Shown here piece by piece: positions 1 through 64,000 of a stretch of DNA of 64,000 bases. The position numbers and the translations under genes are program-made. The notes under the pieces were generated by a model. It saw nothing but the letters and a program-made list of their open reading frames with translations. It made no database searches and was not told the DNA's origin. The stretch spans positions 310,001 through 374,000 of the forward strand of contig JAPWKH010000033.1 of assembly GCA_028283605.1 (NCBI GenBank). The letters run 5' to 3'. Origin of the DNA: Arachidicoccus sp. GTDB taxonomy: Bacteria > Bacteroidota > Bacteroidia > Chitinophagales > Chitinophagaceae. Position 1 is the stretch's first letter, and each line of letters starts with the position of its first letter.

Positions 1-380
1 AAGACAGTGCAAGAAAAATTAATTGGAAAATAACAGATGAAATAAGAGACATCGCAGGCTTTCATTGCAGGCGTGCCAATGCCATTATCATGGATTCTAT
101 ATATGTAGTCGCTTTTTATAGTCCTGAAATTCTTACAAGCGGCGGCCCTGAATCATTTAACGGATTGCCGGGTATGATATTGGGCGTAGCGCTTCCGCAT
201 GATCATGTTACCTGGTTCGCAACCAAAGTGTCTGTAAATCCTCCTGTTGCAGAGAGCGATATTACGCCGCCAAATAAAGGTAAAGAATATTCAAACAAAG
301 AATATTTTGACAAGATAAAAGCAAGCATGCACGATTGGGGAAAATCAGGATCCATGATTCTTCAAAACGCCATGTATTAA
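1..380 (+). CDS. GLPGLI family protein, C-terminal part
   Basis: The frame is open from base 3, so the gene begins outside the window and only about the last 125 residues are seen. The piece reads W-K-I-T-D-E, then H-C-R-R-A, then GLPGMILGV, which is the order of conserved elements in the Bacteroidota GLPGLI family (TIGR01200). The first in-window ATG, at base 90, lies inside the conserved part and is not the real start. Members are exported proteins of unknown function, often found in several copies. A second, decayed copy of the same region lies at 51134-51265. Confidence 0.8.
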   Translation, partial: DSARKINWKITDEIRDIAGFHCRRANAIIMDSIYVVAFYSPEILTSGGPESFNGLPGMILGVALPHDHVTWFATKVSVNPPVAESDITPPNKGKEYSNKEYFDKIKASMHDWGKSGSMILQNAMY

Positions 381-528
381 ATGTTACGGAAGGTATTTTA
401 GCATTTTTTGTATGGATGAATAAAACCTCGCTTATCATTTCCCCGTGTTATAAAAATTATCATGCCCGGTTTCATCAATAAGAGTAATTTCGCTGTTCAT
501 CCGTTTTGCTATTGTAAAAAATTATTCA

Positions 529-1401
529 ATGAAATCTGGGTTTGTAAATATTTTCGGGAAGCCTAATGCCGGTAAAAGTACTTTGTTAAACGGTTTGATG
601 GGAGAGAAGCTCGCAATAGTTTCCAATAAAGTACAAACTACGAGACATCGAATCAAAGGTTTTTTGACTAAAGAAAACGAATACCAGATTATTTTTTCAG
701 ATACGCCGGGCATTATCGAGCCAAAGTATAAGCTGCATGAAAAAATGATGAACGCAGTAAAATCTGCTTTGGAAGATGCAGATGTAGCTTTGTTAATAGT
801 TGATATTAATGACGATTTGGAAGAATGCAACCATATATTCTCTTCATTGAAGTTAAAAGTGCCTTGCATTGTAGTTTTAAACAAAATTGATAAGGCAAAA
901 ATTAGCGATATAGAAAAGGCAAAGAATTATTTTGCTGCACAACCATACTGTAAAAGCACGATTGAAATATCGGCATTGCAACAAACCGGATTTGAAGCAT
1001 TACTCACAGAAATTATTGCCTTACTTCCGGAAGGAAATCCTTTCTATAACAATGATGACCTAACCGATTTGCCCACAAAATTTTTTACAGGAGAAATTAT
1101 TCGTGAAAAAATTTATCAGCTTTTCGGCGATGAAATTCCATATCATAGCGCAGTTATGGTAAATGAGTTTAAAGAGAAAAATACTTTGATAAAAATCCAG
1201 GCAGATATCATAGTGCAGCGAGAAACTCAAAAAGTAATTCTTATAGGAGAAGGAGGGAAGATGATTAAACAAATAGGAACGCTTGCCCGTACTGATATAG
1301 AAACTTTTTTAGGGCAAAAAGTTTTTCTTGAATTGTTTGTAAAAGTAAGACCCAAATGGCGGGAGAATGATATGCAATTAAAAGAATATGGCTATAACTA
1401 A
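529..1401 (+). CDS. era: GTPase Era
   Basis: Era is a GTPase that binds 16S rRNA through a KH domain and helps mature the 30S subunit. The 290-residue length is typical. The P-loop is GKPNAGKS (residues 10-17), switch I holds QTTRHR, G3 is DTPG (58-61), G4 is NKID (118-121), and the last 80 residues form a KH domain with the IGEGGKMIKQIG signature. The ATG at 529 puts the P-loop at the usual distance from the N-terminus. The gene appears monocistronic here. Confidence 0.97.
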   Translation: MKSGFVNIFGKPNAGKSTLLNGLMGEKLAIVSNKVQTTRHRIKGFLTKENEYQIIFSDTPGIIEPKYKLHEKMMNAVKSALEDADVALLIVDINDDLEECNHIFSSLKLKVPCIVVLNKIDKAKISDIEKAKNYFAAQPYCKSTIEISALQQTGFEALLTEIIALLPEGNPFYNNDDLTDLPTKFFTGEIIREKIYQLFGDEIPYHSAVMVNEFKEKNTLIKIQADIIVQRETQKVILIGEGGKMIKQIGTLARTDIETFLGQKVFLELFVKVRPKWRENDMQLKEYGYN

Positions 1402-1546
1402 AACAGATTTAGCTCTATGGTCGTATTTTTTAATTATCTGATGAATTGAAAATCAACGTCCAACAAATTCAAAATACGTATTAATCTCCTAAAAAATAAT
1501 ATCGTATAACTTCTCCTTAAGTTCACGACACACCATACACAACAAA

Positions 1547-1576
1547 AATTCCCGACACCTTTATGCATCGGGAATT
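1547..1576 (-). terminator. Intrinsic terminator of the small lipoprotein gene
   Basis: Nine-base-pair perfect stem (AATTCCCGA at 1547-1555 with TCGGGAATT at 1568-1576). On the minus strand it is followed by a T-rich run (1541-1548). A second, weaker A/T hairpin lies at 1585-1607, closer to the gene end. Confidence 0.7.
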
Positions 1577-1632
1577 CGTTTTCTAAAAAGGTTTTAGAAA
1601 ACCTTTTTATTATACAAGTTTTGAAATAAAAC

Positions 1633-1860
1633 TTATTTCTTGATAGAATCTTTAACAGCTTTAGCTGTAGAATCTATTGTTTTTGCAGCAGAATCTGCAG
1701 TAGCTTTTACAGAATCAGCAGCAGCTGTTGCTGTAGCTTGAACTGAATCCGCAGCAGCATTTGCAGTAGAGTCAGCAGCTTCAGCAGCTGTAGAACCACC
1801 GCCACAAGATGTTAATGCGATGCCTAAACCTAATACGGTAACAAAGAATAACTTTTTCAT
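1633..1860 (-). CDS. Small Ala/Asp/Ser-rich repeat lipoprotein
   Basis: A 75-residue protein with a lipoprotein signal peptide whose lipobox is L-T-S-C (Cys at residue 19). The mature part is almost entirely an imperfect repeat of the type A-D-S-x-x-A/K with no aromatic residues and ends in Ile-Lys-Lys. The composition predicts one long helix. Small size, lipid anchor, heptad-like repeats and a C-terminal lysine recall the layout of Braun's lipoprotein, but the sequence is not homologous by eye and this role is only a guess. It has its own terminator and faces away from the ECF gene at 2010. Confidence 0.75.
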   Translation of the reverse strand: MKKLFFVTVLGLGIALTSCGGGSTAAEAADSTANAAADSVQATATAAADSVKATADSAAKTIDSTAKAVKDSIKK

Positions 1861-2009
1861 TTTTGTTTAATTTTAATTTTTATAAAAATTTCTATAGTTA
1901 ATACTGAAATAAAAAAAAGGTAACCTATCATTTTTCATTTTTTTTTAAAAAATATTTTAGCACTGTTTTTGGGTTACTTTTACGCACTTTTAGAATAAAA
2001 AGAAGATTT

Positions 2010-2582
2010 GTGAAATCAGAAAGAACAGAACAGGAACTGTTAGATGGATTGGCAAATAACGATACCGGCGCAATTGAAACTATTTATGCAAATAATTTCA
2101 ATACGATTTTATCTCTTGTGGTTAATAATAATGGATCGTATGACGATGCAAGGGATATATTTCAGGAAGCAATGGTAGTGTTATATGAAAAAGTAAAAAC
2201 GGGAAGTTTTGCATTATCAAGCCAGCTAAAAACTTATCTGTATGCCGTGAGCAGGCGGCTATGGTTAAAAAGGCTCCAATTGCATGGAAAATATTTCGTG
2301 TCGTCAGAATTTGAAATAGATGAAAGCAGTTTTTCGGCTACGGAAGATATTGCTGATGCAAAAGAAAAAGATGCGGCGTACGAAATAATGGAGGTGGCTT
2401 TAAGTAAATTGGGCGAACCATGTAAAAGTTTATTAGAATCTTTCTACATCCATAAAAAGGGAATGAATGAATTGGCAGATATGTTCGGATATACCAATAC
2501 AGATAACGCCAAGACACAGAAATATAAATGTTTGATGCGCTTAAAGAAAATATTCTTTGCGCAATATAAAATAAAGGAGTAA
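2010..2582 (+). CDS. ECF-type RNA polymerase sigma factor
   Basis: A 190-residue sigma-70 family protein with region 2 (around residues 20-90, including the D-A-R-D-I-F-Q-E-A element) and region 4 (around 120-185). The GTG at 2010 is chosen because no in-frame ATG precedes region 2. The next gene begins four bases after the stop, so the two are surely co-transcribed. That gene encodes a membrane protein with an anti-sigma-like N-terminus, its likely partner. Region 4 is divergent: the usual E-I-A helix is replaced by N-E-L-A-D-M-F. Confidence 0.9.
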   Translation: MKSERTEQELLDGLANNDTGAIETIYANNFNTILSLVVNNNGSYDDARDIFQEAMVVLYEKVKTGSFALSSQLKTYLYAVSRRLWLKRLQLHGKYFVSSEFEIDESSFSATEDIADAKEKDAAYEIMEVALSKLGEPCKSLLESFYIHKKGMNELADMFGYTNTDNAKTQKYKCLMRLKKIFFAQYKIKE

Positions 2583-2586
2583 AACC

Positions 2587-3672
2587 ATGAGCGAGTTTTA
2601 TTTAACGGAAAGTATTGAAAGATATATCAACGGCGAAATGCTTCCGGAAGAAAAAGCATATTTCGAGCAAATGCGCGCGCAAAATCCTGAACTTAACCAA
2701 ATGATTGCGGAGCATCGTTCCTTTACTCATACACTTTCCTCTTTCGCAAATAATAAAAGTTTCAAAGCTGCATTAAACGATATTCACAATAGGCTTGTGG
2801 AGGAAAATGTAATTCCTTCCAAAGAAGACGGCTTAAAAATTACGTGGTGGCAGCGTTACAGAAAAATTACCGGCATTGCTGCTTGCATTGCAGGCCTCAC
2901 AGCGCTTATCATCAGCGGTGTTATTTCTTTCTTTACACCGAATAAAATAAAGATCGAGCAATTAAGCCGGCAGGTAAATGAATTGCAAAAGACACAGGCT
3001 TTTCAATCTTCAAAAATTACAGAGGTAACCAAAATGCCCAAAAACGCTGTTGTTACAAGCGGCGGCTCTGCTTTCCTTATTGATGGAGAAGGTTATTTAG
3101 TTACTAATGCGCATGTATTAAAAGGTTCTCATGCAGTTGTAGCCAACAACGACGGGCACGAATTTAATACCGATATCATATTTGTAGATAATACAAGGGA
3201 TTTGGCTGTTTTGAAAATTACAGATAAAGATTACAAGCCTTCACGTATTATTCCCTATGACATAAAAGGCGCGGAAGAAGATTTGGGCACCGATGTTTTT
3301 ACGCTCGGATACCCGACCAATGATGTTACTTACAACAAAGGTTACATAAGCGCACTAAAAGGATTCAACGGAGATACAAGCACTTTTTCAATTTCATTAT
3401 TGGCAAATCCCGGCAATTCCGGGGGGCCGGTGTTCAACAGGAACGGCGATGTGATAGGCATTCTAAGTACGCGCGAAGCAAATGCGCAAGGCGTTACTTT
3501 CGTTATAAAATCGAAAGAGGTTTTCAAAATGCTTAAACAATGGCGCGATACCGACTCAAGCGCAATAGGAAGAATCAGCGTATCCAACAGAAATAATTTG
3601 AAAGGATATAACAGAGTTGAACAAATCAATAAATTATCGAATTACGTTTTTAATGTAAAAGCGTATAATTAA
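2587..3672 (+). CDS. Membrane-anchored trypsin-like serine protease with anti-sigma-like N-terminus
   Basis: 361 residues. Residues 1-90 resemble the cytoplasmic N-terminus of Bacteroidota anti-sigma factors (I-x-x-Y-x-x-G-E-M-x-x-E-E, then an acidic helix). One transmembrane helix lies at about 94-117, then a short coiled coil (120-140). Residues 150-325 form an S1C/HtrA-type protease with a complete triad: His176 in TNAHVL, Asp205 in RDLAVLKI and Ser278 in GNSGGPV. No PDZ domain follows. The protease should sit in the periplasm while the N-terminus faces the sigma factor encoded four bases upstream. A combined anti-sigma and envelope-sensing protease is inferred from order and topology, not shown. 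Confidence 0.85.
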   Translation: MSEFYLTESIERYINGEMLPEEKAYFEQMRAQNPELNQMIAEHRSFTHTLSSFANNKSFKAALNDIHNRLVEENVIPSKEDGLKITWWQRYRKITGIAACIAGLTALIISGVISFFTPNKIKIEQLSRQVNELQKTQAFQSSKITEVTKMPKNAVVTSGGSAFLIDGEGYLVTNAHVLKGSHAVVANNDGHEFNTDIIFVDNTRDLAVLKITDKDYKPSRIIPYDIKGAEEDLGTDVFTLGYPTNDVTYNKGYISALKGFNGDTSTFSISLLANPGNSGGPVFNRNGDVIGILSTREANAQGVTFVIKSKEVFKMLKQWRDTDSSAIGRISVSNRNNLKGYNRVEQINKLSNYVFNVKAYN

Positions 3673-3854
3673 GTTATCCAATTTTTTAATTTCTTAAATA
3701 TTCGTTTTTTATAAAAACGGTCGATTTATTTGGGCCTTTATATATCATATCTTTATCCACGCACAACCATTAGCTTCATTCCAAATATTTAGATGCAATC
3801 TATTGCTTAAGCTTATTCTTTATTAAGGAATCAAAGTCATATATTTTTCAATTT

Positions 3855-3884
3855 TTTGTTATTCAATAGTTTCTGCTAATTTTG
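3855..3884 (+). promoter_or_regulatory. Candidate Bacteroidota housekeeping promoter upstream of fabH
   Basis: TTTG at 3855-3858, an 18-base spacer and TAATTTTG at 3877-3884 match the Bacteroidota TTTG/TAnnTTTG consensus. It would give a leader of about 210 bases before the fabH start. The rest of the 3673-4099 interval is AT-rich with no frame resembling a gene. Confidence 0.45.
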
Positions 3885-4099
3885 TTTCGTTCATTTTTAT
3901 AAAATGAAACTTAAATAAAATGTTTAGCTCAAATATTATTCTGGAAAAAAATAAATTGTATGATTTCCCGTAATAAAGATGGAAGAAAATAAAGTGCTAA
4001 ACACATAATAATTATTAAACCTGAACTTGATGAGTTAACACAATAATTTCTGAATAAAAAAGAAATATATTATGTGAGAATAAATTTAAAAAATTACGA

Positions 4100-5110
4100 A
4101 TGAATAAATTAAGAGCAGCAATTACATGTGTAGGAGGTTATTTACCCGAAACCAAACTAACCAATCAGGATCTTGAAAAAATGGTAGATACTACAGATGA
4201 ATGGATTACCACCCGATCGGGAATAAAAGAAAGAAGAATATTAAAAACGCCGGGTGCTGCAAGCAGCGATATGGCGGCGCCGGCAATAGAAGAAATACTC
4301 AGGAAAAAAAATATAAGCCCGCTTGAAATAGATTGTATCATCTGCGCTACTGTAACGCCCGATATGATTTTTCCTGCAACAGCCAACATTATAAGCGATA
4401 AAATAGGTGCAAAAAATGCATTCGGTTTTGATTTGGAAGCAGCATGCAGCGGCTTTTTATACGCATTGACAGTTGGCGCCGGCCTCATAGAAAGCGGGCG
4501 ATATAAAAAAATAATTGTTGTAGGCGTAGATAAAATGAGTTCTATAATTGATTACACAGACAGGACTACATGCATTATTTTCGGAGATGGGGCAGGAGCT
4601 GTATTGTTAGAAGCAGACACTAACGGTAATGGTTTAATAGATGCCGTTTTAAAAAGCGATGGCTCCGGACGATATCATCTTCACATGAAAGCCGGTGGCT
4701 CCTTAAATCCACCAACCCATGAAACGATAAATAACAAAGAACATTTCGTTTATCAGGAAGGGAAATATGTATTTAAATATGCGGTTACAGGAATGGCAGA
4801 TGTAAGCCAGGAGCTCATGGAAAAAAACAACCTTACCGGAGATGATATCGACTGGCTCGCGCCGCATCAGGCCAATCTGAGAATTATTGAAGCTACGCGA
4901 GAGCGTATAGGCATTCCCAAAGAAAAAGTAATGATAAACATTCACAAATACGGCAATACAACAGCAGCTACCATTCCTTTGTGTTTATGGGAATGGGAAA
5001 ACAGACTTAAAGTTGGCGATAATATTATATTAGCCGCTTTCGGCGGCGGCTTTACATGGGGAGCAGCATACCTTAAATGGGCGTACGATGCTAATTTCCA
5101 AACGAAATGA
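4100..5110 (+). CDS. fabH: 3-oxoacyl-ACP synthase III
   Basis: Condenses an acyl-CoA primer with malonyl-ACP to start fatty acid synthesis. At 336 residues it has the family length and all catalytic residues: Cys116 in E-A-A-C-S-G-F, His256 in PHQAN and Asn286 in GNTTAAT, plus the GGGFTWGA end motif. The ATG at 4100 gives the usual N-terminus. It is not part of a wider fab cluster here. A FabH-like enzyme for another starter unit cannot be excluded from sequence alone. Confidence 0.95.
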
Positions 5111-5242
5111 TAAAAGGCATATTTCTTGAAAAACAAAGCCTTGTATATTTTTTTATTAAACTATATCTTGTTATTTTTATAACTGATATAACCTATAAAA
5201 CAGCGCTGTACAAGACATCGATTTAAATAAAATATTAGGTGT

Positions 5243-5515
5243 ATGAAAAACAATCAAAAATTTTTATCCGGTTTATTATTAGGCGCAGCCGTGGGCGCGG
5301 TAGCCGCCGTTTTTCTTCAGGGAGAAAAAGGGCAGGAATTATTATCAACAGCAAAAAAAGGAATTAAAGATGCTGCTTCTGATTTAAAAAACGGTATAGA
5401 AAACATAGATAATACTTTTGAAAACTGGATAAGTAAAGGTCGCAATCTCATTGCCGAGTTGAAGAATAAAACCAATTCGGAAGACATTGATGATTATGAA
5501 GAAATTTTTTCCTGA
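5243..5515 (+). CDS. YtxH domain protein
   Basis: A 90-residue protein with a short glycine/alanine-rich hydrophobic N-terminus (G-L-L-L-G-A-A-V-G-A, residues 10-25) followed by charged helices, the YtxH pattern. Members are linked to general stress, with no defined biochemical role. It is followed by a two-helix membrane protein and a 137-residue protein in the same direction; this trio recurs in Bacteroidota and probably acts at the inner membrane. Confidence 0.8.
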   Translation: MKNNQKFLSGLLLGAAVGAVAAVFLQGEKGQELLSTAKKGIKDAASDLKNGIENIDNTFENWISKGRNLIAELKNKTNSEDIDDYEEIFS

Positions 5516-5569
5516 GAAACGTAAATTTCTATTAATCTTAATCTTGCCAAATTGTTTTAAATAAATTTT

Positions 5570-5941
5570 ATGGAAGATAAAAAAGATAATTTTTTTTCAG
5601 ATTATACGGAAACCCTTACCAATTATCTTGATGACAGGTTATTGCTCTTACGATTAAAATCTGTCAAGAAAATATCGTCTATAATAGGTCAGCTGATATG
5701 TATTGCTATTATTATGGGCTTATGCCTTTTAATATTTTTATTTATTAGCGTAATGGCAGGTTTTTTATTAGGGAAATTATTTAAAAGTAATTTTGCAGGT
5801 TTCGGGACGGTTACCGGATTATTTATATTGGCATTGGTAATTATTATAATAAAAAGGAAATGGTTTCAGAAAAGGCTTATTGGCAGTTTTATAATAGATA
5901 TTCTTTTAGACAAAAACGATGATCAAGATGAAGTTGCTTAG
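5570..5941 (+). CDS. Holin-like / phage-holin-superfamily membrane protein
   Basis: 123 residues with two strong transmembrane helices (about 38-66 and 78-98) flanked by a charged N-terminus and an acidic C-terminus. This is the architecture of chromosomal proteins labelled phage holin family (Phage_holin_3_6), which lie next to YtxH genes. No phage genes are nearby, so a lytic role is unlikely. Its 3' end overlaps the next coding region, implying translational coupling. Confidence 0.65.
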   Translation: MEDKKDNFFSDYTETLTNYLDDRLLLLRLKSVKKISSIIGQLICIAIIMGLCLLIFLFISVMAGFLLGKLFKSNFAGFGTVTGLFILALVIIIIKRKWFQKRLIGSFIIDILLDKNDDQDEVA

Positions 5942-6332
5942 TGGAAAAAATATTGACCTTTCGCACATCAATAATCTTTCTGAATTAGATACAGAAATAT
6001 TTAGGGTAAAAAAGCGCATTCAAACTTCTGAAAAAATAATAAAGACCGATGCGAAAAAAATCCCTGTAGAAACCATAAAATCCACACTCGGCGCTGTGCT
6101 TCCAAGGTTTGCCACAGCAAAAGCCGCTGACGAAGCTTTCGGTGCGGTACAAACTTTAGCCGGAGGTATTGTAGCTTCGTTTTTTAACGCAAAAAGAAAT
6201 GGCACTACATTTACGCAAGGCGTAGCAGATACTTTCAGGCAAATCGGGTTTGTAGGAACGGTTAAAGCAATTTTTCAGCTTATCCGGGGAAGAAAGAAAA
6301 AAGCACCTTTTACAAAAAGCGCGAATAAATAA
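5919..6332 (+). CDS. Hypothetical basic protein of the YtxH operon
   Basis: 137 residues, not recognised. It has a charged helical N-terminus (to about residue 50), a weakly hydrophobic Ala/Gly-rich middle (65-90) and a very basic tail (R-G-R-K-K-K). The first ATG (5919) overlaps the upstream gene by 23 bases; the ATG at 5928, three codons later, is equally possible. Position suggests a role with the YtxH and holin-like proteins. Confidence 0.7.
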   Translation: MIKMKLLSGKNIDLSHINNLSELDTEIFRVKKRIQTSEKIIKTDAKKIPVETIKSTLGAVLPRFATAKAADEAFGAVQTLAGGIVASFFNAKRNGTTFTQGVADTFRQIGFVGTVKAIFQLIRGRKKKAPFTKSANK

Positions 6333-6364
6333 TCGGGCTATTATAAAAATATTCTTCCTATAAA

Positions 6365-6398
6365 AAAAGAAGCCTCCTTATAAAAAGCAGCTTCTTTT
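6365..6398 (-). terminator. Terminator between convergent 137-aa and glutamate dehydrogenase genes
   Basis: Nine-base-pair stem (AAAAGAAGC at 6365-6373 with GCTTCTTTT at 6390-6398) and a 16-base loop. Read on the minus strand it ends in a run of T, fitting the gene at 6427; it may also work for the plus-strand operon. Confidence 0.65.
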
Positions 6399-6426
6399 CA
6401 TCAAACAAAAAATGAAAAAATATTTA

Positions 6427-7842
6427 TTACGGGAAAATGCCTAATTCATCATAAGCGGTTCCTACTTTATTGATGGCAACTATAAAAGCAGCGGTACGCA
6501 TATTCGGGATTTCAGGATTTGAATCCCATGTTTCCATTATCTCTCGTGTTGCAGATATCATCGTTTCTTCCAAACCGCTGTAAACAAGATCGACTTCATC
6601 GGCTCCATGTTCAATAAATGCACGTTCTGTAGCGTTTACTTTTTTTCCGGTTAATTCTTCTATCTGTCCGAGAATTTGCTTGTTCATATTTTCCGTAAAA
6701 CGTTTTTCCATTCTCCCATATCTTACATGGCTCAAATTTTTCAGCCATTCGAAATAAGAAACGGTAACGCCGCCTGCATTCAAATACATATCCGGAACCA
6801 CGACAATACCTTTCTTATCCAGTATTTCATCAGCTTCTACAGTCAAAGGGCCATTTGCTGCTTCACCAATTATTTTAGCTTTAATGTTTGGAGCGTTTTC
6901 TTTTGTAATCACACTTTCCAAGGCTGCAGGAATAAGAATGTCGCAATCCAATTCCAGCGCATCGCTGCTTTTGATAATATTTTGCGCACCGGCAAAATTA
7001 AGAATGGAGCCTGTCTTTTTTCTGTGCTGAAACACTTCTTCTTCATTCAATCCGTTTTCATTGTAGATAGCGCCTTCGTACTCAGCAATGGCAATTACTT
7101 TTGCGCCGTAAGCACGGAAAAACTTTGCAGTATGAAACCCCACATTTCCCATCCCTTGTACAATTACTCTTTTATCTTTTATGCCAAGGGAAAGACCGAG
7201 CTTATCCATTACCTTATGTGTGTTGCATACTTCGCGGATACCATAGAAAACACCAAGCCCTGTAGCTTCGGTACGTCCGCGTACGCCTCCTTGCGATACA
7301 GGCTTTCCGGTAACGCAGCCGGCAGCATCCACTTCGCCGGGATGTAGAGAAGAATACGTATCAAGTATCCACGCCATTTCTCGTGCGCCTGTTCCGTAAT
7401 CGGGTGCAGGAACATCTATACCGGGACCGATAAAATTTTTCTTTACCAGCTCGGATGTGTAGCGCCGCGTAATTTTTTGCAATTCAAATTCGCTGTAATT
7501 TTTCGGATTAATTTTTATGCCGCCTTTGCCTCCGCCGAAAGGTACATTTACGATAGCGCATTTATAAGTCATTAATGCCGCAAGCGCCATTACTTCATCC
7601 TGGTTTACCGCATCGCTGAAACGTATGCCGCCTTTGCATGGTGTTTTATGATGTGAATGTTGCACACGGTAGGCTTCAATTACCTCTATTGAATCATCGT
7701 CTCTTTTTAAAGGAAATTTTATACGCAGAACAGAATTGGCTGCTTTTATTTGTTCTAATATGCCGTTTGGCCATTGCGTAAATTTTGCTGCTTTGTCAAA
7801 GCTTTTATTTACATTTTCAAAAAAACTGATTGGGTTTGACAT
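6427..7842 (-). CDS. gdhA: Glu/Leu/Phe/Val-type glutamate dehydrogenase
   Basis: 471 residues; interconverts glutamate and 2-oxoglutarate plus ammonia. The substrate-binding lysines are in M-T-Y-K94 and GGGK106, the catalytic Asp is in V-P-A-P-D148, and the dinucleotide fold is GMGNVG (230-235). An acidic residue at the end of the second strand (A-E254-Y) suggests NAD+ rather than NADP+, an inference. The gene stands alone and is divergent from nothing close by. The symbol follows general usage; the family does not separate gdhA and rocG types by eye. Confidence 0.93.
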
Positions 7843-7947
7843 GTTATGAATATTTATTTAAATGTTGATGGCTTATAAGTACGTTTTATTTACAAATATT
7901 CGTTAAGAATTGTATGAGAAAATTTTAAAAAAAGGAATAAAGATTGA

Positions 7948-8178
7948 TTATTCATTTTTCTTTTCGAGCTTGGAAATTTTATTATCCAGATTAAATAAAT
8001 AAATAAAAAGACCGATTAAGATTACTAAAACCACGGCAACCACTACATAAATTTTGCCATTGCTGTTCATGAAATCGGTTGGCGCATTGGTACTGTCTGT
8101 TTGTTGTTGTGCAAAAGAAAAAATGCTCATTAAACAAAGCGCAATTACCAATAGTGGTTTTTTAATAATGTTATTCAA
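7948..8178 (-). CDS. CcmD family protein
   Basis: 76 residues: a signal-peptide-like N-terminus (cleavage near A-Q-Q), a short polar stretch, one transmembrane helix (about 43-63) and a charged coiled tail ending in K-L-E-K-K-N-E. Size, topology and position 17 bases after ccmC identify it as the Bacteroidota CcmD-like partner in haem delivery for cytochrome c maturation. No ccmA, ccmB or ccmE is present in this window. Confidence 0.8.
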   Translation of the reverse strand: MNNIIKKPLLVIALCLMSIFSFAQQQTDSTNAPTDFMNSNGKIYVVVAVVLVILIGLFIYLFNLDNKISKLEKKNE

Positions 8179-8195
8179 GCGAAAATATTTTTGAG

Positions 8196-8867
8196 TTATG
8201 CTAATTTTTTTTCGAGTAATAATTTATAACGAACGCGCAAGGTGGCAATCCACACGCCTAACAAAGTCCAGCCGATAAATGCAGGATACATTACCAGCTT
8301 TAATGATTGCGAAGTATCATTTGGATTCAATCCGGGATTTCCTTCGCTGCCCAAACCGCCGGGATGCAGGCTTTCCGTCATTCTCGGTAAAATATATAAC
8401 GTTGGGAACAACATGCAAAACGCGAAAATATTATACACTGCGCCAATTTTTCCGCGTTGGTCAATATTATTAATAGAGCCTCGCAATACAAAATACGCGC
8501 AATATATTAAAATAGAAATTGCTGTTCCCAATTGCTTTGGATCATCGCTCCAGGCAGCTCCCCATTGGTATTTCGCCCAAATCATTCCCGTAAACAAACC
8601 AAGAAAACTAAACACTAAACCTGTACGCGCAAACTCCAATGAAAAAATATCGTCTTTCGGATTTTGTGAGCGTAAATATTTAACTGCATACACAACGGAA
8701 ATGCTGAGAATAACTGTCATGGCTATCCACATAGGCACATGAAAAAACGTGTTGCGGATAGACTGTTGCAGCCGCCCGTCAAGCGATGGCACTTTTACCA
8801 AAAAGCCATACGAGCCAACGTACAACAAAATAATTACCGTAAGAATTTTCCACCAGCTTTTTCTCAT
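8196..8867 (-). CDS. ccmC: Cytochrome c biogenesis protein CcmC/CcsA
   Basis: 223 residues and about six transmembrane helices. It carries a tryptophan-rich haem-handling loop, W-G-A-A-W-S-D-D-P, and histidines in adjacent helices (F-F-H-V-P and L-H-P-G). The W-W-D signature is degenerate compared with proteobacterial CcmC (S-D-D-P instead of V-W-D-P/A), as seen in many Bacteroidota members. It is first in a two-gene operon with the CcmD-like gene. Confidence 0.88.
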   Translation of the reverse strand: MRKSWWKILTVIILLYVGSYGFLVKVPSLDGRLQQSIRNTFFHVPMWIAMTVILSISVVYAVKYLRSQNPKDDIFSLEFARTGLVFSFLGLFTGMIWAKYQWGAAWSDDPKQLGTAISILIYCAYFVLRGSINNIDQRGKIGAVYNIFAFCMLFPTLYILPRMTESLHPGGLGSEGNPGLNPNDTSQSLKLVMYPAFIGWTLLGVWIATLRVRYKLLLEKKLA

Positions 8868-8896
8868 CAGAGTACTTATCGTGATTTAATCGGACG

Positions 8897-8924
8897 CAAA
8901 ATTAGTGAAAAGAATTAGTGCAAA
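8897..8924 (-). promoter_or_regulatory. Candidate promoter of ccmC
   Basis: On the minus strand, TTTG (8924-8921), a 16-base spacer and TAATTTTG (8904-8897). The -7 box is exact; the spacer is shorter than the usual 18-20. It lies about 30 bases upstream of the start codon. Confidence 0.35.
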
Positions 8925-8968
8925 CATCTGTTAGTAAATAAAATTTTTATAAATCGTTTTAGGAATAT

Positions 8969-9403
8969 CTAATTCCAATCGGGCAATACATTAATCTCAA
9001 TAAAATTTCCTTTCTCAATCTTCCAGCCGAAACTTTGATTTCCATTAGTTATTACTAAATAAGTTGCGGTAATATTATAATTATAACGTAGTAATTGGTC
9101 TAATACATTTTCCGTAATCGGCACATTCATTTCTTTGCATTCAACAAGCAGCCATGGAACTGATTTTTTGTACACAGCAATATCGTAGCGTTTTTTCAAT
9201 TCATGCAGCGTTATTTCTTTTTCTACAGAAATCAAAGAAGCCGGATAATTTTTGACATCGGTAAGATAACGGATAAAATTCTGGCGAACCCATTCTTCAT
9301 TCGTAAGGCGTACCCAACGTTTCCGTACGTTATCGAAAATATGTTCCTTTCCGTCGATAGTACGAATATTAAAATCCGGCTCAGGAAATTGTATAGAGAG
9401 CAT
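8969..9403 (-). CDS. HsdR N-terminal-domain-like nuclease-fold protein
   Basis: 144 residues that match only the N-terminal domain of type I restriction HsdR subunits (PF13588 type). The PD-(D/E)XK-like core is visible: R-Y-D-I-A-V-Y, then about 14 residues on W-L-L-V-E-C-K-E. No helicase domain or methyltransferase gene is near. Stand-alone versions occur widely in Bacteroidota as single genes; the biological role is unknown and restriction is not implied. Confidence 0.8.
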   Translation of the reverse strand: MLSIQFPEPDFNIRTIDGKEHIFDNVRKRWVRLTNEEWVRQNFIRYLTDVKNYPASLISVEKEITLHELKKRYDIAVYKKSVPWLLVECKEMNVPITENVLDQLLRYNYNITATYLVITNGNQSFGWKIEKGNFIEINVLPDWN

Positions 9404-9520
9404 AAATAATTTTTAACTACCTCGCGGCAGCGCCGATGAATTATTAGAATACAAGATTAAGATTGGTCAATATTACAGAAAAAGAAGAAACAATGTGATG
9501 AATAATTATTCCTAATAAAT

Positions 9521-9600
9521 AAAAAAAGCCCAATACTAAACAGTTAGTTTTGGACTATGGTTGTTGTGGGTTAAGTTCTTTTCTCGTGAAATTTCTAACA
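9521..9600 (-). ncRNA. Candidate small RNA with a strong terminator
   Basis: A minus-strand transcript must end at the terminator at 9527-9556, but no gene lies upstream of it before the next terminator at 9894-9924. A -7-like box, TAGCTTTG (minus strand, 9609-9602), would start an RNA of about 75 bases. No matching -33 box is seen and no known family is recognised. Confidence 0.3.
9527..9556 (-). terminator. Orphan intrinsic terminator
   Basis: Minus-strand stem of 13 pairs with one mismatch and one G-U, a four-base loop (CTGT) and a following run of seven T (9521-9527). It is too far from any minus-strand gene to serve one. Confidence 0.65.
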
Positions 9601-9706
9601 GCAAAGCTAAATTGCCGAAATAAGGTAAAATGTAATATCTATGCTATGCTCGTGTAAGTATATTACGACACAAAACTTAATTGATATAAAATAAATGGAG
9701 AGGCTG

Positions 9707-9856
9707 TTTAAGTTAATTGTAAAATAATGATTATGAAATTTTTTTAACCACAAAGTACTCAAAGTATTTCGCAAAGAAACCAAAGTAATCTTAGCGAACT
9801 TCGTGTAAAACTTTGTATGCTTTGCGGTTTAAAGATAAAAACACAATTAACTTAAA
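9707..9856. repeat. 150-bp inverted-repeat element (MITE- or REP-like)
   Basis: Perfect 14-base terminal inverted repeats: TTTAAGTTAATTGT at 9707-9720 and its exact reverse complement at 9843-9856. Inside lies a second imperfect inverted pair, TTAACCACAAAG (9744-9755) against CTTTGCGGTTTAA (9820-9832), so the whole can fold as a long hairpin. The core is rich in CAAAG/CTTTG words. It has no reading frame, and no second copy was noticed in the window. Confidence 0.55.
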
Positions 9857-9893
9857 GGGATTCTAAGGCGGACGAAAATTCTTTTTAAATTAA

Positions 9894-9924
9894 AAAAGGC
9901 GCTCCAAATTTTGAAGCGCCTTTT
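9894..9924 (-). terminator. Terminator of the DUF4399 gene
   Basis: Ten-base-pair stem AAAAGGCGCT (9894-9903) with AGCGCCTTTT (9915-9924), followed on the minus strand by a T-rich stretch. Confidence 0.75.
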
Positions 9925-9947
9925 CACATAATGATATTTAAAAAATT

Positions 9948-10463
9948 TTATTTTACAGTAATATTCACTGTACTTGACAATGTGCTGCCGTATGAACGAT
10001 GTATTGCATCGCCGAATTGTAAAGTGAGTTTATGTTTTCCGGGAGCCAACGTTATAGTATCCGCAATTTGTGCGCCACCGTAATGCTTATGCGTGCTATC
10101 TGCCGGAATTATTTCTCCGCTTGGAATAGAATCTTCCGCATCGATCAATAAATGATGATGCCCTATGCCCTCTGCAATTTGCCCAACAGGCGCTTTTTTT
10201 GCAACCGTCATATTATCTACACCGAATTGCAATTTTACGGGAGAAGAAACTACAGCGCCATTTTTTAAATTTTTGAAAAATACTTTTGCGCCTGCAGGTA
10301 TCGCCGGCAAAGCAGGAACGGTATCTGCTTTCGGTGCAGTGGCCGCGCTATCCGGAGCTGCCGCAACTGCTGAAGAATCTGCGGATGATGAAGTTGATGA
10401 GCCTGAATTACAAGCCACTAAAGAAGTCAATAAAATTGCAGAGATGAAAAATAATTTACGCAT
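9948..10463 (-). CDS. DUF4399 lipoprotein
   Basis: 171 residues. A lipoprotein signal (lipobox L-V-A-C, Cys18) is followed by a low-complexity Ser/Ala/Asp linker (20-55) and a beta-rich domain with V-F-F-K-N-L-K-N-G-A, G-H-H-H-L-L-I-D and H-K-H-Y-G-G-A-Q, the pattern of DUF4399. Histidines in the two clusters could bind a metal, but this is only suggested by sequence. It stands alone with its own terminator. Confidence 0.85.
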   Translation of the reverse strand: MRKLFFISAILLTSLVACNSGSSTSSSADSSAVAAAPDSAATAPKADTVPALPAIPAGAKVFFKNLKNGAVVSSPVKLQFGVDNMTVAKKAPVGQIAEGIGHHHLLIDAEDSIPSGEIIPADSTHKHYGGAQIADTITLAPGKHKLTLQFGDAIHRSYGSTLSSTVNITVK

Positions 10464-10552
10464 AATATATATTTTTTGTATAAATAATTATTTGATATGC
10501 TAATGTAAGCCTCATTCATTGAACGGCAATTATTAAACCAATTTTTCTTATG

Positions 10553-10560
10553 TACTTTTG
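10553..10560 (+). promoter_or_regulatory. -7 box for the RsmF-like gene
   Basis: TACTTTTG matches TAnnTTTG and lies 23 bases before the GTG start. No TTG element is found at the usual distance upstream. Confidence 0.3.
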
Positions 10561-10583
10561 TTTAGCAAAATATAAACTTTAAC

Positions 10584-11948
10584 GTGGCATTATCATTACC
10601 CGAAGCATTCCTTTCTTCATTGGAAAATAGTGCAGGATTTGACAAAGAATCATTCGTAAAAATTCATAACGGCGCAAGCGCAATTACTTCCATACGCTAT
10701 AATCCCGTAAAGATAAACCAATATAAAGGGTTGCTGCCTGCAGACAAAGTATTGTGGAACCCTTATGGATATTATCTTTCAGAGCGGCCATCTTTTACGC
10801 ACGATCCATTATTCCATGGAGGATTATATTATGTTCAAGAGGCGGGAAGCCAATTTTTATGGGAAGTATTATCACAAACAATCAGCCGGAAAGAAGATAT
10901 AAAAGTTTTGGACGTATGTGCTGCGCCGGGCGGCAAATCAACCTTGTTGTCTTCTTATTTTCATAAAGGGTTGATTGTAGCCAACGAAGTAATAAAATCC
11001 AGAGTAAATGTTTTAAGTGAGAATATTACAAAATGGGGAACCGGAAATATTGTTGTTACCAATAACGATCCGCAACACTTCAGCGGCATAAAAAATTATT
11101 TTGATGTAGTACTGATAGATGCGCCATGCAGTGGAAGTGGTTTGTTCAGAAAAGACAATAGCGCTATTGCGGAATGGAGCGAAGAAAAGGTAGTGCTTTG
11201 CAGCAAAAGGCAGCAACGGATTTTATCCGATATTTATCCTGCTCTTAAACAAAATGGATTGCTTATTTATTCCACTTGTTCCTATTCGCCGCAGGAAGAT
11301 GAAGAAATACTTGATTGGCTTACTGATAATTTTTCTTTGGAAAATATTCCTTTACAATTACAAAACGAATGGAATATCACAACTGTTAATTCTTTAAAAT
11401 ACAAGTCGGAAGGCTATAAATTTTTTCCGGATAGAACAAGAAGCGAAGGCTTTTTTATTGCCGCATTCAGAAAAAAAGATGGAGAGATTTTTGCCGATAA
11501 GATGAGTACTTCTAAAATTTTATTGCCGGATAAAAATGAAATAAAAGAAACAGAAAAATGGATTGATACAAATTATGAAATCGATTTGATAAAACATTTT
11601 GATTCCATTATTGCCATCAACAAAAACAGAATGGAAGATGTTGCTTTTTTGCAAAAACATTTGTACATAAAAAAAGCAGGAACAGAAGTGGGAGAAATTA
11701 AAAACAAAGGATTGGTGCCTGCACATGATTTAGCGTTAAGTAGTATTTTCGCAAAAGAAATTCCGGTAATTTATTTAGACAAGGCACAAAGTTTGCAATA
11801 TCTAAAAAGAAAGGATTTGTATATAGATACCGAAATAAAAGGATGGGCAATCGTGAATTATGAAGGAGTAAATTTAGGCTGGGTAAAAGTATTGCCGAAC
11901 AGAATTAATAATTACTACCCGAATGAATGGCGAATATTAAAAGATTAA
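10584..11948 (+). CDS. rsmF: RsmF-like rRNA (cytosine-C5) methyltransferase
   Basis: 454 residues of the NOL1/NOP2/Sun family. The SAM site is D-V-C-A-A-P-G-G-K-S (110-119). Both family cysteines are present: Cys182 in D-A-P-C-S-G-S-G and Cys232 in S-T-C-S-Y-S-P. The C-terminal 150 residues form the RsmF-type PUA-like RNA-binding extension ending in P-N-E-W-R. The GTG start is used because the first helix (L-P-E-A-F-L) begins at once. The exact rRNA position cannot be told from sequence. Confidence 0.9.
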   Translation: MALSLPEAFLSSLENSAGFDKESFVKIHNGASAITSIRYNPVKINQYKGLLPADKVLWNPYGYYLSERPSFTHDPLFHGGLYYVQEAGSQFLWEVLSQTISRKEDIKVLDVCAAPGGKSTLLSSYFHKGLIVANEVIKSRVNVLSENITKWGTGNIVVTNNDPQHFSGIKNYFDVVLIDAPCSGSGLFRKDNSAIAEWSEEKVVLCSKRQQRILSDIYPALKQNGLLIYSTCSYSPQEDEEILDWLTDNFSLENIPLQLQNEWNITTVNSLKYKSEGYKFFPDRTRSEGFFIAAFRKKDGEIFADKMSTSKILLPDKNEIKETEKWIDTNYEIDLIKHFDSIIAINKNRMEDVAFLQKHLYIKKAGTEVGEIKNKGLVPAHDLALSSIFAKEIPVIYLDKAQSLQYLKRKDLYIDTEIKGWAIVNYEGVNLGWVKVLPNRINNYYPNEWRILKD

Positions 11949-11956
11949 TTTTATCA

Positions 11957-11986
11957 TTGCCAATAAAGCAGCAATTTATACATTTG
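11957..11986 (+). promoter_or_regulatory. Promoter of the LysM gene
   Basis: TTG at 11957-11959, a 19-base spacer and TACATTTG at 11979-11986 form one of the best matches to the Bacteroidota consensus in the window, 33 bases before the start codon. Confidence 0.5.
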
Positions 11987-12019
11987 AAGAAATAGATTAA
12001 ATAAAGAATACAGATACGA

Positions 12020-12895
12020 ATGAAAAAAATCGTTTTAGTAATAAGCAGTTTTTTTATTATTGGAATAGCAGCTGCACAATCCAACTATATTGTTCATACG
12101 ATTAAAGACGGCGAAACGCTTACAAAGCTCGCGAACAAATATGGCACAACTGTAGGCGATATTATGCGCCTTAATCAGATGACGACTTCGAGCAAATTGT
12201 CAATAGGAGAGGAGGTGAAAATCCCAACATCGCAGGCTTCAAAAGAAACTACTCATGTTGTTGCAAAAGGAGAAACATTGTATTCTATTGCCAAAAAAAA
12301 TCACATTACGGTAGCGCAATTACGCGACTGGAACAATATTCCGGATAATACGATCAAAGACGGACAAACATTAAGATTAACTGCGCCGGATAACAATTCA
12401 ACAAAAGATGACGCTTCAAATATAGCTTCATCGTCGCAAGAAAAAAATACATCTGCTGCAGATAATTCCGCTTCCGCTAATACGGTTGCAGCATCTCAGA
12501 TTTCTGCTGATGATAATGCAAAACAAAGATCTTCAGACGCAGAAACCGAAACATCGCAAACATCTGTAAACAACAATCCGGATGAAGGCGTTTTCGGCGT
12601 TACTTATCAAAGTAAAGCAAACGGCACCGAATTGATAACGAAAGGAACGGCCAGCATTTTTAAATCTGCAAGTGGCTGGGAGGACAAAAAATATTATATT
12701 TTAATGAACGATATTGCTCCCGGAACCATTGTGAAAGTACAGGCAAACGGAAAAACGGTGTACGCCAAAGTACTTTGGAATCTCGGCAATGTAAAAGAAA
12801 ATCAGGGATTGTCTTACCGTATCAGCGACGCTGCTGCGAGTGTATTAAATTTATCGGGAAATACTTTCGATATAATTGTTTCTTACTATAAATAA
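12020..12895 (+). CDS. Exported protein with two LysM domains and an RlpA-like C-terminus
   Basis: 291 residues: a signal peptide (1-19, ending in A-A-A-Q), LysM 1 (about 23-69, H-T-I-K-D-G-E-T-L), LysM 2 (about 75-120, H-V-V-A-K-G-E-T-L), a Ser/Asn/Asp-rich linker (125-190) and a compact beta domain (195-291) resembling a double-psi beta-barrel of the RlpA type (K-G-T-A-S-I-F, then N-D-I-A-P-G-T-I-V-K-V). LysM domains bind peptidoglycan, so it should act in the cell wall. The catalytic residues of lytic RlpA are not obvious. Confidence 0.85.
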   Translation: MKKIVLVISSFFIIGIAAAQSNYIVHTIKDGETLTKLANKYGTTVGDIMRLNQMTTSSKLSIGEEVKIPTSQASKETTHVVAKGETLYSIAKKNHITVAQLRDWNNIPDNTIKDGQTLRLTAPDNNSTKDDASNIASSSQEKNTSAADNSASANTVAASQISADDNAKQRSSDAETETSQTSVNNNPDEGVFGVTYQSKANGTELITKGTASIFKSASGWEDKKYYILMNDIAPGTIVKVQANGKTVYAKVLWNLGNVKENQGLSYRISDAAASVLNLSGNTFDIIVSYYK

Positions 12896-12911
12896 TTGCC
12901 CGGTTCGGTTA

Positions 12912-13988
12912 TTACAATTTTTCATATAATGCGCGCAGTTTTTCGCGCGTCATTATTTTTTCCCAATCTTTGCCCAAAGCATTTTCCCATAAGGGTTTCA
13001 TGCCGAGCGAAACATTGATCATTGTATTAAATTGTTCTTCGCTTAAACCTGCACAAATATTTTTCGGAATTTCTATTTGATGTTTATCAACCATTTGTTT
13101 AAACTCTTTTGCGCCATCGGGATAATATTCATCCAGATGATTCATCACAATACAATTCCCGATTCCGTGCTTTGTTCCCAGTACATACGCCAGGCCGTAG
13201 CTTACTGCATGCGCCACACCAACCTGACTGTATGCGATGCTCATTCCGCCGGCGTAAGAAGCCATCATTAAAGAATCGTCGCATTCATCATCCCAAACAT
13301 TTTTTTGCAAAAATACTTTTTGACAAAGTTCAAGCGCTTTCTCTCCGTAGCTTTTACTGAACTCATTTATATACGAACCTTGCAAACTTTCGATGCAATG
13401 AATATAACAATCCATTCCTGTATAAAAACGTTGATTTGCCGGAACATTATTTATCAATTCAGGATCCAGTACAATTTGATCAAATGGCGTAAAATCTGAA
13501 TTCATACCAAGTTTTCTTTCCGGGCCGGTCAATACACAAGTGCGGCTAACTTCCGCGCCTGTACCGCTGATTGTGGGAATTCCCACTTTATAAACGCCGG
13601 GCTTCTTTACCAAATCCCAACCCTGATAATCGGCAGAAGAACCTTCGTTGTTCATCATTAAAGAAACGGCTTTTGCCAGATCCATTACCGAACCGCCGCC
13701 AATACCGATGATGCCGCTTACGTTTCCAAATTCTTCTTTCAAATCTTTTGCGATTTTATCAACTTGTGTGGTTTTGGGTTCGTAAGTTGTATCGGCAATT
13801 ATAATCTTATCGTTATTGTGTACAGGTATTCTATCTATTAATGATTTTCCTTCAAAGAAATGATCTACCAAAAAGATCATAGGAAGATTGTCTTTTCTGC
13901 GAGGGTTAATTATTTCGTCCAATTGGCCAAAGCTGCCACGGCCATAAATCACATAATCCACCATTTTAAAATTCCGAAACTGTGCCAT
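12912..13988 (-). CDS. Iron-containing alcohol dehydrogenase family protein (KdnB-like)
   Basis: 358 residues. The NAD site is G-I-G-G-G-S (95-100) and the metal ligands are Asp193, His197 (M-D-C-Y-I-H), His260 (G-V-A-H) and His274 (G-T-K-H). The N-terminus (F-K-M-V-D-Y-V-I-Y-G-R-G-S-F) and length recall KdnB, which oxidises the 8-position of Kdo before amination, but no KdnA-type aminotransferase gene is here, so the substrate stays open. It is last in an operon with two membrane protein genes, 11 bases after the upstream stop. Confidence 0.85.
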   Translation of the reverse strand: MAQFRNFKMVDYVIYGRGSFGQLDEIINPRRKDNLPMIFLVDHFFEGKSLIDRIPVHNNDKIIIADTTYEPKTTQVDKIAKDLKEEFGNVSGIIGIGGGSVMDLAKAVSLMMNNEGSSADYQGWDLVKKPGVYKVGIPTISGTGAEVSRTCVLTGPERKLGMNSDFTPFDQIVLDPELINNVPANQRFYTGMDCYIHCIESLQGSYINEFSKSYGEKALELCQKVFLQKNVWDDECDDSLMMASYAGGMSIAYSQVGVAHAVSYGLAYVLGTKHGIGNCIVMNHLDEYYPDGAKEFKQMVDKHQIEIPKNICAGLSEEQFNTMINVSLGMKPLWENALGKDWEKIMTREKLRALYEKL

Positions 13989-13999
13989 TGTGTTTTAAA

Positions 14000-14854
14000 T
14001 TATGCTTGTATATTTTTAAAATTATAAACGCTTTTCTTAGTGAGCAGTTCTATATATTTTACCGGAACAAAAGGTAATAACATAATATAGAAAACGGTGA
14101 ACTGCACATCTACAAATTCATTTAAAGAGAGATGCAATATTATGCCTAAAAAAATCAATAAAATGTCAAATTTTTTTGTAAAAAATGCAACTATAAAACT
14201 TCCTTCTATAAGAATAGCGAAAGTATAAAATGCCTGAAGTATATAAGGATGCCTGATAAAAAAAGCAATAAAACTTGCGTAGGTAGAATGATTTTCCTGG
14301 AATAATAACCCGGCAAGATTCACTTCCACTGTGGCTAATGCTTCTGTAGAATGAAAGACAGTGCCATATAATACTTTCCAGCAAAACGTAATAAAATATA
14401 TTGTTGCGGTTACATATCGCATACCTTCCCAAACCGAGCCAAACATATATGAGCGGATAAAAACAAAAGCCAGGCTGAATATAATAATTCCGTACAAAGA
14501 ATGTTCGTGATGCATTGCTCCTCCGGAAAAAATTATATCATAAAGACTAAGGCTGAAAAATAACAGTAAATAAAGCAAATTCCATTGAGGCCTTATGAAT
14601 AATACAACAGGCAATACGGTAATACACAAATCGATTATTATGTGCAATGAATGATTTTGGATCATCCATTTTAAAATATGAAAATAATTAAGCGCTATAA
14701 AAGTAGGATCCGAATCTTTTAATATAAAAACACGCGTACCGATTTGCGTTAATGCAGCATGATTTTTAAATAAAATCATCCACCAAAAAATTACCCAGAT
14801 ACAATAAAATCTCGCTAAAAAATTACGTGCAGAAAAAGAAATTTGTGGCAGCAT
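14000..14854 (-). CDS. Multi-pass membrane protein, HTTM-like
   Basis: 284 residues with about six to seven hydrophobic helices, rich in Phe, Tyr and His. The pattern of paired His (M-H-H-E-H-S) and a final hydrophobic pair of helices recalls the HTTM family (vitamin-K-dependent carboxylase membrane domain), but key family residues are not secure by eye. The gene starts one base after the stop of the 183-residue gene upstream, so the two are translationally linked. Confidence 0.6.
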   Translation of the reverse strand: MLPQISFSARNFLARFYCIWVIFWWMILFKNHAALTQIGTRVFILKDSDPTFIALNYFHILKWMIQNHSLHIIIDLCITVLPVVLFIRPQWNLLYLLLFFSLSLYDIIFSGGAMHHEHSLYGIIIFSLAFVFIRSYMFGSVWEGMRYVTATIYFITFCWKVLYGTVFHSTEALATVEVNLAGLLFQENHSTYASFIAFFIRHPYILQAFYTFAILIEGSFIVAFFTKKFDILLIFLGIILHLSLNEFVDVQFTVFYIMLLPFVPVKYIELLTKKSVYNFKNIQA

Positions 14855-14855
14855 T

Positions 14856-15407
14856 TTAAAAGGTATATAAAAGTTTATAAGATTTTAATGCAGCAAAGTC
14901 ATTTTGATCATAGATAATTGTTTGTTCAAAAACTGCAACTTTTTTTATGGGAATGTGCATTGCTTTTGATAAATAATTTTTATACCAATCCTGAAATTTT
15001 GAAGTATCTTTCAAAGAATTAATTTCTTGCTTGGTATATCCCGGAAAAAAAACATCCAATGCTTTTCTGTATGTGATCCGCTGATTATCTTTTTTGGTTT
15101 TTATAAAGTTAGAATAGAAACCGATATTCCCCGATAACAAACCACCTGTCATATAGTTGTTGGGCAATTGCAAAGTGGTATCGTCATTCACTATTACTTT
15201 CAGATTGCCGTATGAAGGCTGCACATATTGTTTGTCCTTAAACAATCCCCAGCCTCTGAAAACCGGCGATATTCCTCTGTGTAGAAATGCCGGGATGCTT
15301 ACAAGCAACACGAAAAAAAACAGGAAAAACCAAAAGTATTTTTTATTCTCCCTGTATACTTTTGTAAAAAATAATCTTTCAACGATTGGATTGCTTGCTT
15401 GGTTCAT
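14856..15407 (-). CDS. Single-pass membrane protein of unknown function
   Basis: 183 residues, not recognised. A cytoplasmic N-terminus of about 24 residues is followed by one transmembrane helix (25-45) and a periplasmic domain of 135 residues. It is first in a three-gene operon with the HTTM-like protein and the iron alcohol dehydrogenase. In HTTM operons a small membrane-anchored partner is common, which agrees with the context. Confidence 0.7.
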   Translation of the reverse strand: MNQASNPIVERLFFTKVYRENKKYFWFFLFFFVLLVSIPAFLHRGISPVFRGWGLFKDKQYVQPSYGNLKVIVNDDTTLQLPNNYMTGGLLSGNIGFYSNFIKTKKDNQRITYRKALDVFFPGYTKQEINSLKDTSKFQDWYKNYLSKAMHIPIKKVAVFEQTIIYDQNDFAALKSYKLLYTF

Positions 15408-15563
15408 TTATTTCATATTGATTTATTAACCGATCTTAACGTGGGAATTTTCGATACTTCAATATATGATTAAAAAATATTCCTCACATAGGCATAATTA
15501 AAACTAAACGCTGCAAAAGTACTGCCTTTTAAGAAATCTTGTTTCACACTATATTCGTTATGA

Positions 15564-15700
15564 CGGGACAACTTTTTTGATAAGCTTTCGGTAAAAGAAT
15601 TACACAAGGCCGCTCATGCATACATAGACGAATTGCTCGGACAATGCCGAAAAGTATTTTTGATGAGCTGCGACTAAGCATTATCCAACAAAGAATTTCC
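15564..15700 (+). pseudogene. Relic of an ECF sigma factor (region 4)
   Basis: Read from 15564 in this frame the DNA gives D-K-L-S-V-K-E-L, then A-Y-I-D-E-L-L-G-Q-C-R-K-V-F-L-M-S, a stop (15675-15677), and A-L-S-N-K-E-F. This follows ECF region 4 (…E-L-P-P-Q-C-R-K-V-F-L-M-S-R…L-S-N-K-E-I-A) on both sides of the stop. Regions 2 and 3 are gone. Confidence 0.6.
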
Positions 15701-15757
15701 ACCTATTTTATTTTTTTATCAATAAAATAATTCTTAGTATCAATATTTTTTGAATAA

Positions 15758-15993
15758 TTAAAAATTAGCATTTACTTCCATTGTATAAGTTTTTGCAGAT
15801 TGTATCCCTCTCTGATTCTCGATATCTACGCCTCAACGGCTTGCACGCCAAATAATGCAGAGTTTCGCTGCATAAATATATAAATGTATGGATTTAAAAA
15901 CAGGCGTCTTGAATTTAGGGACGAAATCGTATGTCAGATTAACAAACTGTAATCTGATATTATTCGCCTTTCTTACTAAAAAAGGTTACTGAT
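15758..15993 (-). pseudogene. Relic of a SusC-type TonB-dependent receptor (C-terminal end)
   Basis: One minus-strand frame reads V-R-K-A-N-N-I-R-L-Q, L-T-Y-D-F-V-P, a strand ending A-A-K-L-C-I-I-W-R, an in-frame TGA (15833-15835), G-V-D-I-E-N-Q-R-G-I-Q, and finally S-A-K-T-Y-T-M-E-V-N-A-N-F followed by TAA. This is the last 77 codons of a SusC barrel, including the terminal Phe, as comparison with the intact SusC at 25014 shows (L-R-M-K-N-L-Q-L-G-Y, A-D-P-E, L-G-L-N-L-T-F). The frame is blocked by stops upstream of 15993. Confidence 0.8.
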
Positions 15994-16033
15994 TTAATAT
16001 TAACATTAAAATTTAACTAATTTGTCTATATTA

Positions 16034-17071
16034 TTAATTCACTTCTATGCTATCGGTAACATTAAAATCGCCTTTAATTTCTACACTATCAGATGATTGC
16101 TTATAAACGGTTATGGGAGTTTTAATTGTTTCATCGTTTCTTCTAATGTTGATATATTTATCTTCTGCCACACCATGTATCGCTGATAGAGCTACATGAA
16201 AAACATTTGGCGTTGGTGTTGTTCTAATCGTAACATCTGCATACATACCCGAACTCAATGTACCGTCGTTTATCACATCCAACTCGACTCTTTCAGAACG
16301 GAATTGGGGATTTATGTTATCGGCAATTCTGCTGATAATACCGCGCATTTCTTTGTTGTCCAATGAAGGAATGATGAATGCAACCGAATCGCCTTTTTTT
16401 AAATTCGCGGCAATATTTTCAGGCACATCTACCTGCAATCGTAAATGCGTTTCCTGCTTGAGTTCCAGCATGGGAACATCTTTAATAGAATTGCTTACAA
16501 GCGCTCCGGGATGTACATTTCGTGCAGTAATAACGCCCGGAAACGGCGCATGAACTTGCAGATAATTAATCATTGTTTCCTGTTGTTGCCAATTGGCTTG
16601 TGCGGCATTCATCATTGCAAGAGAAGACGCTACTTTTGATTTGTCCAAAGCCAAATCCATTGCAGATACTGCGCCTTCGGTTTGTGATGCTTCGAACAAA
16701 CGATTATAATTTTCTTTGTTGATTTCATAATCCGATTTTGCTTTTTCAAATTCGGCTTTCGCGCTTGCGGATGCTTGTTCCAGTTCGGGCGCTTCCAATG
16801 TCATCAACAGTTGTCCTGCACTTACTTTAGAACCAATATCCACCAAAACATTTTTTACATATCCGTTTACTTTCGGAAAAATGCTTACTTCCTGATACGC
16901 TGCAAACTGCGCGGGTAATTTTGAGATAATGGATAATCCGCCTTTTACAATCGGCGTGGTTTTTACAACTTTCTGTTCTACGCTTGTAGAAGATGGTTGT
17001 TTGCTTTTTTGTTCATTGCTGCACGATAAAAAAATTACCGAGCCGAACAGGATGATAAGAAAATATTTCAT
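16034..17071 (-). CDS. RND efflux periplasmic adaptor (system 1)
   Basis: 345 residues counted from the ATG at 17071. This start is preferred because it opens a lipoprotein signal (M-K-Y-F-L-I-I-L-F-G, lipobox L-S-C); the open frame continues upstream but would add a basic, non-conserved stretch. A lipoyl/barrel-sandwich segment flanks an alpha-helical hairpin (about 95-175), then beta-barrel and membrane-proximal domains follow. It is last in the operon 131-aa protein, TolC, permease, adaptor, an unusual order since adaptors normally come first. Confidence 0.9.
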   Translation of the reverse strand: MKYFLIILFGSVIFLSCSNEQKSKQPSSTSVEQKVVKTTPIVKGGLSIISKLPAQFAAYQEVSIFPKVNGYVKNVLVDIGSKVSAGQLLMTLEAPELEQASASAKAEFEKAKSDYEINKENYNRLFEASQTEGAVSAMDLALDKSKVASSLAMMNAAQANWQQQETMINYLQVHAPFPGVITARNVHPGALVSNSIKDVPMLELKQETHLRLQVDVPENIAANLKKGDSVAFIIPSLDNKEMRGIISRIADNINPQFRSERVELDVINDGTLSSGMYADVTIRTTPTPNVFHVALSAIHGVAEDKYINIRRNDETIKTPITVYKQSSDSVEIKGDFNVTDSIEVN

Positions 17072-17129
17072 TTGTTTATTTTTATTGTTATAGTTAATTA
17101 TTCTCTGAAACATTGATAAACACTGTGTT

Positions 17130-20100
17130 TTAATCCATTTGCCGCGCTTGTATTTCTTCTTCGTAAAATTGATGATTGACTTCGTCTTCGGGCAAAAGAG
17201 ACGGATGTTTGAATGTTTTTTTCTGTTGAATCCACGCATACACCAACGGCGCGATGAACAACGCTGCGAATGTTGATGCAATCAATCCGCCAATCACGGC
17301 GCGACCTAAAGGCGCAGATTGGTCGCCCGATTCACCTAATCCGCTTGCCATCGGTATCATACCTATAACCATTGCAATTGACGTCATCAAGATTGGTCTT
17401 AATCTTACTGAAGCTCCAACGGCAGCGGCTTTGAAAGGATTGCAATATTCCATTCGTAGGGCTTCAGCATTGGTAATAATTAAAATGGCATTTGCCACAG
17501 ATACGCCTACGGACATTATCAAACCCATGTACGATTGCAGGTTTAATGTTGAACCAGTGAGTAACAACAAGATTAACGCGCCTAAAATAACTGCAGGAAC
17601 AGTGGACATTACAGCCAACGCCAATCCGAAGGATTGGTAATTTGCAGCGAGCAATAATAAGATGATGACGATTGCTGCAAGCAAGCCAATCTGCAATGAA
17701 TTTAACGTTTCTGTGAGCAAAACGGATGTTCCTTTTACTTCAAACAATAAACCTTTCGGCGGCGTTCCTAAACGCGCAATCGCTTGATTGACGGCGCTTG
17801 TAGCCGTTCCCAAATCTTTCTTGTAAATATTTGCGCCAACAGTTACAAATCTTCTTGGTCCAGCACGGTCGTATTCGCCGGGCTCGGAAGTTTGGGTAAA
17901 AGAGGCAACATCTGAAAGTATCGGGCGGGCTTGTCCTTTAATCAACGGAATCATTTTCAACTCATCAACCGAGTTCATTATATCCACAGGAACTTGTGCT
18001 TGCACTTGATAAGTGTAAGAATTATGTTCGTCCAACCAAAGAATTTTTGAAGTAAAACGGCTCGATGAAGTTGCATCGGTAATGCTTTGCGCAGCTTGGT
18101 TGAGCGACACGCCCATTTGCGCGAGCTTGTATCTGTCGATATTAATTTTAATGGTAGGAAAATGCAACGGCTGTTGTATCTGCACGTCGCGCAAGTATTG
18201 AATTTGCTGCATTTCAGCTACTAGACGATTGGCATACGTTTGAATAGTGTCGTAATTTTTGCCTGCAATTCTTACTTCAACAGGGTTGGATGCACCTTGT
18301 GACATGATTTTTTCCGTGAGTTCAATCGGCTCGAAAGAGAGGCGCAATTCAGGAAAATTTTTCGTAACATTTTTTCTGATTTCATCTTTTAAATCATCCA
18401 GATTTACTTTGTAATCTTTCTTGATTTCAATTTGTGCAACGCCTTCATTTGTGCCTGCGTTGAAAATATACAAATTGCTTGTGCCGTAACTGCTCGGCAC
18501 AGTTCCCACGTAAGCCGATGAAATTTCAACGTTGCCTTTCACAGTAGAATCCACAATCTGCAACACACTGCGCATGATGTGCTCGGTCTTTGAAAGCCGC
18601 GTGCCATCAGGTTCTTTGATACGGATTTGTAATTGTCCGCTGTTTGATTTCGGCAACAAATCTTTACCGATAACAGTGAAACAAATTGCCGCGCCGCCGA
18701 ATACAAAGAGCAAATAAAGACAAACAATTAATTTTCTTCGAGGCATTTGTTTGTTCAACCATTGCTCTAAACGCAGTTTCATTTTGGCGAAGAAACCTGT
18801 TTCTTCTTTGCGTTTTTGCTGATGCTTATCGTGTTCGTTGATTTCATCAACTTCTTTTTCATCCAGCGCCAAACCAGCGTGGGCGTGGGCTTTCAGCTTA
18901 TCTGCATTCAACAGCCAGTTTGCAATTACAGGCACTAATGTTTGCGCAGCAATGTAAGAAACTATCATTGCAAAACCGATGGATAAAGACAGTGGAAGGA
19001 ACATTGCTTTAGGTACCCCTGTCATAATGAAACTTGGCGCAAACACGGCGAGAATGCACAACAAAATCAATAACAATGGAAATGAAATTTCTTCACACGC
19101 ATCGAGGATTGCTTGTTTCTTAGGCTTGCCCATTTCAAGATGCTGATGAATATTTTCAATGGTTACCGTTGCTTGGTCAACCAATATTCCGATAGCTAAA
19201 GCAAGTCCGCTCAACGTCATCATATTAATCGTTTGCCCGAATAAATTGAGGAATAAAATGGCGCTTAAAATGGCAACAGGAATCGTGATAATCACAACAA
19301 CGCTGCTTCGCCAGTCGCGCAGAAACAACAACACCATTAAGCCTGTAAGAATAGCGCCTATTATGCCTTCAGACATTAAACTCTTTACGGAATTGATAAC
19401 GAAAACAGATTGGTCAAATTCGTAACTCACGTTCACATCATCGGGCAAAAGATTTTTCATATCCTGCAATTTGGATTTCAAATCCTGCACCACTGTCCAC
19501 GTAGAAGCATCCGCAGTTTTTACAACAGGAATATACACGGAACGTTTACCATTGACCAATGCATAATCGACTGTAATATCTGCACCGTCTTCAACGCTGC
19601 CCACATCGTGAATAAAGACAGCATTATTGCCGCTTGTTTTCAAAGGAATGTTCTCAAAATCTTTTACATTTTGTTCTAGAGAATTTTCTGTCGTGAGATA
19701 CATCATGCTGTCGATGCGAATATTTCCCGAAGGTGTCATCGTATTATTTTTTGCAATGGCATCAACAACTTCTTCAGGAGAAATGTTGAACGCACGCAAT
19801 TTCACAGGGTCAATATTTACGACAACCGTTCTTGCATTTGCGCCAAAAGGCGGGGGTGCAGAAAGTCCCGGAATGGTCGCAAACATAGGTCTGATACGGG
19901 TTGAAGCCAAATCGTAAATATCTTTCAACGGTCTTGTTTTACTGCTGAACACTAACTGACCAACGGGCAAAGACGATGCGTCAAAACGAATTACCTGCGG
20001 CGGCAATGCGCCAGGTGGAAAGAATTTTGATGAACGATTGATTTGTAAAGCCACTTGTGCAGTGGCTTCTGCCATGTTGGTACTTTCGTAGAAAGAAAGT

Positions 20101-20369
20101 TTGATGAGCGTTAAGCCCTGAATGTTTTTGCTTTCAATATTCTTGATTCCGTTTACATACAAAAACTGGTCTTGCAGTTGCGTGGAAAAAAATCCTTCCA
20201 TTTGTTTCGCCGACATACCACCGTAAGACTCGATTACATAAATGGTCGGAAGATTCAACTTAGGGAAAATATCGATGGGAATATTGAGAAGCGCAATGAC
20301 TGAAAATAGCAACAATCCACCGAAAATTACGATGGTTGTTACCGGTCTTTTTAATGCGGCTCGTAACAT
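17130..20369 (-). CDS. RND efflux permease (system 1)
   Basis: 1079 residues of the HAE1/AcrB-like RND class: an N-terminal helix (R-P-V-T-T-I-V-I-F), two large periplasmic loops and twelve helices in two halves. In helix 4 the proton-relay motif reads G-I-L-V-D-Q-A-T-V-T-I-E-N: the first Asp is kept, while the second position is Gln, unlike the Asp-Asp of system 2 at 41567. This marks a separate subfamily; substrates cannot be told. It begins six bases after the tolC-like gene. Confidence 0.93.
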   Translation of the reverse strand: MLRAALKRPVTTIVIFGGLLLFSVIALLNIPIDIFPKLNLPTIYVIESYGGMSAKQMEGFFSTQLQDQFLYVNGIKNIESKNIQGLTLIKLSFYESTNMAEATAQVALQINRSSKFFPPGALPPQVIRFDASSLPVGQLVFSSKTRPLKDIYDLASTRIRPMFATIPGLSAPPPFGANARTVVVNIDPVKLRAFNISPEEVVDAIAKNNTMTPSGNIRIDSMMYLTTENSLEQNVKDFENIPLKTSGNNAVFIHDVGSVEDGADITVDYALVNGKRSVYIPVVKTADASTWTVVQDLKSKLQDMKNLLPDDVNVSYEFDQSVFVINSVKSLMSEGIIGAILTGLMVLLFLRDWRSSVVVIITIPVAILSAILFLNLFGQTINMMTLSGLALAIGILVDQATVTIENIHQHLEMGKPKKQAILDACEEISFPLLLILLCILAVFAPSFIMTGVPKAMFLPLSLSIGFAMIVSYIAAQTLVPVIANWLLNADKLKAHAHAGLALDEKEVDEINEHDKHQQKRKEETGFFAKMKLRLEQWLNKQMPRRKLIVCLYLLFVFGGAAICFTVIGKDLLPKSNSGQLQIRIKEPDGTRLSKTEHIMRSVLQIVDSTVKGNVEISSAYVGTVPSSYGTSNLYIFNAGTNEGVAQIEIKKDYKVNLDDLKDEIRKNVTKNFPELRLSFEPIELTEKIMSQGASNPVEVRIAGKNYDTIQTYANRLVAEMQQIQYLRDVQIQQPLHFPTIKINIDRYKLAQMGVSLNQAAQSITDATSSSRFTSKILWLDEHNSYTYQVQAQVPVDIMNSVDELKMIPLIKGQARPILSDVASFTQTSEPGEYDRAGPRRFVTVGANIYKKDLGTATSAVNQAIARLGTPPKGLLFEVKGTSVLLTETLNSLQIGLLAAIVIILLLLAANYQSFGLALAVMSTVPAVILGALILLLLTGSTLNLQSYMGLIMSVGVSVANAILIITNAEALRMEYCNPFKAAAVGASVRLRPILMTSIAMVIGMIPMASGLGESGDQSAPLGRAVIGGLIASTFAALFIAPLVYAWIQQKKTFKHPSLLPEDEVNHQFYEEEIQARQMD

Positions 20370-20375
20370 AATAAT

Positions 20376-21764
20376 TTAATTTATAGATTGAATAAAATTG
20401 TCCAGATTGCCGGTGGCTATTGCCTTTGAAAGACTTGCTGCATACCAGTTGTCAATGGCATCAAGATAATCTACCTGCGAACGGTAAAGCACAAAACTTG
20501 CGTTGGTCAAATCGATTAATGTGACCATGCCTGCTTTGTATTGCGCTTCTTTATCGGCATACACAGCGTGTGCCGATTTTCTTTGAACAGACAATTGTTG
20601 AAGATTGTCCATGACCAATTTCAATTGTAAATTGGCTTGTGCATCAGCTTCGTCAAAATTTAATTTTTGCTGATTGTATGCTTCTTGTCCGGCTTGCATT
20701 TCATACTTGTATTCTGCGAGCTTATCTTTCTTGTGTAAGACATCCATAAAATCGTAAACAAATGCAATGCCTGCAGCATAATTGTATCGTTGAAATCCCA
20801 ATCCTTTAGATAATGCTTCGGTTTGCAAATTCAGATTAAGGCTGCTTGCGCGCCCCCATGCGCTTACGATCAACGTAAATTTTGGCAAGTAACTTTTCTT
20901 CAACAGCAACGCATTTGTGGCGAGATAATCATTGTTGCTTTTATAATAATTCAGTATAGGATTATCCGTTGAGTCATAAATAAGATTGTCGAACGCAACA
21001 GTTGAATCTAAAATTCTGTTATTGATATTCAATGAATCTACAGAAATGCCCGCGTAAGCCGATAATGTTTGCAAGGCTTCCTGCAATTTTGCTTTTGTTT
21101 TGTTTAGTTTGATTTTTGCATTAGCCAATTCCGCATTCGCCTGCGACAAATCCGCACCAGGCTTAATTCCTGCGTGTGCAAGCGATTGAATAATCGTATC
21201 AATCGTTGCATATCGATTTACATTTTTTTCATCAATCTCCCGAAGATTTTGATAAGTAAGAATGTTGAAATAAAGTTTTGCCAATTCAATTTTTAATTGG
21301 TACTTATCTTTTTCCAAAGCAGTTTTCCCGAGCAATGCTTCCGCTTCGGCATTTTCATTGCGGGCTCTGTTCAATCCGAAATTATAAACATCATATTCCG
21401 AATAAAGGGTTGCTAAATCACCGAGTACGGGTTGATTGTTTTGCTCCACTGTTTTGCTGCCTGATGTGGAGGGGACAACACCCATGGGGAAATAATTTCC
21501 ATTGACTGCATTGGCGCTGCCAAGAGATGCCTGCGCGTTGAATTTTAAGAAAGGCAATTGCTCATGCTTAACGTCTGTGACATGTGCCGTTGCTGCATTT
21601 GCGAACGCTTCGCTTTGCCTGATTGATGGCGTGTATTTTTCCGACAGTTCAATGAGTTTTTTTAATGAATATATTTGACTGCTTTGTGCATACAATGTTT
21701 TAGAATATAAAAATATTCCCGTATATAACACGTAGCGCAAAGCAATCGATTTGTACGATTGCAT
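20376..21764 (-). CDS. TolC-family outer membrane efflux protein (system 1)
   Basis: 462 residues with a signal peptide (cleavage near L-Y-A-Q) and the two-fold repeat of long coiled helices typical of outer membrane efflux proteins. It forms the exit channel for the permease and adaptor encoded downstream. The close spacing to the permease shows one transcript. Confidence 0.9.
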   Translation of the reverse strand: MQSYKSIALRYVLYTGIFLYSKTLYAQSSQIYSLKKLIELSEKYTPSIRQSEAFANAATAHVTDVKHEQLPFLKFNAQASLGSANAVNGNYFPMGVVPSTSGSKTVEQNNQPVLGDLATLYSEYDVYNFGLNRARNENAEAEALLGKTALEKDKYQLKIELAKLYFNILTYQNLREIDEKNVNRYATIDTIIQSLAHAGIKPGADLSQANAELANAKIKLNKTKAKLQEALQTLSAYAGISVDSLNINNRILDSTVAFDNLIYDSTDNPILNYYKSNNDYLATNALLLKKSYLPKFTLIVSAWGRASSLNLNLQTEALSKGLGFQRYNYAAGIAFVYDFMDVLHKKDKLAEYKYEMQAGQEAYNQQKLNFDEADAQANLQLKLVMDNLQQLSVQRKSAHAVYADKEAQYKAGMVTLIDLTNASFVLYRSQVDYLDAIDNWYAASLSKAIATGNLDNFIQSIN

Positions 21765-21883
21765 ATAATAAGTTTAAATTTTATAGTCAGTAATAAGCGG
21801 TATGGTTCGTTCCGGATAAATAGTTATAATCCGATGAACAGATTCATGTAAAGGAACGGAAAGCTAAAGAGAGCCTTATAGCC

Positions 21884-22273
21884 TTATGCTACGAATGGCG
21901 GCGCACGCCCGGAACAGACGTACAAAAAAGAGGAAACAAAATGATTATTGTAATAATACAGCGGCTTTGGCAGAGTAATATGCTTCCAGCAAATTTCAGA
22001 TGTATTAGGCAAAACGAAAATCAATTTTTCCGACTGGAAATGTTTATTAATCCTTAAATGTAACGGGTGGGTTTTATTTTGAAAAGCAACAGGATGGTTC
22101 TGAACGGAGCCTTTGCTGAAAAATTTAGTCAATAATTTTGTACCAATAACGACATTTTCTCCGGGACGGTTCGGCATCACAAAAGCTTGCGCAAGCAATA
22201 CAGCTATAAACCCTATGAGCATTATACTTGCCCATAAATTGCGAAATTTGCCTTTATGATATAAATGGAACAT
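21884..22273 (-). CDS. Small exported/membrane protein leading the efflux operon
   Basis: About 129 residues from the ATG at 22273. One hydrophobic helix near the N-terminus (16-35), a basic middle, and an end with aromatic residues followed by R-A-P-P-F-V-A. Small proteins with a terminal aromatic/W-or-R-x-P-P segment often precede tolC in Bacteroidota efflux operons; their function is unknown. A GTG two codons upstream is less likely because it falls in the promoter box. Confidence 0.55.
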   Translation of the reverse strand: MFHLYHKGKFRNLWASIMLIGFIAVLLAQAFVMPNRPGENVVIGTKLLTKFFSKGSVQNHPVAFQNKTHPLHLRINKHFQSEKLIFVLPNTSEICWKHITLPKPLYYYNNHFVSSFLYVCSGRAPPFVA

Positions 22274-22278
22274 CTGCA

Positions 22279-22286
22279 CAAATGTA
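22279..22286 (-). promoter_or_regulatory. -7 box of efflux operon 1, almost on the start codon
   Basis: TACATTTG on the minus strand ends five bases before the ATG at 22273. If used, transcription would start at or next to the first codon. No -33 element is clear. Confidence 0.3.
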
Positions 22287-22527
22287 AACTATATACATAA
22301 TAGTGGATATTATAAATAAATTAAATTTTTCTGCAGCATAGTACCATAAATTGTAATAACTAAGAATTATAAATAAGAATTGGTAATTTAAGAACTTAAA
22401 AAATTAATCAAGAAATAACCTGATAAAAAAGAATCACAAATCAACCATTCTACATTTGCCTTGCCTGCAATAATCATTTTCACTACAAAGAATAGACAAT
22501 CTTGTAAGGCAAACCTAAACCGGTGAT

Positions 22528-22949
22528 TTGGATAAATTCAAAAATGTTTATGAGCAATACAGCCGTAAATTATATTCTTACATATTAAAGTATTCGGGTT
22601 CGGAGTATATTGCCGAAGAGACTGTACAGCATTTATTAAGATTTTGGAAAACGCTCTCCCTGGCGGTCGACTTGGAAATAAGTATGCAAATATTCAGAAT
22701 CGGAAAAAGCTTTCTGATTGATATTCTGCGAAAAGAAAAAAACATCTGCACACAATCGTAATTGCTGACTGAATAAATACACCATTATTAAACGGAGAAA
22801 GACTTGATATCGACCGCGAAGAACTAAGGCTGATTGATAAGAAAATTGAAGAACAGCCTTATGTAAGAAAAAAAGTATTTAAGCTTAGCCGCATAGAATG
22901 TAAATCGAACAATGACATTATGCAAACGTTTGCTTATATATATCATTAA
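22528..22949 (+). pseudogene. Decayed ECF sigma factor gene
   Basis: A TTG-started frame (22528) encodes region 2 (V-Y-E-Q-Y-S-R-K-L-Y-S-Y, I-A-E-E-T-V-Q) and ends early at 22761. A different frame then continues from about 22790 with I-E-E-Q-P-Y-V-R-K-K-V-F-K-L-S-R, the region 4 core, up to a stop at 22947-22949. At least one frameshift and loss of the inter-domain part make it non-functional. It lies directly upstream of an intact ECF gene. Confidence 0.75.
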
Positions 22950-23010
22950 ATATGACGCTTATATTTACTTATTGTTAATAAATTCAAAATTATTCTTTAA
23001 AAGAAAAAGA

Positions 23011-23628
23011 ATGCTTTTCCCCAATCAAAACGAAGGAATACATGAAAATGAGAAATTGATACTTTTGAAAAAGGGTAATGAAAAAGCTTTTGACGACATT
23101 TATAAAAAATATGGCTTATATGTGTACCGGAATATTTTCCAAATGGTAAAGATGGAAAATGTTGCCGAAGAATTGACACAGGAAATTTTTATCAAAATTT
23201 GGGAAACGAAAGATTTAATTGATCCGGAAAAACCCTTTGTTCCCTATTTGATTAAAATTATAAGCAATAAGGTAATTGATTTCTTCAGAAAAACCACCCG
23301 TGACAATAAACTGAAAAAGGAATTACTGCAGGCTTGTGTTCAAATAACAGATTGTCCGGAAAAAAGTATACTTAAGAAGGAAGTCGATGCAATTGTTCAA
23401 AATGCCATTCAAAACCTTCCGTCGAAACAGCAAATTGTTTTTTATTTATGCAAAATAGAAGGCCGAACGTATGAAGAAACAGCTCGCGTAATGGGTATAT
23501 CTATCGCTACGGTCAATAATCATATTGTTAAAGCAACCAAGTCCATTAAAACTTATCTGAATCGAAATTATTTCCCGATAATTATTCTCCTGTCTTTTTG
23601 CCAATTAATTTTTTTCTCTGTAATATAG
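23011..23628 (+). CDS. ECF sigma factor of the SusC/D locus
   Basis: 205 residues from the ATG at 23011; the frame stays open upstream but adds only a hydrophobic, AT-driven extension over the decayed sigma gene. Region 2 (A-F-D-D-I-Y-K-K-Y-G, V-A-E-E-L-T-Q-E-I-F-I-K-I-W) and region 4 (L-P-S-K-Q-Q-I-V-F-Y-L, T-Y-E-E-T-A-R-V-M-G-I-S) are complete. The protein ends in a hydrophobic tail (I-I-I-L-L-S-F), a feature of some Bacteroidota ECF factors. With the FecR gene 64 bases downstream it should control the SusC/SusD/GH2 genes. Confidence 0.9.
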   Translation: MLFPNQNEGIHENEKLILLKKGNEKAFDDIYKKYGLYVYRNIFQMVKMENVAEELTQEIFIKIWETKDLIDPEKPFVPYLIKIISNKVIDFFRKTTRDNKLKKELLQACVQITDCPEKSILKKEVDAIVQNAIQNLPSKQQIVFYLCKIEGRTYEETARVMGISIATVNNHIVKATKSIKTYLNRNYFPIIILLSFCQLIFFSVI

Positions 23629-23692
23629 TTGACATTTTCTTTTCGAACGTATTATTATAGGCAGGAGTGTCTATAATAAACAGAAAAAATAA

Positions 23693-24871
23693 ATGAACAA
23701 AGCAGAAATTGATTTGTTATTCAAAAAATATTTATCTGACCAATGTACAGAAAGTGAAATCAATTTACTATTAAAATATTTTGAGCAGACCGATAATATT
23801 GGGCTTCAGAAATTGATAGAAAAGGAGTTAATCAATAATACAAAAACTGAATTTATTTTTCCGAATGACGAAGAGAATAAACGCTTAGCAAGAATCAGTA
23901 ATGATATAAAAAGTATAATCTCCAAAAGAAAAATATTTCGCAATCTTTATATATATGCTACAGCCGCAATGCTTGCGTTGATTATCGGCGGGGGAATTTT
24001 ATGGAAATTTCACAATGCTAAACAAGCGGACGAAAAATCCGGTACTATAGCAACTACTCATATTAATGAAATCCCACCGGGCCATAATGGCGCAGTGTTA
24101 CACCTGTCCAACGGAAGCACCATAGTGCTCGACAGCGTACAGAACGGAACGATAACCACGCAAGACAATACTCAGCTAATTAAGAAAAATGGGCAGATAG
24201 AATATGGCGCAACATCCAAAGTAGTATACAATACCATCACAACTGATCGCGGGCGCGAGTGGAAAATTGTTTTGCCGGATGGTACAAAAGCCTGGATGAA
24301 TGCCGAATCGAGCATTACGTACCCAACGGCATTTACCGGCGCAAACCGTACTGTTGAAATTTCCGGCGAAGTGTATTTTGAAGTAATGCACAACGCAGCA
24401 AAACCTTTCCGAGTAAAGACAGGCAGCCAGTTGATTGAAGATGTGGGAACTGCGTTTGATGTGCGGGCTTATGGCGACGAACATGTAATAAAAACAACAT
24501 TGGTACAGGGAAGTGTGAGGGTATCAAAAGATAATCAATCGCTCATGCTGAAACCGAATCAGCAAGCCGTTACCACAGAAAGAATTGAACTGAAAAACAA
24601 CGTTGATGTGGATGAAGAAATAGCGTGGAAAAATGGTTATTTCTCGTTTCAAAATACAGACCTGAAAGAAATAATGCAGCAAATGAGCAGGTGGTACAAT
24701 GTATCGGTAGAATACAAAGGCAATATTAAGCCGGACTTGTTTACAGGCAGGATTCCGCGGGCAATGCCGGGTTCAAAAATGCTGAATATCCTTCAGGAAG
24801 CCGGAGTACATTTTGATATTGAAGCTGTGCCTGAAAACGGGAAAGAAGGTAAAATAATAGTAACGCCGTAA
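23693..24871 (+). CDS. FecR-type anti-sigma factor
   Basis: 392 residues: a cytoplasmic N-terminus (1-82), one transmembrane helix (about 84-105), a FecR beta domain (about 165-270, with D-R-G-R-E-W-K-I-V-L-P-D-G-T, V-E-I-S-G-E-V-Y-F-E-V) and a C-terminal DUF4974/STN-like domain (about 310-392). It should hold the ECF factor until the N-terminal domain of the SusC receptor signals substrate. Confidence 0.95.
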   Translation: MNKAEIDLLFKKYLSDQCTESEINLLLKYFEQTDNIGLQKLIEKELINNTKTEFIFPNDEENKRLARISNDIKSIISKRKIFRNLYIYATAAMLALIIGGGILWKFHNAKQADEKSGTIATTHINEIPPGHNGAVLHLSNGSTIVLDSVQNGTITTQDNTQLIKKNGQIEYGATSKVVYNTITTDRGREWKIVLPDGTKAWMNAESSITYPTAFTGANRTVEISGEVYFEVMHNAAKPFRVKTGSQLIEDVGTAFDVRAYGDEHVIKTTLVQGSVRVSKDNQSLMLKPNQQAVTTERIELKNNVDVDEEIAWKNGYFSFQNTDLKEIMQQMSRWYNVSVEYKGNIKPDLFTGRIPRAMPGSKMLNILQEAGVHFDIEAVPENGKEGKIIVTP

Positions 24872-24919
24872 AAAGAATTATTTATGAATTTATAAATAAA
24901 AGACATTGGCAACTAAAAA

Positions 24920-24947
24920 GCCGGAAGCGAGTCCAAGCGCCTCCGGC
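24920..24947 (+). other. GC-rich hairpin between fecR and susC
   Basis: GCCGGA (24920-24925) pairs with TCCGGC (24942-24947), with three more inner pairs around one mismatch and an eight-base loop. No T-run follows. It sits in the 142-base gap before susC and could act as a processing or attenuation site. Confidence 0.4.
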
Positions 24948-25013
24948 AAAACAGAGTTGTCAAATAATCATCTGGTTGTATGACATATTTTTTTTCACTC
25001 TAAAAACAAAGTT

Positions 25014-28000
25014 ATGCGGACTGCTTTTAAAAAACAAGCGCGCCCCAAAAAAGTAACACATCATTTGCTATCATCTAAAAGCTGGCTTATCATGAGACTA
25101 ACCTTAATTTTAATGACAGCAGCCTGTTTACAGGTTACGGCAAAAAGTGTAGCGCAAAAAATTAATCTTGCCGACAAAAATACACCTATCGAAAAGGTGT
25201 TTAACCAGATTCAGCAACAAAGCGGTTACAATTTCTTCTACAAGCAATCCGCACTTCGATTAGCTGAACCGGTAACCGTTTATCTTAAAGACGGCAGCAT
25301 CCAAACCGCGTTGGAACTTTGCTTTAAAAACCAACCGCGACTTACGTATTCTCTTGTAGACAACGTAGTTATTATCAAACAAAAAACTACACAACCTGTA
25401 TCGGATGAAACTGCGAACGAACAAGCTCCTCAGCACGAAGTGCATGGTATCGTAAGAGATTCCGCGGGCAAACCTTTGGGAGGTGTATCCGTCGTAGTTG
25501 CAGGCACCAAAAAAGGAACGCTGACGAATACAGTCGGAGAATACTCGGTAAATGCAGATCAGGGCGATGTGCTGGAATTTAATTTTGTCGGTTATCAAAC
25601 CAAAAGAGTAGCAGTCACAGAAAGTAACGAAGTTGATGTACAGCTCAACGCGCTTAGCACTCAACTGAACGATATCGTAATCGTAGGCTACAGTACGCAG
25701 AAAAAAGGAGATCTTACCGGTGCAGTAGGTATAGTAAATTCGGAACAGCTGGAAAACAGACCCGTAACCAATACGACCAATGCGCTTGAAGGCACTGTGC
25801 CCGGCGTTACCATTGTAGCAACCAACGGGCAACCCGGTTATGATGCAGGTACTATCAAAGTCAGAGGCATCGGAACACTGAACAACAGTAACCCGATGAT
25901 CGTTGTGGACGGTAACATCGTATCGTCTATGAACGATGTCGATCCTAATGATATTGCTACTATTTCCGTTTTAAAAGACGCTGCATCTTCCGCTATTTAC
26001 GGGTCGCGTGCCGCAAACGGCGTTGTACTCATTACCACTAAAAAAGGAAAAGCCGGTACAACGCAAATCTCTTACAATGATTATTTCGGTAAGCAAAAAG
26101 CGACTGCTTTACCGGATTACGTGCCATCGTGGCAAGCAGCCACCTTATATAATGAGGCTTTAGAAAACGAAGGGCACGCTGCACAATACACAGACGCTCA
26201 AATCGATTCTTTCAAATTAGGCACAAGTCCTTACAATTACCCGAATACCGACTGGTTAGGATTATTTTACAGCGGCAGCGGTTTTCAACAAGATCATAAT
26301 TTGAATATGAGCGGCGGAACGGATAAAACGCAATATTTCTTCTCACTCGGCTATTTTGATGAAAATGGTATTGTTCCCAAAACCAATACGCAGCGTTATA
26401 CAACAAGGCTCAACCTTAGCTCGAAAGTAACGAATAAGCTAACGGTATTCGGCAATTTATCCTATACTTATCAGCCGATAATGCAGCCGCAAAGCACTTA
26501 TCCCGGCGTGGCTTCTTTTTCTCAAGTGATACGGCAGGTAAACAGGATATCGAACATGATCCCTTATAAATATGCCAACGGAGATTACGGCCATATATCC
26601 GATGGTAATCCTATGGCGATGTTAAACTCATCTTCCTACGACAACAATGAGGGCTATACTTTTGTAGGTATTGCAGGAGCAGATTGGGAGCCCATTAGCA
26701 ATCTCCATATCAGACCGCAGATTGCCTGGACACAGACAACATCGGATGACAGAAATTTTATTGCTTCTGTTCAGTATTACAATCCGGATGGCACTCCGGC
26801 AGGACAACCGAATGTAAATTATGCGTCTGAAACCTACCAACAGTCTACTGCGTTTACGCCGCAATTGCTGGCAGATTACAGCTGGAAAATAGGCGAAGAC
26901 AATCACTTCAAAGTGTTAGGTGGTTATTCACAAGAGATAGACAACTGGCATGAACTATATGGTTACAGGCAGAATTTTCTGAACAATCAACTTAGTGTTA
27001 TCAACCTTGGCTCGCCTACGGGGCAAGTGGCCAATGGCGATGCCAACCAATTAGCTTTACGTTCTTTTTTTGGTAGAATCAATTATGATTATAAAGAAAA
27101 ATATTTACTGGAAGGCAATTTAAGATACGACGGTTCTTCAAGATTTGCTCCCGGTAATCGTTATGGTACATATCCATCAGTATCCGCAGGATGGCGTATT
27201 TCTGAAGAAAAATTCTTTGAGCCGTTAAAAAATATCGTTTCCAATTTAAAGTTAAGAGCTTCCTGGGGTAAGTTAGGAAATCAAAGCGCTCTTGCAAATT
27301 ACCCCGCTATTGCTGTAATAAATTCAGGCGAAAATTATGTATTTGGTGGCACAAGCCCAGTGGCAGCACCGGGGATAGCACAAACACAAGGCGTCGATCC
27401 TGATATCGTTTGGGAATCAACTACAGAATCAAATATAGGATTGGATGCAGATTTTTTACGTAATACTTTAAGCTTAACGGCAGACTATTTCATAAAAAAT
27501 ACTGATCATATTCTTTATGGCTTACCTGTGGCTGCCACTTATGGACTAAATCCGCCAATTGAAAATGAAGTATCTGTCCGTAACCAAGGCTTGGAAGTGG
27601 TGCTAAGCTATCACAATCATGTAGGTAATTTTACATACATTATTACCGGCAACGCTTCTTTTATTAAAAACCAAATCACAAATCTTGCCGGACAAGGAGA
27701 TAATATTAGTGGCGCTACAATCCAAAGAGTGGGACTTCCGATATATTCTTACTATGGCTATGTAGCACAAGGCGTGTTCCAGTCTCAATCGCAGATAACT
27801 TCGCATGCTTCGCAAACAGGCATCAGCCCGAATACTGCACCAGGCGACTTGATTTACAAAGACCTGAATGGAGACGGTGTGATTGATTCACATGATAAAA
27901 CATATCTCGGCACAAACTTTCCAAAAGTTACTTATGGCTTAAACATCAATCTGGCATATAAAGGCTTTGACCTTACTGCCTTCCTCCAGGGAACAGCGGG

Positions 28001-28403
28001 CGTTAAAAACTATATTTCAGGCGAATTACTCGGACAAAATTCAAACACGGCGGGCAAGCCTACGTCTATGTTGTTGAGCAGCTGGACAGCAACCAATCCT
28101 TCCAATTTCCCGAGGGCATGGATTAATTATACACAAAACGACCCTGCCGACAATCCTTCTTCGTTCTGGATTAGAAGTGCGGCGTATCTGCGTATGAAGA
28201 ACTTACAGTTAGGCTATACCTTGCCGGATAAATGGGCAAAACTGATACATTTCAAAAAGCTACGGGTGTATTACAGCGGACAAAATCTCTTTACCATTAC
28301 GCAGTTTTATAAGTGGGCAGATCCGGAAGTGCCGTCAGGAACCAGCGGATATGATTACCCGCAGGTGAAGATTAATACTTTGGGACTGAACTTAACTTTT
28401 TAA
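25014..28403 (+). CDS. SusC/RagA-type TonB-linked outer membrane receptor
   Basis: 1129 residues: an extended N-terminus with signal segment (about 24-48), a secretin/TonB short N-terminal (STN) domain (about 52-125) that signals to FecR, a carboxypeptidase-D-like beta domain (about 142-215, V-H-G-I-V-R-D-S-A-G-K-P-L-G-G-V), a plug (220-345) and a 22-strand barrel ending in L-N-L-T-F. The STN domain agrees with control by the upstream ECF/FecR pair. It imports glycans together with the SusD-like lipoprotein. Confidence 0.97.
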   Translation: MRTAFKKQARPKKVTHHLLSSKSWLIMRLTLILMTAACLQVTAKSVAQKINLADKNTPIEKVFNQIQQQSGYNFFYKQSALRLAEPVTVYLKDGSIQTALELCFKNQPRLTYSLVDNVVIIKQKTTQPVSDETANEQAPQHEVHGIVRDSAGKPLGGVSVVVAGTKKGTLTNTVGEYSVNADQGDVLEFNFVGYQTKRVAVTESNEVDVQLNALSTQLNDIVIVGYSTQKKGDLTGAVGIVNSEQLENRPVTNTTNALEGTVPGVTIVATNGQPGYDAGTIKVRGIGTLNNSNPMIVVDGNIVSSMNDVDPNDIATISVLKDAASSAIYGSRAANGVVLITTKKGKAGTTQISYNDYFGKQKATALPDYVPSWQAATLYNEALENEGHAAQYTDAQIDSFKLGTSPYNYPNTDWLGLFYSGSGFQQDHNLNMSGGTDKTQYFFSLGYFDENGIVPKTNTQRYTTRLNLSSKVTNKLTVFGNLSYTYQPIMQPQSTYPGVASFSQVIRQVNRISNMIPYKYANGDYGHISDGNPMAMLNSSSYDNNEGYTFVGIAGADWEPISNLHIRPQIAWTQTTSDDRNFIASVQYYNPDGTPAGQPNVNYASETYQQSTAFTPQLLADYSWKIGEDNHFKVLGGYSQEIDNWHELYGYRQNFLNNQLSVINLGSPTGQVANGDANQLALRSFFGRINYDYKEKYLLEGNLRYDGSSRFAPGNRYGTYPSVSAGWRISEEKFFEPLKNIVSNLKLRASWGKLGNQSALANYPAIAVINSGENYVFGGTSPVAAPGIAQTQGVDPDIVWESTTESNIGLDADFLRNTLSLTADYFIKNTDHILYGLPVAATYGLNPPIENEVSVRNQGLEVVLSYHNHVGNFTYIITGNASFIKNQITNLAGQGDNISGATIQRVGLPIYSYYGYVAQGVFQSQSQITSHASQTGISPNTAPGDLIYKDLNGDGVIDSHDKTYLGTNFPKVTYGLNINLAYKGFDLTAFLQGTAGVKNYISGELLGQNSNTAGKPTSMLLSSWTATNPSNFPRAWINYTQNDPADNPSSFWIRSAAYLRMKNLQLGYTLPDKWAKLIHFKKLRVYYSGQNLFTITQFYKWADPEVPSGTSGYDYPQVKINTLGLNLTF

Positions 28404-28425
28404 ACGCCTCTAAAAATTATCTATT

Positions 28426-30055
28426 ATGAAAAGGTTTTTCATTCTAAACATATTCGCGGGCGCCCTTTTATTAACCGCCTGTAAAAAAGATTTTCTCGAC
28501 AGACAACCGTTAGACGGTTACAGCAATTCCAGCCTCTGGACAGATTCCAGCGATGCAGCAGCTGCGCTGAATGGCGTATATAATGGCGCTAACGGCTGGG
28601 CTTCCGACAATGCGTCAGGCTGGGCAGATGGTTTTTTGATGAACTACATGGATTGCGCATCGGACAATGCTTACAGCCAGTTTTACTGGGAAGGCTTTCA
28701 GGATTTTGGCAACGGGCTGGTTACACCCAGCGATGGCAATGTCGATGATCTTTGGTCGCCTGCTTACACGACCATACAAAAATGTAATTTCTTCTTGCAG
28801 AACATCGGCATTACACCAATGGGCGCTGCAGGCAAGGCATCCATGATAGCGCAGGTAAGGTTTATACGCGCTTACCAGTATTTTATGCTTGCCGCAATTG
28901 TATGGAGATGCTGTTTTTGACACGACTACCGTAACAACTACCGAAGCAAATACGGCAACCAGAACGCCAAAAGCCGACATCATTAAATTTGAGCTTAGCG
29001 AATTGGCAGCAGCAGCGCAGGACCTTCCGACGAGCTATCCTGCTGCTCAGTTAGGGCACATTACCAAAGGAGCGGCGCTTGCTTTAAAAATGCGCATTGA
29101 ACTGTTTGAAGCAGACTATACCGATTGCGTAGCAGATGCACAACAGGTAATGCAGTTAGGGTATGCGCTTTATCCAAGCTATTCCGGGCTTTTCCGTATC
29201 GGTAACGAAGGCAGCAGCGAAGACATTCTCGATGTTCAATATATGGAAAATACACATCCCAATGGAACACTCGGTGTAATGCTACCTAATTCGATAGGCG
29301 GTTGGTCGTCGATAGATCCTTTGCAGGCTTTGGTGGATAATTACGAAATGGCCAACGGCAAACCGATAACTGACGCCTCTTCAGGTTACGATCCCAATCA
29401 TCCGTATGACAACAGAGACCCAAGACTAAAAGAAACCATTCTTGTGCCCGGTGGCGCTTATGCAGATAGCAGCTTTACAGATTATGATCCGCTGGATGCT
29501 TCGTCAAACGATTATTATTCGGGCAACAACAGTTCCCGCACAGGTTATGAAGTGCTTAAATTCACATCCTATCAAAAAGATTTTGACAATATTTGGAATA
29601 CAGGTTTGGATATGATGCTAATCCGTTATGCAGAAGTGCTGCTGTCTTACGCTGAAGCCAAGATAGAATTGGGACAGATAGACGCTACGGTGTACAACGC
29701 CATCGACCAGGTGCGTGTGCGTGCAGGATTGCCAAAGACAGATCAAACGGTGTATAATTCACAATCTACTTTGCGCACATTGGTTCGTCGCGAAAGACGT
29801 TCGGAATTTGCTATGGAAGGGCTTCGCTGGTTCGATGTGCAACGCTGGCAGATTGCTCCGCAAGTAATGACAGGGCAAGTTTACGGCGCGCGAACAGGAA
29901 CAGTAAGCAGTACCGGGCAAGTTACATTTACCGGCAGCAACATACCTGTGGAAACAAGACTGTTCGACCCGACAAAAAATTACCTTTGGCCTATCCCGCA
30001 GGCACAAAGAAATATTGATAAGAATCTGACACAAAATCCGGGATATAGTCAATAA
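28426..30055 (+). pseudogene. SusD/RagB family lipoprotein, frameshifted
   Basis: The frame from 28426 encodes a lipoprotein signal (lipobox L-T-A-C) and the first 155 residues of a SusD protein, then breaks after Q-Y-F-M-L-A. A second frame carries on without a gap as Q-L-Y-G-D-A-V-F-D-T to the normal end at 30055 (N-P-G-Y-S-Q). Removing one base from GCCG at 28891-28894 restores a full-length SusD of about 542 residues. The break may be a true mutation, a phase-variable state or a sequencing error; the rest of both frames looks intact. Confidence 0.85.
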
Positions 30056-30082
30056 TTATAGTTTAAATTTTCAAACAGGTTT

Positions 30083-32560
30083 ATGAATATTTTTTCAGCC
30101 AGTTATAAGCCATTTTTTAGTGCTTTAATATTACTATCCATTTATCAGCACGTTTTTAGCCAGCAAAAAATAAACTTTGATTATAACTGGCGCTTTACAT
30201 CTATTGAATTCACAAGAGATAATGTGCAAAAGAAAGCAGGCAAAAACTGGAACGATCAGTTCTCCACCGAAAAGGTTTCTGTTATAGATAGCAGTCTTTC
30301 AGCACAGTTGCCATTAGATAATACACTTGAGCCTGTAAAAAATCATGAATGGTCGGATGTTACGTTACCGCATGTTGCTTTTCCCGAACCATTGATTGTG
30401 AATCAACCTAGGGAAGGCATCGCATATTACAAAAAGGATTTTAATATTCCAGATAGTCTCAATGGAAAGATAATAACACTCGAATTCGAAGGAGCTATGC
30501 AGATCGCATGGGTTTGGATAAATGGCAGTTTTATAAAGCGCCACCTTGGTGGTTATCTTCCCTTTGTTATTGATTTGACACATATAATAAAGTATGGTCG
30601 AAAGAATACAATTGTTGTACGGTTGGATAACCGTTCTAATCTGCAAGTGCCACCAGGTAAGCCCGTTAACCATCTTGATTTTTTGTACTATTCGGGATTA
30701 TATCGTGATGTTTGGCTAACGATACAAAACCCATTGCACATTACCAATGCCAATCAAATAGACCGCGCTGCCGGAGGTGGAATATTTGTAACATATCCAT
30801 CCGTATCAGAAAATAAAGCTGTTGTAGATATTAAAACGAACGTCATTAATGAATTTCATAAAGGAATTGAATTTGTTTTGAAGCAGGAATTATATGATAT
30901 GGAGGGAAAGTTGGCTGCTATCACAACTAATGAAAATTTAAGCATTGAAAAAGGGAATGATAAACAATACCATCAGCAGTTAATGGTAACGTATCCTGCT
31001 TTATGGTCGCCCGATTCCCCCAATCTCTACAAACTTTACAGTAAGGTAATAATCGGGAAAAAAGTAATAGATGAGAAGATTACAAAGATTGGTATCCGGA
31101 GTATTCATATAGATGTGCGGCATGGCCTGCTGATCAATAATAAACCGGTAAGATTGGAAGGTACCAACAGGCACCAGAGTTATCCATGGATTGGAAATGC
31201 TTTATCTGATAATGCAAATTACAGGGATGCCATAATGATTAAAAATGCAGGTATGAATTGTGTGCGCCTTGCGCATTATCCTCAGGATCCATCTTTTTAC
31301 GATGCCTGTGATTCACTCGGTATCTTACTCATAGATTGTGTTCCTGGTTGGCAGTTCTTTAACCAATCGGCAACGTTTATCAATAATAATTTCTCCGACA
31401 TAAGACAAATGATCCGTCGCGACCGCAACCATCCTTCTATATTATTATGGGAAACAAGTTTGAATGAAACATACCCTGCGGCATCCTTTCGTTGTAAACA
31501 AGTTGAGGTTGCAAAAAGCGAATGGCCGTCAGGAAATAATTTTTATACCAGCGGTGATTCCTATTTTACCAAAGCATGCTATGACGTCCCTTATGATGAT
31601 TGGGCTGATAATATCGAAGCGAGAAACAACACGACTTATCCAGATAATCCTTATCTCATAAGAGAATATGGCGATTATGAATTCGGAGGCGATCTCAGTA
31701 CATCCCGTCAATTAAGGGGAAACGGGGAGGATGGTCTTTTGCAGCAGGCATGGAACCTGCAATGGGAACATAACCGAAACAGGCAAATGTATCCGCGTTG
31801 TATAGGAGATCTTAACTGGGCTTTCTTCGATGGTGTTTCGGGAAACCTTTCAGGTATCAAAAGCTGGGGTATTGCAGATATTATGCGGATACCCAAGTTC
31901 GCTTATTATTTTTTTCAAAGCCAAAAAAAGAATGCTGCACCAATGTGTTATATAGCTAATTATTGGGACGGAAAAGATACTTCTGGAAAAGTGATTGTAT
32001 ACAGTAATTGCGATGAAATAAAATTACTGTTAAATGGAAAAGACATAGCGCATCAATATTCGGATCAGGGGCCCGATACTCCCTATAAAACAGCCTTGGA
32101 TAAAGGCGGCCATCCTTTTGATGATGGCAATGCAAGAGGGTTGAGCTCGCCACCATTTACTTTTAGCAATACTAATTATGTGCCCGGCGAGTTAAAGGCA
32201 GTTGCTTACAGAGACGGCCGGGAGGTTACTTCATATGTTGTACATACCCCGGGAAAGGCTGCTAAAATTTGTTTGGAGCAGGCTACACAAGGCATCCCCT
32301 TGCAAGCAAATAGTTCGGATGTAATATTCGTTTATGCTAAGATAGTCGATTCTGCCGGCAATCTTGTAGTGAATGATAGCTCTATGGTTCATTTTTATAT
32401 CAATGGGCCGGCAAAGCTTATTAGTCCGAATCTTACAAAAGCAGAAGCAGGTATTGCTACTGTATTGCTACAAGGTGCAACAAAGCCGGGGCTTATTAAA
32501 TTAACGGCGGAATCTAATGGGCTAAGAGAATGTATTATTGAAGTAAAAAATCTTTGGTAA
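30083..32560 (+). CDS. Glycoside hydrolase family 2 enzyme (beta-galactosidase-like)
   Basis: 825 residues with a signal peptide (1-26, ending V-F-S-Q). The sugar-binding, immunoglobulin-like and TIM-barrel domains of GH2 follow in order (about 85-220, 225-335, 340-620), and a C-terminal beta domain about 720-825. The acid/base is Glu462 (L-N-E-T) and the likely nucleophile Glu528 (R-E-Y-G-D-Y-E). It is the only enzyme of the locus, 27 bases after the SusD-like gene, so it should cleave the glycan taken up by SusC/D. Specificity could be beta-galactoside, beta-glucuronide or beta-mannoside. Confidence 0.92.
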   Translation: MNIFSASYKPFFSALILLSIYQHVFSQQKINFDYNWRFTSIEFTRDNVQKKAGKNWNDQFSTEKVSVIDSSLSAQLPLDNTLEPVKNHEWSDVTLPHVAFPEPLIVNQPREGIAYYKKDFNIPDSLNGKIITLEFEGAMQIAWVWINGSFIKRHLGGYLPFVIDLTHIIKYGRKNTIVVRLDNRSNLQVPPGKPVNHLDFLYYSGLYRDVWLTIQNPLHITNANQIDRAAGGGIFVTYPSVSENKAVVDIKTNVINEFHKGIEFVLKQELYDMEGKLAAITTNENLSIEKGNDKQYHQQLMVTYPALWSPDSPNLYKLYSKVIIGKKVIDEKITKIGIRSIHIDVRHGLLINNKPVRLEGTNRHQSYPWIGNALSDNANYRDAIMIKNAGMNCVRLAHYPQDPSFYDACDSLGILLIDCVPGWQFFNQSATFINNNFSDIRQMIRRDRNHPSILLWETSLNETYPAASFRCKQVEVAKSEWPSGNNFYTSGDSYFTKACYDVPYDDWADNIEARNNTTYPDNPYLIREYGDYEFGGDLSTSRQLRGNGEDGLLQQAWNLQWEHNRNRQMYPRCIGDLNWAFFDGVSGNLSGIKSWGIADIMRIPKFAYYFFQSQKKNAAPMCYIANYWDGKDTSGKVIVYSNCDEIKLLLNGKDIAHQYSDQGPDTPYKTALDKGGHPFDDGNARGLSSPPFTFSNTNYVPGELKAVAYRDGREVTSYVVHTPGKAAKICLEQATQGIPLQANSSDVIFVYAKIVDSAGNLVVNDSSMVHFYINGPAKLISPNLTKAEAGIATVLLQGATKPGLIKLTAESNGLRECIIEVKNLW

Positions 32561-32661
32561 TAAAAGCCAGGTTCTTTACAAACTTCCCCTTTTTTAATAT
32601 GTTTATTTTTTTATTATATATTAATTACTTTGAATACTGAAACAATTGTAGAATGTGAAAG

Positions 32662-34161
32662 TCATTTTTTTATAAACCTTGCACTATTATTTCCGGCTTT
32701 TAAAAAATAGATTCCCGAAGAAAAACCTGCAACATTTATGGCAGTTGAATCTCCGGTTGTGGCAATAACGGCTATTATGTGTCCTGAAATATCTGTAACT
32801 AAAAGTTCCCCAGAATATCCTTTTGTATTTACATTAATAGTACCTGTTGCTGGATTCGGAAAAACGTTCAACACTGTATTTGTATTTGATATATTCTCAA
32901 TAAAAATGTTGTTGGAATAAGTATAACTATTGTCGAAATCAATCTGTTTAAGTCTGTAAAAATTTTTACCATACATCGGATTATTATCTGTAAAAAAGTA
33001 AGTGTGCTGTAAAGTAGAGGTGCTGTTACCCGATAAGAATCCGATACTTGTAAAGATGTTGCCATCAGAGCTTCGCTCTATATCGAAGCCTTTATTATTA
33101 AGTTCCGTATAAGTAGTCCAACTCAATAATATTTGTCCGTTTTTGAGTTGAGCAGCTAAAGTCCCAAGTGTAACTGGTACAGTCGCGTTAGATGCAGACA
33201 GAACACTTATGCCTTTTCCGGGACATGTAAACCATTTGTTTCCTAATGTGTCAACAGCCATACACGATACGTGATTACTTGCAATACCACTATTGGCAGT
33301 GTCATAGGTTACCCAATCGTTTCCGTTAAATTTACTTACGCCGCCGCCATTTGTTGTAAACCATGTATTGCCTGTTGAATCAAAAAAAGTATAAATTTCA
33401 GTATTGCCTGCTATTCCACTGTTGCTTTCGTTGTAGTTTTTCCAATTTGTTCCGTCAAATTCATAAACGCCGTTGTTGAGTACCGTTCCGACCCATTTAT
33501 CATCATTCTTATCGATACTAATGGAAGATGCATAGGTAATTGAGGCGCCGGTGCTTCTTTGCGTATAACTTGTCCAATTTGTTCCGTCAAATTTGCACAC
33601 ACCACCTCCGTCTGTTGCAAACCATTTATTTCCTTCTGCATCTATTGCCATCCAATAAACATATTGATTGACTAATCCGCTATTGGATGTTGTATAATTC
33701 GTCCAATTTGTGCCGTCAAATTTACTTATACCGTTAAGTGTGGCAAACCATATACTTCCGTCTTTGTCTAATGCAATCGACCTTACGTTATTATTTATAA
33801 GACCGCTGTTACTTGTATCATAAGATGTCCAATTTGTACCATCAAACTTTGCAACACCATGATAGGTGCCAAACCATTTGTTGTTTTGACTATCTATACT
33901 TATAGTATATACGATATTACTTTCCAGCCCACTGTTACTTGTATCATAGGATGTCCAATTTGTGCCATCAAATACATTGACACCGCCCTGGGCATAAGTT
34001 GCGGCAATCCATTTGTTTCCGTTATGGTCTATCGCTATCCAATCAACATTGTTGTTTATTAAGCCGCTGTTAGAAGTATTATACGTCGTCCATGTTTCAT
34101 TTTGACAAAAGCTTCTAGAGGATAAAATTAATAGTAATATAATTGTAAAATTTCTTTTCAT
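32662..34161 (-). CDS. Seven-repeat propeller protein with T9SS sorting domain
   Basis: About 499 residues from the ATG at 34161, which opens the signal peptide; an ATG six codons upstream is also open. Residues 20-320 hold seven copies of a roughly 42-residue repeat (T-S-N-S-G-L, I-x-I-D-x-x-G-N-K-W-F-x-T, F-D-G-T-N-W), enough for one seven-bladed propeller of the Reg_prop type. A fibronectin-like segment (340-425) and a type A sorting domain (V-F-P-N-P-A…, last 75 residues) follow. It should be exported by the type IX system to the surface. Several repeats are nearly identical at DNA level. Confidence 0.9.
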   Translation of the reverse strand: MKRNFTIILLLILSSRSFCQNETWTTYNTSNSGLINNNVDWIAIDHNGNKWIAATYAQGGVNVFDGTNWTSYDTSNSGLESNIVYTISIDSQNNKWFGTYHGVAKFDGTNWTSYDTSNSGLINNNVRSIALDKDGSIWFATLNGISKFDGTNWTNYTTSNSGLVNQYVYWMAIDAEGNKWFATDGGGVCKFDGTNWTSYTQRSTGASITYASSISIDKNDDKWVGTVLNNGVYEFDGTNWKNYNESNSGIAGNTEIYTFFDSTGNTWFTTNGGGVSKFNGNDWVTYDTANSGIASNHVSCMAVDTLGNKWFTCPGKGISVLSASNATVPVTLGTLAAQLKNGQILLSWTTYTELNNKGFDIERSSDGNIFTSIGFLSGNSTSTLQHTYFFTDNNPMYGKNFYRLKQIDFDNSYTYSNNIFIENISNTNTVLNVFPNPATGTINVNTKGYSGELLVTDISGHIIAVIATTGDSTAINVAGFSSGIYFLKAGNNSARFIKK

Positions 34162-34352
34162 TTTATTCGATCTTTTCATTTTTAATTATAAATCATGTTG
34201 ATTGCAAAGGGTTCTCAAGACCCACATCTTACTTTATCTTAACAATTAAATCGAATGCGGTTCTCTATCATGTCAATTGATATATTTGTAGTTATAACTT
34301 TTTAGAATGCATGTTACAAAATCAATTTATTAAATAAATATATTGTTCCGTT

Positions 34353-34733
34353 TTACTGCCTGTTTGCCTGATCGGTTTTTACCGTACTTCTTCTGTTTGA
34401 TGCATTTGACTGTATTGTGTTTTTCTTTAACTGTATATTACTTTGCGTGGTACTTTTTCTTGTTGAAGAGCTTTGTTTGTAAGCTGCCTGCTTTTGGGCA
34501 GCAGTTGCCCTTCCACTATCTGCCATAATTGTTTGCCGAGTAGCTTTGTTTGCTTTATACGTTGCAGAATCGCTACTCTTTAATTGCTTTTTTTCGCTTT
34601 TTATGTTTGCAGTATTCGCTTGTCTTCTCGATTGACGATTTGCAGTGTTAGCTGCGTTTACTGATTGTGCTGAGGCAGAAGCAGACATTATTATTACAAA
34701 TACTGCGATGATTGCCGGAATTAACTTTTTCAT
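34353..34733 (-). CDS. Small exported low-complexity protein
   Basis: 126 residues with a clean signal peptide (1-23, A-S-A-Q). The mature part is basic and built of Ala, Ser, Thr, Gln, Asn, Lys and Arg, with a recurring N-T-A-N-x-x-S-R-R/K-x motif, and has no hydrophobic core. It is probably helical or disordered. No family is recognised. It ends a run of four small exported protein genes on the same strand. Confidence 0.65.
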   Translation of the reverse strand: MKKLIPAIIAVFVIIMSASASAQSVNAANTANRQSRRQANTANIKSEKKQLKSSDSATYKANKATRQTIMADSGRATAAQKQAAYKQSSSTRKSTTQSNIQLKKNTIQSNASNRRSTVKTDQANRQ

Positions 34734-34759
34734 TTTTTGTTTTTTTATGGTAATTATAA

Positions 34760-35167
34760 TTAATTGGGGACGTTAAAAATTAATGGAGATTCTTTTGCTT
34801 TTTCGCGGTAATAACCTATAAGGTTTTGCATTTTTGTTTTTAACTCTTCTTGTTGTACGGGCGTAAGAATGGTTGCCATTTTGCTTTTATAAAATTCAAG
34901 AACTTCTTTCAATTGCTTTCTTTTGGACATTCTTCCTTCATTGCTTGTTTTTATGGCAGTCGCTTTTGTTATGCTTTTCTCGTTCAGTTGATATACTAAA
35001 GGATATTGTGTATCTGTAAGGTTAAGCATTCCCTGCATACTGTCTGTTACCATTTTTGTTTTCGCACTTACAGACATATTTTGAAAATCGCCTATCGTTG
35101 TTTGAGCATTAGTTTTAACTGAAATGATTACCATCAAGCATATGCACAAAAAGATTATTTTTTTCAT
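34760..35167 (-). CDS. Small exported helical protein
   Basis: 135 residues, signal peptide 1-21 (T-N-A-Q), then all-helical with many Lys, Glu and Met. L-N-L-T-D-T-Q and I-L-T-P-V-Q-Q-E-E-L echo the L-T-x-x-Q repeats of Spy/CpxP-like periplasmic chaperones, and the size fits. The assignment is tentative. It lies 26 bases before the low-complexity gene downstream. Confidence 0.65.
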   Translation of the reverse strand: MKKIIFLCICLMVIISVKTNAQTTIGDFQNMSVSAKTKMVTDSMQGMLNLTDTQYPLVYQLNEKSITKATAIKTSNEGRMSKRKQLKEVLEFYKSKMATILTPVQQEELKTKMQNLIGYYREKAKESPLIFNVPN

Positions 35168-35198
35168 TTTGATTGTTTTAATTGAATTAAATTAAATA

Positions 35199-35927
35199 TT
35201 ACCATACTATTACATAGGAATTTCCATCATCCAAAACAAGTTTTGCTTCGTCGCTTCCAAGAAAAGTAAGTGTTCCTCCTCTGCTTAGCGAATTGCTGCC
35301 CGCTGTACCCGAATATGATACTGTTGCTGTTCCGGAAACAATTTTACCTGTAGATTTATTTAATGTAAGATCTGAAGTTGTAATACTGATTGTACTTGAA
35401 ATAGATCTGTCATACCTTATTTTTGAAGCTTGTGTGCCACTTCTTTTATAGGTTTCGTTAAAAACATAGGAAGAAGAAGATGCCTGGATTCCTGTTACGT
35501 TCCAACTGCCACTAGCACTATCTGTTGACGATATTCTAGGAGAAGTGTAACTGTTGCTCCCGTCAAAAGACATATAAAACGATTGCGGAATTCCGTTATT
35601 ACAATTAAGCGTACTTGTCACATTTAAGTTGTAACTGTAAGAAACGGAATCTCCCGTAGAACCGGAAAAAGAAATGGCTGTATCTTTTGTATCTCCGCAA
35701 TTCATATCAAGAGACGAAGTGTTTACAATAACAACAGCCTCATTGGTTTGTGCAACCATGCCTCCCGAAGAAGGCACTACTGCTTCCGTTATGGAAGTTG
35801 ATACATCGTCATCTGAAATAGGTTCAGAAGAAGCAGAAGAATTGTTGTCTTTATTGCAAGACAATACTAAAAAACTTGCAACTATCAGGCAAGCCATCAT
35901 GCGAAAATTTGTTTTTACATTTTTCAT
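35199..35927 (-). CDS. Exported lipoprotein, beta-rich, Ser/Thr-rich
   Basis: 242 residues. The lipobox is V-L-S-C (Cys24), followed by an acidic Ser-rich linker and a beta-rich domain with a single Cys pair (M-N-C-G-D and L-N-C-N-N). No family is recognised. Composition points to a surface or outer membrane lipoprotein. It is 31 bases upstream of the helical exported gene and probably in the same transcript. Confidence 0.65.
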   Translation of the reverse strand: MKNVKTNFRMMACLIVASFLVLSCNKDNNSSASSEPISDDDVSTSITEAVVPSSGGMVAQTNEAVVIVNTSSLDMNCGDTKDTAISFSGSTGDSVSYSYNLNVTSTLNCNNGIPQSFYMSFDGSNSYTSPRISSTDSASGSWNVTGIQASSSSYVFNETYKRSGTQASKIRYDRSISSTISITTSDLTLNKSTGKIVSGTATVSYSGTAGSNSLSRGGTLTFLGSDEAKLVLDDGNSYVIVW

Positions 35928-35972
35928 TTTATTAAAGTTTGTAGGATAAAAAAATTAGGAGATTATAAAAGT

Positions 35973-36257
35973 TTAATAAACCCTGCGTACAACGACTCTT
36001 CTTCTGTGAACAATTATAGGAGCCGGTTGTATGATTACTGGCTTATGTACTACCACAACAGGAGACTGCACAACACCTACTACAGGCTTTGGTACAACCA
36101 CAGGACGAGGCGCAATAATAACTGCGGCAGGTATAAAAGTCCTGACGACTACTCTTGGAACAACCACAGCAGGATTGCTAACTACAACCATGGCTTGTGC
36201 ATGCAACTTTGCTGCTGCGATAATTAATACGGACATGGATAAGATTATTTTTTTCAT
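35973..36257 (-). CDS. Small exported Val/Pro-rich protein
   Basis: 94 residues with a signal peptide (1-21, L-H-A-Q). The mature part is almost only Val, Pro, Ile, Ala and His in V-V-V-P and P-V-V-V units and ends in a strongly basic tail (H-R-R-R-V-V-V-R-R-V-Y). No homologue is recognised. It leads the four-gene run of exported proteins. Confidence 0.55.
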   Translation of the reverse strand: MKKIILSMSVLIIAAAKLHAQAMVVVSNPAVVVPRVVVRTFIPAAVIIAPRPVVVPKPVVGVVQSPVVVVHKPVIIQPAPIIVHRRRVVVRRVY

Positions 36258-36358
36258 TTTTTGAATTTAATCGGTTAAAGAAAGTGAATACAAGTTTAAC
36301 TATTGATTTGTTTCTCGAATGTGTTAATACCGCTGAGAGTGATAAAAACAAGGTTGAA

Positions 36359-37129
36359 TTACCCTTTGTACTTCATTTTTCCCCTAAATAAATCAAAGAA
36401 CCCTTTAAACACAAGTATGAACGGATTATTACTGATAAAACCTGTTGTAATACCATAGCGCGGTTTTTCTGTTTCGGGCTGATAAGTTTTAAATACTCTA
36501 TCCCAAATCATTAATACACCTCCGAAATTTTTATCGATATAAATTGGGTTGCTTCCGTGATGCACGCGATGCGCAGAGGGTGTATCAATAATACCTTCTA
36601 TCTTTCCCAATTTTCCTACTAATTCCGTGTGCATAAAAAACTGGTACAATAAATTCAACGCATAACTACTTGCAATAAATTCTGGCGAAAACCCTAAAAA
36701 TGCCAATGGCAAAAAGAATACGGGGCTGATCAACGCGCTAAACCAATTCAAACGATACGACACGCTTAAATTCATATACGGACTGCTGTGATGAATGAGA
36801 TGAAATGCCCACAACGGCTTCCATATATGCGACGTGCGATGGAACCAATAATAAATAAAATCCGCCAACATAAAGCAACTTATAAATGACCAAAGATTGC
36901 CTGCAATATGAAAAACGGAATGGTGCGCGGCAATATTCAACACAAAAAGCTGATAGCCTGCAAATAAATACTTTGAGAACTGAAAACCTGTGAAAATAAA
37001 GAGGTTCGTGAAAGTGTCTTTAATGTCGTAAGTCTTTTTATCCTTGCGCCAACTCCAGATAATTTCGGCGGTAATCAGCAATAAAAGAATGCCGTAAACG
37101 ATAAGCCTTGAATGCAAATTCCTTTCCAT
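36359..37129 (-). CDS. Sterol desaturase / fatty acid hydroxylase superfamily membrane protein
   Basis: 256 residues from the ATG at 37129 (an ATG 14 codons upstream adds a stretch unlike the family). About four to five transmembrane helices surround the di-iron histidine clusters H-R-T-S-H, H-L-I-H-H and H-R-V-H-H. The family hydroxylates or desaturates lipids, including sphingoid bases and carotenoids; the substrate here is unknown. Confidence 0.88.
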   Translation of the reverse strand: MERNLHSRLIVYGILLLLITAEIIWSWRKDKKTYDIKDTFTNLFIFTGFQFSKYLFAGYQLFVLNIAAHHSVFHIAGNLWSFISCFMLADFIYYWFHRTSHIWKPLWAFHLIHHSSPYMNLSVSYRLNWFSALISPVFFLPLAFLGFSPEFIASSYALNLLYQFFMHTELVGKLGKIEGIIDTPSAHRVHHGSNPIYIDKNFGGVLMIWDRVFKTYQPETEKPRYGITTGFISNNPFILVFKGFFDLFRGKMKYKG

Positions 37130-37223
37130 AATAACTTGCTTTTGAATGACAACACAAAGGTTGTGCTGCAACTCTAAAACAAAAACAACGGAACCTGTGA
37201 AACTGAAAATACAAGGGTTGAAA

Positions 37224-37985
37224 TTACTTGTTCATCCACATTTTAAACTCGGATGCGCGAGCTTTGCTGATTAACATATTTTCCTGTGGGGCCGGTTCTG
37301 TTATCAGCAATAACCTTCCGTTGAAATAATAGGAAACTTCTTTGATTGCGTTTCGTTGTACAATAAACTGACGATTGGCACGAAAGAAATTTTGGGGGTT
37401 TAATTGCTGTTGCAATTCTTCCAAAGTGAAATCCACAATAAGTTTGCGCCTGTCATAAAGAATGGCGTGCGTAACTTCATTGACGGTAAAAAAGAAAGCA
37501 ATATCATTGGCTGAGATCGGAATTAATTTATCCCTGAAGTGGACCAAAAAAGATTGCCTGTATTGCACTTGTTTTAATTCTTTTAGTACCTGGCTGATAT
37601 TTTCATTTTCTCTTTGTGCATCAAACTTTGTAAGCGCTTTGAATTTATCCAAGGCCGTTTGTAATTCTTTTTTATCAAACGGTTTTAATATGTAATCAAT
37701 TCCGTTGGTTTTAAAAGCAGTGAGCGCGTATTCATCATAAGCCGTAACAAAAATGACCGGTGCATTGACTTTTGCTTTATTAAAAATCTCAAAGGACAAT
37801 CCGTCACTCAAACGAATATCCATAAAAACCAAATCATAATTATCTTTGTTTTCATTAAACCAATTCGCCGCATCTTCATTATTGGTAAGGGTTTCAAGCA
37901 ACTGTACTTGTGCTGTTTCCTCCAGTATAAAATGCAGGTTACGAGCAATCGCGGGTTCGTCTTCAACAATTAGGATGCGTATCAT
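37224..37985 (-). CDS. LytTR-family response regulator
   Basis: 253 residues: a receiver domain (1-120) with phospho-acceptor Asp56, Thr81 and Lys101, and a LytTR DNA-binding domain (about 145-253). It overlaps the kinase gene upstream by four bases, so the two form one two-component system. Confidence 0.94.
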   Translation of the reverse strand: MIRILIVEDEPAIARNLHFILEETAQVQLLETLTNNEDAANWFNENKDNYDLVFMDIRLSDGLSFEIFNKAKVNAPVIFVTAYDEYALTAFKTNGIDYILKPFDKKELQTALDKFKALTKFDAQRENENISQVLKELKQVQYRQSFLVHFRDKLIPISANDIAFFFTVNEVTHAILYDRRKLIVDFTLEELQQQLNPQNFFRANRQFIVQRNAIKEVSYYFNGRLLLITEPAPQENMLISKARASEFKMWMNK

Positions 37986-38998
37986 TTTTTCAGGGGAAGT
38001 TTTACGGTAAATAAATTGTCGGTTTTTACAATCGTTATTTCTGTTTGCCGCAATATACGAAAACGTTCATTCAGGTTTGTCAAGCCGATGCCATTGCCAG
38101 GTTCGGGAAACGCTTTAAGCTGAAGATTATTAGAAATAATTACATCATCCTTATCAACGCTCATTCTTACGATCAATGGTTTTTCTGAGGAAGCAGTATT
38201 GTGTTTCAACGCATTTTCAATCAAAGGCAAAAGGCTTGTCTGCGGCAAGAGCCTTTCGTAAAAATCTTTAGGAATATTATTGATAAGCCGAAGCCCTTGC
38301 TCCATACGCATTTGCATCAACTCAATATAGGAATTTAATTTTTCCAGTTCTTCGCCGAGTGTTACGAGATGCTGATTTTTGTTGCTCAATGAATATCGAA
38401 AAATCTTCGACAGATGCGAAACAAACTCCTGTGCCTTTGCGGGATTTTCACGGATAATGCTCGAAAGGCTGCTTAACGTATTGAACAGAAAATGCGGATT
38501 GATTTGCTCTTTCAGAATCTCCAATTCCATACGTGCATTGGTACTGCGCAATTGCTCGTTTTCCTTTTCTTTTTGCGAAGCGTAATATAGCGTTGAAATT
38601 ATTTTTATTTCAATCAAAATAAAAAACAGTGTAATGCTAAACCGAAGCAGATAACCGTTTAACGGAAACGGTGTGTTTTGAATAAACACTCGGCTGATGC
38701 CCCCACCGATAACGGAAAAGAGTAGCAGCACCCCAATATTCAGCAATGTAATCCGTATATCTTTAAATATTATCCATTTGTTTTGAAAAAGGCCGATATA
38801 TTTCTTGTTTATATAGAAAATGCTCGCGCAAAAACAAAATTCAATGATAATATGAAATACCCATTCGTCCCAGTTAAAGGGAATTAAAATGTTGCGAAGG
38901 CTATTTGTTTGCTGCCGCAGCAATGGCGGGAAACATATGACAGCCGTGATGAACAACGAACTGTATAAAATTATTTTTTTGTTTAAAGGCTGCCTCAT
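37982..38998 (-). CDS. LytS/YehU-type sensor histidine kinase
   Basis: 338 residues: four hydrophobic helices (about 8-140) with no sensor domain outside the membrane, then a His_kinase domain with His169 in Q-I-N-P-H-F-L-F-N-T-L and an HATPase part (N-A-L-K-H-N, G-I-G-L-T-N-L). It is the partner of the LytTR regulator downstream. Confidence 0.93.
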   Translation of the reverse strand: MRQPLNKKIILYSSLFITAVICFPPLLRQQTNSLRNILIPFNWDEWVFHIIIEFCFCASIFYINKKYIGLFQNKWIIFKDIRITLLNIGVLLLFSVIGGGISRVFIQNTPFPLNGYLLRFSITLFFILIEIKIISTLYYASQKEKENEQLRSTNARMELEILKEQINPHFLFNTLSSLSSIIRENPAKAQEFVSHLSKIFRYSLSNKNQHLVTLGEELEKLNSYIELMQMRMEQGLRLINNIPKDFYERLLPQTSLLPLIENALKHNTASSEKPLIVRMSVDKDDVIISNNLQLKAFPEPGNGIGLTNLNERFRILRQTEITIVKTDNLFTVKLPLKK

Positions 38999-39786
38999 AA
39001 AGTAAGTAAAGTTCTGTCATTTTATTTGATCAACGGAAAGATTAAGCGGTGAAGATGCAAAATTGGTGTGTGAAACGTAAGCATTCGGAAGTCTACTTCC
39101 TTGAATAATAGTGACGATAATTTATGTTTGCGGGTTATGTTGTCTATTGCGCCCTGAATATATGCATTGATTTGAGAAGATTATGGGTTTGAACCTCTCA
39201 ACTTTTGCAATTTTGCAGCCCAATAAACTAATGGAACTTTAATGCTGGCCGAATTCTTTTCTATCACGGTTAATTGTAATTTTTTCAAAAAATGGAACTT
39301 TGCTTGTTAGCCCTTTTTCGTACAATGAAAAAAAATGAAAGACTCGGATGTGTAAACATAGCCGTTAAACTTTAAAACGAATTAATTCAGATTAAAACCC
39401 AATGAATTGTTTGGCCTGTCCACTGAAATATTTGTTTTTAAAGGATTTTACTTCACTTGCTGTGCCTTAATTGGGGGGTATGAAAATGTGTGAACCACTG
39501 CCATTATTGAGTTTTACCAGTGTTATGTCGATTATTCAAGATGGTGAAAGTCAGACATGGAATATTTTCATTTTGAAATGGTGCTGCATTTTTTACTATA
39601 TCATATATTCTCTTCAGAATAGGGAGCTAGATAAAATATCCGATATGTCCTTAATTTCCTATTTGTTATTTACAAAAAAACTTGTCCTGAATAGAATTTA
39701 CACAAAATTTAAAGTAGTGTTCGATTGTTTAAAGTAGTATGTTTTTTACTTTTCAAAAAAAAACTGTGTTGATAAAATATTTTTTT
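38999..39786. other. Long intergenic region with no recognised gene
   Basis: About 800 bases, AT-rich. I read all frames and saw no fragment of a known family; an 88-codon open frame at 39471 lacks any protein-like pattern. An 11-base direct repeat, AATGGAACTTT, occurs at 39230 and 39291. The region upstream of the LytS gene may carry its control elements. Confidence 0.5.
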
Positions 39787-39813
39787 TTCGACAAAAGTAC
39801 TAAATTTGTCGAA
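39787..39813 (+). promoter_or_regulatory. Candidate TetR operator and promoter overlapping the tetR start
   Basis: A perfect nine-base inverted repeat, TTCGACAAA (39787-39795) and TTTGTCGAA (39805-39813), spaced by nine bases. Within it TAAATTTG (39801-39808) matches the Bacteroidota -7 box, and its last base is only four bases before the ATG at 39813. A repressor bound here would block its own promoter and that of the efflux operon. Confidence 0.6.
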
Positions 39814-40403
39814 TGGATAATAATGATAATTCAATAAAAAATAAAATATTAAATGCGTCAAAAGAAGTATTTCGTCGTTATGGCTATGCAAAGGTAAGTA
39901 TGGATGATCTTTCGAAGGCAGCTGGCATGGCGAGGAGTTCTTTATATTATTATTACAAAAGTAAAAAAAGTGTTTTTAGCGAAGTCGTAATAGAGGAATG
40001 CGCAGATGTTATGGATATTGCGGTTCAAAAAACCTCAATTAAAAATAGTTTAGAAGGAAATTTTATTAATTATAATCAAGCTAAAATAAAACAGCTTAAT
40101 TTAAAGTTTAAAGAATATAATCATATCATTATGGATTTAAGAACAGATAATGAATCGTTATATTATTTCAGAAATTTTATGCGTGTGAAAGAGGAGTATG
40201 CATTATCTCAATTAATTCAGTGGGCTATTAAAAACAAAGAGATTTCTATGATTAATCATGGTGATATGAATGCAATTCTTTCTGGAATTATCGATGTGTT
40301 TTCAATTTTTGATTTGGAATTATTTTTGTTAGGTAAAGTTGAAAGATTTACGCCCAGATTGAAAAATCAGGTATCTATGGTATGCGAATGGCTACATTCC
40401 TAA
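39813..40403 (+). CDS. TetR/AcrR family transcriptional regulator
   Basis: 196 residues. The N-terminal helix-turn-helix (about 10-56: I-L-N-A-S-K-E-V-F, M-D-D-L-S-K-A-A-G, S-S-L-Y-Y-Y-Y-K-S-K) is typical; the C-terminus is the variable ligand domain. The start at 39813 is firm because the domain begins almost at once. It lies in front of efflux operon 2 and is the likely local repressor. Confidence 0.93.
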   Translation: MDNNDNSIKNKILNASKEVFRRYGYAKVSMDDLSKAAGMARSSLYYYYKSKKSVFSEVVIEECADVMDIAVQKTSIKNSLEGNFINYNQAKIKQLNLKFKEYNHIIMDLRTDNESLYYFRNFMRVKEEYALSQLIQWAIKNKEISMINHGDMNAILSGIIDVFSIFDLELFLLGKVERFTPRLKNQVSMVCEWLHS

Positions 40404-40469
40404 TATTTTATACATTATTATTTTAAATTTGATAATATAGTCATCCTTAAATTTAATCAATATTTTTAT

Positions 40470-41540
40470 ATGAAAATCCACTTCCTTTTCTTTTATATCA
40501 TTCTTTTTTGGGGAATCGTTTTTATTACAAGTTGCCATAGTAATAATGATGAAAAACCAATTGCACAACTTCCGGTAGAGGTTAATGTTTTGACGATTGG
40601 GTCCAATAATACTTCATCATCCTCGCAAATTAATTATAGCAGTACTATCGAAGCTGATAAAACGATTGATATAAGCCCTTTGATTTCAGGAACTATTTTA
40701 TCGATTCCCGTTGAAATTGGACAATATGTACAAAAAGGACAATTAATTGCTACGATTGACGAAACAATATATCGCAGCCAGTACAACGCTCAAATGGCGC
40801 AGGTAAATCTTGCAAAAGAAACCTATGATCGAATGCTTACAGTTTACAACAAAGGTAGTATAGCAGAAATAAGAATGTTGAACGCAAAGGCAGACTACGA
40901 GCAGGCAAGCGCAACGGCTAAAGCCACATATCAGAACATTGCACGTTGTAAAATATATGCACCTCAAAGTGGGTTTGTCGGCAAAAAAAATGTTGAAGCA
41001 GGGGCTACGGCATCTCCAGGAGTAGCACTCGTTCAACTTTATGACGTTAATACAGTAAGTGCAAATGTTCCGGTACCGGAAAATGAGATAAATAAGTATA
41101 AAAAAGGTTTTGATGCATTCGTAAATGTGCCTGCGATTAATAATAGAACATTCGAAGGGAAAGTGGATAAGATATCAGTTACACCTTCAGCGGGAGCGCC
41201 TATTTACACTGTTCAGATTAAAGTAAATAACACAGAACATTTATTAAAACCCGGAATGACTTGCAATGTATTATTCAATGCTTCCAATAATAAAAAATAC
41301 GATTCGTCAAATATAGTTATAGTCCCGGTCGAAGCTGTTCAGGTTGATGAACAAAAACAGAATTTTATTTTTTTAGCCGATCCTTCCATTAAGAAAGCCG
41401 TGAGAAAAAACGTAGAGGTGGGCGATTTGTATGAAACAGGCATAAGCATTAAATCCGGATTAAAATCAGGTGATCAGCTAATCATATCGGGGTTTCATAA
41501 AATTACGGACGGTAGCAGTATCCGGATAATCAACAATTAA
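40470..41540 (+). CDS. RND efflux periplasmic adaptor (system 2)
   Basis: 356 residues with a lipoprotein signal (lipobox I-T-S-C, Cys22). Barrel-sandwich halves flank a short helical hairpin (about 100-150, ending C-K-I-Y-A-P), followed by beta-barrel and membrane-proximal domains. It is first in the order adaptor, permease, TolC. Confidence 0.93.
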   Translation: MKIHFLFFYIILFWGIVFITSCHSNNDEKPIAQLPVEVNVLTIGSNNTSSSSQINYSSTIEADKTIDISPLISGTILSIPVEIGQYVQKGQLIATIDETIYRSQYNAQMAQVNLAKETYDRMLTVYNKGSIAEIRMLNAKADYEQASATAKATYQNIARCKIYAPQSGFVGKKNVEAGATASPGVALVQLYDVNTVSANVPVPENEINKYKKGFDAFVNVPAINNRTFEGKVDKISVTPSAGAPIYTVQIKVNNTEHLLKPGMTCNVLFNASNNKKYDSSNIVIVPVEAVQVDEQKQNFIFLADPSIKKAVRKNVEVGDLYETGISIKSGLKSGDQLIISGFHKITDGSSIRIINN

Positions 41541-41566
41541 AACAACTATTTTCTCCTGCGAAGCAA

Positions 41567-44500
41567 ATGGAAAAGAAAAATAATATAATAGATTGGTGTT
41601 TAAAACACAAAGTAATTCCGCTATCCATTGCATTTGTGCTTGTAATACTTGGAGTGTACGCACTTAAACATATGGCACGCAATGAATTTCCAGATTTTAC
41701 TGTACGAACAGGACTTATTATCGGTTATTATCCCGGCGCTGCTTCTTCGCAAGTGGAAGACAGGCTTACATCGCAAGTTGAAAAATATCTTTTCAGTTAT
41801 GAAGAAGTAGATAAAACTAAAACATATTCCTATTCCCGGGATGGTATGATGTATATATATGTGGAAGTGGGGCAAAATGTAAACGACGTTGATACTAAAA
41901 ATTTTTGGAACAAACTGAAAAATGGAATGCTCATCTTTCAGTCGCAATTACCCAAAGAAGTGAAGGGCATTATTGTAAACAGCGACTTTGGTAATACATC
42001 CGCCATTTTGTTGGCCGTTGAGTCCAAGACGCGCCCCTATAAAGACTTGCAGAAGCACGTGGATGATATTGAAGATAAGCTCAGGCAAATAAAAGATGTA
42101 TCACGGATCAGCCATTCCGGCAATCTTGATCAGCAAATAGCGGTGTATGTAGATAACAATAAACTTGCACATTACGGACTATCTTCAGGTATTATCATGA
42201 ATGTATTACAACATGAAGGCGCCATTTCACCCTCGGGTACAATGGATGGAAGTGTAATTGACCGGCCTGTATATCTTTCTTCCTTTTATAAAACACAAAA
42301 TGATCTCGCTGAGCAAATAGTCAGTAATGATGAACATGGCAATATCATTCGATTAAAAGATGTCGCAACTATAAAAACTGAATATCCTAAGCCTACTTCT
42401 TACGTCACAGTAAATGGCGTAAAAAGTATTGTTATCTCTATGGAGATGGCGAAAGGGAAAAACATTGTAGAATTTGGTGATAAGGTTGATGAAAAGCTGA
42501 ATGAGATAAAGAAAAATTTACCAGCCGATATATCACTCGCTAAACTTGCCAATCAGCCGGAAGTGGTAGATGAATCCATTTCGCATTTTATGAAAGAATT
42601 TGCCTTTGCGCTCATTGGTGTTATTGTAGTCACCATGTTATTATTGCCTTTCCGAATCGCTTCTGTGGCTGCCGCAACAATTCCCATTACCATTGCATCT
42701 ACGTTGGCAATTATGTATTTATGGGGAATACAGCTGGATACAGTTACGCTCGCTGCATTAATTGTGGTATTAGGAATTGTAGTGGATGATCCGATTGTGG
42801 TTATAGACAACCATGTGGAAAAATTAGATCATGGTTTTTCATTAAAGGATGCGGCTGTCTCAAGTGCCAAACAACTCTTTCCCTCAGTATTTACTGCAAC
42901 GTTGGCAATTTCCGCAACGTTTGCCCCACTGCTATTTTTTATGACTGGAACAGCAAAGGATTTTGTAAGCAAATTTCCAGTTGTTATTATTATTGCACTT
43001 ACTTTATCATTGGTCATTTCCATGTTGATAGTCCCCTTTTTAAGTACTTATTTCATTAAAACAGGAGTCCATAATAAAGAACGGAAAAAACAACGAAAGT
43101 CAATGCTTGACCACTTACAGGATTTCTTCAATAAACATATTGGTAATGCCATCAATCATTGGATCATTACTTTGATAGTGGGAGTTGCGGCAATAATTGG
43201 GGGCGTTGTTTTAATGGGGAATTTAAACCAGCAACTTTTCCCAAAAGTGGAACGTAATCAGTTTGCAATTGAAATTTACCTTCCGGATGGATATAATTTA
43301 GAACAAACAGACAGCGTAGTAAAAGGAATGGAAAAAATTATGGCAAAGGATAATAGAATTATTTCTTATACAAGTTATATAGGAACAAGTTCGCCTCGCT
43401 TCCACACTTTGTATGCTCCTAACCTTCCGGCTAAAAATTATGCGCAGGTATTGGTTAATACAACTACATCTGAAACTACGCAGGAAATATTGGATGAGTA
43501 TCAAATAAAATATAGCAATATTTTTCCAAATGCATACGTTCGGATGAAGCAATTGACAATGGTGAGTGCACCTGCGCCTATAGAAGTAAGAATATCAGGT
43601 GACAGCATTGCAACATTGAAAGCGTTAGGCGCCCAAATAGCTGCCATTGCTGACAGCCTTCCGAATATTACATGGGTAAGGACGGATTATGAGCAAATGC
43701 TCAAAAGCATTCATGTTGATATAAAGAAAGACGAAGCTTCGCGTTTGGGTATCAGTAAAGAGGATATTGCCAATACTATTGCGATGAATATGGAAGGAGT
43801 TTCTGCAACGAATGTTTGGGATGGTGATTATGCGCTAAATGTAGTAGTGAAAACCTCTCAAACAGATAGCAGCACCACGACCGATTTGAGCAATATGTCA
43901 GTGATAAGTTCTCAAACGCACACTATTGTTCCCTTGAGGACAGTTGCGGACATCACTCCCATATGGGAAGAAGGCCAAATTGTAAGGCGCAATGGGAGAA
44001 AAACATTAACTGTAAGAATTGATGTAACCAATGAATCTGTTCCTGAAAACATTCTGAAAGTTATAGATAAAAAAATTCAAACAATAAAATTACCTGACGG
44101 AGTCCAAATTGGCTACGGAGGCGAGCACGAAATGCAGGAAGAAAATATCGGTCCGATGGGCTTATCACTTTTGATGAGCATTATCGTTATTTTTTTGATT
44201 TTAATATGGCATTTCAAAAGCCTTAAACATGCTGTATTAAGTATCACTACCATGCCGCTTGCATTGTTTGGAGCATCTGCAGGATTACTCATGATGCAAT
44301 ATCCATTTGGCTTTACCTCATTTATAGGGTTATTGGCTCTTTGTGGAATAGTGGTGAGAAACGGAATTATCTTAATAGATTTTGCTGACGAAATGCGTTT
44401 TGATGAAGGAATGAATGTTCGGGAAGCAGCGATACACGCAGCCGAAAGAAGAATGCGCCCCATTTTTTTAACTTCCGCTGCAGCCGCAGTTGGCGTAGTA

Positions 44501-44680
44501 CCTATGATCATCAGCCGATCTTCCTTGTGGGGGCCATTAGGTACAGTTATTTGTTTTGGATTACTCGGATCAATGGTATTTACTTTATTTGTTTTACCGG
44601 TGCTATATTGGCTTTTCTTCCGTAAAGAAGAAAATAACAATCTCCCGGTAGAAAAGAAAAAAGATTTAGCAACTACTTAG
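41567..44680 (+). CDS. RND efflux permease (system 2)
   Basis: 1037 residues, AcrB-like, twelve helices with two large periplasmic loops. The proton-relay Asp pair in helix 4 is kept (G-I-V-V-D-D-P-I-V-V-I-D-N). The last base of its stop codon is shared with the start of the TolC gene. Confidence 0.95.
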   Translation: MEKKNNIIDWCLKHKVIPLSIAFVLVILGVYALKHMARNEFPDFTVRTGLIIGYYPGAASSQVEDRLTSQVEKYLFSYEEVDKTKTYSYSRDGMMYIYVEVGQNVNDVDTKNFWNKLKNGMLIFQSQLPKEVKGIIVNSDFGNTSAILLAVESKTRPYKDLQKHVDDIEDKLRQIKDVSRISHSGNLDQQIAVYVDNNKLAHYGLSSGIIMNVLQHEGAISPSGTMDGSVIDRPVYLSSFYKTQNDLAEQIVSNDEHGNIIRLKDVATIKTEYPKPTSYVTVNGVKSIVISMEMAKGKNIVEFGDKVDEKLNEIKKNLPADISLAKLANQPEVVDESISHFMKEFAFALIGVIVVTMLLLPFRIASVAAATIPITIASTLAIMYLWGIQLDTVTLAALIVVLGIVVDDPIVVIDNHVEKLDHGFSLKDAAVSSAKQLFPSVFTATLAISATFAPLLFFMTGTAKDFVSKFPVVIIIALTLSLVISMLIVPFLSTYFIKTGVHNKERKKQRKSMLDHLQDFFNKHIGNAINHWIITLIVGVAAIIGGVVLMGNLNQQLFPKVERNQFAIEIYLPDGYNLEQTDSVVKGMEKIMAKDNRIISYTSYIGTSSPRFHTLYAPNLPAKNYAQVLVNTTTSETTQEILDEYQIKYSNIFPNAYVRMKQLTMVSAPAPIEVRISGDSIATLKALGAQIAAIADSLPNITWVRTDYEQMLKSIHVDIKKDEASRLGISKEDIANTIAMNMEGVSATNVWDGDYALNVVVKTSQTDSSTTTDLSNMSVISSQTHTIVPLRTVADITPIWEEGQIVRRNGRKTLTVRIDVTNESVPENILKVIDKKIQTIKLPDGVQIGYGGEHEMQEENIGPMGLSLLMSIIVIFLILIWHFKSLKHAVLSITTMPLALFGASAGLLMMQYPFGFTSFIGLLALCGIVVRNGIILIDFADEMRFDEGMNVREAAIHAAERRMRPIFLTSAAAAVGVVPMIISRSSLWGPLGTVICFGLLGSMVFTLFVLPVLYWLFFRKEENNNLPVEKKKDLATT

Positions 44681-45981
44681 TGAAATACATTATGCGTTTA
44701 TTATTTTTAAACATATTACTCTTCATAGGCTGTTCGGTATTTGGTCAGTCGCATTATATTAGTTTAGAAGAAAGCAAGAAGGCTGCTTTGGATTACAGCA
44801 ATGCTATTAAGAACGGTCAATTGCAAATACAATCTTCAGAATTAGAAAAAAAATCTGCAGCATCAAATTATTATCCTTCTGTAAGTGCAACGGGCGTGGG
44901 TGTGTATGGTTTTCGAGACTTCATTGGAGCGATTCCTTCTTTTTTAGATAAAGGGATAAACAACTTTTATTTCGGAGGTGTTACGGCTATGGAACCCATA
45001 TACGCCGGGGGAAAAATCAATACCGCGAATAAACTTGCTCAACTACAGATTGAAGTCCGAAAAATAATGGCAAAACAATCTGCAGATTCTGTTTTATTGC
45101 AAACAGCGCAGAAATACTGGAGCATTGTACAATTGCAGGAAAAATACAAAACGTTATTGGCTAATGAAATTCTGTTGAACTCAATCCTTAAACAGCAACA
45201 AGATATGCTTGCTTCCGGACTTATAGCACGAAACGATTTACTTAAAGTTAAAGTGAAGCGTAGTCAATTGTTGTTAGATAAAAGCAGATTGGAAAATGCA
45301 CGTAAAGTAGCTATCTTTGATTTTACAATTTATATTGGCATTCCATACGATTCACTCCTGGTTGCGAAAGATACCCTCGGTGATCCTCCATCCATTAGTG
45401 AACAATTTACTTCACCCGAAACAGCTTTACAACAAAATAATTCTTATCAGTTATTGAAAAAAAACAGTGAAGCAGAAAAATTACAAACCAAACTTTCTAA
45501 AGCAGATTATTTACCAAGTGTCTCTGTGGGGGTAAGTGCGAATGATTTTGGAAGTTTTGGCAATAGCGCAATAGGAAATAAATTTATGCCAATGGCTTTA
45601 GGCACAGTAAGTATTCCAATATCAGATGCACTATGGGGAGGCAATAAATTTAAGGTGCAACAAAAGAAAATTAATGAAATCATAGCGGTTAATAATTTAG
45701 CAGACGGAGAAAGGCAATTGCAGGTAGGTATATTAAAAAAATGGTATGATCTTTCCGACTCTTATAAGGAAATAGATTTTGCTCATGAAAATATGAAAGA
45801 AGCGATTGAAAATCTTAAGGTAAGTCAGGATAATTACGCAAGCGGCCTATCTGACATTACCGATCTCTTAAATGCGCAAGCATCATATCAGCAAGCATCA
45901 GGCGATTTGGTAAACGCATTTGCAAATTATCACGTCAAATATGTAGAGTACATGTATATAATTGGGAAATTGCAGAATTAA
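44680..45981 (+). CDS. TolC-family outer membrane efflux protein (system 2)
   Basis: 433 residues, signal peptide ending V-F-G-Q, and two repeats of the outer membrane efflux domain. The GTG at 44680 overlaps the permease stop by one base; an ATG four codons later is a possible alternative. It completes the TetR-controlled tripartite pump. Confidence 0.93.
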   Translation: MKYIMRLLFLNILLFIGCSVFGQSHYISLEESKKAALDYSNAIKNGQLQIQSSELEKKSAASNYYPSVSATGVGVYGFRDFIGAIPSFLDKGINNFYFGGVTAMEPIYAGGKINTANKLAQLQIEVRKIMAKQSADSVLLQTAQKYWSIVQLQEKYKTLLANEILLNSILKQQQDMLASGLIARNDLLKVKVKRSQLLLDKSRLENARKVAIFDFTIYIGIPYDSLLVAKDTLGDPPSISEQFTSPETALQQNNSYQLLKKNSEAEKLQTKLSKADYLPSVSVGVSANDFGSFGNSAIGNKFMPMALGTVSIPISDALWGGNKFKVQQKKINEIIAVNNLADGERQLQVGILKKWYDLSDSYKEIDFAHENMKEAIENLKVSQDNYASGLSDITDLLNAQASYQQASGDLVNAFANYHVKYVEYMYIIGKLQN

Positions 45982-46154
45982 TTTCAAAAATATGCATTAT
46001 GTCGGCAAATAAAAATTGTGCTGTATTTAGGTATAAATATACTAACAAAATTAGCATTAAACAAGATTATTTCCCTCCTTGCGTTCAACATACATAACTC
46101 TATTAATTTAAAAATAGGCGTGTGAAATTTTTCAAAAATATACGTATGAATATT

Positions 46155-46186
46155 TTTGGTTGAGAAAAATATCGCTTTTATATTTG
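46155..46186 (+). promoter_or_regulatory. Promoter of tRNA-Gln
   Basis: TTTG at 46155-46158, a 20-base spacer and TATATTTG at 46179-46186, matching the Bacteroidota consensus. The tRNA starts 18 bases after the -7 box. Confidence 0.6.
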
Positions 46187-46204
46187 CACACCCAAAAGGG
46201 AGAT

Positions 46205-46275
46205 TGCCCGATAGTATAACGGTAGTACGACGGTTTTTGGTGCCGTTTGTCTTGGTTCGAATCCAGGTCGGGCAA
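46205..46275 (+). tRNA. trnQ: tRNA-Gln (anticodon TTG)
   Basis: The acceptor stem is TGCCCGA (46205-46211) with TCGGGCA (46268-46274). The anticodon stem ACGGT/GCCGT encloses TTTTGGT, giving anticodon TTG. The T-loop is TTCGAATC. The CCA end is not encoded. Promoter and terminator are both clear. Confidence 0.95.
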
Positions 46276-46280
46276 CCTTG

Positions 46281-46318
46281 CTGGATAAGCGATTTTTTAA
46301 ATCACTTATCCAGTTTTT
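46281..46318 (+). terminator. Intrinsic terminator of tRNA-Gln
   Basis: Perfect nine-base-pair stem CTGGATAAG (46281-46289) with CTTATCCAG (46305-46313), then five T. Confidence 0.85.
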
Positions 46319-46663
46319 ATTTCCGTCTAATTCATTATTAATTAAATAAATACAGTTTACTAATTCATTTAATTTGGTGGTTCGAAGTGAGCCATTTTCG
46401 CAAGTCAATTTTTGAGGGTAAATAGTGCTGGTCAAGTCCCTCATTTCCGGCAAATCCTCCGCACTAACACGATCTTTTTCTTTTTCATCAAGTTTTCCGA
46501 TATAATTCAATTTCAAAAGTCTCGATATACCATCATCAAGAAGGGGTTCTATACTTAATAATTCATTGCCCAACGCATACAATTTGGATTCTAACTTTTC
46601 AATTATAACCGAGTAATCGGATTTCAAATCTCTATACGTCTAAACTATTGTTGAATCTGTCAT

Positions 46664-47013
46664 GAACAAAGCTTTTTGAAATTTATTGGTATTGTTTAGA
46701 GAATACCTAAAGGTGTTTATAAATCGACGAATGGAGTTTAGCTATCCGCTTTTTTATATGTCAGTCTTATTCGAAATGCAAATGAATTCAACATGTCTTC
46801 GGTTTATTCAATATGGTATACTCAACTTTCCCTGTATTTTTTTAGTAGCAACAAACATTAACCTAACTTGTATCGTTGCTTTAACAACCTTTTTAAACAT
46901 GATAGATTAACACTCACACTAATCTCTAATATGTAAATCGTCAGCAAAACTTACGCCGCTTAAGTTGATTTCTTAGAGAGTGTTTTCATTGTTAATTTTA
47001 AAATTCAATTATC
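46664..47013. other. Gene-free stretch before the transposase fragment
   Basis: AT-rich with no recognisable coding fragment; a 74-codon open frame at 46686 is rich in Phe, Ile and Met from AT bias and lacks a family pattern. The left end of the insertion sequence should lie here but I could not define an inverted repeat. Confidence 0.4.
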
Positions 47014-47271
47014 ATGGAAACAAACAAAAAGCCCCCTGAGCATTACATTAAAGACATCCACCGCAAGACGCGCAGGCTTTTCAGTACGGAACAGAAAATA
47101 GCGATCGTCGTGGAAGGCATGCGTGCGGAAAACTCGGTAAAGGAAATCTGCCGTAAGTACGGCATTGTGGAATCCCTGTTTTACAAGTGGAACAAAGAAT
47201 TCTTCGAAGCGGGCAAACAACGTTTGTCGGGCGATGAAGTCCGTCAAGTACAAATTTTTAAAATAGTTTGA
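47014..47271 (+). pseudogene. IS3-type transposase OrfA, truncated
   Basis: The first 77 codons match the helix-turn-helix N-terminus of IS3-group OrfA (L-F-S-T-E-Q-K-I-A-I-V-V-E-G, E-I-C-R-K-Y-G-I, Y-K-W-N-K-E-F-F-E-A-G, R-L-S-G-D). After V-R-Q the frame turns into unrelated codons and stops; the leucine-zipper end and the whole of OrfB are missing. It is a dead remnant. Confidence 0.8.
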
Positions 47272-47543
47272 AAACATTTTAAGCGATATAAAGAAAGTTA
47301 CAATTCAAAACCTATGTATGTCTTACTTATAAATAAAGTATAGTTCTGATACGAATAATATTTACGCTTGTAAGTTCTTAATGCAAGAATGTTTAAAATT
47401 CAAAGAATTAAGAGATGCAAATATTGTATCTATTTGTCACATGCTACACAAGCATGAACTGAAGCGGACAATTTTATAACTCAATAGCTTGATAACAGAT
47501 TTGAAACAAATGCACACGAAAGAAATTTATAGATACCATTTGT

Positions 47544-47693
47544 TTATATCGTAGCATACTTTTCACTAACCAATGTTCTATCCTTTCTATAAAAGTGCTC
47601 AAAAAAATCTCCTATCAGCAATTTAATTCCGTTAACAATCATTTTGTGATCATCTATTACTATAATGGATTTATATTTGGCAGAATGTTTCAC
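47544..47693 (-). pseudogene. Relic of a NarL-type response regulator (receiver N-terminus)
   Basis: A minus-strand frame starting with GTG at 47693 reads K-Y-K-S-I-I-V-I-D-D-H-K-M-I-V-N-G-I-K-L-L, the first strand and helix of a receiver domain with its acidic pair and His, then loses similarity and stops at 47544. The phospho-acceptor Asp and the DNA-binding part are missing. It lies just downstream of the decayed kinase gene, where its partner regulator would be. Confidence 0.65.
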
Positions 47694-47864
47694 CTTTTTA
47701 TTTTTTATTTGTCAGATAGAATTGGATGCTTTCAATTACGTTTAACTAATAATTAACTTTTTTGTAGGAAATTTATATCGTTGATTTTATACCTTTTTTT
47801 GATTAATATACAAAATAGCAGATACTAGATTTTTATAAATTCAACTCTTTGTTTCCCTCAATAC

Positions 47865-49702
47865 TTATCTCAAGGCGATTGTAATGTTTATTTAATAACC
47901 ATTGGGATAATTGTTATGCAATATCCAATCTCCGTTAAGTTGACTAATGCGTTCTTCCATATTTTTCATGCCGATACCTATATTACTTTTGTCTTCTTGC
48001 CAGCCTTTGCCATTATCCTCATATGAAACGATAAGTTTATTGTTCTTACATACTAATGCTATACTTATTTTATCAAATATGGCATGCCTAATGGTATTGG
48101 TAATACATTCGTTTAATATTGCTTTTAATTGTGAATATTGGTAATGGCTAAGAAAATGTTTTTCATCAATATTTTTATAAATGGTATAGCTGAAAGCATC
48201 TCCGTAATTCAGTTTTTTTAAAGTAATTTCTAGGTCTTTAACAAGGTTGTTTAATGTATATTGCTTATTTGATTTCAGTTCGTGGGATAAACTGCGTATC
48301 TTTTCCATAGTATGCTCAATATGCTGTTCCAGTTCGCTCTTCTCAAATCCGTTGCGGGAAGATTTTGCTAAGGTTTTTGCATATAGTAAAGCCGGACCGG
48401 TTTCATCGTGTATATTCCGCGCCATACTGAGTTTATATTTCAACAACCTACTTTTTTGCCGCTGACGGAAATAATAGGAATACACCTAAAATTAAAAGAA
48501 ATAATATTATAATAATGGTAATCTCCAATCTCTTTGTTACCGCTTCATTTCTGAATTCAGCTTCTGCCAACAATTCCTGTTTTTCTTCCGCTTGTGCCTG
48601 AGCATAAAGATTATTGTTTTTATCAACAAGAGAATTATTTTTTCTTTTTATTAATACTTCATTTGCCATTTTTTCATAGTACCATGCAGTTTTGTAATCT
48701 TTCATTTGAACTGCAATACTGCTCAACATACTGTTATACTTATCTTCTTCTTTAAGATCAGAATTCATATCCAATGCATTATAGAGTTGCAGATAATGCC
48801 AATGTACTGTCGGAATTATGACGGTCTGAAAAGTAATAATCAGCAACGGACATATAAATTTCCTCCAGCAGGTAAGTTGCAGGATAAAGCGTTCTACTCG
48901 ATACATAATCCTTAGCCAGCAAATTGCTGCACATCATTTGTATGTCTCTTTTAGCAAGCAAAGGCTTAGCGGTATATAAACAAATATGATAATAAAATTG
49001 AATAAAGTAAAAGCAAAATCTTAAGCCGGGCAATCGCTTAATATATGCTTTCTGTTTTTTATGTTGTGTAGCATCAAATATATTTTGTGCCAAAGTGTAG
49101 GAGAGACGAATAACTGCCGTATCCATACTTCTTTCAAGAGCCGGCATTATATAGTATATTGCCTTTAATGCACTTTCCGCAGATACCGCTTCTGCGCTGT
49201 CATGAACAATAAGACTGGGTTCCCGCTTTACATCGGGTAATATCTTTCGGTATTCATCCAAGCTCATATCGTACCGTTCAGCACTTTTATAATAATTTAT
49301 TAAATATACAGGAAGTACAAAATCTTCAATGTCCTTAGTCTTCACCTTTTTGTATTCGGCAACCTGCTTTTCTTCAAAGAAAATACAGCGACCGGCCTGA
49401 TCATTAATATCTGCATCTGTAGCAAGATAATTGTAATACATTACTTTATACATGTTTGGTTTTTTATCGGCAAAAGCCAAATCCCTGAAATGCAGCAAAC
49501 TTTCACTAAATCTCGGTAATCCGTATCCTTCATCCGCTATCTGATTGACAGCTTTCAAATACATGGTATCATTCAAATTCTTGGTTTGGTGTACATTCCA
49601 CAGGCTGTCCATTAAATGGAAATATTGGTTTCCATCTTGTGCGTGGCTGATTAATACTATAAAAATGAAGCAGCAAGTTAATAGTAAACGTATTTTCAGC
49701 AT
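47865..49702 (-). pseudogene. Decayed sensor histidine kinase (TPR-like sensor, HATPase)
   Basis: Three frames join into one kinase. Frame 1 (49702-48779) holds a signal peptide and helical sensor repeats. Frame 2 (to 48448) carries D-M-N-S-D-L-K-E-E-D-K, a coiled coil and a transmembrane helix. Frame 3 (to 47892) has the phospho-acceptor box A-R-N-I-H-D-E-T-G-P and the ATPase (N-E-C-I-T-N-T, N-I-G-I-G-M-K-N-M). Both junctions are shifts of one base in the same direction. After P-N-G-Y a TAA interrupts, but the frame continues I-N-I-T-I-A-L-R and a final TAA at 47865, the normal kinase end. Confidence 0.85.
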
Positions 49703-50373
49703 TTAAGTATGATCGTTGAGTGTGAATATGAATAAATCACATTCGCTTAACTATAGTTATGAATACTATATTACAAAATAATATAATTTAAACTTATTAA
49801 ATACATCTTATGTATTCTTCCTCATAAATTGATTATCTAAAGAAAAAACATTAAAATAAAGAGAAATGTGTTTTGTCTTTTAAAATGATATTTAGTAGGT
49901 CAAATTTAATGAATTAACCTCATGGAATTAAATAAAATGTAGATTGTACTACCATATAGTTGAATAAGTTCAACTATTGTTATCAGCTAAGTTACAGATT
50001 TACGCAAAACTTTTTATGAATGGTGAAACCACGCTAATTGGGATTCGAATCCTGCTGTTTTGAGTATTGCAATGGTGAATCAGTGTCGTTATATTAATAA
50101 ATCATTATTTGAAGACTTGTACAAACAATCAAAGATATTAAATTTACTCTGGTCAATGTTTTTAAAATAGCAGCGGATAATACCGCGCTTTATTTTTAAG
50201 GTAAGCAGATACCTGAAAATCTATGTAAAGAAATTTATTACATTTGTATAAAGGGAGCCGAAATCAAGAAATACAGAAAATATATGAACTTGGGAAACTT
50301 TAATAACGCAAATGGCGCTGCTGAATATCTTTGTCAATCTTTTAGTATATTTGTTCTTCGCTAAAAATAAATT
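49703..50373. other. Gene-free stretch with a small palindrome
   Basis: No coding fragment recognised in about 670 bases. At 49957-49976 an eight-base perfect inverted repeat, TAGTTGAA/TTCAACTA with a four-base spacer, could be a regulator site. A TATATTTG box at 50346-50353, 20 bases before yegP, may be its -7 element, but no -33 element is well placed. Confidence 0.4.
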
Positions 50374-50703
50374 ATGGGGAAATTTATCATTAAGACCGCA
50401 AAGAACGGGAAATATTATTTTACGCTGCATTCTGGCAATGGAGAAATTATTCTTAAAAGTCAGGGGTATGCCGGTAAAAAATATTGTAAAAAAGGAATCG
50501 CTTCCGTGAAAAAGAATGCACCGGATGCGACAAAATATATCAAGGGCATTTCAAAAAACAAGAAACACTTTTTTAACCTTAAAGCCGGCAATCAAAAAAT
50601 CATCGGCACCAGTGAAATGTATGAAAGTGAAAAATCAGTGAACACCGGCATAACCTCCGTTAAAAGAAACGCGCCCACAGCCGCGACTGTTATGGAAGAA
50701 TAA
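50374..50703 (+). CDS. yegP: YegP family protein (DUF1508 tandem)
   Basis: 109 residues made of two DUF1508 repeats, about 1-50 and 55-105, each with K-F-x-x-x-x-x-N-G-K/K-N-K-x-F-F-x-L, the motif G-Y-A-G-K-K or M-Y-E-S-E-K, and G-I-x-S-V-K-x-N-A-P. The function of YegP proteins is unknown. It is the only intact gene between tRNA-Gln and 51779. Confidence 0.93.
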   Translation: MGKFIIKTAKNGKYYFTLHSGNGEIILKSQGYAGKKYCKKGIASVKKNAPDATKYIKGISKNKKHFFNLKAGNQKIIGTSEMYESEKSVNTGITSVKRNAPTAATVMEE

Positions 50704-51133
50704 AAAATAATAACTTTTCAATGAAATCTTCTACTCACATCTCCTGCATCTTTACGCAGAATGCGGACTTATTTATGCATGGTTTCGATTCAGTAGATTT
50801 TAGGATTAAGTGTATATAAATGGAGGGATATGAACTTATGGCATAGTGTCGAAAATATCGGCAAAAATGCGCATGGGGATATCCCGAAAGGAGGGCGACC
50901 TCATATATTTTTTGCCATTTCTTTTTTATGACCTTGCTTTTAAAGCCCAGTTGTTTGTCTACCTGCGGAAGCAAGCTTTGTAAATGAAGGTGTAGTTTAT
51001 CTGGTGGAAGGGCTTGTACATACGGTGTGATTTGGACGTTGGCTCAGACAATAATCTTCCATGCCCTTTATTCTTGCCAAGGTTAAGAGTAGTTCCGTAA
51101 ATCGCTCAATATATTTTTTTTTAACCGTATTGA
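50704..51133. other. Gene-free or decayed stretch
   Basis: A minus-strand frame from about 51020 to 50735 reads L-P-P-D-K-L-H-L-H-L-Q and K-V-I-K-K-K-W-Q-K-I-Y-E-V-A-L-L-S-G-Y-P. It looks more protein-like than its surroundings, yet I could not place it in a family. It may be the remains of a gene. Confidence 0.3.
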
Positions 51134-51265
51134 GGACCGCCTCTTGTAAACTTCAATGTAGCAAAAGATAATTTTGTTCGTTCAAATTCTATTACAACAA
51201 AAATCTATTGGAATATAGCAGATGAATTACGTAATATTGCCGACTTCCAGTGTATGTATAACTAA
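51134..51265 (+). pseudogene. Fragment of a GLPGLI family gene
   Basis: The frame reads S-I-T-T-K-I-Y-W-N-I-A-D-E-L-R-N-I-A-D-F-Q-C and stops. It aligns with the GLPGLI gene at the window start (R-K-I-N-W-K-I-T-D-E-I-R-D-I-A-G-F-H-C). Everything after the conserved Cys, including the GLPGLI motif, is missing, and a stop lies just upstream. Confidence 0.65.
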
Positions 51266-51778
51266 TATAGAGTAAGGTTGCTATAACTTTAACCGAAAAT
51301 CCTTCAGAGCAACTTTGATTAACAGATTATTGGTAGCTGCATTCCAAAATACTTGATAGGTGGAAAAAATGACAACATTGATCCCCTTCTACCAATTTTC
51401 TTAACACTATCTAAGTAATTGTATATTATTACTATGAGGGGGTCAGATTATTTTCGTTATTAGGAGTCCAAATCGATTGGTTTTTCCAATAACCAACGAT
51501 TTTTATAGTACGATTTTTAAGCGCTAACCGAATTGGCGCCTATTGTTCAAGTAGTACTAAAAAGTTAAGAAATTCTCCTAAAAGTCAAATGTATTATTTA
51601 TTAATTTTGCTTTTAAAAAGCCTCAATTCATAAATTGTGATTTTGATCACTAAAGTTTTTTGTTCAGGAATTTATAAACCTTCATAGAAAATATAACCAA
51701 TATTTTGATATTCTTTTTAATGGTTGGTTATTATAGCAGCCCAAGAAAAGCTTGTGGTCAGAATATTGCCCATTCCTT
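51266..51778. other. Gene-free stretch
   Basis: No fragment, RNA or convincing terminator was recognised. It separates the decayed zone from the exported-protein cluster and lies downstream of the gene ending at 51779. Confidence 0.4.
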
Positions 51779-53080
51779 CTACATCGTATCCTTCAATTTG
51801 ACTTCTACTTTATCTCCATCATTATCGATGGTAACGATTTTTTCAATATCAGCAGTAGCTCCAGCTGAGCCACTGGCAGTAGAATAGACAGGATTGGATC
51901 CCAATACGGCACCACTGGGATGCATTAGATATGAGGTACCTGATTGATAGCTATAGCTGTAATTATGTGTGTAACCAAAGGAAGTCATCAAAATATATTC
52001 GCCAGGCATTAAGTTGGTAAATTCAAAGTGACCATTATCATCATAAACTTTGGTCGTTTTAATACAGGCGGCAACATTGGCATCTATAGGTACTTCTGGT
52101 AGCTTTTTACCTTTACGTATTTTTTTATTTACATCTTTCCACTCTTCAATATAAGGAGAATTAAGGAGTATAGAAACGACGGTTCCTTTAGGTGCATATT
52201 GTGCTTTATTGATGTTAAAAACCGCAGGTATTTTACTTTTGACATGATCGCGGGCAAAAGCAGTACCAATGATAGAGCTATTTCCATTCTGCACTTTGGT
52301 CAAAGCCTCTTCTTTATTAAACTTATTTTTGATTGGCTGATAATCCAATTCATCGTTGACACATATTTCCCATACACCATCTCCTACATACATCTCTTTT
52401 TGCCAAAGTCTATGATCTTTTTTATCAATTATATAGTAGTAGGTTGAATTACTTGACTTTTCAAGTACACTTACTAACCAGGATTCATGTTTGGCCGTTT
52501 TAGGAGATTGATGAATATAGCTTTTAACTTCCGTAATAATATAACTGTTGATAATGCTATCGGGTCTATTGTTATAATAATAAGTGGGAATGGATACTTT
52601 GTATCCAATGCTTAGCGGTAATGTCATTAACAGCGGTTCGAGCATAAAATATTCGATATACTTTTCCTTGATATCTAACTTTACCTCTTTGTCCGGTTCG
52701 GAATTATCCAACTTATGTATTTTTATAGTTGTTTGTTCCCCCAGCTGTTCATTAAAAGAATAGGTTGTAGATTTGGAAATGAAGCTGATAGGTGTAAAAC
52801 TGCGGTAGTCCGCCGTTGAAATCCTTGTCCTATACCATTTTGAACTATCATCGATATAGTTTAACGTAGATTTGAGTGTATTTCCATCAATCTGCAGATC
52901 CTTTGTGTAGTTTCCTTTTGGCGTCCATTTATTGTCTTTTACGTAGTAGATAATATACTTGGAGCTTGACGTTTTTAAATAAGAAACGTCGATATCAGAA
53001 CTTCCTGGTGTGAGTATTTTTTGGGAAAATACCGTTAATGAAAGCACGTACGCCATTAAAGTAAAAATAGATTTTTTCAT
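51779..53080 (-). CDS. Exported protein of unknown function with a C-terminal carboxypeptidase-like beta domain
   Basis: 433 residues, signal peptide 1-19 (V-F-S-Q). The long N-terminal part (20-265) is beta-rich and Tyr/Lys-rich without a known family. Residues about 270-375 hold G-T-A-F-A-R-D, V-Y-D-D-N-G-H-F-E-F and L-M-P-G-E-Y-I-L, the pattern of a carboxypeptidase regulatory-like or SdrD-type beta sandwich. It is the most distal of four exported proteins encoded on this strand opposite the two-component genes at 56234. Confidence 0.7.
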   Translation of the reverse strand: MKKSIFTLMAYVLSLTVFSQKILTPGSSDIDVSYLKTSSSKYIIYYVKDNKWTPKGNYTKDLQIDGNTLKSTLNYIDDSSKWYRTRISTADYRSFTPISFISKSTTYSFNEQLGEQTTIKIHKLDNSEPDKEVKLDIKEKYIEYFMLEPLLMTLPLSIGYKVSIPTYYYNNRPDSIINSYIITEVKSYIHQSPKTAKHESWLVSVLEKSSNSTYYYIIDKKDHRLWQKEMYVGDGVWEICVNDELDYQPIKNKFNKEEALTKVQNGNSSIIGTAFARDHVKSKIPAVFNINKAQYAPKGTVVSILLNSPYIEEWKDVNKKIRKGKKLPEVPIDANVAACIKTTKVYDDNGHFEFTNLMPGEYILMTSFGYTHNYSYSYQSGTSYLMHPSGAVLGSNPVYSTASGSAGATADIEKIVTIDNDGDKVEVKLKDTM

Positions 53081-53311
53081 GTAATTAAAATATAAATCCT
53101 AATTAATAGATGACTCTTGTTGACCCTATCGGTTCAAATAGCGATTAGGCAAAAAATGGTTTATCATTAATTTCTGCTCACTAGGATAGCCTGTAAAAAA
53201 CAGACTTATCTTGCTTCATCCACTCATTGCAATTGGTTCCTCATTCGATAATAGCTTTTACATTACTTTTATCTCTTTCTCTTTAAACAGTTCAAATCAG
53301 TTTTTTGAGAA

Positions 53312-54250
53312 TTAGGATAACTTTTCAATTTTTTTTAAATTATTCACTGTCGTCGGCTCATCTTCGTTTTCTGCTTGTTGTTGTCCAGTATCCATCATGA
53401 GTCCCAATACTTGAAATCCTAAAGTGGCCTGATCCAATAGTGTTTTTGTAGGAAAAACATTTTTAGATGTATGGATATTCATTTGACTAGGTGATAAATT
53501 TTTATTTTCTGCTTTTACCAATTCATAAGTTAAAGGTGGAGCATCCTTGCTTAGATATGCGTTAATTTTCACTATGCCATTTTCTTCCTCTGTATAATAG
53601 GGATGAGAAAAGTTGACAGCCTGCGACATTTGTGGACTTTCGTACACTTCCAGTTTATAAGGCAAATTATGAGCTGTTACAGATGATTTTCTTGTATATA
53701 TAGTTTTATAAGCTTCAAAGCCAGCTATGGTTACCTTTTCGTTAGTTCGTTGTATTTCAAATTTATCCGAACCAATATAGGTTTGAACTTTATTGTTTTC
53801 TGTATAGTTTTTGTCATAATCGTAAGTTAGATTCTTCTCGGGATGGACATTGGATACCAAATAACATTTCCCAAAACCAGAGGATTGATCCCAATAGTTT
53901 TCTATACTATATGTAAATGCTTTGGCTTTTGCCAGCACTTTGTCTTTTTGTATCCATATATCATCACCAAAATAAGGCAATATTAAAAGAGACATTCCTA
54001 TTGACGGGTTTTTTTGAGTAAGATTTTGGATATGGTCAATCTCCTCTTTGCTTAAAATACTTTTTGCTTTTTCAAAAGACGCCATGGAAGGGGTTTTATC
54101 TTTTGCAACAAATTCCAATAGTTTTAGCATGGTCTTATCTCCGATAGTAATACTATATTTCAGGTATCCTTCCGTAAAAACTTGTTTTTGCGCATTTGCA
54201 TTTAAACAAAACAAGCACCATGAAACAATGTAAAGCAATATTGAACGCAT
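53312..54250 (-). CDS. Exported protein of unknown function
   Basis: 312 residues with a signal peptide (1-20, A-N-A-Q) followed by V-F-T-E-G-Y-L-K-Y-S-I-T-I-G. This opening and the later V-T-I-A-G-F-E-A-Y-K-T-I-Y-T pattern recall the GLPGLI/DUF4412-like lipoprotein folds, which carry extracytoplasmic beta sheets, but the match is not strong. A 95-base gap separates it from the OmpA-like gene upstream. Confidence 0.65.
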   Translation of the reverse strand: MRSILLYIVSWCLFCLNANAQKQVFTEGYLKYSITIGDKTMLKLLEFVAKDKTPSMASFEKAKSILSKEEIDHIQNLTQKNPSIGMSLLILPYFGDDIWIQKDKVLAKAKAFTYSIENYWDQSSGFGKCYLVSNVHPEKNLTYDYDKNYTENNKVQTYIGSDKFEIQRTNEKVTIAGFEAYKTIYTRKSSVTAHNLPYKLEVYESPQMSQAVNFSHPYYTEEENGIVKINAYLSKDAPPLTYELVKAENKNLSPSQMNIHTSKNVFPTKTLLDQATLGFQVLGLMMDTGQQQAENEDEPTTVNNLKKIEKLS

Positions 54251-54345
54251 AACTATAGTATATTTTATGAAAAAAGTTAAAAACGGAACGATAAGCCATG
54301 CTATAGTTTAATGTTCAACTATTAAGCTATATTATAAAATGACAA

Positions 54346-55401
54346 TTATAATTTCACGAGTTCCACACGTCTGTTTTGTGTTTTGTTTTCTTCCGAATTA
54401 TTGGGAACCAGAGGATTGGCTGCACCATAACCGATCGCGCTCAATCTAGAGGCCTCTACACCAGATTTTATCAGTGTGTTTTTGACCGTTTCCGCGCGTT
54501 CCGAAGATAACCTTTTGTTGTGTGAGGTATTCCCGCTGTTGTCGGTATGTCCTTCTATAGATAATCGTAAACTTGGTTCTTCTTGCAATACTTTACCGAT
54601 CTCATTCACGGCGGCAATGCCGTCAGGCTGCAGACTTGATTTGTCCACATCAAAATTGATATGTAGTATAGATTTTCCTTTTTGGTCTATATCGTTTTTG
54701 ATGATTTCAGCAGAGGTTTGCTGCATGGTATTCTCAAATGGTTTGGTTTCCAGGACCGTCAATTCGGCATCATTGTCATGGACGGACATCTGAATAAAAA
54801 CCAATTTATTGGGGGTATGTATAACGTAAGTATGCAACTTTTTTCCTTCCACAATATCGCTTATGGAATATTTATAAGGACTGTTGACAAAATCCGGATC
54901 CAGTTTGTTCATCCTTTCATATTCACCTTCCTTAAAACCTTCTCCACCATATAGTTTTACGCCGCCGATGGATGCCACAAAATCGTCAAAACTCTTTTGT
55001 AGCTCCAGTTCACTGAACGTTTTGTTGTCATCAGCCCCAATCCCGCATTTGAATGTTTTGCCTTCCTCAGAGAAATAAGTGCCGTGGTTGATAAGGTATT
55101 CTTTGTCATAATCCTTGATTTCCCCATAGCCCAAAGGCGATTGTGGGTTTTCAAAAAAATGATATCCGGTGGGTAGTTTTAAATAAGGGAATGTGCCGGT
55201 CAGCTTGTCCGTTTCAGGGATTTTCTCCATATCAAAAGCTCTGCTGTCCGCTGGCTTTTCTCTAGCAGAATCGTTATTCGTGGAAACAGCAACATTTTGG
55301 GCCTTCGTATCGTTACTATCTGTGACCTTGGGTTTTCCCTTGCAGGAACAAATGGCTACAGCCAATAGCAGGTACATTTGGAAGGATAGTTTTATAGGCA
55401 T
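54346..55401 (-). CDS. OmpA-family lipoprotein
   Basis: 351 residues. The lipobox is I-C-S-C; a polar linker (21-60) and a novel 170-residue domain follow. The OmpA peptidoglycan-binding domain fills about 240-351 (F-D-V-D-K-S-S-L, G-H-T-D-N-S-G, N-R-R-V-E-L) with the binding Asp and Arg in place. It should tie the outer membrane to the wall. The middle domain, with an S-G-I-x-D-x type pattern, is not recognised. Confidence 0.9.
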   Translation of the reverse strand: MPIKLSFQMYLLLAVAICSCKGKPKVTDSNDTKAQNVAVSTNNDSAREKPADSRAFDMEKIPETDKLTGTFPYLKLPTGYHFFENPQSPLGYGEIKDYDKEYLINHGTYFSEEGKTFKCGIGADDNKTFSELELQKSFDDFVASIGGVKLYGGEGFKEGEYERMNKLDPDFVNSPYKYSISDIVEGKKLHTYVIHTPNKLVFIQMSVHDNDAELTVLETKPFENTMQQTSAEIIKNDIDQKGKSILHINFDVDKSSLQPDGIAAVNEIGKVLQEEPSLRLSIEGHTDNSGNTSHNKRLSSERAETVKNTLIKSGVEASRLSAIGYGAANPLVPNNSEENKTQNRRVELVKL

Positions 55402-55500
55402 AAAATTAGTTTAATAGTAAAGGAAATGTATTTTTTGTCGGGAGATAAAAAACAAGAATTTAAATGGTTAGGCAGCTGGTTATTATGTTGCACATATTCT

Positions 55501-56088
55501 CTATTCGGACAAATAAATTTCATGTTCGAGCAGAGCACTTGTTAATACGATTATATATTTCTTTTTGCCGTCCGTGGCGGTGGCAAGCACATCCTTTACT
55601 CCGTTGCCATAATCTTTCTCTTCAAAATGGGTGACGACCAGTTTTTTGTTCATCAGTTTTTTGGCCTGTTCAGAAAATTTGAGATTGGGATTAGGGCCTT
55701 TGAGGGCATTGACATCCTGTTTTATATCACCGACCTTGTAGGTAACATCGTTATGTTGCGCCTTGTTCATGGCATTTCCCGCATCCGGTGACACATCATG
55801 TACAAGGTTTTTAATCTTGTCAAAATTGGCAAATCCCAGTATGCCTTTTTTTTCAGAAATAAATTCGAAATTCTTAGGTCCCGAAGGTGAACCCACCAAT
55901 AGTGTATCCCCGATTTTTACATGGTTGTCCTTGTCAAACTCGTAGGTATCCTGGTCAATAAGGTGTCCCTGCTGATGTTGGTACCTGGTGGATGTTTCTT
56001 CTTTTGGCTTGCTGAATTTTTTGTTGTCCTGAGCGAGGGCCCCCACAGTTAAAACTGAAATAATTGCTGTAACGAATATTTTTTTCAT
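55501..56088 (-). CDS. Exported protein of unknown function
   Basis: 195 residues, signal peptide 1-19 (A-L-A-Q). The mature protein is Lys/Asp-rich with V-K-I-G-D-T-L-L-V-G-S-P-S-G and a C-terminal beta part (K-K-L-V-V-T-H-F, K-K-Y-I-I-V-L-T). No family is recognised. It is the gene nearest to the divergent kinase at 56234 and so the prime candidate for direct control by it. Confidence 0.65.
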   Translation of the reverse strand: MKKIFVTAIISVLTVGALAQDNKKFSKPKEETSTRYQHQQGHLIDQDTYEFDKDNHVKIGDTLLVGSPSGPKNFEFISEKKGILGFANFDKIKNLVHDVSPDAGNAMNKAQHNDVTYKVGDIKQDVNALKGPNPNLKFSEQAKKLMNKKLVVTHFEEKDYGNGVKDVLATATDGKKKYIIVLTSALLEHEIYLSE

Positions 56089-56110
56089 TTAGACCTTTGT
56101 TGGTTAGCAG

Positions 56111-56138
56111 CAAAATTACTTTTCCTCTTTTCCTCCAA
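56111..56138 (-). promoter_or_regulatory. Promoter of the exported-protein gene at 55501
   Basis: On the minus strand TTG (56138-56136), a 17-base spacer and TAATTTTG (56118-56111). It lies 22 bases upstream of the ATG in the 145-base divergent gap shared with the kinase gene. Confidence 0.45.
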
Positions 56139-56233
56139 CAATCCTGCAAAACCTTGATTTTTTTCTACTGGTTTTCCGGTATTTTTATACAAATTTTTTG
56201 CAGCGCCATAAAAAATCAAGATTTTTATTACCA

Positions 56234-58225
56234 ATGAAACAACTCTTATTTTTCTTTTTATTCATATCGCTGCACATGGCAGCCCTATCCATTCCCAATG
56301 CAAGTAAACCGGACAGTCTGGTATCAGTGTTGTATTCCGGTCTACCTGATACTGCCAAAGCAGAGGCGGCGTATTCGCTCTCGGAATATTATTACAAGCA
56401 TGGAGATCCCACAAAAGCCATATTTTACCTGAAAAAAGGAAAAGAATTGGCAAGTAAATATCCCTTATGGATAACCGTTGCCGGGTATTATGAAACGCTC
56501 ATCCACGAACAGGAAGACCATGGCAAAGCGGAACAATCCTATTTGACCACGGAGCAAAACCTACAAAAATTTACTTCCAAAGACGCCTATTACTACAGGG
56601 CTGCCTGCTGGTACAATTATGGGGTGCTGCAGCAATACAAAGACGACCAGAAAGGGTTTGCCGACATTGTGCTTACCAAGGCATTGCCTTTGGCCGAAAA
56701 AAGCGGCGCGCAGATTTTCATAGGGAAAACCTACTGGGGATTGGGCGTGGTATTTAAAAACATATTGCAATATCCTCAATCAGAAAACAATCTTAAAAAA
56801 GCCATTGAGATATTCATAACTGAAAAGGCCATTGACCCATACTTAATAAAAGCCTACAATACCATTGCCGAAACCTATATTCTAGAAGCGAAGTACAATT
56901 ATGCGGATCAGGCGCTGGCACAAGCATACCGGTATCTCAATATGGTAGATGCCTCTAAGGATCTGTGGATGGATTATTATACATCACGTGGTATGTATTT
57001 CACAGTAGTCAAGAAATACGACCAATCCGTTAATAATCTAAAGAAGGGTATTGATATTGCAGATAGATCAGGTGATACTTACAGAAAAGGGCGCTTGTTG
57101 ATGCAGTTGTTTTACTCTTTTTACGAGGCCAAGAATTTTGAGAAAGCATTGGAAACATTGGGACAAATGAATCGTGACACCTTGCTGACCGTGCAGCTGA
57201 CCAACCGACTTCAGATATATGACGGCTACGCACAGACCTATGCGCAGAAAGGCGATTACATGAATGCTTTTGAATGGCAGACTAAATATTCCGCGTTGAG
57301 CGACAGTGTTAACAGTAGTAAGTTAAAGTCTGACATCAATGCTATGGAAGTTAAATTTCATACTGCGGAGAAAGAGAAAAAAATTACTCTTCTGGAAGCA
57401 AAACAAAAAGAGACCCAGCTGGAAACCCGTAATAAAGATACCTTGATTTTCTCCTTGCTAATCGTCTGTATATTGTTGCTGTCTCTAGTTATTGTTGCTT
57501 GGTCCAGCTATCGAAAAACCAAGAACCTGGATCGGCAAAAAGAGCTTCTACATCAACAGGTATTACAGCAGAAGGAGCAGGATCTGCAACTTGAAAGTGT
57601 GCGAACATTACTTGAAGGCGAAGAAAAAGAACGTAACCGCATTGCCCGTGATCTGCACGATGGACTGGGAGGAATGCTCGCATCCCTGAAATTTAAATTA
57701 TCACATATCGCTACAGAAAATAAGTGGCCTCAAAATGCCAATGAGCTGTCAAAAATAGCCGATCCTATCGATAGTATTTTGCAGGAGCTCCGACGTATCT
57801 CTCGCAACATGGTACCTCCTACGCTCATGCAATTTGGATTGGAAATAGCACTGAATGACCTGTGCCAATCTTACAATATCCAAAATACAACTATAGAATT
57901 CCAACCAATCACGATCAGAAAAGATATTTATGAAAACGATCAATTGATGATTTATAGAATTGTGCAGGAACTGTTAGCCAATGCCATGAAACATGCATCT
58001 GCCAAAAATATACTGATACAATGTAGTCAAAATGGTGAACTTTTTCTGATTACTTTTGAAGATGACGGCATAGGGTTCGATCCTAAAAATATAACTTCCA
58101 AAGGAATTGGATTAGCCAATATAGAACATAGGGTTAATTACATGGATGGATCAATCGATCTAAGTACATGTCCAGGAAAGGGTACTGCCTATAATATAGA
58201 ATTAAAACTGAATAGCCATGGATAA
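56234..58225 (+). CDS. Sensor histidine kinase, TPR sensor, NarL/DegS type
   Basis: About 663 residues from the ATG at 56234, which opens the signal peptide; the frame is open 12 codons further to a TTG. A periplasmic array of TPR repeats (about 35-375) is followed by a coiled coil, one transmembrane helix (about 396-416), a HisKA_3 box with His475 in R-D-L-H-D-G-L-G-G, and an HATPase (N-A-M-K-H-A, D-D-G-I-G-F, G-I-G-L-A-N-I). Its stop overlaps the regulator gene by eight bases. It is the same architecture as the decayed kinase at 47865. Confidence 0.93.
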   Translation: MKQLLFFFLFISLHMAALSIPNASKPDSLVSVLYSGLPDTAKAEAAYSLSEYYYKHGDPTKAIFYLKKGKELASKYPLWITVAGYYETLIHEQEDHGKAEQSYLTTEQNLQKFTSKDAYYYRAACWYNYGVLQQYKDDQKGFADIVLTKALPLAEKSGAQIFIGKTYWGLGVVFKNILQYPQSENNLKKAIEIFITEKAIDPYLIKAYNTIAETYILEAKYNYADQALAQAYRYLNMVDASKDLWMDYYTSRGMYFTVVKKYDQSVNNLKKGIDIADRSGDTYRKGRLLMQLFYSFYEAKNFEKALETLGQMNRDTLLTVQLTNRLQIYDGYAQTYAQKGDYMNAFEWQTKYSALSDSVNSSKLKSDINAMEVKFHTAEKEKKITLLEAKQKETQLETRNKDTLIFSLLIVCILLLSLVIVAWSSYRKTKNLDRQKELLHQQVLQQKEQDLQLESVRTLLEGEEKERNRIARDLHDGLGGMLASLKFKLSHIATENKWPQNANELSKIADPIDSILQELRRISRNMVPPTLMQFGLEIALNDLCQSYNIQNTTIEFQPITIRKDIYENDQLMIYRIVQELLANAMKHASAKNILIQCSQNGELFLITFEDDGIGFDPKNITSKGIGLANIEHRVNYMDGSIDLSTCPGKGTAYNIELKLNSHG

Positions 58226-58847
58226 GATTAACATTGCTATCGTAGAGGACCACCAAATAGTGATGGAGGGATTAATGATGCTTTTAGAAAAAGAGCCGTT
58301 TATCCACATTGCCGGCGGATTTACGGACGTAGATAGTTTTGTTGCAGATTTTAAAAACCTGAATTTAGATATTGCTATCGTTGATATCATGTTAGGAGAT
58401 AAAAATGGTCTTGATCTTTGCAGGGAAATAAAGAAAGAAAGACCTCAGATAAATGTAATTATTTTAAGCAACATGATGGAAGGAAGCATCGTATTGCAAG
58501 CAATAAAAAATGGTGCAAGTGGATATTTAATTAAAAATACATCCTCAGATAAGTTGCTGCAAGCAATAAACGCTGTCCGTTCTGGTGAGATGTATTTCAG
58601 CCAAGAGATTACAAAAATTCTTGCAAAAGTATCCACCGGGACCTTATCTGGCATTCCCTCACTCACCAAAAGAGAAAGTGAAATACTGCAACTAATTTCA
58701 AAAGGACACACAACTCCGAAGATCGCAAATCTGCTTTTTATAAGTCCCTTTACGGTTGAAACGCACCGACGAAATTTGATGCAAAAATTCAATGTCCGTA
58801 ACATGGTAGAACTCGTAATGGTAGCAAAGGAAAATAGCTTTTTGTGA
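58218..58847 (+). CDS. NarL/LuxR-type response regulator
   Basis: 209 residues: a receiver domain with the acidic pair E10-D11, phospho-acceptor Asp56 and Lys106, then a LuxR helix-turn-helix (about 145-203: L-T-K-R-E-S-E-I-L, T-T-P-K-I-A-N-L-L-F-I-S, V-E-T-H-R-R-N-L). It partners the kinase upstream. Confidence 0.95.
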   Translation: MDKINIAIVEDHQIVMEGLMMLLEKEPFIHIAGGFTDVDSFVADFKNLNLDIAIVDIMLGDKNGLDLCREIKKERPQINVIILSNMMEGSIVLQAIKNGASGYLIKNTSSDKLLQAINAVRSGEMYFSQEITKILAKVSTGTLSGIPSLTKRESEILQLISKGHTTPKIANLLFISPFTVETHRRNLMQKFNVRNMVELVMVAKENSFL

Positions 58848-59146
58848 TAAACGATTTGAGTGGTAACGAACATATAGCTGACCCCTGATGCCCAGTTTAG
58901 ATAAATAAAAAATATTTTCTTCATCAAATTTTTACAAAGATATTATAAGCTATTTCCCTCTTGTACGGTTTAATAAGGCAGTATTACATGAAACAAATAC
59001 TCGCAATAAATCTTTGGGTATAATTGGCAATCATCTGTTATCAGAAATTTTAATTATTTGCTTTCCTGAACGAATTAAAAAATATTAGCATATTTTTTAT
59101 ACTTTATCTTTTACCTTTATCATTCAAATTAAAAAAAAATCGTTTT

Positions 59147-59842
59147 ATGGATAATAAAAAATATAAAATTCTTCTATGTGAAGATGATCAGAATTTGGGG
59201 ATGGTATTGAAAAATTACTTGGAATTGAATGATTATGATGTATTGCTGGAACGCGACGGAAGGCTTGGTTTGGCTGCATTTCAGAGAGAAGGCGCAGATA
59301 TATGTTTACTCGATGTGATGATGCCGCACATGGATGGTTTCACACTCGCCGAAGAAATAAGAAATATAAATCCGGATGTGCCTTTATTTTTCTTAAGTGC
59401 TAAAACTATGAAGGAAGATATTATACAAGGTTACAAATTAGGTGCTGACGATTATATTACCAAGCCCTTTGACAGTGAAGTATTATTGTTAAAAATAAAA
59501 GCAATACTTAAACGCAATGAAGAAATTAATAAAGAAAATGAGCATGTAGAATTTGACTTAAGCGGTTTTCATTTTAATCCGAGATTGCGCCAGTTGGTTC
59601 ACGGAGAAGAAGTTTATACGCTTTCTCCGAAAGAAAACGAATTATTGAAAATGCTTGCAGAACATAAGAATGATCTGTTGCCCCGCGAAAAAGCATTGAA
59701 AAAAATATGGGGAAGCGATACATATTTCAACGGAAGAAGTATGGATGTTTATATAGCTAAACTTCGTAAATATCTGAAAGATGATGATCAGATAGAAATC
59801 GTAAACATACATGGAAACGGTTTCCGTTTAGTAGCGCCATAA
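59147..59842 (+). CDS. OmpR/PhoB-type response regulator (RprY-like)
   Basis: 231 residues. The receiver has Asp56 (L-L-D-V-M-M-P), and Lys106; the winged helix fills about 130-231 (L-S-P-K-E-N-E-L-L, I-V-N-I-H-G-N-G-F-R-L). The layout matches RprY-like regulators of Bacteroidota. No kinase is adjacent, so it is an orphan here. A strong terminator follows. Confidence 0.93.
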   Translation: MDNKKYKILLCEDDQNLGMVLKNYLELNDYDVLLERDGRLGLAAFQREGADICLLDVMMPHMDGFTLAEEIRNINPDVPLFFLSAKTMKEDIIQGYKLGADDYITKPFDSEVLLLKIKAILKRNEEINKENEHVEFDLSGFHFNPRLRQLVHGEEVYTLSPKENELLKMLAEHKNDLLPREKALKKIWGSDTYFNGRSMDVYIAKLRKYLKDDDQIEIVNIHGNGFRLVAP

Positions 59843-59868
59843 AGTTATCAGCACAATATATTACCGTT

Positions 59869-59902
59869 AAAACGGCTTATAGCATTCACTATAAGCCGTT
59901 TT
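59869..59902 (+). terminator. Intrinsic terminator after the OmpR-type regulator
   Basis: Perfect 14-base-pair stem (59869-59882 with 59889-59902), six-base loop and T-rich end. Confidence 0.85.
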
Positions 59903-59997
59903 CGTTTATTTGAATTTAAGCAAAATATTCATTTCAAATCAGCATAAAAAAGATAAGGGTTATCTTCGCAATACGAAATTACTTATCAGAAGAGATT

Positions 59998-62619
59998 ATG
60001 ACAGCAGAACAGCAGCGACTTACGGCAAACGCCGAAACTGAAGTGCCTCTGGAAAAATGGGGGCCTTATGTGTCAGAAAGACAATGGGGAACTGTACGGG
60101 AAGATTATAGCGAAAACGGTGACGCATGGAATTATTTTCCTTTTTCACATGCTGATAAACGCGCCTATCGTTGGGGAGAAGACGGTTTGGCTGGCATCAG
60201 CGATATGTTTCAAAATCTTTGTTTTTGCATAGCGCTGTGGAATGGTAAAGATGATATTTTAAAAGAAAGATTATTTGGCTTGGGCAATTATCAGGGCAAC
60301 CATGGCGAGGACGTAAAGGAATTATATTATTACATGGATAATATTCCAACGCATTATTACATGCATTATTTGTATAAATATCCTCAGCAAAAATTTCCTT
60401 ACGAGCAATTGATAGAAGAGAACAAAAAACGCTCTACGCTTGATACTGAATATGAAATACTGGACACCGGAATTTTTGATAACGAAGAATATTTCGATGT
60501 CAATATTATTTATGCAAAATACGGGAAGAATGATATTGGAATAAAAATAGAAATTGTAAACCGTGCTGCGAAACCCGCAACGATAAAAGTTTTGCCCACC
60601 CTTTGGTTTCATAACCGTATGCATGCGGATGCAAATTATTTTCCGCCATCGATCAGTGAAATAGATAATGAGTCGGTCATTGCTTCTCATTCCCGGCTTG
60701 GGAATTATTACTTGTATTTTCCGGAAACACAAAACCGGTTGTATACAGATAACGTTACCAATTTTACAGAGCTCACGTTGCAAAAAGATGAAAATATATT
60801 TACGAAGGATGCGATCCAAAAAGCAATAATCAACGGAGTAAATGTGAAAGAATTACAACAAAGAAAGAGCGGTACAAAATTTTCTCCGGTATATGATTTT
60901 TCTTTTAATGCTCAGGAAAAAAAGACATTATATCTGCGAATATCTAACGAAAAAATCAGCGAACCATTTTTGCAAGGTTCGGAATTTATTTTTCAATTAA
61001 GGAAAGAAGAAGCGGATGAATTTTATAGATCGATTATTCCGCAACATCTGTCCGAAGATGTAAAAAATATTCAGCGCCAGGCGTATGCAGGATTATTATG
61101 GAACAAACAATATTATCATTTCGATATCGAAAAATGGCTGTCGGTAAATGATGGTATTGCAAGTAACAACGATGCGCGAAAACACGGCCGAAACTGGGAT
61201 TGGCAACACCTCAAAAATCAGGATGTAATTCTTATGCCGGATAAATGGGAATATCCATGGTACGCAGCGTGGGATCTTGCTTTTCATTGTATAGCTATTG
61301 CGCGAATAGATACCGGATTTGCAAAGCACCAGCTTTCCCTGATGATGCGTGAATGGTACATGAAACCTGACGGGCAACTGCCTGCCTATGAATGGAGCTT
61401 TAGCGATGTGAACCCACCGTTGCATGCTTGGGCTGCAATGGAAATTTATCATATAGAAAAGCAACAAAAGGGCGAAGGAGATATTTATTTTTTGAAAAAA
61501 ATATTCCAGAAGTTACTAATCAATTTTACCTGGTGGATTAACCGAAAAGATCCGAACGGCAATAATATTTTTGAAGGAGGATTTTTGGGATTGGATAATA
61601 TTGGCGTTTTCAACAGAAATATGCCGCTGCATGGCGAGATGGAATTGGAGCAGGCTGATGGTACAAGCTGGATGGGAATGTACGCGCTCAATATGATGGA
61701 TATGGCCTTGGAAATTTCTTTATACGATGACTCTTTTGAAGATACGGCAACAAAATTCTTTGAGCACTTTGTTTTGATTGCAGAAGCGCTGAATGAGTTG
61801 GGCATGTGGAATGATGAAGACAAATTTTATTATGACACGCTCGTTGTAAATGGCGCAAAGCCGTTGCATCTGCGTATTCAAAGTATAGTTGGCATTACAA
61901 CCATGTTTGCAGTTTCTATTATAAAGAAACAACCGCTGAAGCAATTGAAAGATTTTACAAAAAGAATTAATTGGTATGAAAATTATAGAAAGGAAAACGG
62001 TAAATTTTGGCCAAACGAAGAAAGGAAAGGCAGCGATAAAATTTTAATTTCATTAATACCGAAAGAACGGCTGGTATATTTACTGCAAAGAGTTTTAAAC
62101 GAAAGCGAATTCCTGAGCGTGGGAGGCATTCGCGGATTGTCGAAATTTCATAAAGAGCATCCATATACTGTTACAATAGAAGGAATGGAATTTAGTATTC
62201 ACTATGATCCGGGAGATGCAACATCAGATTTTTTTGGAGGCAACAGCAATTGGCGCGGGCCTGTATGGCTGCCTATCAATTATCTGCTTATACAAAGCAT
62301 CATCAGGTACGGTCAGTTTTATGGCGATAGTTTAAAGGTTGAATATCCCACAGGTTCGGGGAATGAATTAACATTAATAGAAATTGCTACAGAGCTTACC
62401 AGGCGCGTTATCAGCTTGTTTATAAAAGATGAAAACGGCAGAAGAAAATTAACGGGTAAAGAATACGATTGGTTTTATGATAAAAAAGAAAACAACGATT
62501 TGATTTTATTTTATGAATACTTCAATGGCGATGATGGCCGCGGATTAGGAGCAAGCCATCAGACCGGATGGACAGCGCTTGTAGCGGAATTAATCAGCGA
62601 GATACACAGCAAATTATAA
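59998..62619 (+). CDS. GH63-like glucosidase (MGH1 type)
   Basis: 873 residues without a signal peptide, so cytoplasmic. It has the N-terminal E-R-Q-W-G-T-V-R-E-D-Y-S box and an (alpha/alpha)6 barrel with Y-P-W-Y-A-A-W-D-L-A-F-H, W-E-W-S-F-type aromatic clusters and G-G-N-S-N-W-R-G-P-V-W-L-P near the end, the pattern of MGH1/GH63 enzymes. Relatives hydrolyse alpha-glucosides, including glucosylglycerate and mannosyl-oligosaccharides; the substrate is open. A small cupin gene follows after 31 bases. Confidence 0.88.
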   Translation: MTAEQQRLTANAETEVPLEKWGPYVSERQWGTVREDYSENGDAWNYFPFSHADKRAYRWGEDGLAGISDMFQNLCFCIALWNGKDDILKERLFGLGNYQGNHGEDVKELYYYMDNIPTHYYMHYLYKYPQQKFPYEQLIEENKKRSTLDTEYEILDTGIFDNEEYFDVNIIYAKYGKNDIGIKIEIVNRAAKPATIKVLPTLWFHNRMHADANYFPPSISEIDNESVIASHSRLGNYYLYFPETQNRLYTDNVTNFTELTLQKDENIFTKDAIQKAIINGVNVKELQQRKSGTKFSPVYDFSFNAQEKKTLYLRISNEKISEPFLQGSEFIFQLRKEEADEFYRSIIPQHLSEDVKNIQRQAYAGLLWNKQYYHFDIEKWLSVNDGIASNNDARKHGRNWDWQHLKNQDVILMPDKWEYPWYAAWDLAFHCIAIARIDTGFAKHQLSLMMREWYMKPDGQLPAYEWSFSDVNPPLHAWAAMEIYHIEKQQKGEGDIYFLKKIFQKLLINFTWWINRKDPNGNNIFEGGFLGLDNIGVFNRNMPLHGEMELEQADGTSWMGMYALNMMDMALEISLYDDSFEDTATKFFEHFVLIAEALNELGMWNDEDKFYYDTLVVNGAKPLHLRIQSIVGITTMFAVSIIKKQPLKQLKDFTKRINWYENYRKENGKFWPNEERKGSDKILISLIPKERLVYLLQRVLNESEFLSVGGIRGLSKFHKEHPYTVTIEGMEFSIHYDPGDATSDFFGGNSNWRGPVWLPINYLLIQSIIRYGQFYGDSLKVEYPTGSGNELTLIEIATELTRRVISLFIKDENGRRKLTGKEYDWFYDKKENNDLILFYEYFNGDDGRGLGASHQTGWTALVAELISEIHSKL

Positions 62620-62650
62620 AAATGCAATTGTAAAAATTCTTTTATTATTT

Positions 62651-62989
62651 ATGAATGATAATTCAAATTTCTATCATAAAACAGCTCCACATAATTTGGA
62701 ATATGCAGGAGAAGGTGCAACAAGAGAGATTATCGCTTATGACAATCAGTTGATGATGGTTAAAGTTTCTTTTGAAAAAGGAGCGATCGGAACGATGCAT
62801 CAACACATACATACACAGGCAACATTTGTGGAAAGCGGTGTATTTGAATTTACCATAGGAGAGGAGAAGCAAATTATAAAACAAGGCGATGCATGTTTTA
62901 TGCCTTCGAATGTATTACATGGCTGTGTATGCCTTGAGGCCGGCGCGCTGATAGATTCTTTCGGGCCTTACCGGGAAGATTTTGTTTAA
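62651..62989 (+). CDS. Cupin domain protein
   Basis: 112 residues forming one cupin fold. Metal ligands are His50, His52 (H-Q-H-I-H-T-Q), Gln/Glu nearby and His90 (V-L-H-G). Size and motif fit KdgF-like small cupins involved in uronate metabolism, as well as many unassigned ones. It is likely co-transcribed with the glucosidase gene. Confidence 0.85.
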   Translation: MNDNSNFYHKTAPHNLEYAGEGATREIIAYDNQLMMVKVSFEKGAIGTMHQHIHTQATFVESGVFEFTIGEEKQIIKQGDACFMPSNVLHGCVCLEAGALIDSFGPYREDFV

Positions 62990-63090
62990 GCCTGAATATT
63001 TTGAAATAGTATAAAAAAACAGTTGGCGAACATTGGGGTACAGGCCTTTCTTTTCAGAGAATTTTCGATCATTATAATTAATTTTCTTTT

Positions 63091-64000
63091 ATGTATTTAA
63101 GAAAATATTTTTTGTTCATAACGCTTTCATTATCCATATACTCCAGCTATTCACAAAATATAAAAACAGATTATAAGTTACAGCAACAGCTCGCAACTTT
63201 GCTTGATGGTTTTCACGGCGTTGCAGGAGTATACGTCCGTAATCTTAAAACAAATAAAATTGCAGCCGTAAATGCCGATACGATTTTCCCGACCGCGAGT
63301 ATTGTGAAAGTGCCGATATTGATAGGCATTTTTGATAAAATAAACAATGGAGAATTACAATATCACCAGCCATTGCTTTACCGTGATTCTTTAAAGAAAA
63401 GTGGTTCCGGATTGATGCAATATTTCAAAGATAGTACAAGCACAAGTCTCAATGTGCTTGCCGCTTTGATGATGAGCTATAGTGATAATACGACTTCGCT
63501 TTGGTGTCAGTCGCTGGCTGGCGGCGGAGCGGCTATTAATTCTATTTTGGGACAATTTGGATTGAAAAATACACGCGTAAATTCTTTAACAAAAGGGCGG
63601 GAAGAAAACAGAAAACAATATGGCTGGGGGCAAACTACACCGCGCGAAATGGCTGAGTTACTGGCTATGATACGCACAGGAAAAGTTGTGAGCCAGCAAG
63701 CAAGTGAAGAGATGTACAGGTTAATGACACATACTTTTTACGGCCAATATTCCGTATCGCAGGTGCCGCCTTATATACAAACCGCTTCCAAGCAAGGCAT
63801 GGTAAACGATTCTCGTTCCGAATTATTATTGGTAAATGCACCGCATGGTGATTATGTTTTTTATATTGCCACAAAAAATATTAAAGACACATCTTGGGAC
63901 GATACAACTAACGATGCATGGGTTTTGCAACGCAAAGTTTCAGCAATGCTTTGGAATTATTTTGAACCGAAAGATGGATGGCAAGCGAAAAATATAACTA
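63091..64000 (+). CDS. Class A beta-lactamase-like serine hydrolase, 3' end outside window
   Basis: The frame runs open from the ATG at 63091 to the window end, 303 codons. A signal peptide (about 1-21, S-Y-S-Q) is followed by S70-I-V-K, the S-D-N box at 131-133 and T-T-P-R-E-M-A, all as in class A enzymes. The third box is K-Q-G, not K-T-G or K-S-G, and the canonical E-x-x-L-N of the omega loop is not seen (R-E-E-N at about 168). It may be a divergent hydrolase that does not destroy beta-lactams. Confidence 0.85.
   Translation, partial: MYLRKYFLFITLSLSIYSSYSQNIKTDYKLQQQLATLLDGFHGVAGVYVRNLKTNKIAAVNADTIFPTASIVKVPILIGIFDKINNGELQYHQPLLYRDSLKKSGSGLMQYFKDSTSTSLNVLAALMMSYSDNTTSLWCQSLAGGGAAINSILGQFGLKNTRVNSLTKGREENRKQYGWGQTTPREMAELLAMIRTGKVVSQQASEEMYRLMTHTFYGQYSVSQVPPYIQTASKQGMVNDSRSELLLVNAPHGDYVFYIATKNIKDTSWDDTTNDAWVLQRKVSAMLWNYFEPKDGWQAKNIT

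Follow-up and report, generated by a model that had tools for sequence, protein, structure and literature searches.

Within a 64,000-nucleotide stretch of the genome of Arachidicoccus sp., a soil bacterium (hereafter the window, meaning the whole stretch of DNA that was analysed), an ECF sigma factor gene directly precedes a gene for a 361-residue fusion protein, in which an anti-sigma-type N-terminus, a membrane helix, an S1C protease with an intact catalytic triad and a conserved C-terminal tail are carried on one chain. At the level of sequence, the two genes are linked throughout the relatives, and they are accompanied by a conserved pair of promoter-like motifs and by a divergent gene for a small lipoprotein-like protein. 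The reading that we favour, with a probability of roughly 0.6, is that the locus encodes an autoregulated envelope-stress ECF sigma factor held by a membrane anti-sigma protein whose S1C domain starts or gates its release. The features of the locus are as follows.

1633–1860, minus strand: divergent small lipoprotein-like protein (open reading frame of 75 aa with an Ala/Ser/Asp-rich tail)
1898–1925, minus strand: promoter-like motif facing the divergent lipoprotein gene, the same as that before the sigma gene (sequence match)
1972–1999, plus strand: promoter-like motif before the sigma gene (sequence match)
2010–2582, plus strand: ECF sigma factor gene (190 aa, GTG start)
2587–3672, plus strand: fusion gene (361 aa, ATG start), comprising the anti-sigma-type N-terminus, membrane helix, S1C protease and C-terminal tail
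2587–2868, plus strand: N-terminal helical domain, the proposed sigma-binding part (residues 1–94; profile comparison, helices in the model)
2875–2931, plus strand: membrane helix (approximately residues 97–115; hydropathy), starting with a conserved hydrophobic-Ala-Ala triplet (97–99)
2944–3027, plus strand: putative helical periplasmic stalk (residues 120–147; low-confidence model)
3052–3510, plus strand: S1C protease domain (approximately residues 156–308; His176, Asp205, Ser278; Trypsin_2 and fold matches)
3613–3669, plus strand: conserved C-terminal tail (residues 343–361; alignments, helix plus strand in the model)

Architecture of the two proteins

The product of the sigma gene, with its length of approximately 190 residues and its regions 2 and 4, belongs to the ECF group. 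Its match to TIGR02937 (residues 22–180, E 1.4e-14) lies over the family cut-off, and that to Sigma70_r2, the Pfam model of region 2, is barely over its own. No separate Pfam match was returned for region 4; a sigma-4 motif is invariant in an alignment of 23 linked ECF proteins. The fusion gene follows on the same strand after 4 bases, and its product contains a single hydrophobic segment, near residues 97–115, which bears out the description, given in an initial annotation of this DNA, of an ECF gene just ahead of a protein with one membrane helix.

The same annotation had recognised an HtrA-type protease with a full His176/Asp205/Ser278 triad, and this was confirmed by family match, by fold and by conservation in relatives. 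Trypsin_2 is matched at residues 160–292 (Pfam, E 7e-24), and the top NCBIfam match of the fusion is to the Do/HtrA family (residues 109–333, E 3.2e-25, under the cut-off). The folds closest to the protease domain are those of HtrA1, DegS and DegQ, and its sequence matches also include MucD, AlgW and DegP-like proteins. The three catalytic residues are invariant in 29 aligned sequences and are present in all 83 distinct full-length relatives that were fetched, which rules out a degenerate protease for the fusions. With its trypsin fold and His-Asp-Ser triad the domain is a member of the S1C/HtrA group. A C-terminal PDZ domain is usual in DegS, DegP and DegQ. In the fusion, the place that PDZ holds in DegS-type proteases is taken by the conserved tail; PDZ was found neither by Pfam in the window protein nor, across 47 relatives, in the 25 families matched most often. 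An S1C protease with this tail is also the final part of longer proteins (L142–L159), near which no such ECF gene was found in the fetched upstream stretches; MORN repeats are present in 4 of the 10 scanned. Of 18 protease-plus-tail proteins of this other build that were chosen, 16 retain the triad and 2 lack it.

The set of 83 relatives comprises a first group of 29 (L004, L006–L008 and L010–L034, the ECF gene of L015 being cut by a contig end), 26 more distant proteins from four families (L035–L060) and 28 obtained through a search of the class (L108, L110–L112, L116 and L119–L141); 17 of the loci L097–L118 are repeats of earlier genomes.

Linkage to the sigma gene and identity of the N-terminus

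An ECF gene lies immediately upstream of the fusion gene in 82 of the 83 relatives, the exception (L123) being at a contig edge. In a family sample of 117 genomes both genes occur in 110, and there they are adjacent and on one strand in every case (5–113 bases between matched ends, median 11), so that the pairing is not due to chance; a cognate ECF gene in the same operon, as the ASDI class demands, is thus found in 110/110. Six family genomes, three of them at least 95% complete, lack the full-length fusion and also give no ECF match at or below E 1e-20, and one (G046, 79% complete) has a fusion fragment only. In a class-wide sample of 395 genomes, 59 genomes from ten families were counted by eye as having a near-full-length fusion match; ECF linkage was looked at in 52 of these 59, and the gene pair is present in nine further families of the class. 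The initial annotation had suggested a search of Bacteroidota for the same domain order beside an ECF gene, and had named homologues without a linked ECF gene as grounds for giving up its proposal. The pair recurs in ten families, and no such homologue appeared in the family sample or, the contig edge of L123 aside, among the relatives.

The protease without this N-terminus behaves differently. No such ECF gene was found in the fetched upstream stretches (156–2052 bases, at least 671 bases in 17 of the 18) of the 18 chosen protease-plus-tail proteins that do not have the N-terminal domain, nor was one linked to a protease-only protein (L061). An ordinary HtrA protease that happens to stand beside an unrelated ECF gene was therefore rejected, since linkage follows the N-terminal domain (110/110) and was not seen for the protease alone (0/18 chosen, in upstream stretches of limited length).

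Direct assignment of the N-terminus to a family failed, in that searches of Pfam, NCBIfam and PDB sequences returned weak or spurious matches only. The fusion matches NCBIfam anti-sigma models at E 0.01 and 0.23, 3 of the 47 relatives scanned match zf-HC2 at E<=0.1, and no solved anti-sigma structure gave a sequence match. Related ECF genes were instead screened for in 28 genomes picked as fusion-free, 17 of which matched, giving 28 loci. At several of these the ECF gene is followed by a protein in which one membrane helix joins a short N-terminal domain to a different periplasmic part; other related ECF genes lack such a partner, among them those of L064 and L066, which have a YceI-like gene (named by eye) downstream instead. 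Alignment with hhalign of 45 fusion N-termini against those of 11 ECF-linked membrane proteins (L063, L067, L069–L073, L082–L084 and L089) gave a probability of 97.6% (E 3.2e-12), as against at most 0.7% for reversed and eight column-shuffled controls. The N-termini of the FecR-type proteins of the same genome did not match that of the fusion (9.9%). Of six comparison proteins scanned, four gave matches to anti-sigma models of NCBIfam (best E 1.6e-5, all under the cut-off), and four to TPR-type models. The anti-sigma label, already attached to this region in the initial annotation, is accordingly kept because of profile comparison and gene linkage, and not from the family libraries alone, where matches are weak. 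On these alignments, the simplest reading is of one Bacteroidota anti-sigma scaffold with exchangeable periplasmic modules, in which the protease appears to be a swapped-in module because the N-terminus is homologous to those of ECF-linked proteins with other periplasmic parts. In family f10 (L115, L116 and L118) the N-terminal domain is shorter by approximately 40 residues at its start, and the ECF gene is still linked.

By this homology the N-terminus would bind the sigma factor. The two proteins were modelled as one joined chain, a modelling device, with a mean pLDDT of 87.8 and a pTM of 0.55 and no interface score. Confidence for N-terminal residues of approximately 59–80 was greater in the presence of the sigma factor (blocks of 97 and 96) than in the fusion modelled alone (86 and 74), which is only a hint of a sigma contact there because alignments and block limits differ between the two models.

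A conserved promoter-like motif and a divergent lipoprotein gene

The motif GGTTAC-N14-17-(T/A/G)(A/C/T)AT(A/T)A precedes the sigma gene at 71 of the 73 loci examined (missing from L053 and L139) and also in the reverse-facing orientation in 47, and 67 of the loci have a small divergent lipoprotein-like gene. This set omits the window, repeats and L097–L118 (with five new genomes among them), and also L010, L015, L017, L027 and L123, where the upstream sequence is too short or there is no ECF gene. By comparison, the 28 fusion-free loci of related ECF genes have the motif once, the reverse motif never and a divergent lipoprotein gene twice, and the motif arises in 3 of 1460 shuffled sequences. 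The lipoprotein-like protein of the window weakly matches a PG1828-family lipoprotein (E 5.3e-7, under the cut-off). In 72 loci, namely relatives and the locus itself, the sigma start codon lies 1–25 bases (median 12) past the motif end and is GTG in 44; this closeness suggests that the sigma mRNA may have almost no leader.

A strict form, GGGTTAC-N15/16-GTATTAA, gave 165 matches in the 117 family genomes versus 15 for the motif read backwards, and is present in 90 of them. The genome of the window contains no match to the strict form, and the relaxed form is not enriched there (3 matches, versus 15 for the backwards control); its two matches in the window are equalled in 8 of 100 window shuffles. 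The count within this one genome is uninformative on its own, and the case is made by conserved position together with the excess of strict matches across the family.

Twenty strict-motif sites away from the sigma gene were chosen among the matches listed. Eight of these (L195, L197, L199, L207 and L209–L212) lie ahead of a small AMPK1_CBM-type protein, so assigned by Pfam for L209 and L210 and by eye for the others, and six (L193, L194, L196, L198, L204 and L205) precede a secreted-looking protein of 137–146 aa, for which the one example scanned had no Pfam match. Two more stand before a protein of 48–49 residues, one before further copies of the lipoprotein gene, and three before other genes or none. 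The AMPK1_CBM-type proteins show no visible signal sequence and are glycogen-binding-like proteins within an apparent envelope-stress regulon. Near the sigma locus of one genome (L208, genome G098) there are two lipoprotein genes on the same strand, each with its own strict motif. As the genome of the window has no strict motif and no AMPK1_CBM-like protein was found in it by one search, run without a positive control, its own regulon may be small.

Proposed release of the sigma factor and relation to known systems

In the proposed mechanism the resting state would have the sigma factor tethered to the membrane by the N-terminal helical domain. On an envelope signal the protease domain would become active and could cut the stalk of its own or a neighbouring subunit, or otherwise expose the membrane helix. 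An RseP-type protease would then cut within the membrane near the conserved hydrophobic-Ala-Ala triplet, a ClpXP-type protease would degrade the freed N-terminus, and the liberated sigma factor would transcribe its own operon and the divergent lipoprotein gene. Sigma binding, the direction of control, self-cleavage by the protease domain and the RseP and ClpXP steps are all inferred. A98 and A99 follow a hydrophobic residue in 83/83 relatives (43 Ile, 33 Val and 7 others), whereas among 67 membrane-like segments in the window 5 have such a triplet within their first ten residues, a background that takes in spurious open reading frames. In the published account of RsgI, XAA motifs are described as turning into ClpXP signals following RseP cleavage (PMC12203970). 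The genome of the window has one M50 protease gene. Its FecR-type anti-sigma candidates have, by eye, similar Ala pairs, and the triplet is therefore not special to the fusion family.

We prefer this explanation because the genes are linked in 110/110 family genomes and 82/83 relatives and are absent together from six; because the N-terminus is homologous to that of other ECF-linked membrane proteins, four of six of which weakly match anti-sigma models; because the triad and the hydrophobic-Ala-Ala triplet are universal among the relatives, the latter well above its background, and an M50 gene is at hand; and because motif and lipoprotein gene mark 71 and 67 of 73 loci, versus 1 and 2 of the 28 control ECF loci. 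Against it we count the lack of a confident anti-sigma family or solved-structure match, the shortened N-terminus of f10, the joined-chain pTM of 0.55, and, in the genome itself, a relaxed motif without enrichment and an absent strict motif. A more specific version can be put forward only tentatively: the anti-sigma protein, conserved in ten families and unnamed in the libraries searched, would itself act as the site-1 protease; its switch would be the divergent lipoprotein, or the envelope fault that is reported, and the sigma factor would transcribe the genes of both proteins.

A close architectural likeness is to RsgI9 of Clostridium thermocellum (PDB code: 7sjy), which likewise has a cytoplasmic anti-sigma domain, a membrane helix and an outer S1C domain on one chain (PMC12203970). 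RsgI9 is described there as an orphan of the sigma-I system, with no sigma factor of its own; it is of Gram-positive type, and besides its S1C-NTF2 ectodomain has a self-cleaving periplasmic domain as a distinct part. The fusion, by contrast, is paired with an ECF gene. The ECF partner, and the short helix between membrane helix and protease, place the fusion outside the RsgI anti-sigma-I group. RsgI9 is thus a partial precedent for the architecture, and because of it an S1C ectodomain on an anti-sigma protein cannot be called new. It also lends itself to another interpretation of the fusion, as an anti-sigma protein whose S1C domain is mainly a ligand-binding sensor, with other proteases, or a conformational change, setting the sigma factor free. 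The S1C domain of RsgI9 is described as protease-like and cellulose-binding (PMC12203970; 7sjy), and the genome of the window encodes further trypsin-fold proteases that might make a first cut; a pure binding domain would have no need of the triad kept in 83/83 relatives, and we consider this interpretation improbable, if a serious one. Less likely again is that the protease serves as sigma-controlled, membrane-anchored quality control, cutting other envelope proteins and taking no part in release, while the N-terminus feeds back negatively. The motif on the operon itself, the intact triad and the occurrence of the tail-bearing protease in 18 chosen proteins without the N-terminal domain would all suit such a role, which by itself leaves unexplained why sensor and enzyme share one chain in every linked case examined. 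That the protein is a co-transcribed membrane protease only, with no sigma binding by its N-terminus, would fit the want of a confident family or structure match and the shortening in f10, but is very unlikely given the linkage in 110/110 genomes, the homology to other ECF-linked proteins and the absence of such an ECF gene beside the 18 proteins without this N-terminus.

The preferred reading, of a sigma factor held and released by the fusion, resembles the RseA/DegS branch of the sigma-E system of Escherichia coli in having an ECF sigma factor, a membrane anti-sigma protein and an HtrA-type protease of DegS fold. RseA and DegS are described as separate proteins, DegS with a PDZ domain (PMC8103513), in contrast to the single PDZ-less chain seen here. 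The ASD-like TPR-type proteins of Bacteroidota (L069, L070, L073, L084 and others) share a related ECF, a homologous N-terminus and one membrane helix; their periplasmic part is TPR-like (4/6 tested) or of another kind and contains no protease, and the motif is found at 1/28 of the control loci. The Dma proteins of Bacteroides thetaiotaomicron are likewise Bacteroidota membrane anti-sigma proteins with a cognate sigma factor; compared by description only, they are dual membrane-spanning proteins for which the cited account names no protease (PMC13088901). A literature search confined to open-licence papers found no ECF anti-sigma protein fused to an S1C protease, nor an ECF-paired, triad-intact, PDZ-less form with the motif pair and lipoprotein. 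New here are the promoter-like motif conserved ahead of the sigma gene and the divergent small lipoprotein.

In a survey of ECF genes, class I anti-sigma domains were reported beside 6% of those from Bacteroidetes, versus 32% for all phyla, and control of the remaining Bacteroidetes ECFs was left open in that account (PMC7406223). The locus represents an ECF group that is widespread, keeps the same type of membrane partner throughout, one which the libraries searched do not recognise as an anti-sigma protein, and offers a promoter motif that can be put to use. Should the protease prove to cut its own chain, a single polypeptide would combine sensing with the first cut and the binding of sigma, and the recurrence of the gene pair with its own promoter-like motif and lipoprotein gene makes such one-piece stress signalling testable.
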